A stretch of DNA of 48,022 nucleotides from Nostoc sp. TH1S01 (GTDB taxonomy: Bacteria > Cyanobacteriota > Cyanobacteriia > Cyanobacteriales > Nostocaceae), in NCBI GenBank assembly GCA_018993265.1, contig JAGKSW010000151.1, positions 1-48,022 of the forward strand. The letters run 5' to 3'. Below, in pieces: positions 1 through 48,022 of this stretch; the stretch's first letter is position 1; each line of letters starts with the position of its first letter. Position numbers and translations under genes: made by a program. The notes under the pieces are model-generated. The model had not been told where the DNA came from. It searched no databases and saw nothing but the letters and a program-made list of their open reading frames with translations.

Positions 1-331
1 CTGTCATGTCTTTATGATTGCGATTGCGTTGTTTACGCAGGAATAATTACTTATGATGATTTTCATCTTAGAGAACCATGTAACGGTTTGTAAAGATGTA
101 TAACGAAAAGCTTACTTAACAATCTTATAAGTGCAGCTTATAGCTGATGAAAGTAGCCGTAGTCTTGGTAGCTCAGTTTCTAAAATTGCCAAATATTACT
201 TAAGATCACACTGTAGATTTGGATAGCGTAGCGAAAATGTTGGAATGCGATCGCCTTTAATTATGAGGTGCTTGAAGTGCGATCGTACTTTAATTCCTTA
301 TAATAAGAACTAAACCCAAATCAGAGGCGAT
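1..331. other. Left-edge intergenic region
   Basis: No convincing gene is seen here. It contains a HIP1 octamer (GCGATCGC at 247-254) and AT-rich sequence upstream of the Uma2-type gene. Any upstream gene would lie outside the window. Confidence 0.6.
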
Positions 332-970
332 ATGCTTTTAAAACTGCAACAAATTATCGTCAAACCGGGACACCAAATGTTGCTCAAAGATATTAGTTGG
401 CAGCAGTTGGAAAATATTTTAGAAGAAATGGGAGATAAACGTGCTGCACGTATCTCTTATAGTGATGGTTGGTTAGAAATTATGGTTCCTCTACCTGAAC
501 ATGAAAAAGATAAAGAGTTAATTGGTGATTTAGTCAAAATTTTATTAGAACAACTTCAAGTTGATTTTGAACCATTTGGTTCTACAACACTAAAAAATGA
601 GCGAATGCGGCAAGCAGTAGAACCAGATACCTCTTTTTATATTCAAAATCAAGCTGCTGTGATTGGAAAAAATCGAATTGATTTAAATATAGACCCACCA
701 CCAGATTTAGCAATTGAAGTTGATATTACCTCCCGGACTCGGTTTAATAACTATGAAATTTTAGGGGTTCCTGAACTTTGGCGATATACAAAACAAGGTT
801 TAGAAATTTTCGTACTCCAGGATGGTCAATATATTAAATCTCAATCTAGTCCTAACTTCCCTAATATACCGATTATTGAATTAGTTAATGAGTATGTTCA
901 GCAGTGTTTGACTATTGGCAGAAGCCAAGCTATGCGTAATTTTAAAGCTTGGATGGTAAATAATTTATAA
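332..970 (+). CDS. Uma2 family (DUF820) putative restriction-type endonuclease
   Basis: A 212-residue protein of the Uma2 family, which is strongly expanded in filamentous cyanobacteria and has a PD-(D/E)XK nuclease fold. Visible family features are the early WQQLENILEEMG and YSDGWLEIMVP segments, a PDTSFYIQN segment, and the core PPDLAIEVDITSRT followed by a YEILGVPELWRY strand/helix. The D and E of DLAIEVD are the likely metal ligands. Length is normal for the family. The gene stands alone, flanked by intergenic sequence, with a convergent caspase-like gene downstream. The biological role of Uma2 proteins is poorly known; they are abundant in mobile or accessory DNA. The family call is firm, the function is not. 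Confidence 0.85.
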   Translation: MLLKLQQIIVKPGHQMLLKDISWQQLENILEEMGDKRAARISYSDGWLEIMVPLPEHEKDKELIGDLVKILLEQLQVDFEPFGSTTLKNERMRQAVEPDTSFYIQNQAAVIGKNRIDLNIDPPPDLAIEVDITSRTRFNNYEILGVPELWRYTKQGLEIFVLQDGQYIKSQSSPNFPNIPIIELVNEYVQQCLTIGRSQAMRNFKAWMVNNL

Positions 971-1051
971 AACACATAATCAAGAAAATATAATAACAAT
1001 TTTAGGCTTGTTGGAGAACGGCGATAGTGAGCGATCGCTATCATCTTAAAA

Positions 1052-2875
1052 TCATGGCCAATTTATCCCATATTCACTACAATTACCGCGATTCAAAGCA
1101 TTTTTGATAAATTCTTCACTCACGGCTCCTTCTGCAAATAAATTTTTATATCTCGTTTTTTGTTCATTACACCAGCGTTTTTCTGTATCAGTTTTTATCC
1201 TGTCAAAATTATCTTTTGAAGTTGTATTAGAACGTGAATTTGTTGAGCCAGTGACGCTAGTATTAGGTAAGTTTGTTATTTTTGGATGGGAATTATCCAG
1301 GGTTACTTTTGGCAATGGGGTTAATTTTGGCGGTTCTAAACTTGGTAGTTCCAAAGTATTTGGTGACCAAGAAGGAGAAGGTATTGTTACTCTATTAATA
1401 TTAGTTTGTGAAGAACTACTAGCCCCAGGTTTAGGTAAATATATATTCCAGTAACTACAGTTATTTTCCTGCATTGATGCTCGAATAGACTCATTATCCT
1501 CGCCAGAAGTTTTTTTGAAGAACTCCCAAGATTTTTTTAACTGTAAACAAAAAGATTTCCTGGCCGTTCCACTCGGTACTTGTGATGGCTGAGGCTGAGA
1601 GGTATCAGCTGTAAATGAAGGCTGAGGTTGAGAGGTAGTATCAAGTGTAGATGGTTGAGATTGAAAGTCATTAACAAATATGAGCAAATTACTCACTATC
1701 AAAGAACTTGCGCCAGCAAAAATTAATATTACCAAACCAACAAATATGCGGTTCCAAATAGAAGGTTGAATCGGTTTCGGAGGTTTAATTTCTGGTGGAG
1801 TTTTTTGTGGTAAAACACGATTTAATATCGGCTGAATATCCTCATCTTTTAGTCCTAAAGCTTGCTGAAAAGCTTTTAATTCATTGCCAGTATCTTCTTT
1901 TAAAGGATATTGCTTTTTAACTTCTTGAGTTAACATCTGCTCGTATTGCATCAACCTTTTTTGATACTCTTGATAAGGTTTGAGAACCTCAGCTTCAATA
2001 GCAGCAGCTTCGTGGGGTTGTATACCTAACTCTTGGCTTTTCAGTTCTAAGGTACTACGGCCAATGGCAGAAATCACACCACGGCTGGCAAATCGTTCGA
2101 CTTCTCGCCGATACCTCAATTTAGGATCGCCAATTGGTGCTTTCGCTAGTCGAATTTTAAAACCTTCCTTAACTGCATAGATTTCGGGCTGCATAGCGGG
2201 GGCTGCTTCTTTGACTTTCTTTTTGGCATAATCATGCAACTCATCTATGGAAATCACACCATCATTATCTGTATCTGCGGCTCCTGTTTCGATACCCTCA
2301 ACAAAGTAACGAGTATAAGTTGAAAGATTTGCGCCCTGCTGCTCAAATGAATATTGGGTAGATGTTGAAGAAGTCAGTACAACTCGCCCTTCTCCCCCAA
2401 GTTGAGTATAAATATCTACTGAACCATCATCTTTAGCTGACCAACCTTCAGCGAATGCGCCACTAAAGCAACAGTCGAGAATCACGACTTGTCGCTTGGA
2501 ACGACTTTCGCTCATGATGTTATGCACAAAACTGGCTGGAACTGCTGTTGATTTGATGAGTCGCCCTTGGGAGTTTTTCCGAGTCAGGCTAGTTGCTAAG
2601 TAAAGTTTGCCTGTTTCATCTTTAATTCCGTGACCAGAAAAGTAAAGCAATACGAGGTCGTTTTTGGTGCGATCGCTAAATAGGGTTTCGATCGCTTCCT
2701 GCATTTTTTGTGGTTCGGGGTTTAAAAGTTGCTGAATATCTGCTTCAGCAAACCCACCCATTTCTGGGTGCTGCAAAACTCTCTTGACTTCACGCACATC
2801 CATCGGTGGTGCTGTCAGTGCAGAAAGTCCTGGTAAATACTCACTTACTCCAATCAGCAGTGCTAATTTAGTCAT
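1052..2875 (-). CDS. Caspase-like (peptidase C14/metacaspase) protein with EF-hand loop and membrane anchor
   Basis: A 607-residue protein with an N-terminal caspase-like domain (about residues 1-240). The catalytic His is in YFSGHG (H82) and the Cys in DCCFSG (most likely C136), so the dyad is intact. A canonical 12-residue EF-hand loop, DTDNDGVISIDE, lies at residues 201-212, still inside the peptidase region, which suggests calcium control. Residues 250-350 are charged and helical. A proline-rich stretch precedes one transmembrane segment (about 376-401). The remainder is a low-complexity Ser/Thr/Pro/Gln region with scattered Cys residues near the C-terminus. Cyanobacterial metacaspase homologues (orthocaspases) often fuse such domains to sensor or anchoring regions, and cleave after basic residues. 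With a single TM, the protease would sit on the cytoplasmic side if the N-terminus is inside. The gene is monocistronic. The substrate is unknown. Confidence 0.85.
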   Translation of the reverse strand: MTKLALLIGVSEYLPGLSALTAPPMDVREVKRVLQHPEMGGFAEADIQQLLNPEPQKMQEAIETLFSDRTKNDLVLLYFSGHGIKDETGKLYLATSLTRKNSQGRLIKSTAVPASFVHNIMSESRSKRQVVILDCCFSGAFAEGWSAKDDGSVDIYTQLGGEGRVVLTSSTSTQYSFEQQGANLSTYTRYFVEGIETGAADTDNDGVISIDELHDYAKKKVKEAAPAMQPEIYAVKEGFKIRLAKAPIGDPKLRYRREVERFASRGVISAIGRSTLELKSQELGIQPHEAAAIEAEVLKPYQEYQKRLMQYEQMLTQEVKKQYPLKEDTGNELKAFQQALGLKDEDIQPILNRVLPQKTPPEIKPPKPIQPSIWNRIFVGLVILIFAGASSLIVSNLLIFVNDFQSQPSTLDTTSQPQPSFTADTSQPQPSQVPSGTARKSFCLQLKKSWEFFKKTSGEDNESIRASMQENNCSYWNIYLPKPGASSSSQTNINRVTIPSPSWSPNTLELPSLEPPKLTPLPKVTLDNSHPKITNLPNTSVTGSTNSRSNTTSKDNFDRIKTDTEKRWCNEQKTRYKNLFAEGAVSEEFIKNALNRGNCSEYGINWP

Positions 2876-3662
2876 TTAACTTCTGATGTTGGTTCAATAA
2901 ATTTTATGACCTTTTGCAGTTATCCAACACTAACGGTTAATTGTTTTACCGTAGTAACTTTATATAGAATCATAAACAATAGCAATCCTATCTGAGTTGT
3001 GAAAAATATTCTTTTTAACGAACCGCAAAGGACACAAAGAAAGAGAAGAAAGAGAATTTCACAAATGATTTAGGATTGCTAAATTAATGAATTTCCCTAA
3101 ATTCACTTAAAAATTTTACTCAAGGAACAAACTTAGTCGATGCTAAAATCTACACCAAATCAGGCTTATAACCTTGCAACCTATCACTTGTAACCTGTAA
3201 CCTACCATATAAGACATAAAGGGATAGATACATTCGCTTGCGGCGAAGTACCTATCCCCAGATAGCTGCCCAGATGACTAACCTGGAACCCTATAATTTG
3301 GTATCTTATTTACACAGTATCAACTGATAAATCTTTAATGTCATTGGGAGAGATACTGATATCGCAGATATTTGTGAAAACATTGTAAAGATATTGAGGG
3401 ATGGTGCTAAATAGTGTGTTTTTCAGGCTTGTGTAAGTGATTATTCTATTTACGTCTTGAGATAACAAGTGATTAAGCACACCAGTAAATCAACTAAGCA
3501 GAAACAGGACTGAGGCAAAAAATTGTTTATTGAGACTGGGTATAGGGGTAATAAACATCTAAACCCTAGATTTTTAACAGAGTGATGAGTAATGACTCTA
3601 AAAATCACGATTTAATCAGAAGTTAAATAGCTTGATCTGACAAAAAGGAAGATGCATTGTTT
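2876..3662. other. Intergenic region with STRR-like repeats and no gene
   Basis: About 780 bases without a supported CDS. It holds one copy of the AACGAACCGCAAAGGACACA-type repeat near 3018-3045, the heptamer-like GTAACCT/CAACCTA stretch around 3170-3205, and the hairpin listed separately. It probably also contains the divergent promoters for the caspase-like gene and the GST-like gene. Confidence 0.5.
3221..3258. repeat. Imperfect palindrome / hairpin
   Basis: GGGATAGATAC (3221-3231) is the near-perfect inverse of GTACCTATCCC (3248-3258), with one mismatch. An inner TTCGC/GCGAA pair stacks on top. It could be a repetitive palindromic element. No T-run follows it, so a terminator role is not obvious. 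Confidence 0.5.
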
Positions 3663-4259
3663 ATGAAGCTCTTTTACACAAGTAAATCTCAATATGCGCG
3701 GATAGTGCGGGTGGCAATAATTGAGCTAAATTTAACCGATCGCGTAAAATTACAAGAAGTTACAGTGCGCGATCGCAATAGCGAATTACTCAAGTACAAT
3801 CCAGCAGGTAAAGTTCCCACTTTGGCTACTGATGACGAATTCATTTTGAGTGAAACACGGATCATTACCGCTTATCTCAATCACTTAAATCCTGACATCA
3901 AAATCGTTGCTGACTATTCTGATGCATTTTCACAGCAGCTTGAAGGTATAACCACTGCATTTATCGATGGTATTAGTACCTGGATAAGAGAGCGAAAATT
4001 TCGTACAGAAACAGAGCAATCACCTACAATCATCGAACTAGAAAAATCTCGTGCCTTGAGAATTTTAGACTATTTTGAGAAAATTGCTGATCAACTCGAC
4101 CAAACACCCAAGCTGGCTCACATTACCCTCGCCTCTGCATTGGGTTTAGAAATTCGCTTACCGGAATTTCAATGGCGGCAGAACTATCCGAAACTGGCTC
4201 AATGGTACGATGAATTTGTTCAGCGTCCATCTTTGCAAGCAACGAAACTAGAGGCTTAA
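3663..4259 (+). CDS. Glutathione S-transferase-like protein
   Basis: About 198 residues. The N-terminal half is thioredoxin-like: MKLFYTSKSQYARIVRVAI, then YNPAGKVPTL, with the cis-Pro in KVPTL, and the LSETRIITAYL stretch (E-S/T GSH gamma-glutamyl site) typical of GST N-domains. The C-terminal half is all-helical. The Ser in YTSKSQYAR is the likely activating residue, so this is a small bacterial GST rather than a Cys-type omega enzyme. I prefer the ATG at 3663 over the TTG at 3657. The purine-rich AAGGAAG at 3645-3651 lies 11 bases upstream, and homologues begin MKLFY. The substrate cannot be told from the sequence. The gene is not linked to an obvious pathway; a DMT permease follows 147 bases later on the same strand. 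Confidence 0.75.
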   Translation: MKLFYTSKSQYARIVRVAIIELNLTDRVKLQEVTVRDRNSELLKYNPAGKVPTLATDDEFILSETRIITAYLNHLNPDIKIVADYSDAFSQQLEGITTAFIDGISTWIRERKFRTETEQSPTIIELEKSRALRILDYFEKIADQLDQTPKLAHITLASALGLEIRLPEFQWRQNYPKLAQWYDEFVQRPSLQATKLEA

Positions 4260-4406
4260 CAAGAATTTTTCAATGGAGTCAGAAAAAATAAGTAACGAGA
4301 CAGAATTAATTACACAAAGTCGTTTTCCTGTTCCCTATTTCCTATCTCCACCGTTGAATTTAATTTTGTCCAACTACTACTTATTGGCTATAACACTACA
4401 ATCGGG

Positions 4407-5378
4407 TTGTCATGTAGGAACCTTTTTATTGTGTTAGGCATTCTGACGGTTCTTTTATCCTCTTTTATTTTGGCGTTTCACAACGTTATTGTACGAGTTT
4501 TATTCTCTGAACATCTCGTACTAGGCTTATTTTTACTTGGTGGGTATGTTAAACCAGATTTGCAGAATTCATTCTTGCTGATGTTCATGCGGATGCTGCT
4601 GGTAGTTCCACTTATGGCTTCTTTAGCATTCAAGTTATATCCATCTGCGCCAAAAGAATTGCAAGATGTGTTCAAGCATCATCGCACAGATGTTTTGATT
4701 CCAGCCTTTGGCTGTGGAGTATTGATGTTTGTGTATATTGCCTTACTTTACATTGCCATCGGCTTGATTCCTACAGGAATTGCTGTGACTCTTTTCTTTT
4801 CTTACCCAGTGTTTACGGCGCTATTGGCTTGGAAGTTTTTTGGCGATCGCCCTACACTTTTTCGTTGGCTAGTGATTGGTATTATTTTAGTGGGTAGTGT
4901 TTTAACTATTCCCCTATCTTCTAATAGCTACAGCAGTTTTGCTATTACTCTTGGGATTATCGCCAGTGTTGGTGCTGGGATTGTTTACGCTTTCTATTGC
5001 GTTATTGCTCAAAAATGCTTAGAAAAATTCCATCCAGTTCCCTTCACTTGGATAAGTTTCGCTTCTACATTGGTGCTTTCTGGTGTGAGCTTACTGTTCT
5101 GGCCACTTCCCAGTAGTCAACTTGATTGGACACCAATGTGGATTGGTAGCATTTTTTCGGGTTTAGTTAGCTTTGCTGGACACACTCTCAACAATTTAGG
5201 GATTCGGATGATTAATGCTACCAAGGCTTCAATTGTTGGTGCTAGTAGTCCAGCATTGACAGCTTTAATCGCATGGGCAACAATTAGCGAAACCTTAACC
5301 GTGATTCAAAGTTTGGGAATTGGTGTGGTGACATTGGGAATTGCTTTGCTCAGTAGAGAAAGGCGTAGTCCATCATGA
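4407..5378 (+). CDS. EamA/DMT superfamily permease
   Basis: A 323-residue integral membrane protein with roughly ten hydrophobic segments and the two-fold EamA repeat. The first half ends around VLFSYPVFTALLAWKFFGDRP and the second around SPALTALIAWATISETLT. Both show the family pattern of proline-bearing helices followed by an (F/S)(G/E)(D/T) turn. It is a member of the drug/metabolite transporter superfamily; the substrate is not predictable. The best start is TTG at 4407, because the overlapping ATG at 4412 runs straight into TAG. A GTG at 4431 is an alternative and would remove eight residues. It converges on the kinase gene after only 45 bases. Confidence 0.8.
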   Translation: MSCRNLFIVLGILTVLLSSFILAFHNVIVRVLFSEHLVLGLFLLGGYVKPDLQNSFLLMFMRMLLVVPLMASLAFKLYPSAPKELQDVFKHHRTDVLIPAFGCGVLMFVYIALLYIAIGLIPTGIAVTLFFSYPVFTALLAWKFFGDRPTLFRWLVIGIILVGSVLTIPLSSNSYSSFAITLGIIASVGAGIVYAFYCVIAQKCLEKFHPVPFTWISFASTLVLSGVSLLFWPLPSSQLDWTPMWIGSIFSGLVSFAGHTLNNLGIRMINATKASIVGASSPALTALIAWATISETLTVIQSLGIGVVTLGIALLSRERRSPS

Positions 5379-5423
5379 AGTCAGAATTTCTGAAGTATGC
5401 TTGCTAACCCTATCCTGTTTGAT

Positions 5424-6848
5424 TTATATGGAACATTCTAAACATTTTTGCTTGACTAAGCCTGTGTGACAAACCTGTGGCTGCTGAATAGGGATTTCAA
5501 TGACAAATTCTGCTCCTTTACCTAGATCGGAAATACACTGCAAACTACCATAATGTAGTTCAGTAATAATCTGATGGCTGATTGACATTCCTAAGCCTGT
5601 ACCTTTACCCGCAGGTTTAGTTGTAAAGAAAGGGTCGAATACGCGTTTTTGAATATTCTCTGGTATTCCTAGGCCATTGTCAGCAATTCTAATCATGATG
5701 CGATCGCTTCCTAAAACCTCGGTATGAATCCGAATCATCGGCGATGGTATATAACTAGGATAATTTTCCATAGTTTCTGTTAAAGCATCAATAGCATTGC
5801 TCAAAATATTCATAAACACTTGATTCATTTTTCCCGGATAACACTCTACTTTTGGCAACTTGCCATATTGTTTAACTACTTGAATTTTTGGCTGGCCTGG
5901 TTTTGCTTCCAGGTGTCGCTTGAGAATCATCAGTGTGCTTTCTATACCCTCATGAATGTCTACCACTTTGACTTCAGCTTCATGATGACGGGAGAAGTTA
6001 CGCAAAGACTTAATAATTTCACAAATTCTCTCAGTTCCTACTTCCATTGAGGAGAGGATTTTAGGTAAGTCTTCGAGCAAATATTGCAAATCTATTTCCT
6101 GAGCTTTAGCTAAAATTTCTGGGGTAGCATTAGGTAAATGGTTTTGATAAAGAGTCACTAGTTCTAATAAGTTTTGAGTATAGCGACTGACATAATAAAG
6201 ATTGGCATGGATGAAGTTAATTGGATTATTAATTTCATGAGCTATACCCGCCACTAGTTGACCTAATGTGGCTAACTTTTCTGATTGCACAAGCTGAATT
6301 TGAGCTTTTTCTAAGGTGTAAAGCGCATCCGAAAGTTCTTGAGTGCGTTCCAAAACCCTTTTTTCTAAGTCCTGTGTTAACTGTTGTAAAGCTGCTTCTG
6401 CGATCGCACGTTCTCTGATTTCTTGTTGTAGACGGAGATTTTTCTCTTCTAGTGCTAGATTCAAGTTTCGTAAATTCACATGAATTTGGATACGAGCTAA
6501 CACCTCTGCTTGCTGAAAAGGCTTGGTTATATAATCAACAGCACCTAAAGCAAGACCTTTAACCTTATCTACTGTATCGCTAAGAGCAGTCATAAAAATG
6601 ACTGGAATATCTTTTGCCAGAGAATTTTGCTTAAGTCGGTAACAAGTCTCAAATCCATCAATTCCAGGCATCATAACATCCAACAAAATCAGGTCTGGTG
6701 GATCGTATTCAACTTGCTCGATGGCACTTTCTCCGCTAGTTGCAACTGCAACTTCAAAACCAGCATCTGTTAAAGCTTCTGAAAGTACCTCTAAGTTTGT
6801 AGGGGTATCATCTACAATTAATATTAAATTTGTTTCTGAAGTCTGCAC
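5424..6848 (-). CDS. Response regulator-histidine kinase hybrid (REC-HisKA-HATPase)
   Basis: A 474-residue soluble protein. The receiver domain spans about residues 7-123, with the acidic pair DD13-14, phospho-acceptor D57 (DLILLDVMMP), T/S in FMTALS and K109 in ITKPF, so it looks competent. A coiled-coil linker (about 130-190) leads to a dimerisation helix with H204 (GIAHEINNPI), then an HATPase domain with the N-box (NILSNAIDAL), DNGLGIP and GKGTGLGMS motifs. This REC-first architecture is common in cyanobacteria, where an upstream kinase phosphorylates the receiver to tune the output kinase. The gene lies 51 bases downstream of the large sensor kinase on the same strand, so the two probably form one operon and one phosphorelay. 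The target is unknown. Confidence 0.85.
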   Translation of the reverse strand: MQTSETNLILIVDDTPTNLEVLSEALTDAGFEVAVATSGESAIEQVEYDPPDLILLDVMMPGIDGFETCYRLKQNSLAKDIPVIFMTALSDTVDKVKGLALGAVDYITKPFQQAEVLARIQIHVNLRNLNLALEEKNLRLQQEIRERAIAEAALQQLTQDLEKRVLERTQELSDALYTLEKAQIQLVQSEKLATLGQLVAGIAHEINNPINFIHANLYYVSRYTQNLLELVTLYQNHLPNATPEILAKAQEIDLQYLLEDLPKILSSMEVGTERICEIIKSLRNFSRHHEAEVKVVDIHEGIESTLMILKRHLEAKPGQPKIQVVKQYGKLPKVECYPGKMNQVFMNILSNAIDALTETMENYPSYIPSPMIRIHTEVLGSDRIMIRIADNGLGIPENIQKRVFDPFFTTKPAGKGTGLGMSISHQIITELHYGSLQCISDLGKGAEFVIEIPIQQPQVCHTGLVKQKCLECSI

Positions 6849-6899
6849 AAATATACCCTGAATATGATTAAAGTTTTGATTAATGAAGGTAATTAAAAA

Positions 6900-9731
6900 T
6901 TAATTAACAGTAGAAACTCTTTCTAGGAAATCTCTAATTTTTTTGATTTGAAAACTTTGAGCCATTCGATTAACATATTGAACAAAGGCAACATATTTTT
7001 CATCCATATTTTCTATTTTCTCTAATTGCTTCTGAATAGCTTTAATTCGACCTTTTAAAGCTAATTCTTTTAAATGTATCAACTCCTCAATTGGTGGAAG
7101 AATCATGTCGGATTCATTGGTTAATACTAAAATTTTATCATTTTGATTGCCAAGGTTTCTGATATTAGCAGAATTTACTAAATCTCGATGGTTTTCTTCA
7201 TAAATCCATTCTAAATCTAAGTATTTATGTAACTTTTCTAGCAGTTCAAATAATTGCACAGGTTTAGGAAGGAAATCATCTGCCCCTGCTGCAAAACTTT
7301 TTTGCTTATCATCATCGAATACACGAGTTGATGAAACTATAACCTTAATATTTTGAAGATTTGGCAAATTTCGTAAATGAAATAACATTTGATAACCATC
7401 CATTACTGGCATAGAAATATTAGTAATAATTAAATCAGGTTGAAACTCAATGAGCTTGCCTAAACCATCCTTGCCATTTTCTGCTTCTACCAGTTCAAAA
7501 CCCAATCCCTCTAACAGACTAACAAATACAGAGCGATTTTCTAAGACATTATCCACTATTAAGATTTTTCGCTTTTTACCTTGATAACCAATAATGTTTC
7601 TTGTTGGTAAATGTTTAGATATGCTGATCCATTCCTTGGCTTTGGCTATTTTTAATTCAAAGCAAAAAATGCTGCCCTGGCCTACTTGACTTTGCACTAC
7701 CAAATTACCACCCATTAATTCAAGGATTTTTTGAGTGATAGTCAATCCTAATCCAGTTCCTTCTGATTGCTTTTTAATACTACCAACCTGCTCAAATGGT
7801 AAAAATATTTTTTGTAATTCTTCACTATCCATCCCTACGCCAGTATCTTCTACTTGGAAGCGGATTGTATAAATTGTTGAAGTAAATTCTGTATTTTTTT
7901 TATTTGTTACTGGGTTAGTTTGAGGAATAATTACATTTACCTTAAAACTTACTCTGCCATTATCCGTAAATTTGATGGCATTACTTAATAAATTCATCAA
8001 GACTTGACGTAATCGTTTTTCATCTGCTTCGATAGCAATGGGCAGATTTTCATCATATTGGTATAGAAATTCTACACCCTTTTGTTCAGCCTTAATGCGA
8101 CAAATTTCAGCAACATTTTGAAGAAAGGAAGCAAAATGAAACTGTGTTGGATGTAATTCTAATTTGCGAGCTTCTATTTTGGAAAGGTCGAGAATATCGT
8201 TAATCAGAGTCAAAAGATGAGAAGCACATTGGTTAATAATATTAATACCTTTGCGCTCTTTTTCCATTATATTTTTTGACCCTTGGAGGATTTGTGCGTA
8301 ACCTAAAATACCGTTAAGAGGTGTACGTAATTCATGACTCATGTTAGCCAAAAATTCGCTTTTGGCTTTATTCGCACTATCAGCATTTTCCTTGGCTTGT
8401 TTAAGTTCTTTAGTACGCTGTTCAACTCGAATTTCTAGTTCTTCATTAGTTTTAGATAATGCGGTAAAAGATTCTTGTAATTGTGTTGCCATCTGGTTGA
8501 ACGATTTGGCAAGAATACTAAGTTCTCTCACCTGAAATTCTTGCACTTTTTGATCCAGTTTGCCATTAGCGATCGCTTCTGAAGCCTGACTCAGTTGCAG
8601 AATTGGTTGTGTAATCCAATGAGATGTATAAAATCCTAAAATAATGGCTAATCCCAAAGCTAACAGACACAATATAATTGTTACCTTAGTATTGGCATGG
8701 ATCTGAGCCATAAAGTCGGCTTCAGGTACGACAATAACTATCAGCCAATCTATTCCTAAATTATTTGTCCAAGGGCTGACCTGAACAAATTGACGCTGAC
8801 CATTTACTAAAAAGTCAATCTGTGTAGATTTTTTAATATTGCCGAGTTCACCAAAATTGCTTGTGATGTATTTAGTAGTAGCTTGAATTAGCTCGTCTTT
8901 GCTGTTTTTTCCTTTTAAACGGATAGGTTTGCCATTCATAACTGTGAATGGCTGTTCAGTAGCAGAACTGCCAATCAACAGTCCATTACGCTCCATGATA
9001 AAAATTTTTCCAGAATTACCAACTTTCAACTGGCCCAAGAAATGACTAATTTGTGAAAGCCTTTGTTCAACTGCAATTACACCATGAAACTTTCCGTTTT
9101 TGAGAAAAACGGGACGACTAGTAGCAATACATAAATGGTATGGAGCGACTTCCCAGTTATAAACTGAAGTCCAAGTAGGCTTACCTTTTTTAACTGCTTC
9201 TGAATACCAACCTTCTTTTTTAAACTGAGAGTCTACATATTCAGCGACAATTTTAGTACGCTTTCCCTGATTATCTGTTCCATGAATGAAGAGATGATTA
9301 TTACTATGAATTTCTGGGGAAATTTCATCTATAGTAATTTGTTTGTCATCAAAATAACCACTGGCGAGAAATTTACCAGAATTGAAACCGTAAATTATAT
9401 ACCCTACGTTAAATGTCTGAAGCTGCCGCCAGAAATGATATCCTAATGTTTTTGTATCTTCTACATTTAATAAGCCTATGTCGATAGTATTCCAGTCATT
9501 TTCGAGCAGGTTACGCGGATTTGCCATATAACTATCTAAATGCTCATCTACACGTTCACTGACTTCAGTTCGTAACTTACCTGCCAGATCATTAACCGCT
9601 TTCTGCCCATTTCTTAGAGAAAGGTATCCAGTCAGCCCCACAGCTGCAAAGATTTGCAAAACAAAAGGTAAGATTAGAATTAAGCGGAGTGATAATTTTT
9701 GAGATTTTTGGGAGACTTGATTAGCAATCAT
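6900..9731 (-). CDS. Membrane sensor histidine kinase with dCache-like, HAMP, HisKA, HATPase and degenerate receiver
   Basis: A 943-residue hybrid kinase. TM1 spans about residues 17-38, a large periplasmic dCache-like sensor 40-340, and TM2 about 347-367. HAMP follows (about 370-425), then a coiled coil. HisKA contains H466 (NMSHELRTP). HATPase contains the N-box [10 protein letters not shown] (580-589), DTGVGM and [10 protein letters not shown]-terminal receiver-like domain (about 721-835) follows, and then a helical tail of some 110 residues. The receiver is odd: where the phospho-Asp belongs ([10 protein letters not shown]) there is Asn771, and the acidic pair reads VDN. The conserved Lys (LPKP, K823) and Gly-Ala-Asp turn remain. 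The kinase core looks active but the receiver cannot accept phosphate in the usual way, so it may be allosteric. It is probably co-transcribed with the downstream REC-kinase, which has a competent receiver. Confidence 0.88.
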
Positions 9732-9821
9732 TTATGAAAGCATGAAATTTAATTTATAACTTGCAAAAGTGTTTAAAAATTTCCTAATTCATTTTTTGAA
9801 ATTAATTGGAGAATTTAGGAA

Positions 9822-10442
9822 TTACATAAAAGTAATTTTCCTCAATCTTCTATATTTTTTTAGGCTATAAGCCTGAAATTTATTGCGGAGGAGGAAGATA
9901 ATAATAGTTGTATTGATAAAAAAGATGTAGAGTGGAAAAGCTGAAAGAGTAAACGACCAAGACTCAATAGCGAAAAGATTAAGTGTACTAGCTGCTAAAT
10001 ACAAACTCCAAGTGAGTGAATTTTCTGTCTGTGGTTCATAGTAAGACTTCTTAATTGTAGGTAATGCACCTAAAAAATCAATCAATATATTCAACAAAAG
10101 CGCAATTAAGGGTGAATTGAACTGCCACCAAAGCAATAGACTGATACCAACACCCAAAAGACACAGCCGATCAAAACGGCTCCAACCTCCCTCTCCGTGC
10201 TTAAGAGATAGAATAGCAACGATTAATTGACCAATTCCACCACATACAGGAAGCCAAACTGTATTGCCAGCACCACTAGAATAGTAACTGGCACTAATTA
10301 CAGTACTCAAAATTACCCATATCCACCAAGTTGCTCTATTTGGTTTAGTTTTACCCTGCAAAATCGTGATGATGTAAGGTACAAAGCAGAGTATGGAAAG
10401 AAAACCTGCAACTGCCCCGATTGTCGCTTGCCAGCCAGCCAT
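9822..10442 (-). CDS. PQ-loop-like integral membrane protein
   Basis: 206 residues with about seven hydrophobic segments and two similar halves. The first has FLSILCFVPYIITILQGKTK followed by NRATWWIW. The second has LGALPTIKKSYYEPQTENSLTWSLY. The spacing Pro-x(n)-basic-(N/S)-x-x-(T)W resembles PQ-loop/SemiSWEET-type repeats. It lies between a desaturase gene (64 bases upstream) and the sensor kinase (90 bases downstream), all on the same strand. A transport or membrane-organising role is plausible but unproven; no specific substrate can be inferred. The start is ATG at 10442. Confidence 0.6.
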   Translation of the reverse strand: MAGWQATIGAVAGFLSILCFVPYIITILQGKTKPNRATWWIWVILSTVISASYYSSGAGNTVWLPVCGGIGQLIVAILSLKHGEGGWSRFDRLCLLGVGISLLLWWQFNSPLIALLLNILIDFLGALPTIKKSYYEPQTENSLTWSLYLAASTLNLFAIESWSFTLSAFPLYIFFINTTIIIFLLRNKFQAYSLKKYRRLRKITFM

Positions 10443-10506
10443 ATTGAATTACCCTGAAAAAAATTATTGTTTGCTATCGGCAGATACACTCTGCTTTAAA
10501 AAAATG

Positions 10507-11526
10507 TCAATACAAAGTCAGAAATGAAACTTCAATCGCACCATAGAATTGATCGAGGTTGGGTTTACCATTTTCATTAACAACTTTTCCAACTCCAGCT
10601 ACTAGGCGAGTGGTGCGAAATTGATGGTAATTGATCAGTTGTTGGAAAAGGGGAATGTAATGAACTTCATTACTATGAGAAAGGTTTTTATCTAATTGAT
10701 GTAAGCTGTGCCAAGGGCATATCATCACTGCATGATGAGTGTTGTGATAACCAAAATTCAGTAACAGCAGATTTAACCAAAAGTGACGACGGGAGAGTAA
10801 ATTTGAAAAGGTATTTGCTTGTTCATAAGTGCGATCGCGTTTTGGCAAAGGTGTGCCTGGGGGAAAAGCTTCGTAAGTATGTTGAAAGGCATCCATCCAG
10901 CGTAGGACTGTGATCATCCCAATATAAGAAAAGCAGTAAAGTAATAATGCTTTGAACGCAAATAACCCCAGTAGAACAAAGAGTGTACCCCTAATGGCAA
11001 GAATGCTGATCATCCGCGATCGCTCTTGACGAAGCTCCACATTCCACCACGGAGCGGTAATATATCGCCAACGTGTCCAGAAGGCGAGAACAGGAAAGTA
11101 AAGCCACTCTAAGACCAAAATACCTAGACGTACCAGACGAGGTAATTTTTGGAGAGCAGCAAGAATATCAAAAGTAAAAACATCTACTCGGTCAAGATGA
11201 TGGGCAATATGTTGGAGGGTGAGAGCTTGAAAACCGTAATAACATCCTCCGTTAAGCCACAACATTGCTGTCCCAAAAATGACATTCCAACGACGCTGTT
11301 TAAAAATAGTGTTATGCATAAACTCATGAGCTAGGTATGCAGAAAAAATCAAGCTGTGAGTTAGCAGCACAACGCCCAAAGTATTTAACCAAACTGTAGA
11401 TGGGATGAAAAGCCTAATGCCTGCTATGTAGCCCAAGAAAGTATAAACAATAGCAATGGCATTCCAAAGAGGTTTCTGTTGATCAAGATGAGTGTTCAGG
11501 TCAACAGATTTCACAGTAGTGACCAT
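10507..11526 (-). CDS. Fatty-acid desaturase-family membrane di-iron enzyme
   Basis: A 339-residue membrane protein with the three His boxes of the desaturase/hydroxylase superfamily: HEFMH (67-71), HIAHH (106-110) and HNTHH (about 262-266). Two pairs of hydrophobic helices separate them, and further His residues follow (PWHSLHQL). These His boxes bind a di-iron centre on the cytoplasmic face. The sequence does not look like the housekeeping DesA/B/C set. It could act on a fatty acyl chain, a sphingoid-like or polyketide alcohol, or a carotenoid. It starts 31 bases after the helical di-iron-like gene, so the pair is likely co-transcribed. Its position just downstream of hglB makes an effect on a lipid product conceivable, but a terminator and 447 bases separate the two units. 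Confidence 0.72.
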   Translation of the reverse strand: MVTTVKSVDLNTHLDQQKPLWNAIAIVYTFLGYIAGIRLFIPSTVWLNTLGVVLLTHSLIFSAYLAHEFMHNTIFKQRRWNVIFGTAMLWLNGGCYYGFQALTLQHIAHHLDRVDVFTFDILAALQKLPRLVRLGILVLEWLYFPVLAFWTRWRYITAPWWNVELRQERSRMISILAIRGTLFVLLGLFAFKALLLYCFSYIGMITVLRWMDAFQHTYEAFPPGTPLPKRDRTYEQANTFSNLLSRRHFWLNLLLLNFGYHNTHHAVMICPWHSLHQLDKNLSHSNEVHYIPLFQQLINYHQFRTTRLVAGVGKVVNENGKPNLDQFYGAIEVSFLTLY

Positions 11527-11557
11527 ACAAATTAAAAGGATAATTAAAAATTTGCCT

Positions 11558-12439
11558 TTAAGCTGACACCAAGTTCACTGGCTCAAAAGTCTGAATCAGT
11601 TCCAAACATTCACGATAAATTTCTCTAAACAAACACTGCTGTAAGCTCACAAAAGCTTGAAAACCCTCAAGCACCCACTCCATAATTTTTTGATGTTCTA
11701 ATTCAGGTCGGTAGGGAAATAACATATTTAGAGCTTCCAAAGCACACTCAAAATGCTGTATCTCGGCACCAGAACCTTCATGTTTGCCATGAATTAAGAC
11801 GTAACACCAAGGATCATATCGATGACCATCAATGGTGACAGGAGAAGCTTCTTGTCTGAGGTACTGATCAAATCCGATTTCCCGGTTTTCATAACGAATA
11901 ATCTTGTCTAGCAGCCTATATTCGAGATCGCCCAAGATTTCAGAAGCCGAATGAAATCCTATTGCTCGAATCAAAGAAGCTATATCACCAGGAGTTCCTT
12001 GATAACCAGAAATTACAGCATCGATAATTTCATTTAGCCAAGGAGGAATTAGAGAAAATTGATTACGTTGTTCGGGAAGCAGTCCTGCATAATTACCTAC
12101 TGTTTTCAATGTAGCTTGAGCTAAAGAACGGTGTGATGCTCCGTAAGCTCCTTCATCGGCTGCTGCTACCATAACTTTGGCAGCAATTTGCATACCCCGG
12201 TCTGCTTCTTCAACCACAGATATATGAGGATCGTTGAACAAATAACGTGATATAGCGATTGAACTAACAAGCCGAGGAATCATTGAAGATACATAGCCGT
12301 TAAAATAGGTATAACGTTGGAAAAAGAGATATAACGAAGTAGGGTTACGTACAGCTAGACGGATTGATGCAGCTACTGTCTGGTCTAATTCTTCAAAGTC
12401 AAATACTTGTTCAAAAAAGTTTTCAGAAAAATATTTCAT
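11558..12439 (-). CDS. Helical protein with possible heme-oxygenase-like di-iron ligands (DUF3865/CADD-like?)
   Basis: A 293-residue, mostly helical, soluble protein with no signal peptide. I do not recognise it with certainty. Putative metal ligands follow the pattern of heme-oxygenase-like di-iron oxidases: E96...H103 (ADEGAYGASH), E167/D171/E173 (SASEILGDLEY), and H217/H220/E221...H229 (HGKHEGSGAEIQH). The CADD-like/DUF3865 proteins of Nostoc, which share this fold, are my best comparison. It is followed after 31 bases by a fatty-acid desaturase-like gene. Two iron-dependent oxidases side by side suggest a shared lipid- or hydrocarbon-modifying step, but this is inference. The gene begins a new unit 447 bases after the end of hglB. 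Confidence 0.5.
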   Translation of the reverse strand: MKYFSENFFEQVFDFEELDQTVAASIRLAVRNPTSLYLFFQRYTYFNGYVSSMIPRLVSSIAISRYLFNDPHISVVEEADRGMQIAAKVMVAAADEGAYGASHRSLAQATLKTVGNYAGLLPEQRNQFSLIPPWLNEIIDAVISGYQGTPGDIASLIRAIGFHSASEILGDLEYRLLDKIIRYENREIGFDQYLRQEASPVTIDGHRYDPWCYVLIHGKHEGSGAEIQHFECALEALNMLFPYRPELEHQKIMEWVLEGFQAFVSLQQCLFREIYRECLELIQTFEPVNLVSA

Positions 12440-12886
12440 AAGTTACATTAGTTCAAAAACACAATTAAAAATTGCGCCAATTTTGATGGTTTAACTAATG
12501 TATTTTTTGCTGTGGGAATTTACATCAGTAATATGACTATTTTAAATCAACGTGTCGAAATTAAGTATTTATTACTATATAAAAAGGCTGTTTCAAATAA
12601 TTTTACATAAAGTTAATAGTAAAATAAAAAGTCTGTAATGTATATCCAGTCAGGCTTGTAATGACATGAAATTATATTTGTTACTCACAATAACGCCAAA
12701 AATTTATTGATATTTTTAATCAGGCAGTTAATCTATTAATATAAATTCAACAGAATATGAAATTTTCATAATTTATAGTTAAAGTTTAGACTATTATCAA
12801 TATAAAGTTTTTCGGTTTATGTCTAATGCTAAAAACCCAGTTCCGATAAGAAACTGGGTTTTACTCATCTGATCAATTGTAAATTA
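12440..12886. other. AT-rich intergenic region between hglB and the helical protein gene
   Basis: It holds the hglB terminator (listed separately) and very AT-rich sequence with several TATAAT-like stretches that could serve as the promoter of the helical-protein/desaturase unit. No gene is seen. In Anabaena sp. PCC 7120 the hetN and hetI genes follow hglB; neither is present here or elsewhere in the window. Confidence 0.55.
12832..12862 (-). terminator. Rho-independent terminator after hglB
   Basis: A perfect 11-bp stem, AAAACCCAGTT / AACTGGGTTTT, with a 9-base loop. It lies 25 bases past the hglB stop codon. Read on the minus strand it ends in a T-run, as expected for a terminator of the hgl operon. 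Confidence 0.85.
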
Positions 12887-14401
12887 TTACAAAACAACAC
12901 TCAAGAAACCGCTTTCGATTAAATAAGCTGTGTAGGTCATAAACAACTTCGAGTCAATTGGCGGACAGGAAATAGAACTACCTGCTAACGCCTTGACGGT
13001 TGCTTGACAGCTAATTGTTGGTCTTCTAGCTTGCAGATACAAATCGGGAATTGTAAGTTGTTCTTCTGACCAGCGTTCTAGTAAGAATGGGCGCAGAGTA
13101 TATAAAGGATTATCTGGTGAAGAGGCATTTTTAATTAACTCTGCTTGCCATTCATCGTAGGGGAGAATTTGAACGGGATAACCAAAAGAACTAACCCAAT
13201 CAACTAATACTTTTAAAGAAACTGGGTTGGGATGTTGTAAGTGGAAAGCTTTACCTATTGATTCTGGCTGCATTGATAGATAGACAATAGCTTTACTTAC
13301 ATAGTCTACAGGAGACATATCCAACATATACTCTACGTCGGGGAAGTAACCCATTTGTAGACAACCCTTGATCATTAAGTTGATAAAGTCGTGGGTGTTA
13401 CCGATACCTGTGTTGCTGTCTCCGGCGATTAATGGTGGTCTGTGGATTGTAACAGGTAAACCGCGATCGCTTGCTATCTTGACCAACTTCTCAGCCACCC
13501 ATTTGGTTTGAGAGTAACCGAGGAAAATACCTTCCCAGTGGCTAAAATCATCATCTTCTTTCACCACCTTACCCGCGTAATAAGGTGATTCAAATACAGC
13601 CACGCTGGAAACGTAATGTACAGGCTTGACCTTGATTTGACAAGCCAAGCGCAATATTTCTTGAGTACCTAAAACGTTAGCGGCTTTCAGTGCGGAGTAG
13701 GGATAAACGTAGTTCAACAAAGCAGCACTGTGATAGATGGTGTCAATGTTGGTTGCTAAAGCTTGGAAAAGTTCTGCACCAAGGCCTAACATTGGTTGAG
13801 ACAAATCACCAATGACGGGAATAATGCGAGGATCTAACTCATCCTGACCAATTCCATACTGTTCTAAGTTCTTTTGCAGCTTGTTTTTACCGTCTTGGAG
13901 GCTGCTGGCGCGTACCAAGCAATACAATTCTGCATCGGTTTGTTCTAGCAGTTCCCGGATGATGAAAGCGCCTAAAAAGCCAGTGGAACCTGTCAAGAAG
14001 ATTTTCTTGGGTTTGTCTACAGGTGTGTAAACAGCACCACCAGGATGAATAGTTGGGTCGAGGACTGCTTCAGCTTGTAAATCGAGAGTGGGAATGTCAG
14101 CGATCGCATTCCCACTCGTTTGCTTTACAATTCCTGTATCTTGCACATCAGATTGTTCTGCTAATTCCTCAGCTAAACGCTCCGACAAAGATGCAATATT
14201 AGGATAATGCCACAACAATAAAGGAGATGGTTGAAACCCCAGCAATTCCTCTAATTTACTTACTAGAGTCATCGCTTGTGCTGAGTCTAAACCGTAGTTT
14301 TCTAAGTTTTCGTGGATATCAATTTCGTCAGTTTCTACACCTACTAACTCAGCGAGGTTAGATACCATCCACGCTTGAATATCTGCTGCACTATAAGACA
14401 T
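12887..14401 (-). CDS. hglB: HglB: acyl carrier protein fused to thioester reductase
   Basis: About 504 residues. The N-terminal ACP (about 1-85) has the phosphopantetheine Ser in [10 protein letters not shown]. The C-terminal NAD(P)H-dependent thioester reductase domain begins with the Rossmann motif [12 protein letters not shown] and has the SDR Tyr/Lys pair in [11 protein letters not shown]. Such domains release a thioester-bound chain as an aldehyde or alcohol, which fits formation of the long-chain alcohol aglycone of heterocyst glycolipids. I chose the ATG at 14401, with GAGG a few bases upstream, rather than the in-frame TTG at 14416. The start is 15 bases after the hglA stop, so the two genes are tightly coupled. 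It is the last gene of the hgl operon. In Anabaena PCC 7120 the same gene (also called hetM) has this architecture. Confidence 0.93.
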
Positions 14402-14416
14402 TGTTACCTCTTCCAA

Positions 14417-16078
14417 TTATTGACAAACTTCGGGACGATACTGAGTGTAGTAATCGGGTATTTGCAAACCTTGAATTTTTAAATTTTGGATGCGATATAA
14501 AAATGCTGCACCCTGCATAATCTGGTCAGCAACATCCACAACTGAGCGATTTTGAGGTTCAGCTAAATAAGAACCGCGCACCCAGTCATTAAAACCACCC
14601 ATCGCCGGGCCGCACCAAATTTGATAATCAACTTCTCGACCTTTTTCACCAGCAGTTGACCAACGAGAAGATAAGCCTAAATACCAACGGAAAATCAAAG
14701 CCATCTTTAACTTAGGATTATTCACAGCCTTACCCAATTTTTCCGGGTTTTTCTGTGATAAATAAGCAGCCGTTCCTTCCCAAGCCTCAGCAATAGTTTT
14801 CCGAAAAACTTGTTTTTCTAACTTCTCTCTTTCTGCCGCCGGAATTTCTTCAATTGAGTTATAAGTGCGGTACAATTCATACAATTTTTGCGCTCGCATC
14901 GGGAACATTGTACCCCGTTTCAGCACTTGTACTTTCACACCCATTTCAAACATATCGCCAGCAGGAGCCATAGTCACATCAGCCATTTCCGCCTGCGCTA
15001 ATAGTTTTTTAGTATGTTCACAAGCACCAGATTCAACACAAGCTTGATTGATAGAACCAGTAACTACATAAGCAGCACCCATCATAAAAGCTGCTAAGGT
15101 TGATTCTGGGGTAGCAATTCCTCCGGCTGCGCCGACTCTAATTGGTTGAGAATAATGATATTTAGTTTGAATTTCGTCCTTTAAAGCGATGAGTGAAGGA
15201 AGCAAACAAATCAACGGGCGGTTATCAGTATGTCCGCCAGAATCAGCTTCTACAGTAATATCATCAGCCATTGGCACTTTCTCAGCCAATTTTGCTTGTA
15301 ATTCAGTAATTAATCCTTGTTCAACTAATTCTTTTACAAGTTTAGTTGGTGCTGGCTGCATAAATTTACTCGCAACTTCGCGGCGAGAAATTTTAGCGAT
15401 AACCTTATTTTTGATTTCAATTTGATTAGCAGCATTTAAACTTAACCCAGCCAGTCGATAATAAACAATGTTGGGTGTTAAATCTAAAAATGCTGAAGCT
15501 TCTACAACTTTCACCCCATATTTTAAATATAAATCCACAGCCCGGCGTTCAATCGCCATATCATTAGGGCTGTGAATTAAATTAAAAGCGTAGGGGCCAT
15601 TTGGTAAAGCTTGTTGAATTTGTTGAATTGCTGATTCTATTCTTTCTGGAGGTAAACCACCTGCACCAAAGGAACCTAAAATTTTCTCTTTTCCTAAAGC
15701 AATAACCAATTCTTCAGAAGCGATACCACCAGCCATTGCGCCAGTCATATAGGCATATTTCACGCCATAACAAGAGAGAAAACTAGGGTCGCCTAACTGT
15801 TGTAGAGAAATCGGTGCAAGGGAAGCGATTAATTCTAATTGGGAAGTTGTGTTATTATCAGCAGGATATAAATATCCTTCATTTGTAATGCCAATTTTAC
15901 CTGCAATTTTGACAAGATAGCAAGGTTTATCTAATAGCCGTAATTTATTTTTGATAGCTTGCTGTTCAAAGCATATTGTTTCTAAATTGCCTTTCCAAAC
16001 AAGATTGTGATTGTAGGTATAGGCGGGGAATCTTAAGCCATTATCTTGGGTGCTGAGTGGCATATCGAAGGTAGTCAC
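14417..16078 (-). CDS. hglA: HglA: PfaD-type enoyl reductase (FMN, nitronate monooxygenase fold)
   Basis: 553 residues, homologous to PfaD, the stand-alone trans-acting enoyl reductase of PUFA synthases. Visible segments include GSFGAGGLPPERIE, PYAFNLIHSPND, VVEASAFLDLTPNIVYYR, DSGGHTDNRP and the phosphate-binding VGAAGGIATPESTLAAF with GAAYVVTGSINQA. These form the TIM-barrel flavin site. It would reduce double bonds left by the dehydratase in the growing chain. The start is GTG at 16078, with GAGGG nine bases upstream; ATG at 16063 is a shorter alternative. It is followed closely by hglB. Upstream lies a 300-base spacer with an inverted STRR-type repeat, so the segment may have its own promoter or an mRNA structure. 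Confidence 0.93.
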   Translation of the reverse strand: MTTFDMPLSTQDNGLRFPAYTYNHNLVWKGNLETICFEQQAIKNKLRLLDKPCYLVKIAGKIGITNEGYLYPADNNTTSQLELIASLAPISLQQLGDPSFLSCYGVKYAYMTGAMAGGIASEELVIALGKEKILGSFGAGGLPPERIESAIQQIQQALPNGPYAFNLIHSPNDMAIERRAVDLYLKYGVKVVEASAFLDLTPNIVYYRLAGLSLNAANQIEIKNKVIAKISRREVASKFMQPAPTKLVKELVEQGLITELQAKLAEKVPMADDITVEADSGGHTDNRPLICLLPSLIALKDEIQTKYHYSQPIRVGAAGGIATPESTLAAFMMGAAYVVTGSINQACVESGACEHTKKLLAQAEMADVTMAPAGDMFEMGVKVQVLKRGTMFPMRAQKLYELYRTYNSIEEIPAAEREKLEKQVFRKTIAEAWEGTAAYLSQKNPEKLGKAVNNPKLKMALIFRWYLGLSSRWSTAGEKGREVDYQIWCGPAMGGFNDWVRGSYLAEPQNRSVVDVADQIMQGAAFLYRIQNLKIQGLQIPDYYTQYRPEVCQ

Positions 16079-16145
16079 AGTAGTTATCCCTCGGATTGTT
16101 AAGTGCGGATTTTATTGTTGTGGTTAGGTGAATTATTTTTTTTGA

Positions 16146-16260
16146 AACGAACCGCAAAGGGCGCAAAGTACACGAAGGTAAGAAAGTCAATTGTACAAAT
16201 GAGTGGTAATTAATCTTTCTTCTCTTTTCTTCGCGCCCTTCGTGTCCTTTGTGGTTCGTT
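16146..16260. repeat. Inverted pair of STRR-type repeats between hglA and hglC
   Basis: AACGAACCGCAAAGGGCGCA... (16146-16178) is mirrored by ...CCTTTGTGGTTCGTT (16229-16260), giving arms of about 32 bases with several mismatches and a loop of roughly 50 bases. The arms consist of degenerate CGCAAAG/GACACAAAG heptamers like those elsewhere in the window. On the mRNA it could fold into a long hairpin in the middle of the hgl operon. Confidence 0.75.
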
Positions 16261-16378
16261 AAAAAGGCTTTTTTTCATTACTCAAGTAGAATTGCTATAA
16301 TTTAACTTTCTTAAGAAAGGTCTAAGAATAAAGTGTTAAATCTTTATCCTTAAACCATGAGGTAACGTGCATTCAAGC

Positions 16379-19300
16379 TTAATCTTTGAGCAAATCTTCA
16401 GCGCAAACTAATTGCAATTGAATAATTTCACGCATCTGCTTGCTAAAATCTTGCCGCGCTTGTAAGAAAGCTGTATGTGCTTGAGTTATCCGAGCATTAT
16501 TAGCATTCAGCTTTTGACAGTGAGAGGTATTTAACTCCAGCATTCTGATTAGGGTATCTAAATCTTGATTGGTAGCAGATGCTTGTGTTGGTGTGGCGAT
16601 TAACTCAGAAGATTCTACTTTTTCTTCTGCTGTAAAACCGTGTTCAATGATATTTTTCATTGAAACTTCTGCATTCTGAGTCAGAATTTCACCGCCTAAG
16701 ATTTTTTGTGTATCTTGCAGCGATTTGATGATATCAATTTCATCAGGCAATTGTATATTTGAATGCAGATTTTCTGCTTGAATCCCTTTCGTTTTCCCTG
16801 GTAAATCTTGGAAAAGTTTGCGGTTTTCTTCAGTCAAAATACTGGCGGTGATTGATTCACCACCGACGGTAACAGTGCGTAAGGTGGCTTTATTTTGTTT
16901 AGGCGCAGGTGTGAGATTGTAGAGTGGAGATAAATCGACAGCTACGCGATGGCTGAGAAGTTTTGCTAGTGCTTTGATGATGGTAGTGTGGTCATCCATA
17001 CCCCGACGGTTGAGGGATACGGTGATGTGGTCTTTATCTTCGAGAATTTTATCAATCCAACGCGAACAAACACCACCCGCACCAGCTTCGATGAAGATTC
17101 TCGCGCCGTCGTCGTGGAGGCGGTTGACTAAGCGAGGAAAGTCTAATTGTTGGCAAAGTCCGGTGGCGATGCTACGAGCGATCGCACCACTCTCTAGTAC
17201 AATAGGTTGATATTCAGCCGCAGAATAGAAAGTAACACCTGCTAGATTCTGGGATGGCAGAGTATTTAATTTAACTAACTCTCCATACTCTGATCGCATC
17301 GTTTCACAGTGGATAACGTGATCAAACGGAGCCGTAAAAGAGTTACATCCCAAGGCAGCAATGACTCGCTTACAAGCGGCTGGCTCACCAGCAATTAACA
17401 CTTCTTCCGGTGTATTAATTTGTGTGAGATAAACTTGCGGCTCGTTCTTAATAGCTTCCTGCACCTGTTCAGGACTCGCCATCAAAACGAAGTTACCCCA
17501 AAAGCTTTTATCTAAATTATCTGTGTTTGGTAAACCCCAAAACTCGCGCACCGCATTTTTCGGGCCAGATAACCTATTTCCAAACAATGCCGAGGAGTTG
17601 AAAGAATTACTACCTTGGAAGAAATCATTCCAAACTCCTTGCGCTACCATCATGCTGGTTTCACCCAAGCTGTAACCGAATACATACTTCGGCTTGAGTT
17701 GAAAGTCATCACAAATAACTGTGGTGAGCAGTCTGGTGAAGAACATTTCTGCTTCAAACATTGCTAAAGAATCATCTAGCAATTGCTTTTCTAGAGTCTC
17801 TAGCTGTCTGAGGGATAACTTACTCAAACTTCTGGGAAATACTCGTAGTTCTACATCCGCTACCCGCTTGTTTAGACTCTTCACCATGTAGTCGTTGAAG
17901 ATTCTAGGAAACAGGCGGAAGAGATTTCGACCCATACCGACATAAGAGTTCACCGCCGCCGGATATACATAGGCAATTTCGCCATGCTTTCCTAGAGGCT
18001 TGGGAGTGAAATAACTACCTATAGGTGTTTGCCAGTCTGTGCCTTTCTCAAAGGCAGTTTTAATACCCTTACGTGCTGACTCAATTTCTTTGAGTAGTTC
18101 TTTTTTGTTCCGTCCGTTAATAGCGATGGCGTATTGCGCTTGAGGATTTGCTTTGTATGTTGCAAAGGCTTGACTCGCACACTCTGATAAAGAAGAACTA
18201 GCTTCAATGCTCTTTTGCAAACTATCTAGAGCCGTAAAAATACTCTCCCTGTCGTTAGTAGTTATCGGGAACAGATGATATGGCATTTGTTCCAAATATC
18301 GGCTAGGGCGTTCTTCTTGGGTGGGGTCTTCTGAGATAATCACATGAGCAAAAGTCCCATCACAACCCAGACCGTTAATTGCAGCTATCCGACGGTCAGA
18401 GTCTTTACCCAAGAACCAAGGACGAGATTCTGTAGCCACATAAAAAGGACTACCTTCCCATTGTTGTGGTGCTTTCACACCAGACCAGTTAGGAGTAGCA
18501 GGAATGTAGCGGTAGTAAAGACACAACGCTGTCTTGATTAAGCTGGCAATTCCCGAAGCTACTTGAGTGTGTCCGATATTGGCTTTGACGCTACCAATAG
18601 CACAGTGCAAACCATGACCTACTGATGGGTATGCTTGCAATAAGCCTGTGATTTCGGTTTCGTCCTCTTGAGCAATACCACTAGCACAAACCTCCACATA
18701 TTTCACCTGAGAAGGTTGTACACCTGCACTCTGAAAGGCTTCGTTAGCTGAGTTAACGAGAGATTGTCCGATACTGATAGCATCAATGGTGGCATAAATG
18801 CGATCGCCATTCTCTTGTGCCACATCGTAGCGTTTGAGAACAACTACACCAGCACCTTCACCCACCGTCCAACCGTTGGCTTTTTGGTCATAACTCAACG
18901 TATTGACACCAGTGTTTATCTTGGCTGTTTGATTGCGTAATAACACATTCTCTACACCACCAGCCAAATCAACAGCACCAACAATGGCTGCGTCTGCTTC
19001 GCCAGTCATTAGTAGCATTTGCGCTACTTCCAAAGCTTTGAAAGCCGAAGTTTCTACAGCCGTGAGGGTGAAAGCAGGCCCGGTGAAGTTCCACAGTGAA
19101 GAAATACGACTCGCCATGATGTTGGCGATGTAGCTTAAATACTCACCAATTTCTACTTGTTGGTGAACGCTATCTTTAACGATGGTTTCTAATTGAGTAA
19201 TCTTTTCCGGTGGTAAGGTAATTTCCGCCGCATTCAAACCATCTTTGACTTGCCAAGACAAATCCCATCTTTGCTGTAACTGGTGGACAGATAACTCTGT

Positions 19301-19675
19301 TTCAGCAGCAATAATTACTGCGACATTCCCACCTTCGGGTAGGTTTGCATCTTTGATGGCGCGTTCTGCAACCTTCAACAGTAGTAGTTGTTGGGGGTTG
19401 AGTTTTTCGACTTCGTTGGGAGGAATTTTATAGGCTAATGTATCAATTTCAAAGTCTTTGATATATGCTCCGACGGGGGGTTTACCCTCAGCTAAACCGT
19501 AGTCTTGGAGTAAGTCTTTTTCTGTGTCGATGCCATACCATCTTTTTTCAGGTAGAGGTATGAAATGTTGTTTACCGTCGTAAATACTGCGTTCAAAAGC
19601 GTCTAAGTTATGGCATTCGCCGAAGAAGGCATCCATGCCAATAATGGCAATTTTGTTTTTATTATCTTGGGTCAT
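16379..19675 (-). CDS. hglC: HglC: chain-length-factor-like (inactive KS) plus acyltransferase-like protein
   Basis: About 1098 residues. The N-terminal ketosynthase-like domain (about 8-460) lacks the catalytic Cys: the expected AC(S/T)S nucleophile motif reads VETSAF with Glu208. The first catalytic His region reads VEVCASG instead of VEAHGTG, whereas the second (GSVKANIGH) is retained. This is the pattern of a chain-length factor, as in PfaC. An acyltransferase-like domain follows, with the GYSLGE nucleophile elbow, then a C-terminal helical region. It would pair with HglD, an intact KS, as a KS-CLF heterodimer. I chose ATG at 19675 (MTQDNKNKIAIIG). The longer in-frame ORF to 19771 only translates STRR repeat sequence. 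The stop of the upstream gene hglD (19828) lies about 150 bases away. Confidence 0.9.
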   Translation of the reverse strand: MTQDNKNKIAIIGMDAFFGECHNLDAFERSIYDGKQHFIPLPEKRWYGIDTEKDLLQDYGLAEGKPPVGAYIKDFEIDTLAYKIPPNEVEKLNPQQLLLLKVAERAIKDANLPEGGNVAVIIAAETELSVHQLQQRWDLSWQVKDGLNAAEITLPPEKITQLETIVKDSVHQQVEIGEYLSYIANIMASRISSLWNFTGPAFTLTAVETSAFKALEVAQMLLMTGEADAAIVGAVDLAGGVENVLLRNQTAKINTGVNTLSYDQKANGWTVGEGAGVVVLKRYDVAQENGDRIYATIDAISIGQSLVNSANEAFQSAGVQPSQVKYVEVCASGIAQEDETEITGLLQAYPSVGHGLHCAIGSVKANIGHTQVASGIASLIKTALCLYYRYIPATPNWSGVKAPQQWEGSPFYVATESRPWFLGKDSDRRIAAINGLGCDGTFAHVIISEDPTQEERPSRYLEQMPYHLFPITTNDRESIFTALDSLQKSIEASSSLSECASQAFATYKANPQAQYAIAINGRNKKELLKEIESARKGIKTAFEKGTDWQTPIGSYFTPKPLGKHGEIAYVYPAAVNSYVGMGRNLFRLFPRIFNDYMVKSLNKRVADVELRVFPRSLSKLSLRQLETLEKQLLDDSLAMFEAEMFFTRLLTTVICDDFQLKPKYVFGYSLGETSMMVAQGVWNDFFQGSNSFNSSALFGNRLSGPKNAVREFWGLPNTDNLDKSFWGNFVLMASPEQVQEAIKNEPQVYLTQINTPEEVLIAGEPAACKRVIAALGCNSFTAPFDHVIHCETMRSEYGELVKLNTLPSQNLAGVTFYSAAEYQPIVLESGAIARSIATGLCQQLDFPRLVNRLHDDGARIFIEAGAGGVCSRWIDKILEDKDHITVSLNRRGMDDHTTIIKALAKLLSHRVAVDLSPLYNLTPAPKQNKATLRTVTVGGESITASILTEENRKLFQDLPGKTKGIQAENLHSNIQLPDEIDIIKSLQDTQKILGGEILTQNAEVSMKNIIEHGFTAEEKVESSELIATPTQASATNQDLDTLIRMLELNTSHCQKLNANNARITQAHTAFLQARQDFSKQMREIIQLQLVCAEDLLKD

Positions 19676-19682
19676 TACTGAG

Positions 19683-19830
19683 TACCTAAACAAATATTTT
19701 TTTGTCTCACGCAAAGGCGCAAAGACGCAAAGGAAAGAGGAAATAACGAACCACAGAGGCGCAGAGAACACAGAGTGAGAGAGACAATAAATAATTTTGT
19801 AAACTCCTCTAAAAATCTCTAAAACTCTTA
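19683..19830. repeat. STRR-type heptamer repeats between hglD and hglC
   Basis: Successive CGCAAAG-, CGCAGAG- and CACAGAG-like units occur between about 19690 and 19775, with an inverse unit (CCTTTGCGTCC) at the hglD end. They create a spurious 32-codon N-terminal extension for hglC and encode the last residues of HglD. Confidence 0.75.
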
Positions 19831-21198
19831 TTCCTTTGCGTCCTTCGCGGTTTTTTCCAAAATAATGTGCGAGTTAGTTCCACCAAATCCAAAGGCACTT
19901 AAGGCTACACGTTTAGTCGAATTATTATTAGGCCAGGATGTTGTTGTTTTAACAATGTTTTTGGGAGAAATCACAGTATTTTCTGCACCGATGGGTTCAT
20001 CAATATTAATAGTGGGCGGAATCACACCATGATTCAGGCTGTAAATTGCTTTGGTTAAGCCGACCATTCCAGCACCTACTAACAAATGTCCGACGTTTGA
20101 TTTAGCAGAACCAACTAATGGTGATGCTTGATGTTGTCCAAAAAAGCTTTCTACAGAATTACATTCGGTGGTATCGCCTAAGAGTGTGCCTGTAGCGTGA
20201 CACTCTAGATAATCAATGTCTTTGGGGTTGAGTTGGGCTTCTTGATAAGCTCGTTCGTAAGCTAATATTTGTCCTTTAGCGTTGGGGCTTAGTAGGTGTT
20301 TACCTCTACCATCATTGGAGAGTCCGTTACCGCAAACAGTAGCGAGGATGTTATCACCATCTCTGACAGCATCACTGTAGCGTTTGAGAACTACCATACC
20401 GATACCTTCGGAGGTTACTAAGCCGCGTGATGCTTTATCTAGGGGACGGCTAATTCCGTTTTCTGGATATCCTTGAATACCAGAAAAGAGCATTCGTAAA
20501 AATAGAGGATCAGAACAACTAATTGCACCAGCCAGCATTAAGTCGGCTTTGCCTGTTTGTAAATAGTGCGATGCTAGTTTGATGGAGTAAAAGGCGGAGG
20601 AACAAGCTGCATCTATACAGAAATGAGTGCCTGATAGTGAGAGAGATTGAGCGATGAGGGCGGCTGGTAAACCAGATATCATCGCGTTGTAGGGAGATGG
20701 TTTGCTGGTTGGGGGGATGGCGGCTAAATGGAAATCTTGGTCTTGGAGAAGTTGAGCGATCGCACCATCAATTGTGCGGCGATAAATGGGGGATAATAAT
20801 TGATTGGAAAGTTTTGTCGGTAAGGAGAGGGTTCCTAAAATTACGCTGCATTTGGCGAGGGCTTGTTGATTACCTAAATAGCCACTATGTTGGACTGCTT
20901 GTTTGGCTGCGTAGAGTGACCATTTAAAGGTATTATCTAAGCTATTGACTAAGGTTGGTGGTAAATTATATTCGCTGGGGTCAAATTGAAAGTTGCGAAT
21001 AAATCCACCTTTGAGGAAGTAAATTTTTTCCGGTTTGCCTTTAACAGAGTCGTAAAATATTGTGGGATCAACACCAATTTCGGCGAGTGTAACTTCTGAG
21101 GTTGAGTTTTTTTGTTCGGTGATATTCTGCCAAAATTGTTCGGGATTGTTCGCGTCGGGAAATAGGCAGGATATACCAATGATGGCTATTTTTTCCAC
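19828..21198 (-). CDS. hglD: HglD: beta-ketoacyl synthase
   Basis: A 456-residue single-domain ketosynthase with an intact triad: Cys in CIDAACSSAFYS, His in ECHATGTLLGDTTE and His in SNVGHLLVGAG. The C-terminal FGFGGTNSHIILE motif is complete. It would catalyse decarboxylative condensation, probably as the active partner of the CLF-like HglC. The start is GTG at 21198, seven bases after GAGGAC. The final residues (KTAKDAKE) are encoded by a STRR heptamer unit, so the native C-terminus has apparently been overwritten or extended by the repeat. Gene order and domain content match hglD of Anabaena. Confidence 0.88.
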   Translation of the reverse strand: MEKIAIIGISCLFPDANNPEQFWQNITEQKNSTSEVTLAEIGVDPTIFYDSVKGKPEKIYFLKGGFIRNFQFDPSEYNLPPTLVNSLDNTFKWSLYAAKQAVQHSGYLGNQQALAKCSVILGTLSLPTKLSNQLLSPIYRRTIDGAIAQLLQDQDFHLAAIPPTSKPSPYNAMISGLPAALIAQSLSLSGTHFCIDAACSSAFYSIKLASHYLQTGKADLMLAGAISCSDPLFLRMLFSGIQGYPENGISRPLDKASRGLVTSEGIGMVVLKRYSDAVRDGDNILATVCGNGLSNDGRGKHLLSPNAKGQILAYERAYQEAQLNPKDIDYLECHATGTLLGDTTECNSVESFFGQHQASPLVGSAKSNVGHLLVGAGMVGLTKAIYSLNHGVIPPTINIDEPIGAENTVISPKNIVKTTTSWPNNNSTKRVALSAFGFGGTNSHIILEKTAKDAKE

Positions 21199-21382
21199 TG
21201 TTGTTGTCCTCGTTGGGGTGGGCTTTTAGGATTTACGGTGTTCCCCGGAGTGGAAATTAAGAGTTTATTTCACGCAGAGGCGCGGAGGCGCGGAGAGATA
21301 TTACCATTTTAAACGCAGAGGCACGCTGAGGTATGCGCGAAGGTGCGCGGAGGGTTATCGGCGTTGGTCTGCGTTTTGGTGG
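21199..21382. repeat. STRR-type repeats between the KR/DH gene and hglD
   Basis: The spacer has repeated CGCAGAGGCGCGGAGGCGCGG-like units at about 21270-21300 and again at 21312-21350. They are GC-rich relatives of the CGCAAAG heptamers. No separate gene fits here. Confidence 0.7.
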
Positions 21383-23113
21383 TTATTTATTCATCATTCT
21401 CATAGGCCAAATTACTGCTTTGGCTCCGAGAATGCGAGAGTAAATTTTACCTTCGCGGTCGTGGATGTAATAGTCGGAGGTTACACCTGTTGCTGTTTTT
21501 GCTTTAACTTCGCAGGAAACGTAGAAGATTTCATCGCAAGGTAAGGCGCGGAATTGTTCGGAGTGGGTGAGTTGTCCTGGTAAGCAAATTTCTTGATGGA
21601 AATGGTTGAGCCAAACCCATAGAGGTTGTGTACTTAAATCGTTACAGTATGGGTTATGCCAATTGATAGGAAATTGCCCTTGTTTTTGAGCAGAAATTGA
21701 TGCCCAATAGCATTCGGCAGTGATTTTTTCGGGGGTAATGTTGATGACTCTGGTGATTTTTTGGAATGCTGGGCCGTGGAATAATGATGAGCTATCTTTT
21801 TGATAAAAGTCTGTACCAGTGGCGGTGATGATGTTATCTTCGGTGAAGTTTACTGATTCGTAAACTGGGGCTTCTGGCATTTTCCGCACGATTTTGATTT
21901 GGGCGCGGAAGTGATAATGAGTTTTGCCTTCGGGTGTTTTACTTAAGATTGTGGTTTGTAATTCGACAAATTCAGATTCTTTTTTGGTGAGTTCTTGAAC
22001 TTCGAGAATGTGTTCGCTGACGTTGGAGTTAGCGAAGGTAATTCCTTTGAGAACTTTGAATTCTTTACAACTTAAATAGCGATAACCTGGATGCAATTCT
22101 TCACAAGCATTAATCATCCAGGACATGGCGCAGGTTGCTGGTAATACGGGGGAACCAGCGATGACATGATCATATAAGAAGGGATTTGCTTCTAATACAA
22201 TGCGGCGACGAATGCGATAGCTTTTTAATTCTGCATCTAAGGGTGCGGGTGGGCGAATTGTAGGGCTACCGATAACTACTTGGGTAGAGTCGTGGTGTGC
22301 GGGATGCAGTTCGTTGACTAACATTTGTGCGCCGATATCTACGGGGATAATATCAATTCCGCGTTCGGCGAAGGCTTTTTTGAGTTCTGGTGTGACCATC
22401 CCGCTATCCCAACCGCCCCAGTTGATTGCAACTACGTGACAATTGGGATGGTTTTGTTTGAATAGATGCGCTGATTTGTTGAGAATTTCGTTGGCGATCG
22501 CATAATCAGACTGCCCAATATTCCCATAAAATCCAGTTACGGAGGAGAACAATACTAACTGTTCTAGTTGGTTGGTGTTAACGCAATTCAGTAAATTTTC
22601 TAAGCCTTGAACTTTAGCTGTATAAACTTTTTCAAAGTCTTGGTCGGTTTTCTTTTCAATTAATTTATCGGCTAAGTTACCAGCACCGTGAATAATACCA
22701 GTAATTGCGCCAGTACGTGCAACTGTGGCTGCTAGTTTTTGTTGTAGTTCAGCAACATTTGTCACATCAGCACTCAGATATTCAACTTTTGCGCCTGTGG
22801 CTCTAATTTCTGCTAGTGTCTGTTTAATTTCTCGGCTAGAAGCAATTTTGTTATATATTTTCTGCACGCTCATGGGTGTAGGCTTCTCACCTTGAGCGAG
22901 AAGATTTTCCATGATGCGTTTTTTTAATGCAGCTTCTTCAAAACAATCTTTGGCGAAGTCTGGTTCGTTTTCTAGAATTTCGGAACGACCGAGAAGAACG
23001 AATGTACAAGGTTGTTGTTGTGCAAGTTTTTTAACACAGAGGGAGGTGATTCCTTTCGCACCACCACTGACGAGAAATACTGATGAGGAACGAACCTGAG
23101 TTGCTGTTGTCAT
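21383..23113 (-). CDS. HGL ketoreductase-dehydratase protein (KR catalytic half + DH-like domain)
   Basis: A 576-residue protein. The N-terminal part is the catalytic half of a PKS ketoreductase: VSGGAKGITSL for NADPH binding, HGAGNLADK, and the Ser/Tyr/Asn set in FSSVTGFYGNIGQSDYAIANE. About residues 310-560 look like a hot-dog/PKS dehydratase domain, beginning with NPFLYDHVIAGSPVLPA (His plus the Gly/Pro frame of DH motifs) and including LFHGPAFQKI. It would reduce and dehydrate the beta-keto intermediates made by the HGL synthase. The matching structural half of a KR is at the C-terminus of HglE, so the KR seems split across two proteins. Position suggests hglF or hglG of the Anabaena nomenclature, but I cannot decide which. 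The start is ATG at 23113. Confidence 0.82.
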   Translation of the reverse strand: MTTATQVRSSSVFLVSGGAKGITSLCVKKLAQQQPCTFVLLGRSEILENEPDFAKDCFEEAALKKRIMENLLAQGEKPTPMSVQKIYNKIASSREIKQTLAEIRATGAKVEYLSADVTNVAELQQKLAATVARTGAITGIIHGAGNLADKLIEKKTDQDFEKVYTAKVQGLENLLNCVNTNQLEQLVLFSSVTGFYGNIGQSDYAIANEILNKSAHLFKQNHPNCHVVAINWGGWDSGMVTPELKKAFAERGIDIIPVDIGAQMLVNELHPAHHDSTQVVIGSPTIRPPAPLDAELKSYRIRRRIVLEANPFLYDHVIAGSPVLPATCAMSWMINACEELHPGYRYLSCKEFKVLKGITFANSNVSEHILEVQELTKKESEFVELQTTILSKTPEGKTHYHFRAQIKIVRKMPEAPVYESVNFTEDNIITATGTDFYQKDSSSLFHGPAFQKITRVINITPEKITAECYWASISAQKQGQFPINWHNPYCNDLSTQPLWVWLNHFHQEICLPGQLTHSEQFRALPCDEIFYVSCEVKAKTATGVTSDYYIHDREGKIYSRILGAKAVIWPMRMMNK

Positions 23114-23376
23114 ATTTATTTATTGAAGATTTAGAATTTATTTAAACGTAGACGCGAAGCGGCTTCCCGAAGGGTACTAGTCTGTCAACCCAAAAACGAC
23201 GGGTGAAGGCAGGTAGGGGGGCAGGGGAAGCAGAGGAAGCAGGGGAGGAAAGAATTTTATTTTCTGACCATCAACCAGCAAAGTTGAGTTGCCAGAGTAG
23301 TACCGCAAAGGACACGAAGGACACAAAGGAATATAAGAAAGTTCTTCTTTGCGCCTTTGCGCCTTTGCGTGAGCTT
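23114..23376. repeat. Repeat-filled spacer between hglE and the KR/DH gene
   Basis: It contains a Nostoc-type GACGCGAAGCGGCTTCCC element (about 23151-23170), a purine-rich AGGCAGGTAGGGGGGCAGGG heptamer-like tract (about 23208-23255), and CGCAAAGGACACGAAGGACA units (about 23302-23330), with an inverse copy (about 23347-23370) up to the hglE stop. No CDS is supported. Confidence 0.75.
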
Positions 23377-26300
23377 TTATTCCATCACGGAAGCCTTCAA
23401 AGTAACTCGCCCTTGTGAACCATAAGCGACTTCATTGATATAAAGATTCGAGTCGCACAGTTCGGCAATAATATGTTCAGCCGAGTTTTGTGCATCTATT
23501 GCTGGACTCAAGTCAATTGAACGAGCGAATACTTTTGGCCATTCCCATCTCAGGGTTTTGGTAAGTCCGAATAAACCACCTGCGATCGCTCCATAATTGG
23601 TGTTATGCTCTAACCCAAATGCACCATCTAATCGAGCAACTGCTAGGAAGGAACTGCGGGTGTAATTTGCAGTTTCGGTGAGGGATTTCTTCAAGTGTTT
23701 CGCTACAAAGAAGATGTGCTTAACTATCGCTTTGTCCTGTTCTACAGCTTGGGGATGGATGTGAATGAAGCTGCCAATTGTGCCAATATTAGTTGCGATC
23801 GCGGATAATTTATGTTGGAGTAATTCTTCACTCATATCTGCGAGGGTGATGCGTTCTACACCAGCAGGTAAGGGTGCTTGTTGAGCGATGATAGCTTGGG
23901 GGAAGCTTAATACTACTACTTTCCAACCGCGATCGCACAGGGTTTGGACTACGTGGGAGGTTGTGAGGGAGCCATCATCTGTGATTAAGCAGATGTGTCC
24001 CTCTGGTAAACTGAACTCTAAGCTGTCGGGTAGGGGGAGGATTTTTAGTTGTGCGGGACGACGCGCAACGTTATCGATTACTTGGACTGGCTGGAAGTCC
24101 CAGTTAGAATCAGGCTTTTTTTTTTCACCCGCAACTAGGCGTTGCAGATACTCAACTATTTGACCGATGGTTCGTAAGTCACCTAAGTCTTCGACGTTGG
24201 GTTTGGGTAGGTTGGGGTACGTTTCTTGCATTGCTCCCAAAATTTCTACCCGTTTGATGGAGTCGATACCTAAGTCGGCTTCCATATCCATTTCGAGTTC
24301 CAGCATCTCGACTGGGTAGCCAGTTTTATCGCTAGTAATATTTAGAAGTGTCTGAGCGATATCTGCGTAATCTGTAGTATCTTCCACAATTTCTGCAACT
24401 GGAGTTTCAGCAATTACTACTGGCTCAGGTGCAGGTGCTACAGGAACTACAGGTATAGTAGTAGCGACTGGCATTTCTGGCATTGCTGGTGCGGGTAAAA
24501 CTGCAACTCCGACACTAGGATTTCCCGAAGCATTAGATTGCAGATATGTAATAATGTCGCCGATGCTGCGTTTTTCTGCTAGTTCTTCTAAGTTGGGCTT
24601 GGGTAAGTTAGGATACATTTCTTGTAAGCCACCCAAGATTTCAACTCGTTTGATGGAGTCAATACCCAAGTCGGCTTCCATGTCCATCTCTAATTCGAGC
24701 ATTTCGACTGGGTAGCCAGTTTTATCGCTGATAATTGCCAGCAAATTTTTGTCTAAGTCAGAGACATCAACCGCAGGTGTAGCAACTACAGGTACGCTAA
24801 CTACAGCTACAGGTTGAGGCGCAGGAATTTGGACTACTGGTGCGGGTGTTTCAACTACCGGCGCGGAAATGAAAGTAACAGGTGCTGGTGCAACGGGTGT
24901 TTCAATTACAGGCGCGGGTGCAACTGCTACAGGCTGAGGTGTTGGTACAATTGGTGTTTCAATTACAGGTGTAGGTGCAACTGCTACAGGTTGAGGTGCT
25001 GGTGCAACTGGTATTTCTACAGGTTTAGCATAACCGTTACCATTACCGTTTTTCGCTACAGGCTCAACTACTGGAGTTGTTGGTGCAACAATTTTGGTAG
25101 TTGTAGGTACAGGTGTATCGCTGACTGGGATACTTGTTGGTTCAACTGCAACACCACCAGCAATCAACTGTGAATATTGTTGCTGAATGAGATTAAAGAA
25201 GTTTTTAGCGTATTCAACCTGTTCCAGAAGATATTGTTCATGGATGCGTAAGGTTTCACCTTGTTGGGCGTGAAACTGCATCATGCTGCGTTCTACACCT
25301 TCCATAACAACTAGCTTCAGTTGCGCTACCTCTTGGGAAGACTTGGCGTTAGCGAACAAAGCATTTTGCTGCTGCATCAGTTGGAAGAATGCTTTGGTAT
25401 ATTCCATCTGATGGTTGAGATACTGACCGTGAGTTTGTAAGTTATCAGATTGATTCTTTTGGAATTGAGTCAGCAGATACTCTAAGCTTTCTAGCATTCG
25501 CTGGTAATTTACCAAGTTTTCAGGTGTTGGCATATCAGTTTCCTGGGCTAGTTGATTAGAAAGGATCGCAGGATTCATTTCTGGTTCGGGTTGTGGTTCA
25601 GTAGTGATACTGCTTATTGGAGTAACTTCAGGTACTGGTTCCGGTTTGATTATTTCTTGAAGACTTACACCTGAACTCTCTGAAACTCTTAACTCTTGGC
25701 GTTCTTGGCGCTCTTGGCGGTTCGTTTCAGAAAATTCTGGAGTAGCACTAACAACTGGTGCAGGTGCAGCAGGTAACGAAACCTTATGACCACTCTCCAA
25801 CGCTTCCTTAAAGCCGTTTCTAGTTTTCTCCGAAACGTAGTTAATACCGTTGAGACGCACACTCAAAGTTTTCTTCTTCTCAGCAGGTAGTGCAGGTTGA
25901 ACTTGATAGGGGTCAAGATTCTTCAACTGCATCCCAATGACGCGCATTTGTACTGCTGCTTCCCGCAGAGAACGATCGCTGTTCTTCTGAGTGCTAGGAT
26001 TCAAAGCGATGGTAATATGAGGGCGATCGCCTAAAATATCCTTAACTAAGTTAGTCAGAATTCTCTTCGGCCCAAATTCCACAAAGCAAGAACCACCAGC
26101 CGCGTAGATATTCTCAATTTCCTGCTTAAACAACACCGAACTTGCGAGGTGAGTTTCCAGGATGCGCTGCATTCCTGCGGGGTCTTGGGGATAAGGCTTA
26201 CCAGTAACATTGCTGAAAACTGGAATTTGAGCAGTATTAAATTTTACTGATTTTGTAGCGATCGCAAAGGACTTCTGAGCAAAAGCTATCAGCGAAGTGT

Positions 26301-28791
26301 GGAAAGCTGCGGAAACAGGCAACGGTACAGCCGCGTATCCCTGTTCTTGCAAAGTCTGACGCACTTTAGCGATTTCTGCGGTCGGCCCTGCTAACACTAC
26401 CTGAGTCGGTGAATTGAAGTTAGCAATGGATACTTGCGGATAGTGCTTCAGTATCGGCTCGATTTTGTTGATGTCTTCTTTGACAGCCAACATTGTACCT
26501 GCATCATGGTCTGGGTCTTCTGGTGCAGCCATCGCTTGACCCCTAGCTTTCACCAAGAACAGGTAATCTGCTTCACTCAATACACCCGCAGCCCACAATG
26601 CTGTTAGTTCACCAAAGCTATGTCCGGCAACAAAATCAGATTTGAAACCAGCTTTTTGCAGGATGGAATACAACCCAGCACTGAATACACCAATTGCAGG
26701 TTGAGCGTATTCTGTACGTTGCAATGCTGCAACTTGAGCATTTTTTTCTGCTTCTTCAAAGGTTGGGCGTGGGAAGACGATTTCTGAGAGAGGCTGCAAG
26801 TTATCTTTCAGCAACAAGCTATCCATGTAACCATGCAAACGCTGCATCTCAGGGAAATTCATCACCAATTCCCGACCCATTTCTAGGTATTGGGAACCTT
26901 GACCAGAGAACAGTGCGACAACTTTACCGCCTAATTCCATCCCAGAGGCGCGGTAGTAAATACCTTGAGGATGTTCCCAAGATGCGGCTGCACCTTTGAG
27001 TTTCAACCAGTCGATGCTGATTTGCAGCAACTTGCAAACTTCTTGTAGGTTCTCAGCAACAAAGCCAACTCTCGCCGCAGTTTGGGGAATTTCTAGAGAT
27101 TGACTATCTTGCACCAACTGAGAAAAGTGTCTGTCGCCGCCTTCTGATTGCAACTTCCATAAATCTGCTTCACATTTGCTGAGTAGTTGCGCTGGGTTCT
27201 CAGCAAACAATAGGATTTCTTGGGGTGTGCTGTGTATCCGGTAGGGTTGATTTTGTCCGGCTTCGTATTCTTCTAAAACGACGTGGTAGTTTGTACCACC
27301 AAATCCGAAGGAACTTACACCTGCACGTCTTGGTGCTTCGCCTTCTGGACGAATCCAAGGTCTGGTTTCAGTATTGAGATAAAATGCCGAGTTGTTAATG
27401 TCGAGTTTGGGGTTCGGCTCGGTGATGTTAATGGTTGGCGGTAAAATTTTGTGATGCAGTGCCAAAGCAGTTTTAATTAAACTTGCCGCACCCGCAGCTG
27501 CTTTGGTGTGTCCGATTTGGGATTTCACACTACCTAAAGCGATGTGCTGCTTTTTCTGGTCGTATTCGCCAAAGAAGTCTCTTAAAGAACCGAATTCGGT
27601 CGGGTCGCCAGCCATTGTCCCAGTACCGTGGGCTTCCATCAGACCGACGGTAGCAGGAGAGAAACCAGCATCTTCGTAAGCGCGGCGCAAAGCTGTTACT
27701 TGACCTTCTTTGCGAGGTGCATAAATACTCTTGTAGCGGCCATCGCTGGAAGTGCCTATGCCTTTAATTACGGCGTAGATTTTATCGTTGTCCCGTTCAG
27801 CATCTTCTAGACGCTTGAGAACAATCATCCCGATACCTTCACCCAGCATCATCCCATCAGATTTAGCATCGAATGGTTTAACACTTTCGCTAGGAGAAAC
27901 CGCAGGGGTTTTGCTGAAGGAGATGTAAGCCATGATGGTGTTGTCGGTATCCACACCACCAGTCAGCATCATATCAGCACGATGTTCGACTAGTTCACTA
28001 ATCGCTAATTTCAACGCACCGAAGGAACTAGCACAAGCCGCATCAACTACACAGTTAATTCCACCGAAGTTCAAGCGGTTGGCGATGCGTCCAGCCACGA
28101 CGTTAGCCAGCATTCCAGGGAAGGCGTTTTCATCCCACTTGACGTAAGCAGCTTTGATTTTGTCAACGATTTTTTTGGTGTCTTCGTCAGACAAACCACT
28201 GCTTTTGAGAACCTTTTCCCAGATAGGATATTCTAACCGTGCAGCTAGTGGCATTCCCAATTGTTTAGCCATCGCCACGCCGAGAACTACCCCGATAGTT
28301 TCGCGGCTAAACTCACGAGATTCACCATAGCCAGCATCTTCCATTGCTTCTTTTGCAACTACCAAACTTAGTAATTGCGAAACATCAGTTACTTCTAAAA
28401 TGCTGGGCGGAATCCCAAATTCCATCGGGTTAAAATCAACCTCTGGAATAAAGCCACCGCGTTTACAATAAGTTTTATCTTCTGGGGTTCTGGGGTTGGG
28501 GTCGTAATAATCTTCTACGCTCCAGTGGGAGGATGGAACATCAGTAATACAATCAATTTTGTTAATGATATTTTGCCAATATTCCCGCAAATTTCTGGCT
28601 TTAGCAAATAGCGAAGCCATGCCCACAATAGCTATAGGATTTTGTTGCAATTGTCTGTTAAGTTTGTTAATCGACATTGGTTTGTCTGTCGTCATTTTTT
28701 TTTCCTCTATATACCGAATCAAAGTTTTTTCACAACTGTTGATCTGGGCTTCTAATTCCGCCAAAGCAGTATCAATTGAATAAGCAGACAT
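23377..28791 (-). CDS. hglE: HglE: modular polyketide synthase (KS-AT-ACP-ACP-partial KR)
   Basis: 1804 residues from the first ATG. KS spans about residues 50-490, with C253 (VDAACASSFG), H388 (MEAHGTGT) and H428 (SQIGHTK) intact. AT spans about 640-950 with the GHSFGE elbow near residue 724. Two nearly identical ACPs carry LGIDSIKRVEIL near residues 1379 and 1510. A Pro/Ala/Val-rich linker (about 1240-1360) has repeated PQPVAVAPAPVIETP-like units. The last 250 residues resemble a KR structural subdomain without catalytic motifs. The KS-AT-ACP-ACP-KR order is that of PfaA/HglE. A second ATG at 28695 (MTTDKP) has a strong GAGG Shine-Dalgarno 9 bases upstream, whereas the ATG at 28791 has none; the true start may be 28695. 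It is the first gene of the hgl operon, preceded by an NtcA-type site. Confidence 0.93.
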   Translation of the reverse strand: MSAYSIDTALAELEAQINSCEKTLIRYIEEKKMTTDKPMSINKLNRQLQQNPIAIVGMASLFAKARNLREYWQNIINKIDCITDVPSSHWSVEDYYDPNPRTPEDKTYCKRGGFIPEVDFNPMEFGIPPSILEVTDVSQLLSLVVAKEAMEDAGYGESREFSRETIGVVLGVAMAKQLGMPLAARLEYPIWEKVLKSSGLSDEDTKKIVDKIKAAYVKWDENAFPGMLANVVAGRIANRLNFGGINCVVDAACASSFGALKLAISELVEHRADMMLTGGVDTDNTIMAYISFSKTPAVSPSESVKPFDAKSDGMMLGEGIGMIVLKRLEDAERDNDKIYAVIKGIGTSSDGRYKSIYAPRKEGQVTALRRAYEDAGFSPATVGLMEAHGTGTMAGDPTEFGSLRDFFGEYDQKKQHIALGSVKSQIGHTKAAAGAASLIKTALALHHKILPPTINITEPNPKLDINNSAFYLNTETRPWIRPEGEAPRRAGVSSFGFGGTNYHVVLEEYEAGQNQPYRIHSTPQEILLFAENPAQLLSKCEADLWKLQSEGGDRHFSQLVQDSQSLEIPQTAARVGFVAENLQEVCKLLQISIDWLKLKGAAASWEHPQGIYYRASGMELGGKVVALFSGQGSQYLEMGRELVMNFPEMQRLHGYMDSLLLKDNLQPLSEIVFPRPTFEEAEKNAQVAALQRTEYAQPAIGVFSAGLYSILQKAGFKSDFVAGHSFGELTALWAAGVLSEADYLFLVKARGQAMAAPEDPDHDAGTMLAVKEDINKIEPILKHYPQVSIANFNSPTQVVLAGPTAEIAKVRQTLQEQGYAAVPLPVSAAFHTSLIAFAQKSFAIATKSVKFNTAQIPVFSNVTGKPYPQDPAGMQRILETHLASSVLFKQEIENIYAAGGSCFVEFGPKRILTNLVKDILGDRPHITIALNPSTQKNSDRSLREAAVQMRVIGMQLKNLDPYQVQPALPAEKKKTLSVRLNGINYVSEKTRNGFKEALESGHKVSLPAAPAPVVSATPEFSETNRQERQERQELRVSESSGVSLQEIIKPEPVPEVTPISSITTEPQPEPEMNPAILSNQLAQETDMPTPENLVNYQRMLESLEYLLTQFQKNQSDNLQTHGQYLNHQMEYTKAFFQLMQQQNALFANAKSSQEVAQLKLVVMEGVERSMMQFHAQQGETLRIHEQYLLEQVEYAKNFFNLIQQQYSQLIAGGVAVEPTSIPVSDTPVPTTTKIVAPTTPVVEPVAKNGNGNGYAKPVEIPVAPAPQPVAVAPTPVIETPIVPTPQPVAVAPAPVIETPVAPAPVTFISAPVVETPAPVVQIPAPQPVAVVSVPVVATPAVDVSDLDKNLLAIISDKTGYPVEMLELEMDMEADLGIDSIKRVEILGGLQEMYPNLPKPNLEELAEKRSIGDIITYLQSNASGNPSVGVAVLPAPAMPEMPVATTIPVVPVAPAPEPVVIAETPVAEIVEDTTDYADIAQTLLNITSDKTGYPVEMLELEMDMEADLGIDSIKRVEILGAMQETYPNLPKPNVEDLGDLRTIGQIVEYLQRLVAGEKKKPDSNWDFQPVQVIDNVARRPAQLKILPLPDSLEFSLPEGHICLITDDGSLTTSHVVQTLCDRGWKVVVLSFPQAIIAQQAPLPAGVERITLADMSEELLQHKLSAIATNIGTIGSFIHIHPQAVEQDKAIVKHIFFVAKHLKKSLTETANYTRSSFLAVARLDGAFGLEHNTNYGAIAGGLFGLTKTLRWEWPKVFARSIDLSPAIDAQNSAEHIIAELCDSNLYINEVAYGSQGRVTLKASVME

Positions 28792-28834
28792 AGGACATAG
28801 ACAGTTTTTAATTACTGTGGATTGTGAAGCTACA

Positions 28835-28848
28835 GTAGTCTTTGTTAC
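28835..28848 (-). promoter_or_regulatory. NtcA-type binding site upstream of hglE
   Basis: A perfect GTA-N8-TAC palindrome (plus strand GTAGTCTTTGTTAC). On the minus strand a -10-like TAATTA lies 20 bases further on (28814-28809), which is the canonical spacing for NtcA-activated class II promoters. The start would then be near 28802, giving about 107 bases of leader to the ATG at 28695. HGL genes are induced under nitrogen step-down, which is consistent, but binding is inferred. Confidence 0.65.
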
Positions 28849-28950
28849 CCATCAAAAATCATCTGTCTGTTGTGATCAGCAACTAGCTATCCTATGCATG
28901 AAGGCTAAATGCTTTTTTCCTAACAAACACTACACAATTCAAATAGAAGT

Positions 28951-28985
28951 GGAGGCAGGAGGCAGAAGGCAGAAGGCAGGAGGAA
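28951..28985. repeat. Tandem heptamers (GGAGGCA/GAAGGCA)
   Basis: Five consecutive seven-base units: GGAGGCA, GGAGGCA, GAAGGCA, GAAGGCA, GGAGGAA. The unit structure is that of Nostoc STRR repeats. It lies between hglE and the small 29061 gene. Confidence 0.9.
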
Positions 28986-29014
28986 AGAATAATTGATATT
29001 TTGCCAATCTTTTC

Positions 29015-29077
29015 CACTCCCTATTCCCTACTTCCTACTCCCTATTTCATACTTCATACTTCAGACTTCACACTTCT
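29015..29077. repeat. Tandem heptamers overlapping a stop codon
   Basis: Nine in-register heptamers of the CACTCCC/TATTCCC/TACTTCA type. The last units run over the stop codon of the minus-strand small gene (29061) and encode its last residues. Confidence 0.88.
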
Positions 29078-29339
29078 CTTGATATTGTGGTAGCAAGTCA
29101 ATAACATTGTTGAAACTGGTAAAATAATCTTGAAGCGCGTTAGCAGCTTGACCAGTGAATTCAAGCCATTCGTAATGGTAGAAGTTTTGTGTGATTGTAT
29201 CCTGCTGGGACAATGGAAACTTAGGAGTAGCCATGAGGACAGAAACGCTTTTTTCTCCCAAGCTCGTTTGATTATCTAGCTTAACAGCAGCAACGTAGCT
29301 GGTATTAATGACAACGTTCTGTATCTTGATAAATGCCAT
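29061..29339 (-). CDS. Small hypothetical protein upstream of hglE
   Basis: About 92 residues from the ATG at 29339 (MAFIKIQNVVINTSYVAAVK); the in-frame TTG at 29399 is a less likely start. It is soluble, with beta-rich N-terminal sequence ending near residue 45 and a central FYHYEWLEFTGQAANALQDYF segment. The N-terminus (IKIQNVVINTSYVAAVKLDN) has the look of a small domain that senses or binds with an edge strand, as in many short cyanobacterial proteins of unknown function. The C-terminus is encoded by heptamer repeats. The gene is co-directional with hglE, about 270 bases upstream of it, and could share its regulation. I do not recognise a function. Confidence 0.6.
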   Translation of the reverse strand: MAFIKIQNVVINTSYVAAVKLDNQTSLGEKSVSVLMATPKFPLSQQDTITQNFYHYEWLEFTGQAANALQDYFTSFNNVIDLLPQYQEKCEV

Positions 29340-29433
29340 AGCCAGTTTCAACGTCCAGGATAATATATTGTACGGAATTCGACCCAGAAAAGCTGACAAG
29401 TTCGTTACCGAAAGAACATCACCTCTACTTTAA

Positions 29434-29565
29434 ATTTCACAGCATTTTGAAGAAATTAATCAACAGTTACAAGGTGATAGTGATGCGACTTTGTATAGTA
29501 TGTTTCTCATCTTCAAGCTTGATAAATATGTTCCGTTTCCGTTGGGCTTTGAAGAGTTGAATTAA
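29434..29565 (+). pseudogene. Decayed coding fragment (C-terminal remnant)
   Basis: An open frame of 43 codons without a start codon at its beginning, bounded by TAA on both sides. It reads like real protein (QHFEEINQQLQGDSDATLYS..., ending FPLGFEELN). Codon choice and composition look protein-like, unlike the flanking AT-rich spacer. The parent gene is not recognisable; it is probably the tail of a deleted gene. Confidence 0.35.
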
Positions 29566-30026
29566 TAAAAAGAATAGCACACTTCACATAAACTAAATCA
29601 TTTCTTCAAGGGATTTTAAGAAAAAAATCTGGCTTTTAGCAGATGGCAATGTTAAACACAATATTATATTTAAGTATATTTTAGAACTCATATTTGGCGA
29701 TTTAAAATTTGCGCGATCGCGCTCACTATTCAAATTACAGCTTATTTTCCTAACCGTTAACATAATCAGTAGATTCAGTAGAAATTTTATGAACAAATAC
29801 ATGGGTATATATCTTGTTTTTTCAGCAGAGCATTATAATTGGAGCTAACTTTTTGATGAATTTTTAAAATAAGGCAAAAACTAACACCAATAAGTTATTA
29901 ATCAGCAAATATTAAAATTTTAGAAAGTACATCATAAACAATACTTTGATGACATTTCATAAATTACAAACATTTGAGTGTTGAAATGTATATCTGCCAA
30001 AAACGTTACAGAAGATGAGGTGTTCC

Positions 30027-30059
30027 AGATCCCCGACTTCTTTAAGAAGTCGGGGATCT
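30027..30059. repeat. Palindromic element AGATCCCCGACTTCTT...
   Basis: AGATCCCCGACTTCTT (30027-30042) is exactly inverse-repeated at 30044-30059. A second family member, with G/A differences, occurs at 37796-37829. It lies just past the end of the minus-strand ParB-like gene, so it could also act as its terminator. Confidence 0.85.
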
Positions 30060-30070
30060 AACCAGTTTCT

Positions 30071-30105
30071 CCTCCTGCCTTCTGCCTCCTGTCCCCTGCC
30101 TTCTA
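30071..30105. repeat. Tandem heptamers (CCTCCTG/CCTTCTG)
   Basis: Five in-register units: CCTCCTG, CCTTCTG, CCTCCTG, TCCCCTG, CCTTCTA. This is the inverse complement of the GGAGGCA/GAAGGCA array at 28951-28985, so the two arrays flank the 29-30 kb segment in opposite orientation. Confidence 0.85.
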
Positions 30106-30109
30106 CTTA

Positions 30110-31450
30110 TCAAACACTCACCATTTTTTTTGCTAATTTACCAGTCAATTGCTGCCAGCGCATTACGCCGCGATTAACCAATTGCTGGTTTTCATCGCCA
30201 ATAAAACAGATGCGTCCTAGTCTTTCACAAGTAGCCAATATTTCCCCATTGCCCATAAATGGCGCAATGATAAAATTATTAGGACTTGTGTAGAAATTTA
30301 TTAAATAATTGACAACCCCTTCAATACCTTCTATGTGAATTGATGATTGGGGTTTAACGATCGCATGATGTGAAAAAATGCCTACATAAAGGTTATTTAC
30401 TAACAACTCATATTGAAATGGCATTTTGTTATGTTTGTAAAAATCGTAAATTTGTCCTTCAGAACGGAGGACAGCCACAACTCTGGCTTCGTCTACTAAG
30501 TAATTATGTTGCCATGTAGAGGATACAGTAGCGATCGCCAGTGCTGCATCTGAAGGTAACAAATTCCGAAACTGTGAAGTGTAAGTATCGCCACAATAAA
30601 CCAAATGTCTCCCCAGCATCCATTCTTCACCAACTTTGATGACGGGTTCTGCATTGGCTTTGGGTTGCTCAATTACTTGTTCTACCTGGCGTTGCACCTT
30701 TTTTAGTGCCAATTTAGCTTCTCTCTCCGCCATAGCATTTTTAAAAGCCAATATCTGTAACTCTTTTTGCTTTTTGTTAGCTTCTGCAATTAATTGAGTT
30801 TGCTGGAAGGCTGCTTGTTTATCTCCTTGTGTTTGGGCTAATTCCAAAGCCTTTTGCGCGGCTTCGGCTAAATTGCGTTCTTTGCTACCAGCCCTGGCAA
30901 TTTTTAATAGTATTGTGGGACTATCAGCCAAGGGTGTACCTTTAATCATCTGTTTGACATCAGGATGAATACTTTTAGCAATTTGTTTTCCATGCTGAAA
31001 GGTGCGCTCAGAGTAACCAACTTCCTTCGCTAACTCGATAGTGCGTTTGGGAGGTGGTGAAATGGTTGCACCACCTTTAAGAGTATGTTGGTTATCTCCT
31101 GCTTTCGCCCTTAGCCCCATACGTTCTAAAATCTGGTCGCGTTCTAACCACAGTTCGGAACGCTCTAGAGGTTCTAGCTCGTTGCGAATCAGATTTTCGT
31201 CAATTTCCGCCAACCGCGCTTGGTCAGCATCTTGATAATTGACGATACGGCATTCAATAGCCTCAAGCCCTAAAAGCTTACAAGCTGTGAGCCGATGTAA
31301 GCCAGCAACCAAGGTCAAATTCTGATCGACCGTGATGGGGTTTAATAAACCATTAGTTTTAATTGACTCTTTTAATTCATTAACTTTATGAGCATTAACA
31401 GGACGGCGGTTAGAACCTATACGAATTTGATTTACGGAGACTTCAGGCAT
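30110..31450 (-). CDS. ParB-like nuclease domain fused to degenerate DNA methyltransferase-like domain
   Basis: A 446-residue protein. The N-terminal ParB/Srx-like domain (about 1-90) has NGLLNPITVDQNLTLVAGLHRLTACKLLG, the conserved (G)xHRxxA core. An HTH-like helical part follows (about 100-175), then a long Ala/Gln/Lys coiled coil (about 190-265). The C-terminal third looks like a DNA-modification methylase: it starts EEWMLGRHLVYCGDT and ends APFMGNGEILATCERLGRICFIGDENQ...RWQQLTG, matching the usual FGGSGTT (SAM-binding) region and C-terminal motif of N4/N6 methylases. The catalytic DPPY motif is absent; in its place is IATVSSTW. Catalysis is therefore unlikely, and the protein may be a DNA-binding regulator. 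It sits between the two divergent HGL arms. The domain order ParB-methylase resembles phage and plasmid proteins. Confidence 0.72.
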   Translation of the reverse strand: MPEVSVNQIRIGSNRRPVNAHKVNELKESIKTNGLLNPITVDQNLTLVAGLHRLTACKLLGLEAIECRIVNYQDADQARLAEIDENLIRNELEPLERSELWLERDQILERMGLRAKAGDNQHTLKGGATISPPPKRTIELAKEVGYSERTFQHGKQIAKSIHPDVKQMIKGTPLADSPTILLKIARAGSKERNLAEAAQKALELAQTQGDKQAAFQQTQLIAEANKKQKELQILAFKNAMAEREAKLALKKVQRQVEQVIEQPKANAEPVIKVGEEWMLGRHLVYCGDTYTSQFRNLLPSDAALAIATVSSTWQHNYLVDEARVVAVLRSEGQIYDFYKHNKMPFQYELLVNNLYVGIFSHHAIVKPQSSIHIEGIEGVVNYLINFYTSPNNFIIAPFMGNGEILATCERLGRICFIGDENQQLVNRGVMRWQQLTGKLAKKMVSV

Positions 31451-32024
31451 AATTACTGTTTTTATATAAATTCAGTTAAAACACCCAAGATAACACGCAA
31501 AATTAAAATGTTTAATTTTAATTAGTGAGTTTAATCTTAAAGTTTTGTTCCTGAAATTTATAAAAAGTAGTGAAAAATACACAAACTTGGTAACAAATTT
31601 TTCCTAGTCGATACTCCATATTACCTATTAACTAATAATTCATGAAAAGCTCACTTAAGCAAGCTCAATTGGTTGACAATATTAAAGTAATTTGCAAAAA
31701 TTAGACACAGTTTATCCAGTTATTCTAAACGCTTCATTTTCACACATTTAAATTTTTTGGTTAGCTCTATCGTATTTTAGAATACTGGAATTGATACGAA
31801 ATTAAGATAAAACTGAGAAAGATTTAGAGTAGCACCTTCTGTTATTTATCCGCAAAATTAGCAATAAACTCTGGTTTAAAGGCGTACAACAATTTCCATA
31901 GAACTCACTAGTAAAAAAAGTATGAAGTTTGAATTATGAAGTGAAAGAGATTTTTCATAATTCATTCTTACAGCTTAATTATCAGGCTTTCAAGTTTCTG
32001 GCATAGCACAATTGGAATAAAAAT
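31451..32024. other. Divergent promoter region between the ParB-like gene and devB-like gene
   Basis: A 574-base AT-rich spacer without a gene. It contains the NtcA-type site at 31772-31785 (listed separately) and presumably the promoter of the ParB-like gene near its left end. Confidence 0.6.
31772..31785 (+). promoter_or_regulatory. NtcA-type binding site upstream of devB-like gene
   Basis: A perfect GTA-N8-TAC palindrome (GTATTTTAGAATAC). A TAN3T-type -10 (TAAGAT, 31803-31808) follows after 17 bases, slightly closer than the usual 20-24. The leader to the ATG at 32025 would be about 210 bases. NtcA sites are known in front of dev exporter genes in Anabaena. Binding here is inferred. Confidence 0.55.
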
Positions 32025-33230
32025 ATGGCACTAAAAAGATACAGCCAGTTCTTTACAAAACCCTTAAGTAGGTGGCAAATAATTTTGGCAGCTTCTATTA
32101 CTGTTGCTGCGGCTGGGCTAGGAACTTTTTACACTGTTGCACCAAAATTAAATCGTGTTCCAGTTCAAACAACTCAGACAACTCCAGCACAACCTGCACC
32201 TGTGAAAGTTGCAATCACGGCTTTAGGACGTTTGCAACCAGAAGGTAAAGTTACTTACTTGTCTGCGCCTAATTCCATCAATGGTGTACGTGTCGAGAAA
32301 TTATTCGTGAAAGAAGGTGATGAAGTCAAAGCCGGGCAAGTATTGGCATATTTAGAAGATTATGGTCGTGCTACAGCCGCCTTACAACAATCTCTAGATA
32401 AACTGCAAGTTGCCAAAGCTAAATTAGCGCAGGTCAAAGCTGGTGCGAAATCAGGTGATATCGACGCACAAAAAGCGACCATTGCGCGTTTAGAGTCGCA
32501 ATTAAAAGGAGAAGTTGCTGCACAACAAGCAACAATTAACCGCATCCAGGCGGAAGTTGATAACGCTCAAACAGAGAACGATCGCTATCAGCAATTATAC
32601 AAACAAGGTGCGATCGCTGCTTCTGTAGCCGACAGCAAAGCCTTACAACTCAAAACCGCCCAACAACAACTCACCGAAGCTCAAGCTGCACTGACTCGTA
32701 CACAAAACACCCTACAAGACCAACAAAAAGAAGCTCAAGCCAGACTCAGCAGTATTAAAGAAGTACGTTCTGTAGATGTTGAAGCCGCGCAAACAGAAGT
32801 TAAAAGTGCAGTCACAGCAATTAGACAAGCCAAAGCTGACTATGAACTAACATACATTAAAGCTCCTATTGACGGCAGAATTCTCAAAATTCATGCCAAA
32901 ACAGGTGAAGTTATCAACACCTCTGGTTTTGCAGAAATCGGTAAGATATCGCAAATGTATGTAGTTGCAGAAGTATATCAAACCGATATCCAAAAAGTGC
33001 GGGTAGGTCAAAAAGCAACAATTACTAGTGCTGCATTTGCTGGACAACTAAAAGGAACTGTTAAAGAAATTGGTTGGCAAGTTGATAAACAAAGTATCTT
33101 TAGCCTCAATCCTAGATCTGATACAGACCGGAGAATTGTTGAAGTAAAAATATCCATCGATAACCCCGCAGATAGCCAAAAAGTAGCTCGAATGACTAAC
33201 TTGCAAGTGGATGTATCTATTCACATCTAG
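32025..33230 (+). CDS. devB: DevB-like membrane fusion protein (HlyD family)
   Basis: 401 residues. One N-terminal TM (about 18-38) is followed by a biotinyl-lipoyl-like half (LSAPNSINGVRVEKLFVKEGDEVKAGQVLAYLED), a long coiled-coil hairpin (about 115-260, rich in Gln/Ala/Lys), the second lipoyl half (LTYIKAPIDGRILKIHAKTGE), and a beta-barrel region ending VDVSIHI. This is the periplasmic adaptor of a DevBCA-type ABC exporter, which links the inner-membrane pump to TolC and exports HGLs across the periplasm. Its position matches the devBC-like pair at the end of the HGL island in Anabaena PCC 7120. It is a paralogue of the classical devB, so the gene name should be read as family-level. It is the first gene of the plus-strand arm; a heptamer array separates it from the devC-like gene. 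Confidence 0.85.
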   Translation: MALKRYSQFFTKPLSRWQIILAASITVAAAGLGTFYTVAPKLNRVPVQTTQTTPAQPAPVKVAITALGRLQPEGKVTYLSAPNSINGVRVEKLFVKEGDEVKAGQVLAYLEDYGRATAALQQSLDKLQVAKAKLAQVKAGAKSGDIDAQKATIARLESQLKGEVAAQQATINRIQAEVDNAQTENDRYQQLYKQGAIAASVADSKALQLKTAQQQLTEAQAALTRTQNTLQDQQKEAQARLSSIKEVRSVDVEAAQTEVKSAVTAIRQAKADYELTYIKAPIDGRILKIHAKTGEVINTSGFAEIGKISQMYVVAEVYQTDIQKVRVGQKATITSAAFAGQLKGTVKEIGWQVDKQSIFSLNPRSDTDRRIVEVKISIDNPADSQKVARMTNLQVDVSIHI

Positions 33231-33231
33231 T

Positions 33232-33301
33232 CAAGGGTCAATAGTCAATGGTCAAAAATAACAAATGACCAAGGACAAATAACAAATGACAAATAACAAA
33301 T
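33232..33301. repeat. Ten tandem heptamers between devB-like and devC-like genes
   Basis: In-register units CAAGGGT, CAATAGT, CAATGGT, CAAAAAT, AACAAAT, GACCAAG, GACAAAT, AACAAAT, GACAAAT, AACAAAT. The array fills the whole spacer and ends seven bases before the devC-like ATG, so it replaces any ordinary Shine-Dalgarno region. Confidence 0.92.
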
Positions 33302-33307
33302 GAATCC

Positions 33308-34486
33308 ATGAATTTCAAGATTCCTTTAGCATGGCTACAGCTAGCCCAACAAAAGATTCGTTTTGTCGTAGCTGTAGCTGGCATTGCCTTTATTGTGCTG
33401 CTAATGTTTGTGCAACTAGGGTTTCAAGATGCACTGTATTCTAGTGCTACCGCAGTGCATCAAAGCTTACGCGGAGATTTATTTTTAGTTAGTTCACAAT
33501 ATAAGTCTTTGACATCGAATCAAAGCTTTTCTCGAACTCGTTTATATCAAGCATTAGGCTTTGAAGGGGTTGATTCTGTTAGCCCCATGTACTTGCAATT
33601 TGCGAAGTTAAAAAATCCTGATACTGGTGAGAAGTATTCTATCTATGTGATTGGCTTCGACCCAGGAAATCCGGTGATGAATATTCCCGAAGTTGAGCAA
33701 AACTTGGACAAACTCAAAATTCCTGATGTCATGCTTTTTGACCGGAACTCTCGTCCAGAGTTTGGGCCAATTGCTGCCAAATTTGACCAGGGAAATACTG
33801 AACAAACAATTGAAATATTTCCTTTTGATGGCCCAATTGGCTACAACGTGAGAGTAGGTGGACTATTTAGCTTAGGTCCTTCCTTTGGTGTAGATGGTAA
33901 CTTAATTGTCAGTGACTCCACTTTTCTGCGGATAAATCCGAATACTCGTCCAGCAGAAAAAATTGATATAGGTGTAATTACTCTTAAACCTGGTGCTGAT
34001 AAAGAAAAAGTTTTAAAGAATTTGCAAGCCAACTTACCTAATGATGTCCTAGTTTTTAATCGCCAAGGCTTTATCAATTTTGAGAAACAATATTGGGCAG
34101 ATAGAACACCAATCGGTTTTATTCTTAACCTGATGTTGACAATGGCTTCTGTTGTTGGCGTGGTGATTGTTTACCAAATTCTCTACAGTAACATTGCTAC
34201 TCAATTTATTGCCTATGCAACTTTAAAAGCAATTGGCTATCCCAACTCTTATCTGTTAAATATTGTCTTTCAACAAGCTTTAATATTGGCTGTTTTCGCA
34301 TACATTCCTGGATTTCTGACTTCCATAATTTTGTACGATTTTGCAATGGAAGCCACAAAATTACCCATCATGATGAATGCGAATAATGCAGTGATTGTGT
34401 TTATTTCAGCAGTTCTAATGTGTATTACTTCTGGCGCACTTGCTATTAACAAATTACGTTCTGCTGACCCGGCAGATATTTTCTAG
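33308..34486 (+). CDS. devC: DevC-like ABC transporter permease (FtsX/MacB type)
   Basis: 392 residues. TM1 spans about 17-38 (KIRFVVAVAGIAFIVLLMFVQ), a large periplasmic domain about 45-265, and three C-terminal TM segments (about 275-300, 325-345, 358-378) form an FtsX domain. It is the inner-membrane permease of a DevBCA-type glycolipid exporter. No devA-type ATPase gene follows here, so the ATPase must come from elsewhere; the same arrangement (devB-devC without devA) is known at the HGL island of Anabaena PCC 7120. The start is the ATG at 33308, with no clear ribosome-binding site because a heptamer array abuts it. Confidence 0.88.
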   Translation: MNFKIPLAWLQLAQQKIRFVVAVAGIAFIVLLMFVQLGFQDALYSSATAVHQSLRGDLFLVSSQYKSLTSNQSFSRTRLYQALGFEGVDSVSPMYLQFAKLKNPDTGEKYSIYVIGFDPGNPVMNIPEVEQNLDKLKIPDVMLFDRNSRPEFGPIAAKFDQGNTEQTIEIFPFDGPIGYNVRVGGLFSLGPSFGVDGNLIVSDSTFLRINPNTRPAEKIDIGVITLKPGADKEKVLKNLQANLPNDVLVFNRQGFINFEKQYWADRTPIGFILNLMLTMASVVGVVIVYQILYSNIATQFIAYATLKAIGYPNSYLLNIVFQQALILAVFAYIPGFLTSIILYDFAMEATKLPIMMNANNAVIVFISAVLMCITSGALAINKLRSADPADIF

Positions 34487-34487
34487 A

Positions 34488-34529
34488 GACTAGGGATTAG
34501 AGGCTAGAGGCTAGGGATTAAGAATTAAT
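34488..34529. repeat. Tandem heptamers (GACTAGG/GGCTAGA type)
   Basis: Six in-register units beginning two bases past the devC-like stop codon: GACTAGG, GATTAGA, GGCTAGA, GGCTAGG, GATTAAG, AATTAAT. The same unit family recurs at 37731-37765. Confidence 0.9.
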
Positions 34530-34622
34530 TAGTACTGTCACTTTTCTACATCTTTTTATCTAGCCCCCAGCCCCTAACCTCTCACCTTAAACATTCAAAC
34601 TTTAGTAAGATAGTAACCTCTA

Positions 34623-35624
34623 ATGAACTTAGAAAACAAAACTCTCCTCATTACTGGGATTGATGATTTTATCGGCTTGCGTGCAGCCGAGTTAGCCATA
34701 GCGCAGGGAATGAAGGTGCGCGGGTTGCAAAGTGCTAGCGATCGCAAGATACCACAAAATCTCAATATAGAAGTTATTGTTGGCAATATTACTGACTCTA
34801 AAATTGCCCAAAAAGCTTGTCAGGGAGTAGATATCGTTCTCCACACAGCGCAACTTACCCAAGAAGCTGGCCCCATCAAAGAATTTCGGGAAATCAACGT
34901 CAACGGTACTATCAACATGGCGAAAGCAGCCAAAAGTGCTGGCGTAAAAACTTTCGTTCACCTCTCCAGCACGATGGTATACGGCTTCGACTATCCCAAT
35001 AACATCACCGAATCTGGCCCTTTATCTGGCGATAATAATCCTTACTGTCAGACCAAAATCGAAGCAGAAACAGAGCTATTACCCCTAAACTCGCCGCCCG
35101 ACTTCGGTATTATTGTGATTCGTGCTGGCGATGTCTATGGGCCTGGATGTATCCCTTGGATAATTAGACCACTTTTGATGATGCGGCAAAAGCTATTTGC
35201 TTATGCTAACGATGGTCAAGGAATCATTAACCATCTATATATAGATAATCTGATTGATGCCATCTTTTTAGCCATCAAAAAAGAAGCTTACGGCGAAGTT
35301 TTTAATATTACCGACGGTCAAGAAACTACCTGGAAAGAGTATTTTATGCGCTTGGCTGCAACCGAAGGTCTACAGGCTCCCATGTCTGTAGCAAAAGATG
35401 AAATCAAGCTATTTCTCAAAATCCGCAGTCAGGGACAAAAACTATTTCGCAAGAAAGCTGATATTTTGCCAGAGTCAGTTGATTTTATGACTCGTCCCTA
35501 CGCCTATTCTATTGCTAAAGCTCAAACTTTGTTAGATTACAAACCCAAAATTGACCTCGAAGAAGGCTTGCGCCGGACACACGAATGGGTGCAGAAAACA
35601 GACATTCAAAAATTAGCGAAATAG
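34623..35624 (+). CDS. NAD-dependent epimerase/dehydratase (extended SDR)
   Basis: A 333-residue extended short-chain dehydrogenase. The Rossmann motif is altered (LLITGIDDFIG, where the middle Gly of GxxGxxG is Asp), followed by VLHTAQLT, the Ser in HLSSTMVYG, and the Tyr/Lys pair in NPYCQTKIEAE. RAGDVYGPG and HLYIDNLIDAI are typical of sugar nucleotide or sterol-type epimerases. Within the HGL arm it could act on the sugar donor or on the keto groups of the aglycone (3-ketone versus 3-diol HGL forms); this choice cannot be made from sequence. It lies 136 bases after the devC-like gene. Confidence 0.8.
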   Translation: MNLENKTLLITGIDDFIGLRAAELAIAQGMKVRGLQSASDRKIPQNLNIEVIVGNITDSKIAQKACQGVDIVLHTAQLTQEAGPIKEFREINVNGTINMAKAAKSAGVKTFVHLSSTMVYGFDYPNNITESGPLSGDNNPYCQTKIEAETELLPLNSPPDFGIIVIRAGDVYGPGCIPWIIRPLLMMRQKLFAYANDGQGIINHLYIDNLIDAIFLAIKKEAYGEVFNITDGQETTWKEYFMRLAATEGLQAPMSVAKDEIKLFLKIRSQGQKLFRKKADILPESVDFMTRPYAYSIAKAQTLLDYKPKIDLEEGLRRTHEWVQKTDIQKLAK

Positions 35625-35817
35625 CTTAATTAGCTTAAAAGCTCTGGAAGAATAAAACGCAGAGTTACGCAGATAAACTTACACAAAAACTTTGCGTACC
35701 TCCCTTCGGGTTCACCAGTCGCCTGCGGAGGGAAACCCTCCCGCAGCGCTGGTTCACCGCGTTACCCTCAGCGATACTCCGCGTTTAAAAACCTCAAAAA
35801 TTCCCCCTTAATGAATC
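35625..35817. repeat. Repeat-bearing spacer with a strong hairpin
   Basis: STRR-like CGCAGAGTTACGCAGA units (about 35658-35675) lead into a Nostoc palindromic element. CCAG (35715-35718) and CTGCGGAGGG (35723-35732), separated by AAA from CCCTCCCGCAG (35736-35746) and CTGG (35749-35752), form a stable hairpin. The GGTTCACC flanks are repeated on both sides. Confidence 0.8.
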
Positions 35818-36288
35818 ATGATGCGTAAAATTGCACATTGGTCTTACTTTTTACTTTCTTCTTTAATCAGCATTTATTGTATTCAACCCGTAACCGCAGA
35901 ACAAACTGCAACACTCACTATTGTCGTCAAAAATATTCGCCATCAAAAAGGTGATGTGTGCTTCCGAGTTTACGCTGGGGAAAAAGGATTTCCCATGAGC
36001 GATAAAAGTGAAGTCCAAAGTGGTTGTGCCAAAATTACAGGTAATACTGTAGTTAAAAAATTCTCTGGTTTAAAACATGGTACTTATGCAGTAGCAATTG
36101 TTGACGACCAAAATGGCGATCGCAAATTAAACACAGACTTCTTCGGTATCCCTAAAGAAGGCTTCGGTATTTCTAAAAATCCTACTGTTTCTGTTCAAAC
36201 AGGTACACCAAAGTTTCGTGATGCTAGCTTTGTAGTTAATAAAAACACCAGCATCAATATTGTCATGAAATACTCTCTAGATCCTTAA
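35818..36288 (+). CDS. DUF2141 family secreted protein
   Basis: 156 residues with a clear signal peptide (hydrophobic FLLSSLISIYCI core, cleavage near VTAEQ). The mature part is a beta-rich DUF2141 domain (LTIVVKNIRHQKGDVCFRVY, LKHGTYAVAIVDDQNGDRKLN). It is likely periplasmic or exported. DUF2141 proteins have no assigned enzyme activity, but position in the HGL arm suggests a helper in glycolipid deposition; this is inference. A 173-base spacer separates it from the first GT2 gene. Confidence 0.85.
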   Translation: MMRKIAHWSYFLLSSLISIYCIQPVTAEQTATLTIVVKNIRHQKGDVCFRVYAGEKGFPMSDKSEVQSGCAKITGNTVVKKFSGLKHGTYAVAIVDDQNGDRKLNTDFFGIPKEGFGISKNPTVSVQTGTPKFRDASFVVNKNTSINIVMKYSLDP

Positions 36289-36461
36289 TAACTACTCTTG
36301 TTAAGGATGGGTATATCAGTGTACGGGGTGGAAAGAAGATTTGTAAATATTATTACAATGTTTTTATTTCTATCCCTTATACCCCGGTTACTGAGCGCAG
36401 TCGAAGTACACCCCACTCCCTACACCCTTTGCACTTCTAAACCCCTTCCCTCCCTAATTTC

Positions 36462-37721
36462 ATGGAAGCGTTGCCGATATTCCTGTCTAAGTCTTTGCTG
36501 GGTTGGCTGGCTATTCAGGTGTGTCTAGCACTTGTTTTCTTGTTCTACTTGCGCTTCAGCAAAAGAAGCACATTAGCAGATGAGCAGCTACCCAAAACGG
36601 CGGTGATTCTTTGCCTACGTGGAGCCGATCCGTTTTTATCTGAATGTTTGCGATCGCTTCTTACGCAAAATTATCCACAATATAATTTAAAACTAGTTGT
36701 CGATAGTCAAACAGATCCAGCGTGGCAAATAGCCCATGATACTATTAATCAGCTAGGCGCAACTAACGTTGAAATCAGCTATTTAAGGGTAATTCGCCAC
36801 AATTGCAGCCTAAAATGCAGCGCCCTTTTGCAAGTTTTTGCTGAATTAGATGATGCTTACGAAGTTGTCGCTTTTGTTGATGCTGATACGGTAGTTCATC
36901 CTAACTGGTTGCGAGAATTAGTTAGCCCTCTGGCAAATCCCAAAGTAGGCGCAACTACTGGTAATCGTTGGTATGTACCAACTGGTAAGTATTGGGGTTC
37001 TGTAGTCCGCTATGCAGGCAATGTCTCTACAGTTGTGCAGATGTTCTTATTTGGTATTCCCTGGGGTGGTACTTTAGCAATCAAAACACACATACTACGC
37101 CACACCGGGATACTGGATATGTGGGGTAAAGCCTTAAATGAAGACTTGATGATGCACAAAGTTTTGAAAAAACACGGAATGCAAATCAAGTTTGTACCTT
37201 CTTTGATGATGTTAAATCGGGAAGAGTCTGATTTACTCGGCTTAATAGATCATCTCAAAAGACTGTTTTTATACTCTCGACTTTATCATCCGCAATGGAT
37301 AGCTATAGTTGGTGATGTAATTTCTAGCATTTTATTTCCCGCTATCACCATTGTTTTGTTACTAGCGTCTTTGTGGGATGAAGAATGGCAAACCGCAGCT
37401 TTATTATTTCGCTCTTATAGCATCTACACTCTGGGACTACTCTTACTCATGCTGACATTAGAGATAGGAGTTAGACCAATAATTTTAAATCAAGGCCAGC
37501 CAGTTACAAAATTATCCATCGGCACAATATTAAAAATGTTGATTGCCATCCCGTTAACACAATGGGTATACGGTATAGCAATGCTTTCTTCTTTGTTGAG
37601 ATCAACAGTGAAATGGCGGGGTGCAATTTATCGTGTCCAAGGGCCTTGGAATATCCGTTTAGTTGAATACCAAGCTTATGATTTTTTGGATCAACCGATA
37701 GATAGCAAAATATCTCTGTGA
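36462..37721 (+). CDS. Family 2 glycosyltransferase, membrane-anchored (first of two paralogues)
   Basis: 419 residues. There is an N-terminal TM (about 8-28), a GT2/GT-A domain with KTAVILCLRGADPFL, the DxD in VAFVDADTVVHPNWL and the ED in ALNEDLMMHKVL, and two or three C-terminal TM segments (about 285-300, 320-340, 360-380). It would transfer a nucleotide-sugar to a lipid acceptor at the inner membrane. The next gene (37961) is a close paralogue over the whole length, so the pair is a tandem duplication. In Anabaena PCC 7120 a similar pair precedes hglT. The acceptor is not known; minor HGL species, or a modification other than the HglT glucose, are possible. Confidence 0.88.
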   Translation: MEALPIFLSKSLLGWLAIQVCLALVFLFYLRFSKRSTLADEQLPKTAVILCLRGADPFLSECLRSLLTQNYPQYNLKLVVDSQTDPAWQIAHDTINQLGATNVEISYLRVIRHNCSLKCSALLQVFAELDDAYEVVAFVDADTVVHPNWLRELVSPLANPKVGATTGNRWYVPTGKYWGSVVRYAGNVSTVVQMFLFGIPWGGTLAIKTHILRHTGILDMWGKALNEDLMMHKVLKKHGMQIKFVPSLMMLNREESDLLGLIDHLKRLFLYSRLYHPQWIAIVGDVISSILFPAITIVLLLASLWDEEWQTAALLFRSYSIYTLGLLLLMLTLEIGVRPIILNQGQPVTKLSIGTILKMLIAIPLTQWVYGIAMLSSLLRSTVKWRGAIYRVQGPWNIRLVEYQAYDFLDQPIDSKISL

Positions 37722-37730
37722 GTGAAGAGG

Positions 37731-37765
37731 GGCTAGAGACTAGGGACTAGAGGCTAGAGAAGAGA
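37731..37765. repeat. Tandem heptamers (GGCTAGA/GACTAGG)
   Basis: Five units: GGCTAGA, GACTAGG, GACTAGA, GGCTAGA, GAAGAGA. They begin ten bases past the stop of the GT2 gene and are the same family as the array at 34488-34529. Confidence 0.9.
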
Positions 37766-37795
37766 TATAAGATTACTACATCATTTTTAATAACA

Positions 37796-37829
37796 AGATC
37801 CCTGACTTCTATTAAGAAGTCAGGGATCT
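37796..37829. repeat. Palindromic element AGATCCCTGACTTCT-ATTA-AGAAGTCAGGGATCT
   Basis: A perfect 15-bp stem with a 4-base loop. It matches the element at 30027-30059 at almost all positions, the C/T and G/A difference being compensated within the stem. Compensated changes argue for selection on the hairpin, or for spread of variants of one element. Confidence 0.9.
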
Positions 37830-37960
37830 GAGTCCCTAAAATCTCAAATTGTTTGACCAACTCTGCGTAAATCCTGTGTTAGTTGACTGTGTGTCTTGCT
37901 CAGTCACGAAAGCCTTTATTGGCTTATTTCTCAGATTCAATTGCGTAGAGCTGATCAAAA

Positions 37961-39220
37961 ATGAATGAGTTAGTAATTTTCTTGTCTAGGTGCTTATTGA
38001 GTTGGTTAGCTATTCAGGTGTGTTCGGTGTTGGCGTTGTTGTGGTGTCTGTCTTCAAGACCACAAGACCCATTACTAGATGAGGAACTTCCAAAAACAGC
38101 AGTAATTCTTTGCTTGCGTGGTGCTGATCCGTTTTTGCCAAATTGCTTGCGATCGCTACTCCATCAGAATTACCCTAAGTATGATTTGAAGTTGGTTGTT
38201 GATAGCATCGAAGACCCTGCATGGCAAATAGCCCACAACACTATCCATGAACTAGGTGCGACTAACGTTGACATCCAACCACTCAAAATAGTCCGCAATA
38301 GTTGCAGCCTTAAATGTAGTTCTTTGATTCAAGCTGTCTCAGAACTCGATGAGTCTTACGAGGTTGTGGCTTTAGTTGATGCTGATACAGTCGTGCATCC
38401 CAATTGGTTGCGGGAACTAGTTTCGCCTCTCAATAACCCGAAAGTCGGTGCAACCACAGGGAATCGTTGGTATGTTCCGACAGGTAGGTATTGGGGTACT
38501 GTGGTGCGTTACATCTGGAATGTTTCTGCACTCGTACAGATGTTTCTTTATGGGATTCCTTGGGGTGGAACTTTAGCAATCAAAACCTCTGTACTTCATC
38601 AAACTGGACTGCTAGATAAGTGGGGTAAAGCCTTTGGCGAAGATACGATGATTCGTAGTGTCTTGGGTAAGCATAAACTCCGAGTCAAGTTTGTGCCTTC
38701 TTTGATTATGCTGAATCGGGAAGAGTGCGATTTACCGAGTTTAAGATACTGGTTTCAGCGTCAATTGTTATCTTCTCGCTTGTACCATCCTTTGTGGATA
38801 GCTGTAGCTACTGATGTGATTTTCACAATCATGCTACCGAATCTTTTGTTGGTGGTATTTTTCGCAGCATTGTTAATTGGAGAAGGAGATAGCGCCAATT
38901 TAGCTTTGAGTTGGTATGTCAGTTATATGTTGGCTTTAGTGATGCTGATCCTCTTTTCAGAGTTAGGAGTTCAGCCAGAAATTCGCGCTCAAGGTCAACA
39001 GGTGACAAAACTTTCCGTAGCAATGATTGGAAAAATTGCTATAACTTTGCCATTCACACAATGGGTTTATGGGTTAGCTATGTTAGCATCGTTTCAGATG
39101 CCTACAGTTCATTGGCGTGGCGTGACATATCAAGTTCAAGGGCCTTGGAATATCCGCCTTGTAGAATATCGTCCTTATCATTTACAAGATCAGCCAAGCG
39201 ATCGCAAAGTTTCTCTCTAA
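37961..39220 (+). CDS. Family 2 glycosyltransferase, membrane-anchored (second paralogue)
   Basis: 419 residues, the same length as its neighbour and alike throughout. It has an N-terminal TM (FLSRCLLSWLAIQVCSVLALLW), KTAVILCLRGADPFL, VALVDADTVVHPNWL (DxD), AFGEDTMIRSVLGKH (ED), and C-terminal TM segments ending in the shared VQGPWNIRLVEY motif. The strongest conservation is in the GT-A core and the C-terminal VQGPWNIRLVEY, and the TM segments differ more. This suggests one acceptor membrane site and different sugars or acceptors. It lies 239 bases after the first copy, separated by heptamers and the palindrome. Confidence 0.88.
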   Translation: MNELVIFLSRCLLSWLAIQVCSVLALLWCLSSRPQDPLLDEELPKTAVILCLRGADPFLPNCLRSLLHQNYPKYDLKLVVDSIEDPAWQIAHNTIHELGATNVDIQPLKIVRNSCSLKCSSLIQAVSELDESYEVVALVDADTVVHPNWLRELVSPLNNPKVGATTGNRWYVPTGRYWGTVVRYIWNVSALVQMFLYGIPWGGTLAIKTSVLHQTGLLDKWGKAFGEDTMIRSVLGKHKLRVKFVPSLIMLNREECDLPSLRYWFQRQLLSSRLYHPLWIAVATDVIFTIMLPNLLLVVFFAALLIGEGDSANLALSWYVSYMLALVMLILFSELGVQPEIRAQGQQVTKLSVAMIGKIAITLPFTQWVYGLAMLASFQMPTVHWRGVTYQVQGPWNIRLVEYRPYHLQDQPSDRKVSL

Positions 39221-39457
39221 GGAAGAATTTAAAAGTCAGAATTTCGCACTTAGAATTGACCTATAGAATCTCTACATAGCATTCCTTTAGAAGTTAGGAA
39301 TAAAGCTACTTCCTATTCCTGATTCCCTCACTAAACTAGTAGTTTATTGGGATTGCTATAGCAATGCGTAAATCCTCAAATTCGAGTTTTTCGGTGTGAG
39401 CAAATAGTTATGTGTTGAAAGTTAGCTCCGAAAAAAATTAACAAACTAACTAAAATC

Positions 39458-40726
39458 ATGAAAAAGCAACAGCTACGCATTGCGATGTTTACAGGATTGT
39501 ATTCTCCTTTCCTGACAGGAGTTTCCGTTGCAGTCCATCAAAGAGTTCGCTGGTTGCTACAACAAGGACATCAAGTTCTACTTGTCCATCCAGAAATTAA
39601 CGATAAGTATCCCAAAAAAGTTAGCGATCGCCCCATGCCAGGGTTAGATGAGTTAAAGTCTTTTCCGACTTTTTCTTCATATATATTCCCCACAGAGCCT
39701 TTAATATTTTATAAGTCTCTACCCCAACCATTAAACTATCGTCATTGGAGCGATAATAAACTGCTGCAACAATTTCAACCAGATATTATTGTGGTTGAAG
39801 AAGCTGCCCAAATACGAGGAGTGTATTCAGCCTTTTTGCAAGGTTATGGTCGCCCTGTTGGAGTAGAATATGCAAAAAAAACTCATACTCCAATTATTTC
39901 AGTTTTTCATACTGATATTGTTGCCTACATCAAATATTATTTAGGAGATACATTTTTCAACCTCCTCCGGCCAATTATTCCTTTGATAGTCAAACAGTTT
40001 AGTGAAGCTTACGACCTGAATTTATTTTCTTCCAAAGAACAGCTTGTAAAATACCAAAATCTCCAATGTCAACGTAGTGAATATCTTCCCTATCAAGGAA
40101 TTAATTGCGAAAAATTTCATCCCAGGAACATCATTTATAATCCAATACCTAATGACAATAGACCGACTCTACTCTTTGTAGGACGCGTTACAGCCGAAAA
40201 AAATGTGACTCAATTAATAGATGCTTTTCCCATCATTGCAGCTAAAATTCCTGATGTGCATTTAGTAATTGTTGGTAGCGGCCCCTTAGATGCCGAAATT
40301 CGTCGGCGTTCTCAAAAATTTGGTTCTGGAATTACTGTCTGGGGTGAGTCACACGGTACAGAACTTTTAGGTTGGTTTGCGCGTGCAGATGTATTTGTGA
40401 ACCCTTCAGTAACAGAAAACTTCTGCACCACGACTAACGAAGCTTTAGCTTCAGGAACTCCTGTAGTAGCGGTGACTGCACCCTCAACATCAGAACAAGT
40501 ATTTCCTGGTCGGAATGGCTTTTTAGCGGAACCAAATAACCCTAGAGATTTTGCTCAAAAGGTAATTGCTATCTTAGAAAATCCTGAACTCAAAGCCTCA
40601 ATGAGCGAACAAGCCCGTCCTTCTATTCTTCAGTATGATTGGTCTGCTTGTATGGAGAAGTTTGAAGCCAAACTTTATGAAGTGGTACAAGCATCTCAAC
40701 CACGAAAACCCACAGTTGTGGGATAA
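39458..40726 (+). CDS. hglT: HglT-like glycosyltransferase (family 4/GT-B)
   Basis: 422 residues. It has a two-Rossmann GT-B fold: the N-terminal FTGLYSPFLTGVSVAVHQRV loop, a central linker, and a C-terminal donor domain with LLFVGRVTAEKNVTQLIDAF, VWGESHGTELLGWFARADVFVNPS and the family 4 signature E-x7-E in ENFCTTTNEALASGTPVVAV. HglT transfers glucose to the HGL aglycone in Anabaena. Position at the end of the seven-gene plus-strand arm agrees with hglT there. It is the last gene of the arm, with a large hairpin about 40 bases downstream. No clear Shine-Dalgarno is seen before the ATG. Confidence 0.87.
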   Translation: MKKQQLRIAMFTGLYSPFLTGVSVAVHQRVRWLLQQGHQVLLVHPEINDKYPKKVSDRPMPGLDELKSFPTFSSYIFPTEPLIFYKSLPQPLNYRHWSDNKLLQQFQPDIIVVEEAAQIRGVYSAFLQGYGRPVGVEYAKKTHTPIISVFHTDIVAYIKYYLGDTFFNLLRPIIPLIVKQFSEAYDLNLFSSKEQLVKYQNLQCQRSEYLPYQGINCEKFHPRNIIYNPIPNDNRPTLLFVGRVTAEKNVTQLIDAFPIIAAKIPDVHLVIVGSGPLDAEIRRRSQKFGSGITVWGESHGTELLGWFARADVFVNPSVTENFCTTTNEALASGTPVVAVTAPSTSEQVFPGRNGFLAEPNNPRDFAQKVIAILENPELKASMSEQARPSILQYDWSACMEKFEAKLYEVVQASQPRKPTVVG

Positions 40727-40765
40727 CTTGACCATCGCTCCAGTTAGCTAAAATTACAGCAATCC

Positions 40766-40820
40766 CAAATGATTAGGACTCACGTAGAACAATAATTGGC
40801 GCGTGAGTCCTGATCATTTG
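40766..40820. terminator. Long hairpin between convergent genes
   Basis: Arms of 19 bases (40766-40784 and 40802-40820), paired throughout with one G-T wobble, and a 17-base loop. It lies 39 bases after hglT and 35 bases past the end of the opposite gene, so it may terminate both transcripts. There is no T-run, and it could equally be a mobile palindromic element. Confidence 0.7.
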
Positions 40821-40855
40821 TGAGAGCAAAGATACTCGAATTTTCATCAAAATCC

Positions 40856-42304
40856 TCAATTGTTAATTTGCCACAGGCGATCGCAGAAAAACGGACGAAA
40901 TAACTCACAGGCTAGACTTGCTGTCATACCATGCAAATGTACTAACCCCATCTTTTGCAACTGGGAGGCTTGTAGAGCCTCACAATTTATCGGACTTGAT
41001 TGCCGAAGGATTTCTGTAAAATATGGCAATAAATCGGGATAGCGTTGCAGATTTGACCATTGCTGTTCTAGATGGTCTGCATAGATGGTGGTGGTAGTAG
41101 CAGAATTTTCTAAGAGTTCTTCTAGAGTAATTGTCTGCTGATGTAGATAGTAAAATGCCAGTTGCAACCGATAGGGGTGTCCTCCCAAAAAAGCGATCGC
41201 CTTCTCAATTTGTTGTGCTGTCATTTCTTCTCCCCACCGATGTGCTAATTCTTGTACTTGATTTGGGGTAAATTCAGGTAACTCAATAACTAGTCCAGTA
41301 TTCAAGAAGGATTGATTGACCACATTGGTCATCTGAAGTTCTGTGGAATGAACTGTCACCAATCGGAGTTTGTGCCAAGGATTGCTATCCACCACTCTTG
41401 CTTTAGCTTGTTCACACCAAGTCCGCAAAAGTAGGAGAAATTCACGAGCAATATCTGGGTAGGCAAACAGGTGATTTAGTTCATCAATCGCAATCACTAG
41501 GGGGCGATTCAAGTTAGCTAAAATCACATCCTCAAAGTAATCTGTCGCGTTCGATTTGCTACCCAAGGCATCATCCCAAAAATTGGCGATCGTGTTTGGT
41601 AGGTCTAACTGCTTGCTGACTCTGGCACAGAACCATTGTAGGAAGCGTTCTAGGTTCTGTAAAATCTCGTCGTTGGCAAGTTGCAAGCTCACAGACACGG
41701 TTTGATATCCCAGGTTTTTAGAGTAAGCCAAGATGCGCGTCATCAAGGAGCTTTTGCCCATTTGCTTGGGGGCGCGGATATTGATTGACGCACCTGATTG
41801 GTGAATAGCTTTGTAACAGAGCGATTCAAGAATGGGACGATGAATGTAGAAGACAGAATCCAAAGGCATCTGTCCCCCTGGTGGTGTGAGGGGACGAGGT
41901 TGGAGATAGTCTTGCGGTCGTTCCATGTTGTAAATTTGGTGAGTATTGTTGCGATCGCAAATTTGTTTGAGAGGAAAGCAGATTTCCGCAGCGGCCATTG
42001 AACTAATCTTTGCAAAATCGTCTTGTTCACGTAACAAGTAAAGATAATCCTCGTTTAATAAAGTCAAATTAAAGGCGTGGAAACAGCACTCCAAAGTTCG
42101 CTTATCAACTCCCACTGAGCCAGTAAAGACCTTGCTGAGAGTATTGGGAGTTAAACCTGTTTTTTCACTCAAATCTTCGAGAGTACATCGCTTAAAGTTT
42201 TGCTGAACTTCTACCTCAGCTTTTGCCTGATTGAGTTTTTTTAAACCTTGAGCCGTCAGAATTGTACCCCGCCGCCGTAGATGATGTTTTGCTCGCAATT
42301 GCAT
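40856..42304 (-). CDS. HTH-AAA-like (AAA_35/STAND-type) ATPase
   Basis: 482 residues. The N-terminus is Arg/Lys-rich, followed by an HTH-like domain (about 35-90) with TLEDLSEKTGLTPNTLSKVF. The AAA_35-type NTPase core (about 140-430) has Walker A in APKQMGKSS (178-186, first Gly replaced by Ala) and Walker B in LVIAIDELNHLF. This family is frequent in cyanobacteria, often next to other regulators. It may sense a signal by ATP-driven conformational change and bind DNA with the HTH. It lies upstream of and divergent from the PatA-like protease gene, 551 bases away, so it could regulate that cluster. Confidence 0.8.
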   Translation of the reverse strand: MQLRAKHHLRRRGTILTAQGLKKLNQAKAEVEVQQNFKRCTLEDLSEKTGLTPNTLSKVFTGSVGVDKRTLECCFHAFNLTLLNEDYLYLLREQDDFAKISSMAAAEICFPLKQICDRNNTHQIYNMERPQDYLQPRPLTPPGGQMPLDSVFYIHRPILESLCYKAIHQSGASINIRAPKQMGKSSLMTRILAYSKNLGYQTVSVSLQLANDEILQNLERFLQWFCARVSKQLDLPNTIANFWDDALGSKSNATDYFEDVILANLNRPLVIAIDELNHLFAYPDIAREFLLLLRTWCEQAKARVVDSNPWHKLRLVTVHSTELQMTNVVNQSFLNTGLVIELPEFTPNQVQELAHRWGEEMTAQQIEKAIAFLGGHPYRLQLAFYYLHQQTITLEELLENSATTTTIYADHLEQQWSNLQRYPDLLPYFTEILRQSSPINCEALQASQLQKMGLVHLHGMTASLACELFRPFFCDRLWQINN

Positions 42305-42855
42305 ATTTTTATCTGAATAAATTAAAAAATATTTTTAGTAATTTTATTACTAAATCTATCTAATTATAGATGACTGATATATTTTAATAATTTACGCAAT
42401 CCAGTTACAAATCTTATGAATACAATTATGCAAAGTTTATTCTTAAATTCCTTCGGAGCTAGAAATTATTCATAAAAAACAAAAGCATATTTCTTAAATT
42501 TGTATTTTTTCCAAAGTTAAAAACGATATTAATTAATTTTTACAAACTACTTAAGTTTAAATAACTAAAGGCAACACAGCAAATACCCAAAGTCATTTGC
42601 TGATCCGAAGTTATTAACTTTGTTCTTAAAGTTGCAAACTTTAGTGGTATTCACGGTAGAGAAGCTGAATAATAAGCAACAAGTGAGCCAGAACTTACTG
42701 AAAACAGGGAGTGCGATCGCTCCTCAATACGCCCCAAATCCTTACCAATGAGCAATGAAAAATTATGACCAAAGCCAGTCCGTTGCAATAGCGGCTCTAC
42801 TTACATAAAGTTTTTAACTTATTAAACTTAGCAAGATTATAAGTAGGATTTCTAT
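42305..42855. other. Divergent promoter region upstream of the protease gene
   Basis: A 551-base AT-rich intergenic region with a HIP1 octamer at 42713-42720. No gene is supported; an 8-codon ATG frame near 42764 is not credible. It should hold the promoters of both the ATPase gene and the protease/peptide cluster. Confidence 0.5.
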
Positions 42856-45054
42856 ATGACCACTGGCTTTACCGACATTTCAGCATTGCCCAAACTCACA
42901 TCGCTCTGGGCTGAATCTCTAGGGGACTCTCGTATATGTGTTGCAGTGCTTGACGGGCCAGTAGACGAGTCCCATGACTGCTTTAACGGTGCCAACATTA
43001 ATCGGTTGCCAACCCTAGTCTCAGATAGTGCGGGCAATGGCATAATGTCTGGTCACGGAACACACATTGCCAGTGTAATTTTTGGTCAACATAGTAGTTC
43101 TATGAAGGGTATTGCCCCTGGTTGCCGTGGGTTAATTGTTCCAGTATTCTCCGACACTCACCGGGGTAAGCTTTCACAACTAGATTTAGCACGAGCCATC
43201 AACCAAGCTGTTGAAGCTGGAGCGCACGTCATTAACATCAGTGGCGGTCAACTGAGTCAGTCGGGTGAGGCTGACCCCATATTGGCTAATGCAGTTCGTT
43301 TCTGTAATGAACAGGGAGTTCTGATTGTTGCGGCTGCGGGTAACGATGCTTGCCAATGTCTTCATGTTCCCGCCGCTCTGCCTTCAGTACTCGCTGTAGG
43401 TGCGATGAATGCCCAAGGATTGCCCATTGATTATAGTAACTGGGGCAATATTTATCAAAACCAAGGCATCCTCGCTCCAGGTGAAAACATTTTGGGAGCA
43501 GAGCCAGGTGGCGGGATAGCTCCAAGGAGTGGTACTAGCTTTGCAACGCCTATCGTATCGGGCATTATTGCTCTGCTACTTAGCATTCAACTGGTACAGG
43601 GAGAAAAACCCAATCCCCATGCTATCCGTGAAGCCATCCTCAAAAGTGCCACGCCTTGTAACCCAACAGTGACTGAGGATTGTCGTCGCTTTTTAGCAGG
43701 AAGTCTTAACATATCTGGAGTTTATACGCTAATTAAAAAAGGAGGATTAACAGAAGTGTCTGATGAACAAACAGAAGAAGCCATTATTCATCCCAGTCAG
43801 GCTAGTGGCTTTGAAGCAGAACCAACTGACCATATAGACAAGCTTGGACAACTCGTACCGAGTGAAGCTATTGATATCAGTTTAGAAGAATCCGCCCTCC
43901 AACCCTCAGAGATTGGCATACAGGCGGCACAAGCGACAAACTCAGAATCTACTCCAACAACCATTCAGAATTTAGGAAATCCTATGCCTATCACATCTAA
44001 CAACTTAACAGCTGTAGGTGCTTCCTCTGCCAATAGTAGTTATGTAGTACCTGCTGGCGACTGTGGGTGCAACGGTGGTGCAGTCGTGTCGTCCGTCACC
44101 CCAAGTAATGCACCAATGTCTCTGGTTTTCGCAATTGGAACTCTTGGTTATGATTTCAGAACAGAAGCACGTCGAGATAGCTTTAAGCAACTTATGCCTA
44201 TGGTGTGGTCAGATAACTATCTACCTGCTAATACTACGCCGCAAGTTTCATCTTCTGCGATTCGAGTTCCAGCTAATCCTTATGATGCCAGACAAATGGC
44301 ACGCTATTTAGAAAGCAATATTTCAGAGGCGGCATCACTTATTTGGACGCTAAATTTGGAACTAACACCCATTTATGCTATTGAGCCACAAGCCCCTTTC
44401 GCTTTATCCATTTATCAATATTTTCAGGATTTTCTAGCTGGACAAGTTCTAGATAAAAACGATGACAATTATATTGAGAGGGTTTCTATCCCAGCCGTTT
44501 TAACAGGTAAAACCGTTACCCTTTTTTCTGGTCAGGTTGTTCCTGTTATTGAACCATTAAATACTCGTGGGATGTACGGTTGGAAAGTTAACGCATTACT
44601 CAATGAGGTACTCAATGCGATCAAAAATCAGAATCCACCACCGAATCTTACTCCTCAACAAGAGGATGAGATTGAATATTCTTTGAAGAATTTCTTGATG
44701 CGGATTTACTATGATCTCCGAAATCTTGGACAAACCTCTGCGGAAAGGGCGCAAAATTTTGCCTCGACTAACATCTTCCAATATGCAGATGCCTTAGTTA
44801 ATGTATTGATGAACCAAAGTCGTTCATGGGCATCCTCTGATGATCCCCAAGCAGTAACTATGCAGTTAGACTCCTTGGAAGTGGAACGAAGCCCCTTCTG
44901 TCGGAAAGATTCAGATTGCTGGGATGTAAGGATCAAGTTTTTCGATCCAGAAAATGATCGGCGTGCGAAAAGAGTTCTGCGCTACACCATTGATGTCAGC
45001 GATATCATGCCAGTGACATTAGGTGAACCCAGAATATGGGATATTGCCAACTAA
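42856..45054 (+). CDS. PatA-family subtilisin-like peptidase (cyanobactin maturation type)
   Basis: 732 residues. The N-terminal S8 domain (about 20-295) has an intact triad: D33 (VAVLDGPVD), H67 (SGHGTH), S227 (RSGTSFATP), with N162 (AAGNDA) as oxyanion residue. An acidic linker (about 300-380) and a DCGCNGG Cys cluster (about 398-404) follow. The C-terminal half is the PatA/PatG-family domain, recognised by FAIGTLGYDFRTEARRDSF near residue 424. The LPKLTSLWAESLGDSRICVAV start is typical of PatA. PatA cleaves the cyanobactin leader at the N-side of the core. There is no signal peptide, so it acts in the cytoplasm. The small leader-bearing ORFs follow immediately on the same strand and are its likely substrates. 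Confidence 0.88.
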   Translation: MTTGFTDISALPKLTSLWAESLGDSRICVAVLDGPVDESHDCFNGANINRLPTLVSDSAGNGIMSGHGTHIASVIFGQHSSSMKGIAPGCRGLIVPVFSDTHRGKLSQLDLARAINQAVEAGAHVINISGGQLSQSGEADPILANAVRFCNEQGVLIVAAAGNDACQCLHVPAALPSVLAVGAMNAQGLPIDYSNWGNIYQNQGILAPGENILGAEPGGGIAPRSGTSFATPIVSGIIALLLSIQLVQGEKPNPHAIREAILKSATPCNPTVTEDCRRFLAGSLNISGVYTLIKKGGLTEVSDEQTEEAIIHPSQASGFEAEPTDHIDKLGQLVPSEAIDISLEESALQPSEIGIQAAQATNSESTPTTIQNLGNPMPITSNNLTAVGASSANSSYVVPAGDCGCNGGAVVSSVTPSNAPMSLVFAIGTLGYDFRTEARRDSFKQLMPMVWSDNYLPANTTPQVSSSAIRVPANPYDARQMARYLESNISEAASLIWTLNLELTPIYAIEPQAPFALSIYQYFQDFLAGQVLDKNDDNYIERVSIPAVLTGKTVTLFSGQVVPVIEPLNTRGMYGWKVNALLNEVLNAIKNQNPPPNLTPQQEDEIEYSLKNFLMRIYYDLRNLGQTSAERAQNFASTNIFQYADALVNVLMNQSRSWASSDDPQAVTMQLDSLEVERSPFCRKDSDCWDVRIKFFDPENDRRAKRVLRYTIDVSDIMPVTLGEPRIWDIAN

Positions 45055-45119
45055 TTAGATGTCAGCCTTACTACTACTCGATACCTGTAAATCAAGTAAT
45101 TACATTAGGAGAAATTATC

Positions 45120-45278
45120 GTGAAACTTTCACAACAATCTAAATTACCAAAGCAAGTTGCCCCTGTTCAGCGCCTCTCTACTTCATCTGCAATGTCGAAT
45201 CAGCAAGGGATGGAAGCAAGTAATTCCAATAATGTTGAATCTAGTGGGATGTTTGATATTCTCAGGATGTTTGGTTAA
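45120..45278 (+). CDS. Candidate RiPP precursor peptide 1 with PatA-type leader and GMEAS site
   Basis: 52 residues from GTG at 45120, with AGGAG eight bases upstream. The longer reading frame from 45036 overlaps the protease stop and has no such signal. The leader has LPKQVAPVQR (residues 9-18), the cyanobactin-type LPxQxxPVxR motif (compare LPQQGQPVIR in PatE). GMEAS (30-34) matches the G[LV]E[AP]S signal before the PatE cores. The predicted core is NSNNVESSGMFDILRMFG (35-52, 18 residues), with a hydrophobic C-terminus. It has no Cys, Ser/Thr-rich heterocycle pattern or AYDG-type C-terminal signal. It lies 65 bases after the protease gene. The motif assignments come from pattern comparison by eye. 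Confidence 0.75.
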   Translation: MKLSQQSKLPKQVAPVQRLSTSSAMSNQQGMEASNSNNVESSGMFDILRMFG

Positions 45279-45298
45279 TACCAAAATCCAAATTTAAT

Positions 45299-45321
45299 TG
45301 GTCTGTACTAAATACAGACCA
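45299..45321 (+). terminator. Hairpin between peptide genes
   Basis: TGGTCTGTA-CTAAA-TACAGACCA: a perfect 9-bp stem with a 5-base loop, 20 bases past precursor 1. There is no T-run. It is more likely a processing or attenuation structure that sets the ratio of protease/precursor 1 to later ORFs. Confidence 0.6.
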
Positions 45322-45346
45322 TTAACAAACAAAAGGAATAATAAAT

Positions 45347-45583
45347 ATGAAAATTCCCATTCAATCGCTACCAGTAATCAGAACAGATTTGATAAAGCCT
45401 AATACTGTAGCTGATCTAATTCATGCCCCCAAAGAACAATTCCTGGAACTAGAATTAAATTTACTACATGGCGCAGACTATAATGATCCAATGAAATTTT
45501 TAACTTCAGCAAACTACGGTGGATGTCAGTTATTATCTGAAAACTCAATGGCTATGTGTTTAGCCGCTATTGGATTATTTTAG
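45347..45583 (+). CDS. Candidate leader-bearing peptide 2 (no PatA cleavage signal)
   Basis: 78 residues from ATG at 45347, preceded by AAAAGGAAT. The N-terminus has IPIQSLPVIR (3-12), the same leader motif as the other precursors. The rest is longer: an acidic helix (EQFLELELNLLHGA), a KFLTSANYGGCQ stretch and a hydrophobic end MAMCLAAIGLF with two Cys (YGGCQ and AMCLAA). No G-x-E-x-S element is present. It may be a differently processed precursor, or a leader-recognition helper protein. It may also be a decayed precursor. Its place between peptide 1 and the 206-residue protein supports its being part of the cluster. Confidence 0.6.
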   Translation: MKIPIQSLPVIRTDLIKPNTVADLIHAPKEQFLELELNLLHGADYNDPMKFLTSANYGGCQLLSENSMAMCLAAIGLF

Positions 45584-45737
45584 TGTTAAACATTAGACAT
45601 TTCCAAAGTTGCTTCTGAAACCAAGATATATCAATCAAGTTTTAATTATCAATTTTGGGTAATGTCTAGTAATACTAACTAATAATAAATTTTAGCCTTA
45701 ATCATTTGATGAATTGTGGAAAAATAGAGGAATAATC

Positions 45738-46358
45738 ATGAATAATATACTCCAGAGTATATCTAACGTGGAGCAACCAGTAACTGCTACCACAGAAGTG
45801 TCTGAAACTGTTTCTAAAAAGCCTGTAGAGTCCAAAACTGTTTCAACAAAGGTTAGATCAGCAGATAATCGTGCAAAAATAGAAACTCCATCTGAATGCG
45901 GAGGAAAGCAGCCAGAAAAACCTCATAAAACCATCTTTGATGAATTTTCAGAATATATTGATAAATTAAAAGATGATGTTAATAACCCGGATTTTAGCAT
46001 TGATAAGTTGGAAAAGCCAAGTGATTTAAATTCATCTGAAACAAAAGAAAAAATTGAAAGAGTTAGAAACAAAACATTCAGTTGTCTAACAACCATAAGA
46101 AATTACATAGAAAGTCATATTCATAATTCTGAACATTCAGAAAAATTGAGTGATCTGATGTTTCATAAAGATATTAAAGAAATTCTGGATAGAACTAACC
46201 CATATGATAAATTGACTGTTTTAAAGAGGATGGACAGGAAAATAGCGAATGATAATAAAACAGATGCACTATTATCTTATGAAGTTGGTCGTTTCTTACT
46301 TCAATCTCTTAAAGAAGATGGTTTTTTACCCCGTCAAATAGGCAGAATTTGGTCTTAA
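45738..46358 (+). CDS. Hypothetical charged helical protein in the RiPP cluster
   Basis: 206 residues from ATG at 45738 (AGAGGAA upstream); the frame's TTG at 45714 is rejected. I do not recognise it. The N-terminus (NNILQSISNVEQPV) is a weak echo of the peptide leaders, followed by a Lys/Ser/Thr/Glu-rich disordered stretch (about 15-65) and a compact helical part (about 66-200) with charged helices and Cys near residue 120 (FSCLTTIRNY). It has no TM, signal peptide or known motif. It sits between precursor ORFs, so it could be an immunity, adaptor or leader-recognition protein; there is no direct evidence. Confidence 0.55.
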   Translation: MNNILQSISNVEQPVTATTEVSETVSKKPVESKTVSTKVRSADNRAKIETPSECGGKQPEKPHKTIFDEFSEYIDKLKDDVNNPDFSIDKLEKPSDLNSSETKEKIERVRNKTFSCLTTIRNYIESHIHNSEHSEKLSDLMFHKDIKEILDRTNPYDKLTVLKRMDRKIANDNKTDALLSYEVGRFLLQSLKEDGFLPRQIGRIWS

Positions 46359-46478
46359 CTGAAGCTGTAAATAGGATTTATAAAAGAAGTAATTCCTATG
46401 AAATTAACTGGTAAAAACTCAAATGAATTAATTGTATCAATAACTAACATAAATTGACCAAAGCAAGGAGAAAAGACT

Positions 46479-46520
46479 ATGAATATTCCAATTCAGGCTG
46501 GACACGTACCACGAAATTAG
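46479..46520 (+). CDS. Truncated leader peptide ORF (13 residues)
   Basis: MNIPIQAGHVPRN with an AAGGAG Shine-Dalgarno (46465-46470) at proper distance. It repeats the first 12 residues of the precursor leaders (IPIQ-x3-V-x-R) and then stops at TAG. It looks like a precursor gene cut off by a stop codon, or a leader-only product. It is too short for ordinary gene finders. Confidence 0.5.
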   Translation: MNIPIQAGHVPRN

Positions 46521-46580
46521 TGGTAATTGTTCAGTGAACAAACAAGAAAACAACGAAATCACAAAATCAGGAGAAAAATC

Positions 46581-46751
46581 ATGAAATCATCTAGACTTCC
46601 CATCCAATCTGCACCTGTTGAGCGTACTATTACTGGTGCTGCTGTATCAAATGGCAATGGCGTTGATCCTAGTTTTGATTGGGGGGGCCTGCTCAAAACT
46701 GTTGGAAATGTTGCGGCTACTGCCCTTCCGGCAGTACTGGGCGCTATCTAA
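46581..46751 (+). CDS. Candidate RiPP precursor peptide 3 with GVDPS site
   Basis: 56 residues from ATG at 46581, with AGGAG eight bases upstream; the longer frame starting at TTG 46527 is unlikely. The leader has LPIQSAPVER (6-15). GVDPS (27-31) matches the PatE-type G[LV]E[AP]S element. The predicted core is residues 32-56 (25 residues), beginning FDWGGLLKTVGN and ending TALPAVLGAI. It is a hydrophobic, Gly/Ala/Leu/Val-rich, possibly amphipathic helical sequence, like membrane-active bacteriocin-type peptides. The core has no Cys or C-terminal macrocyclisation signal. It is followed by two terminator-like hairpins, ending the unit. Confidence 0.75.
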   Translation: MKSSRLPIQSAPVERTITGAAVSNGNGVDPSFDWGGLLKTVGNVAATALPAVLGAI

Positions 46752-46771
46752 ATATAAACTCAAAAATGGAG

Positions 46772-46795
46772 CCCAAAAATAATTTGATTTTTGGG
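46772..46795 (+). terminator. Hairpin after precursor 3
   Basis: CCCAAAAAT-AATTTG-ATTTTTGGG: a 9-bp stem and 6-base loop, 20 bases after the stop codon. It is the first of two successive hairpins. Confidence 0.6.
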
Positions 46796-46810
46796 TTACT
46801 AATTAAAGTG

Positions 46811-46844
46811 AAAGTATGGGAGAAATTAATTGTTCCCATACTTT
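46811..46844 (+). terminator. Rho-independent terminator of the precursor unit
   Basis: AAAGTATGGGA / TCCCATACTTT: a perfect 11-bp stem with a 12-base loop, followed by a T-rich tail (TTCTCTT). Together with the preceding hairpin it forms a strong double terminator between precursor 3 and the methyltransferase gene. Confidence 0.8.
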
Positions 46845-46979
46845 TCTCTTGACTCAGAATGTGTTCATGAATACGCCTTGAGCCAGTTGATCAATTTTCC
46901 GCAATCACTGTGAACTGTTGGAGGTAGAATCACTCGGCAGAAAATTATAGTTTTTCTAATGACGTGAAGTTCATTCATT

Positions 46980-47834
46980 ATGAGTATTACTCGATTATCC
47001 GTTGAACATGTCTCCGATACGGCAATTTTGACAGCTTTGGCACGAGCTATTGAAAGCGATCGCCCCGATGCTCTGTTCAAAGATCCCTTTGCTCGATCTT
47101 TAGCTGGGGTGCGTGGTGAGCAACTTGTAAGCTCAATTCCCAATATTGACTCCTTATCTAAGGCGATTGCTGTACGAACTCACGTAATTGATGAGTTCAT
47201 CTTGAAAGCTGTCTCCCAGGGAGAGATTGATACTGTTCTAAACTTAGGATCTGGTCTGGATACTAGACCATACCGACTACCTTTACCATCGTGGTTGCGG
47301 TGGATTGATTGCGATCTACCAGGTATTCTAAGCTATAAATATGACACTCTCTCGAATAACCATCCAAATTGCACACTTGAATTCATATCGCTCGACATAA
47401 CCGATGATCGAGCTAGGCGAACAATTTTTCAGCAAATCAATCAGTCAGCAGGCAGTGTAATGGTGGTTTCTGAAGGATTGCTTATTTATCTAAAGCCAAT
47501 ACAGGTAACTGCTATAGCTATTGATCTACGTGAGCAGAGACGGTTTTTATGGTGGTTAACCGATCTGAGTTCGCCAAAGGGATTGCAGTTGACTGAAGAA
47601 TTCCTGGGTGTCAACCGCCTGAACAGTCAGGTCAAATTAGAATTTGCTCCTGAAGAAGGAATTGAATTTTTTCACAATTTCGGTTGGAGAAAGATGGCGC
47701 TTCGATTCCTTTTGGATGAAGCCTTGCGCCTGAAACGCATCAATTTATCGGAAGAATTGCTATCTCAACTGCCTTTTAAAGGCCAACAGAATTTACGCAA
47801 TGTTTCTCGTCTAGTGTGGCTCATTAGAACATAA
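46980..47834 (+). CDS. LCMT-family (TIGR00027-like) SAM-dependent methyltransferase
   Basis: 284 residues of the leucine carboxyl methyltransferase-like family. Visible motifs are the N-terminal DTAILTALARAIESD and FKDPFARSLAG, the AVRTHVIDEFI helix, the SAM-binding VLNLGSGLDTRPYRL, IDCDLPGILSYK (acidic ribose ligand), and VSEGLLIYL. The full length is typical. Known family members methylate carboxyl groups or small phenolic/polyketide substrates. It has its own start after a terminator (228 bases past precursor 3), and another leader-like mini-ORF follows at 47943. If it belongs to the RiPP cluster it could methylate the free C-terminus of a linear peptide, but this is inference. Confidence 0.8.
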   Translation: MSITRLSVEHVSDTAILTALARAIESDRPDALFKDPFARSLAGVRGEQLVSSIPNIDSLSKAIAVRTHVIDEFILKAVSQGEIDTVLNLGSGLDTRPYRLPLPSWLRWIDCDLPGILSYKYDTLSNNHPNCTLEFISLDITDDRARRTIFQQINQSAGSVMVVSEGLLIYLKPIQVTAIAIDLREQRRFLWWLTDLSSPKGLQLTEEFLGVNRLNSQVKLEFAPEEGIEFFHNFGWRKMALRFLLDEALRLKRINLSEELLSQLPFKGQQNLRNVSRLVWLIRT

Positions 47835-47942
47835 CGGGTAGCTCTAGGTTGATCATCCAATGCGGGCAAAATGTGTTATTGATTTTGACTAGCTAACCGT
47901 CACGAAACTACTCCATTTAAAAAAATCAAAGGAGAAACTACC

Positions 47943-48005
47943 ATGAAACTACCTAAGTACAGCTTTGCACAAGTTCGTAGCGAATTGACAAGGGAAATTT
48001 ATTAG
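47943..48005 (+). CDS. Leader-like mini-ORF at the window edge
   Basis: 20 residues, MKLPKYSFAQVRSELTREIY, with AAAGGAG upstream. The start (KLP-x(7)-R spacing: LPKYSFAQVR) is loosely like LPKQVAPVQR of precursor 1, but the Q and PV positions differ. It could be a truncated precursor, or the start of another unit that continues, perhaps frameshifted, beyond the window. Confidence 0.35.
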   Translation: MKLPKYSFAQVRSELTREIY

Positions 48006-48022
48006 GTGTAGGGTAAGCATAA

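Follow-up and report, generated by a model that had tools for sequence, protein, structure and literature searches.

Patellamide-type cyanobactins are encoded by clusters containing PatA, PatB, PatC, PatE, and PatG, with PatD and PatF as optional members. Excerpts of a 2015 review state that no active cyanobactin cluster lacks either the A or the G protease gene and that the clusters had until then been found in cyanobacteria only (PMC4663559), and PatA-like enzymes are reported in parts of a further source as cutting after G(L/V)E(A/P)S (PMC10885120). The locus studied here lies in a 48,022-nt stretch of Nostoc sp. TH1S01 DNA, the whole of which is called the window. It shares with these clusters a PatA orthologue that has the same C-terminal domain, a PatB-like protein, a PatC-type tail, the LPxQxxPVxR precursor N-terminus, and the PatA cleavage signal (RSII). 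Unlike them, no PatG was found in its genome, and the locus is without PatD/YcaO in the part seen and without the heterocyclase signal (RSI) and the AYDG-like C-terminal cyclisation signal (RSIII), both of which are absent from the two window precursors; the cores run to the precursor C-terminus (18 and 25 residues), and a stand-alone LCM-family methyltransferase is encoded. With a probability of roughly two in three, we read it as a compact cyanobactin-derived RiPP locus without a macrocyclase, in which PatA would act as a stand-alone leader peptidase and the products would be linear peptides.

The protease gene (42856-45054, forward strand) encodes 732 aa with Pfam domains S8 (subtilase, aa 26-267), PatG_D (424-549), and PatG_C (601-728), the last being a domain of unknown function. 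It scored 781.4 bits against TIGR03895 (cut-off 421), and its top PDB matches were PatA-type proteases at 385 to 365 bits, with the PatG macrocyclase at 196. The triad D33/H67/S228 is invariant across 13 aligned PatA proteins, and the D-H spacing is 35 (34-36 in PatA, 72-89 in PatG), with no counterpart of the PatG macrocyclisation insert. Judged by sequence, this is a PatA-type, not a PatG-type, protease with an intact triad, as the original prediction had it.

That prediction also placed correctly four small ORFs with an [LI]P-x-Q...R N-terminus, the first with a GTG start at 45120. However, it counted three of them as intact precursors, and only those at 45120 and 46581 are real precursors by their sequence features; 45347 is PatB-like and 46479 is a 13-codon relic. 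Precursor alpha (45120-45278, forward, 52 aa) has AGGAG 5' of its start, the leader LPKQVAPVQR at 45144-45173, the signal GMEAS at 45207-45221, and a predicted core of 18 residues, NSNNVESSGMFDILRMFG, at 45222-45275. Precursor beta (46581-46751, forward, 56 aa) has LPIQSAPVER at 46596-46625, GVDPS at 46659-46673, and a predicted core of 25 residues, FDWGGLLKTVGNVAATALPAVLGAI, at 46674-46748. The N-terminal motif LPxQxxPVxR is common to both, and neither core contains Cys; GVDPS was found by the strict RSII pattern, and GMEAS, whose M falls outside it, was assigned by eye. Precursor profiles of the anacyclamide/piricyclamide type (TIGR04446/PF19158) matched the leader and RSII region weakly, at 20.9 bits (alpha, TIGR04446) and 21.8 bits, under the cut-off of 35, and in contrast to that type the window precursors have no C-terminal cyclisation signal. 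No NCBIfam profile covered a core in ten small proteins and neighbours or in the window ORFs, the weak matches falling in the leader. Searched against its own genome, beta matched only itself and the alpha leader (E 0.05). Its core is predicted to be a neutral, hydrophobic amphipathic helix of about 25 residues; an AlphaFold helix over the core (aa 34-55) was given no weight because of its low confidence (mean pLDDT 64). Alpha-like ORFs also lie directly 3' of PatA in loci L065, L173, L174, L175, and L058. The relic (46479-46520, forward) reads MNIPIQAGHVPRN before a stop and has its own ribosome-binding site, AAGGAG, upstream. An ORF at 47943 (MKLPKYSFAQVR...) was dropped as a further precursor because it overlaps a repeat present on other contigs.

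The inventory in the original prediction held good for PatA and the leaders, but it missed the RSII signal in both precursors and the genes for the PatB-like, PatC-tail, and methyltransferase proteins. The PatB-like protein (45347-45583, forward, 78 aa) scored 51.7 bits (E 5e-14) against TIGR04220, the PatB/AcyB/McaB model, slightly under its cut-off of 55, and has a homologue in each of the nine other window-like loci. It was rejected as a precursor because of this match and because it has no PatA cleavage signal, despite its leader-like N-terminus IPIQSLPVIR. The next gene (45738-46358, forward, 206 aa) encodes a protein ending in RQIGRIWS (46332-46355), where canonical PatC ends in FRRGRIW-x. 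Its body matches no family and has one homologue, in L063. Since TIGR04447 (PatC) did not match it, the agreement is confined to the final residues (GRIW-x) and to where the gene lies, and the tail was recognised solely through comparison of neighbouring loci: GRIW/GCIW-x tails end the proteins directly 3' of PatB in L065, L173, L174, and L175 and a protein 3' of PatA in L063.

The LCM-family SAM-dependent methyltransferase (46980-47834, forward, 284 aa) scored 104 bits against PF04072 and 99.7 bits against TIGR00027, above the cut-off of 93.55. Among 98 loci, a few of them duplicates, a homologue (E<1e-20) directly follows a beta-type precursor in 7 of 10 window-like loci against 0 of 88 others; a weaker one (3e-16) lies about 8 kb from PatA in the canonical locus L083. 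Because three of the ten window-like loci lack it, methylation would not be universal. Divergent from the protease gene, a protein encoded at 40856-42304 on the reverse strand (AAA_35 ATPase, PF14516, 420 bits, with a weak N-terminal helix-turn-helix below cut-off) is a possible regulator; in both L173 and L091 a close homologue is encoded upstream of PatA, on the strand opposite to it, and weaker matches occur in L049 (two), L083, and L051. No exporter or transporter and no PatF prenyltransferase match was found among the eight window proteins scanned (39458 to 47834).

The contig ends 188 bp past the methyltransferase gene, inside a genomic repeat (47953-48021, forward; copies 95-99% identical on contigs C120, C175, and C23). 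The repeat would explain the assembly break, and part of the cluster may therefore lie outside view. The question whether a PatG or YcaO gene stands just outside the window was thus answered in part. For PatG, the assembled genome of 7.65 Mb, rated 100% complete, gave none: the single protein over the PatG_C and TIGR03895 cut-offs is PatA itself, in agreement with the claim that the locus has no PatG, and a trans-acting PatG in the host genome was rejected for want of a second such protein, although a PatG_C search is blind to any PatG without that C-terminal domain. Two generic subtilases (C42 and C170) match the protease part only and fall below the cut-off. For YcaO, two TOMM-type genes are present on other contigs, C88 and C244, neither of which has a copy of the contig-end repeat, but the precursors have no heterocyclase signal.

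Among the best 80 of 484 relatives, 73 matched the PatA profile at >150 bits, four were generic subtilases, and three had no match, probably because the reading frame is broken or continues past the end of the stretch. Leaders were counted in 53 loci which had a near-complete PatA and for whose examined stretch the matches listed included neither PatG nor YcaO. Within 3 kb downstream of PatA on the same strand (144 kb), 58 leader-type ORFs, seven of them PatB-like, were found in 30 of these loci; shuffled downstream DNA gave 0.12 expected (mononucleotide, 50 shuffles), and elsewhere in the 53 loci (820 kb, both strands) there were 10, all in seven loci. Leader ORFs beside PatA are far beyond chance. 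The 23 loci with none by the strict motif include four with looser leader ORFs and several on short contigs or in the canonical clade.

A strict RSII-like pentapeptide was present in 31 of 64 precursor-like leader ORFs from 33 clade loci (shuffled mean 0.57, at most 4 in 500 shuffles) and in none of six PatB-like ORFs; many of the other 33 have near variants such as GMEAS and TITPS, and some have none recognised. This set excludes ORFs with many unknown residues or with <12 or >130 residues after the motif, repeats of an identical post-leader sequence, and one chance ORF of L108, and it retains one (L103, 6609) that looks like chance. LAEL and [AFSTV]YDG occurred in 0 of the 64 and FAG[DE] in 1; with LAEL absent, RSI-directed heterocyclisation was rejected. 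In 89 of 91 pairs among 14 beta-type precursors, leaders were more alike than cores (first 20 residues), the window and L065 sharing 82% of the leader and 15% of the core; in the other two, for example L064/L176 (90% against 89%), the cores matched each other no less well than the leaders. By shuffling, 14 of 15 beta-type cores were amphipathic (P<0.05); the rows are mutually related, which keeps a combined P value from being a probability, and were hand-picked as RSII-bearing and Cys-free, with the second precursors of L066 and L177 (longer spacer) excluded. The alpha cores are short, and the amphipathicity test covered beta-type precursors.

In a tree of 20 cyanobacterial rows, the PatA-only proteases formed their own clade with support of 100/100; this tree was built without non-cyanobacterial rows, L088, and PatA loci lacking a visible leader (e.g., L067, L071, L079, L080, L086, L087, L096, L037). 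A wider comparison comprised 82 rows, one protease per locus, with five duplicate loci and incomplete proteases excluded. Clade members occur in at least seven phyla; six of these have strict leader ORFs next to the protease, and five have the strict cleavage signal. Outside cyanobacteria, protease and leader occur together in Acidobacteriota, Bacteroidota, Pseudomonadota, Actinomycetota, and one Clostridia MAG; the cleavage signal occurs in cyanobacteria and the first four of these, many of the sources being metagenome-assembled genomes. At least ten cyanobacterial loci (the window and nine others) combine PatA, a PatB-like protein, and precursors, with no PatG or YcaO within the stretch examined. 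The expected recurrence of PatA-only loci with conserved leader ORFs was thus borne out, and by these comparisons the window cluster is a recurrent arrangement, not a one-off remnant. Oscillatoria PCC 10802 and Okeania SIO2C9 have five and three PatG_C matches, respectively, in their genomes, so that a PatG in trans is possible in those two. A Pfam survey of ten neighbours of seven PatA-only loci gave no shared extra gene beside PatA: upstream of PatA there were a sigma factor, a TPR protein, and an O-methyltransferase in L065 and a TPR protein in L064, and the neighbours elsewhere were one CAP protein and one permease (L036), a Tle1-like protein (L038), Nif11 (L050), none (L058), and a protein with two PatG_C domains (L100).

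Under the proposed explanation, alpha and beta would be translated with an N-terminal leader, whose LPxQxxPVxR motif may dock on the C-terminal domain of PatA or on PatB. It counts against such docking that PatG's copy of this domain did not appear to bind the tested PatE substrates (PMC4259220). The protease would cut after RSII (GMEAS or GVDPS), and since there is neither RSIII nor PatG, the core should stay linear and keep its genome-encoded C-terminus, in line with the linear product first predicted. LCM enzymes methylate the carboxylate of a C-terminal leucine; the one encoded here probably methylates the beta product, plausibly at its C-terminal carboxylate. PatB and the PatC-tail protein are kept here without PatG and PatD, so presumably it is PatA or the precursors that they assist. 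The products would likely be membrane-active or signalling peptides, export included in what we infer.

The same locus could possibly be an ordinary cyanobactin cluster on its way out after the loss of PatG, PatD, and PatF, and inactive clusters are reported, from Nodularia in part of one source (PMC3610870) and also in part of another (PMC4558948). The relic at 46479 and L063, where the protease is truncated and the leader motif finds no precursor, do represent decay in some copies, and the contig ends in a repeat. However, decay of the whole type is unlikely in view of the strongly supported protease clade, the recurrence in ten loci of one small set of genes whose precursors are intact, and cores that diverge yet mostly stay amphipathic. 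It is similarly improbable that the small proteins serve the protease as regulators or docking partners and the released core is waste or an intracellular signal. PatB does carry the N-terminal motif without a cleavage signal, so that its presence by itself is no mark of a product, and no exporter was seen among the scanned proteins; but the combination seen here, a conserved leader ahead of a C-terminal region that varies strongly and is amphipathic or rich in Cys, often with several paralogues at one locus, is typical of RiPP precursors.

A cyclic or heterocyclised product would require an enzyme encoded elsewhere or past the contig end, for which the nearby contig end, the YcaO genes on C88 and C244, and the subtilases on C42 and C170 might be invoked. 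We regard this as quite unlikely, given a genome rated complete in which no PatG was found, subtilases matching in the protease part only, window precursors without RSI, RSIII, or core Cys, and YcaO contigs lacking the repeat. Ring closure by PatA itself through transpeptidation is conceivable in that PatA and PatG are homologous subtilases (one query matches both), but the missing macrocyclisation insert and a C-terminus without an RSIII-like signal make it highly improbable.

Read as a source of linear peptides, the locus resembles the linear cyanobactins (aeruginosamide, viridisamide, and muscoride) in its predicted product and in having a methyltransferase; C-terminal methylation is known in that group, according to parts of the 2015 review (PMC4663559). 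The aeruginosamides and viridisamide, however, are described there as peptides of 3-5 residues that carry thiazole and prenyl groups, made with a fused methyltransferase-prenyltransferase, and muscoride involves the YcaO enzyme MusD, as stated in part of its source (PMC10885120); neither the fusion nor a YcaO was seen in the visible part of the locus. The window precursors can also be set beside peptides of a different origin. Class II bacteriocins and amphipathic lytic peptides have a short leader and a small hydrophobic amphipathic core, as do the window precursors, but here the leaders end in GMEAS/GVDPS rather than a double glycine, the leader peptidase is a PatA-family subtilase, and the eight scanned proteins include no C39 ABC transporter.

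No description of a PatG-less cluster type was found in an open-access library, a scope outside which most subscription papers fall. In cyanobacteria the type is found repeatedly, and other phyla have proteases from its clade together with the leader motif, unlike the picture given in 2015. At even odds, PatA-only systems could form a phylum-spanning RiPP class with linear products, from which cyclic cyanobactins arose as an offshoot that gained PatG. As parts of the same joint reading, the minimal set would comprise at least one LPxQxxPVxR-RSII precursor and a subtilase whose C-terminal domain docks the leader, the products would be amphipathic helices (window type, carboxyl-methylated in some of the loci) or Cys-rich disulfide peptides, and the domain of unknown function, whose structure was solved without settling its role, would bind the motif as its ligand. 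Parts of a study of Greenland cryoconite (PMC12350317) describe, among the most highly expressed 'cyanobactin' clusters, some that have just a single S8 peptidase gene in common with the reference cluster, including one from a Nostocaceae MAG; these may be of the PatG-less type, which is a lead rather than a result. The window type pares the pathway down to PatA, PatB, the PatC-tail protein, and precursors, and the roles of the C-terminal domain, of PatB and PatC, and of the LPxQ...R part of the leader therefore become testable. The type also provides linear peptides, as predicted, whose maturation is simple.

The protein encoded at 42856-45054 (+ strand, 732 residues), near the right end of the window, was assigned to the PatA family with TIGR03895 and Pfam. 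The NCBI model for the cyanobactin maturation proteases PatA/PatG matched it at 781 bits (cut-off 421), Pfam recognised in it a subtilase domain as well as PatG_D and PatG_C, which together make up the 'PatG' domain of unknown function, and its catalytic residues D33, H67 and S228 did not vary across 13 aligned relatives. This protease is PatA and not PatG, because both its matches to solved structures and the spacing of its triad are of the PatA type. The nearest structures were PatA-type proteases (385 to 365 bits), with the PatG macrocyclase reaching only 196, and 35 residues separate the triad Asp from the His. As measured by a sequence pattern, this spacing was 34-36 in 33 of 87 PatA proteins (one gave an aberrant value of 6 and 53 were unmeasurable) and 72-89 in 15 of 25 PatG proteins, the remaining 10 being unmeasurable. 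PatG bears a macrocyclisation insert according to a review (PMC4663559).

In the whole genome, which comprises 247 contigs and 7.65 Mb and is rated 100% complete, searches with PatG_C and TIGR03895 gave no protein above the cut-off besides 42856-45054; two further subtilases matched the protease part alone, below the cut-off. The window, 48,022 bases long, is one entire contig. Close copies of its terminal ~69 bases occur on three other contigs, and this repeat would account for the assembly break and for the short ORF at 47943. The two TOMM-type YcaO proteins of this genome sit on contigs other than that of the window. Their cyclodehydratase loci, at 14206-16509 of contig C88 and on contig C244 (locus L062, 8346-10806), are mutually separate, one having a fused SagC/SagD and the other a split type. 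By counts based on PatG_C, which miss any PatG without the C-terminal domain, 25 of 291 genomes of the class carried such a protein. According to a reading of the loci, an intact PatA was the sole one in nine of these (G000, the genome of the window, and G037, G053, G088, G116, G156, G162, G233 and G252), while the other 16 had PatA together with either PatG or a protein limited to the C-terminal domain, or else PatG without PatA, or fragments. The same search across 30 genomes behind PatA-only loci, i.e., those with a PatA-family protease without PatG, gave exactly one match in 25, three to five in four and none in one, the last being the genome of L063, whose protease is truncated.

After the protease, the same-strand order was precursor alpha, a PatB-like protein, a 206-residue protein, a relic (46479-46520), precursor beta and an LCM-family methyltransferase (46980-47834), all on the + strand. 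Purine-rich ribosome-binding sites precede the starts of alpha, the 206-residue protein, the relic and beta. Precursor alpha (45120-45278, GTG start) carries LPKQVAPVQR and GMEAS, and precursor beta (46581-46751) carries LPIQSAPVER and GVDPS. PatA-like enzymes cut after G(L/V)E(A/P)S, as stated in a leader-peptidase review (PMC10885120), and no cleavage site of this type (RSII) was found in the PatB-like ORF at 45347. The computed monoisotopic masses of the unmodified cores are 2016.903 Da for alpha and 2453.368 Da for beta, to which methylation would add 14.016.

The PatB-like protein scored 51.7 bits with the PatB/AcyB/McaB model (cut-off 55). Such proteins open with the precursor motif, as at 45347-45400 in the window: LPxQ..P[VIA]xR was present within the first 60 residues of 18 of 45 distinct PatB-like proteins and a looser form in one more, and in the remaining 26, judged by reading the list, mostly L replaced Q (LPKLSPPVKR). 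For the protein starting at 45738, searches with NCBIfam, Pfam and TIGR04447 returned no credible family match, and membership in TIGR04447 (PatC) is ruled out since the model gives no match. Its C-terminus is RQIGRIWS; the three canonical PatC proteins tested (TIGR04447) end in FRRGRIW plus one residue. Proteins right after PatB end in VGRIWA (L065), IGCIWS (L173), IGRIWA (L174) and VGRIWC (L175), their bodies being unrelated apart from this tail; the protein following PatB in L058 ends in VGMVWS and the tail protein of L063 in IGRIWA, and no GRIW-tail protein was found in the window-like loci L064, L066, L176 and L177. From these sequences, we read the 45738 protein as a PatC-position protein that would retain the tail alone. 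PatC-type ORFs range from 65 to 1147 residues (e.g., L077 12286-12483; L101 13800-17243), with very diverse bodies and a constant C-terminal GRIW-x tail.

Ten loci are window-like, namely the window, L058, L064, L065, L066 and L173-L177. All have PatA, a PatB-like protein and at least one RSII-bearing, Cys-free precursor, and neither PatG nor YcaO was found within the stretches examined around them. The predicted cores of L064 (Oscillatoria sp. PCC 10802) are AWYDTLLEVAKKVAPIATTVLGSL and AWYDTVLDVVKTVAPIAAPILTSLI. Of the 91 pairwise comparisons among 14 beta-type precursors, 89 gave higher identity for the leader than for the first 20 residues of the core (means 58% vs. 29%), the values for the window and L065 being 82% and 15%. 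The hydrophobic moment exceeded that of shuffles at P<0.05 in 14 of 15 cores, with the only exception being L125 (Mycolicibacterium). At E<1e-20, the LCM methyltransferase occurred in seven of the ten window-like loci vs. none of 88 other loci, always as the next gene after a beta precursor, 64-265 bases away; a weaker homologue (3e-16) was present in the canonical locus L083, canonical clusters being those with PatA and PatG. Patatin-like phospholipase genes, recognised by eye, lie no more than ~5 kb from PatA in four of the ten (L066 7439-8650; L173 6785-7936; L176 11130-12254; L177 9697-10959).

A scan of GTDB species genomes kept the best 80 of 484 relatives, 73 of which matched the PatA profile at >150 bits. 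In a tree of 82 proteases, several deep branches of which are long (a tree program warning), the window belonged to a 44-row clade (SH-aLRT 99) that spans seven phyla among the matches listed and takes in every leader-bearing PatA-only row except L051 and L088. The 70 leader ORFs of this clade comprised six PatB-like and 64 precursor-like ones, the latter across 33 loci. Strict RSII followed the leader in 31 of the 64 (500 shuffles gave a mean of 0.57 and a maximum of 4); the other 33 include many near variants and some with nothing recognisable. Neither the heterocyclase signal LAEL nor the cyclisation signal [AFSTV]YDG was found in any of the 64, and FAG[DE] in one. Precursor-like ORFs with the strict motif adjoin members in six phyla and those with strict RSII in five, no such ORF being found by the strict motif beside the Nitrospirota members. 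Strict RSII was present in 23 of 36 cyanobacterial precursor-like ORFs, 4/9 of Acidobacteriota, 2/5 of Bacteroidota, 1/7 of Pseudomonadota, 1/3 of Actinomycetota and 0/4 of Bacillota, and therefore the signal for cleavage is evident chiefly in cyanobacteria. Looser leader ORFs, missed by the strict motif, adjoin PatA in L037, L103, L112 and L122. In the Bradyrhizobium/Kiloniellales group of the clade no leader was found save a divergent one in L122 (Bradyrhizobium MAG), where the candidate is a small ORF 61 bases past the protease; it contains a GVRPS site, and its core, FDWWGAASDVLGLGQKYL, is similar to the beta core of the window. One member of the clade, L136, has a YcaO nearby. Judged by eye, cores in other PatA-only loci are often Cys-rich, in contrast to the hydrophobic ones of the window type. 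In L050, the gene of a Nif11-domain protein (9929-10306; 26.4 bits, cut-off 23.8) separates PatA from three precursors rich in Cys.

In a 48-row tree, 20 cyanobacterial PatA-only rows (100/100) split from 24 canonical-side rows (98/88), and the window-like loci formed two lineages rather than a single clade. L051, from genome G162, was basal among the canonical-side rows, and its PatA is the sole PatG_C match of that genome; this could possibly reflect an independent loss of PatG. Besides PatA, L051 encodes PatB, a single LPIQSLPVDR precursor and a protein with the GRIW tail. The actinobacterial loci L105, L124 and L127 of the 44-row clade have a second subtilase and FAG-/FAD-type precursor ends, and their products may well be cyclised. 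The LPIQSAPV precursors of these three (Nonomuraea, Microtetraspora) end in PFAGEGDE or PFADENDE, and one has three apparent cores.

No description of PatA-only clusters was found in the open-access full-text literature, most subscription journals being outside this coverage. In the simplest reading, PatA would cut the leader off at RSII and release a linear peptide core, which would be methylated in the loci holding the methyltransferase. Moreover, LPxQxxPVxR may dock on the domain of unknown function, because the motif recurs with PatA, the bearer of that domain, because PatB-like proteins have the motif themselves, and because a protein of L100 (12056-14128, Acidobacteria MAG; no subtilase match) holds the domain twice, beside PatA and two precursors. 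However, one study (PMC4259220) indicates that the tested PatE substrates were apparently unbound by PatG's copy of the domain, which counts against a simple version of this idea. PatB and the precursor may share one docking site.
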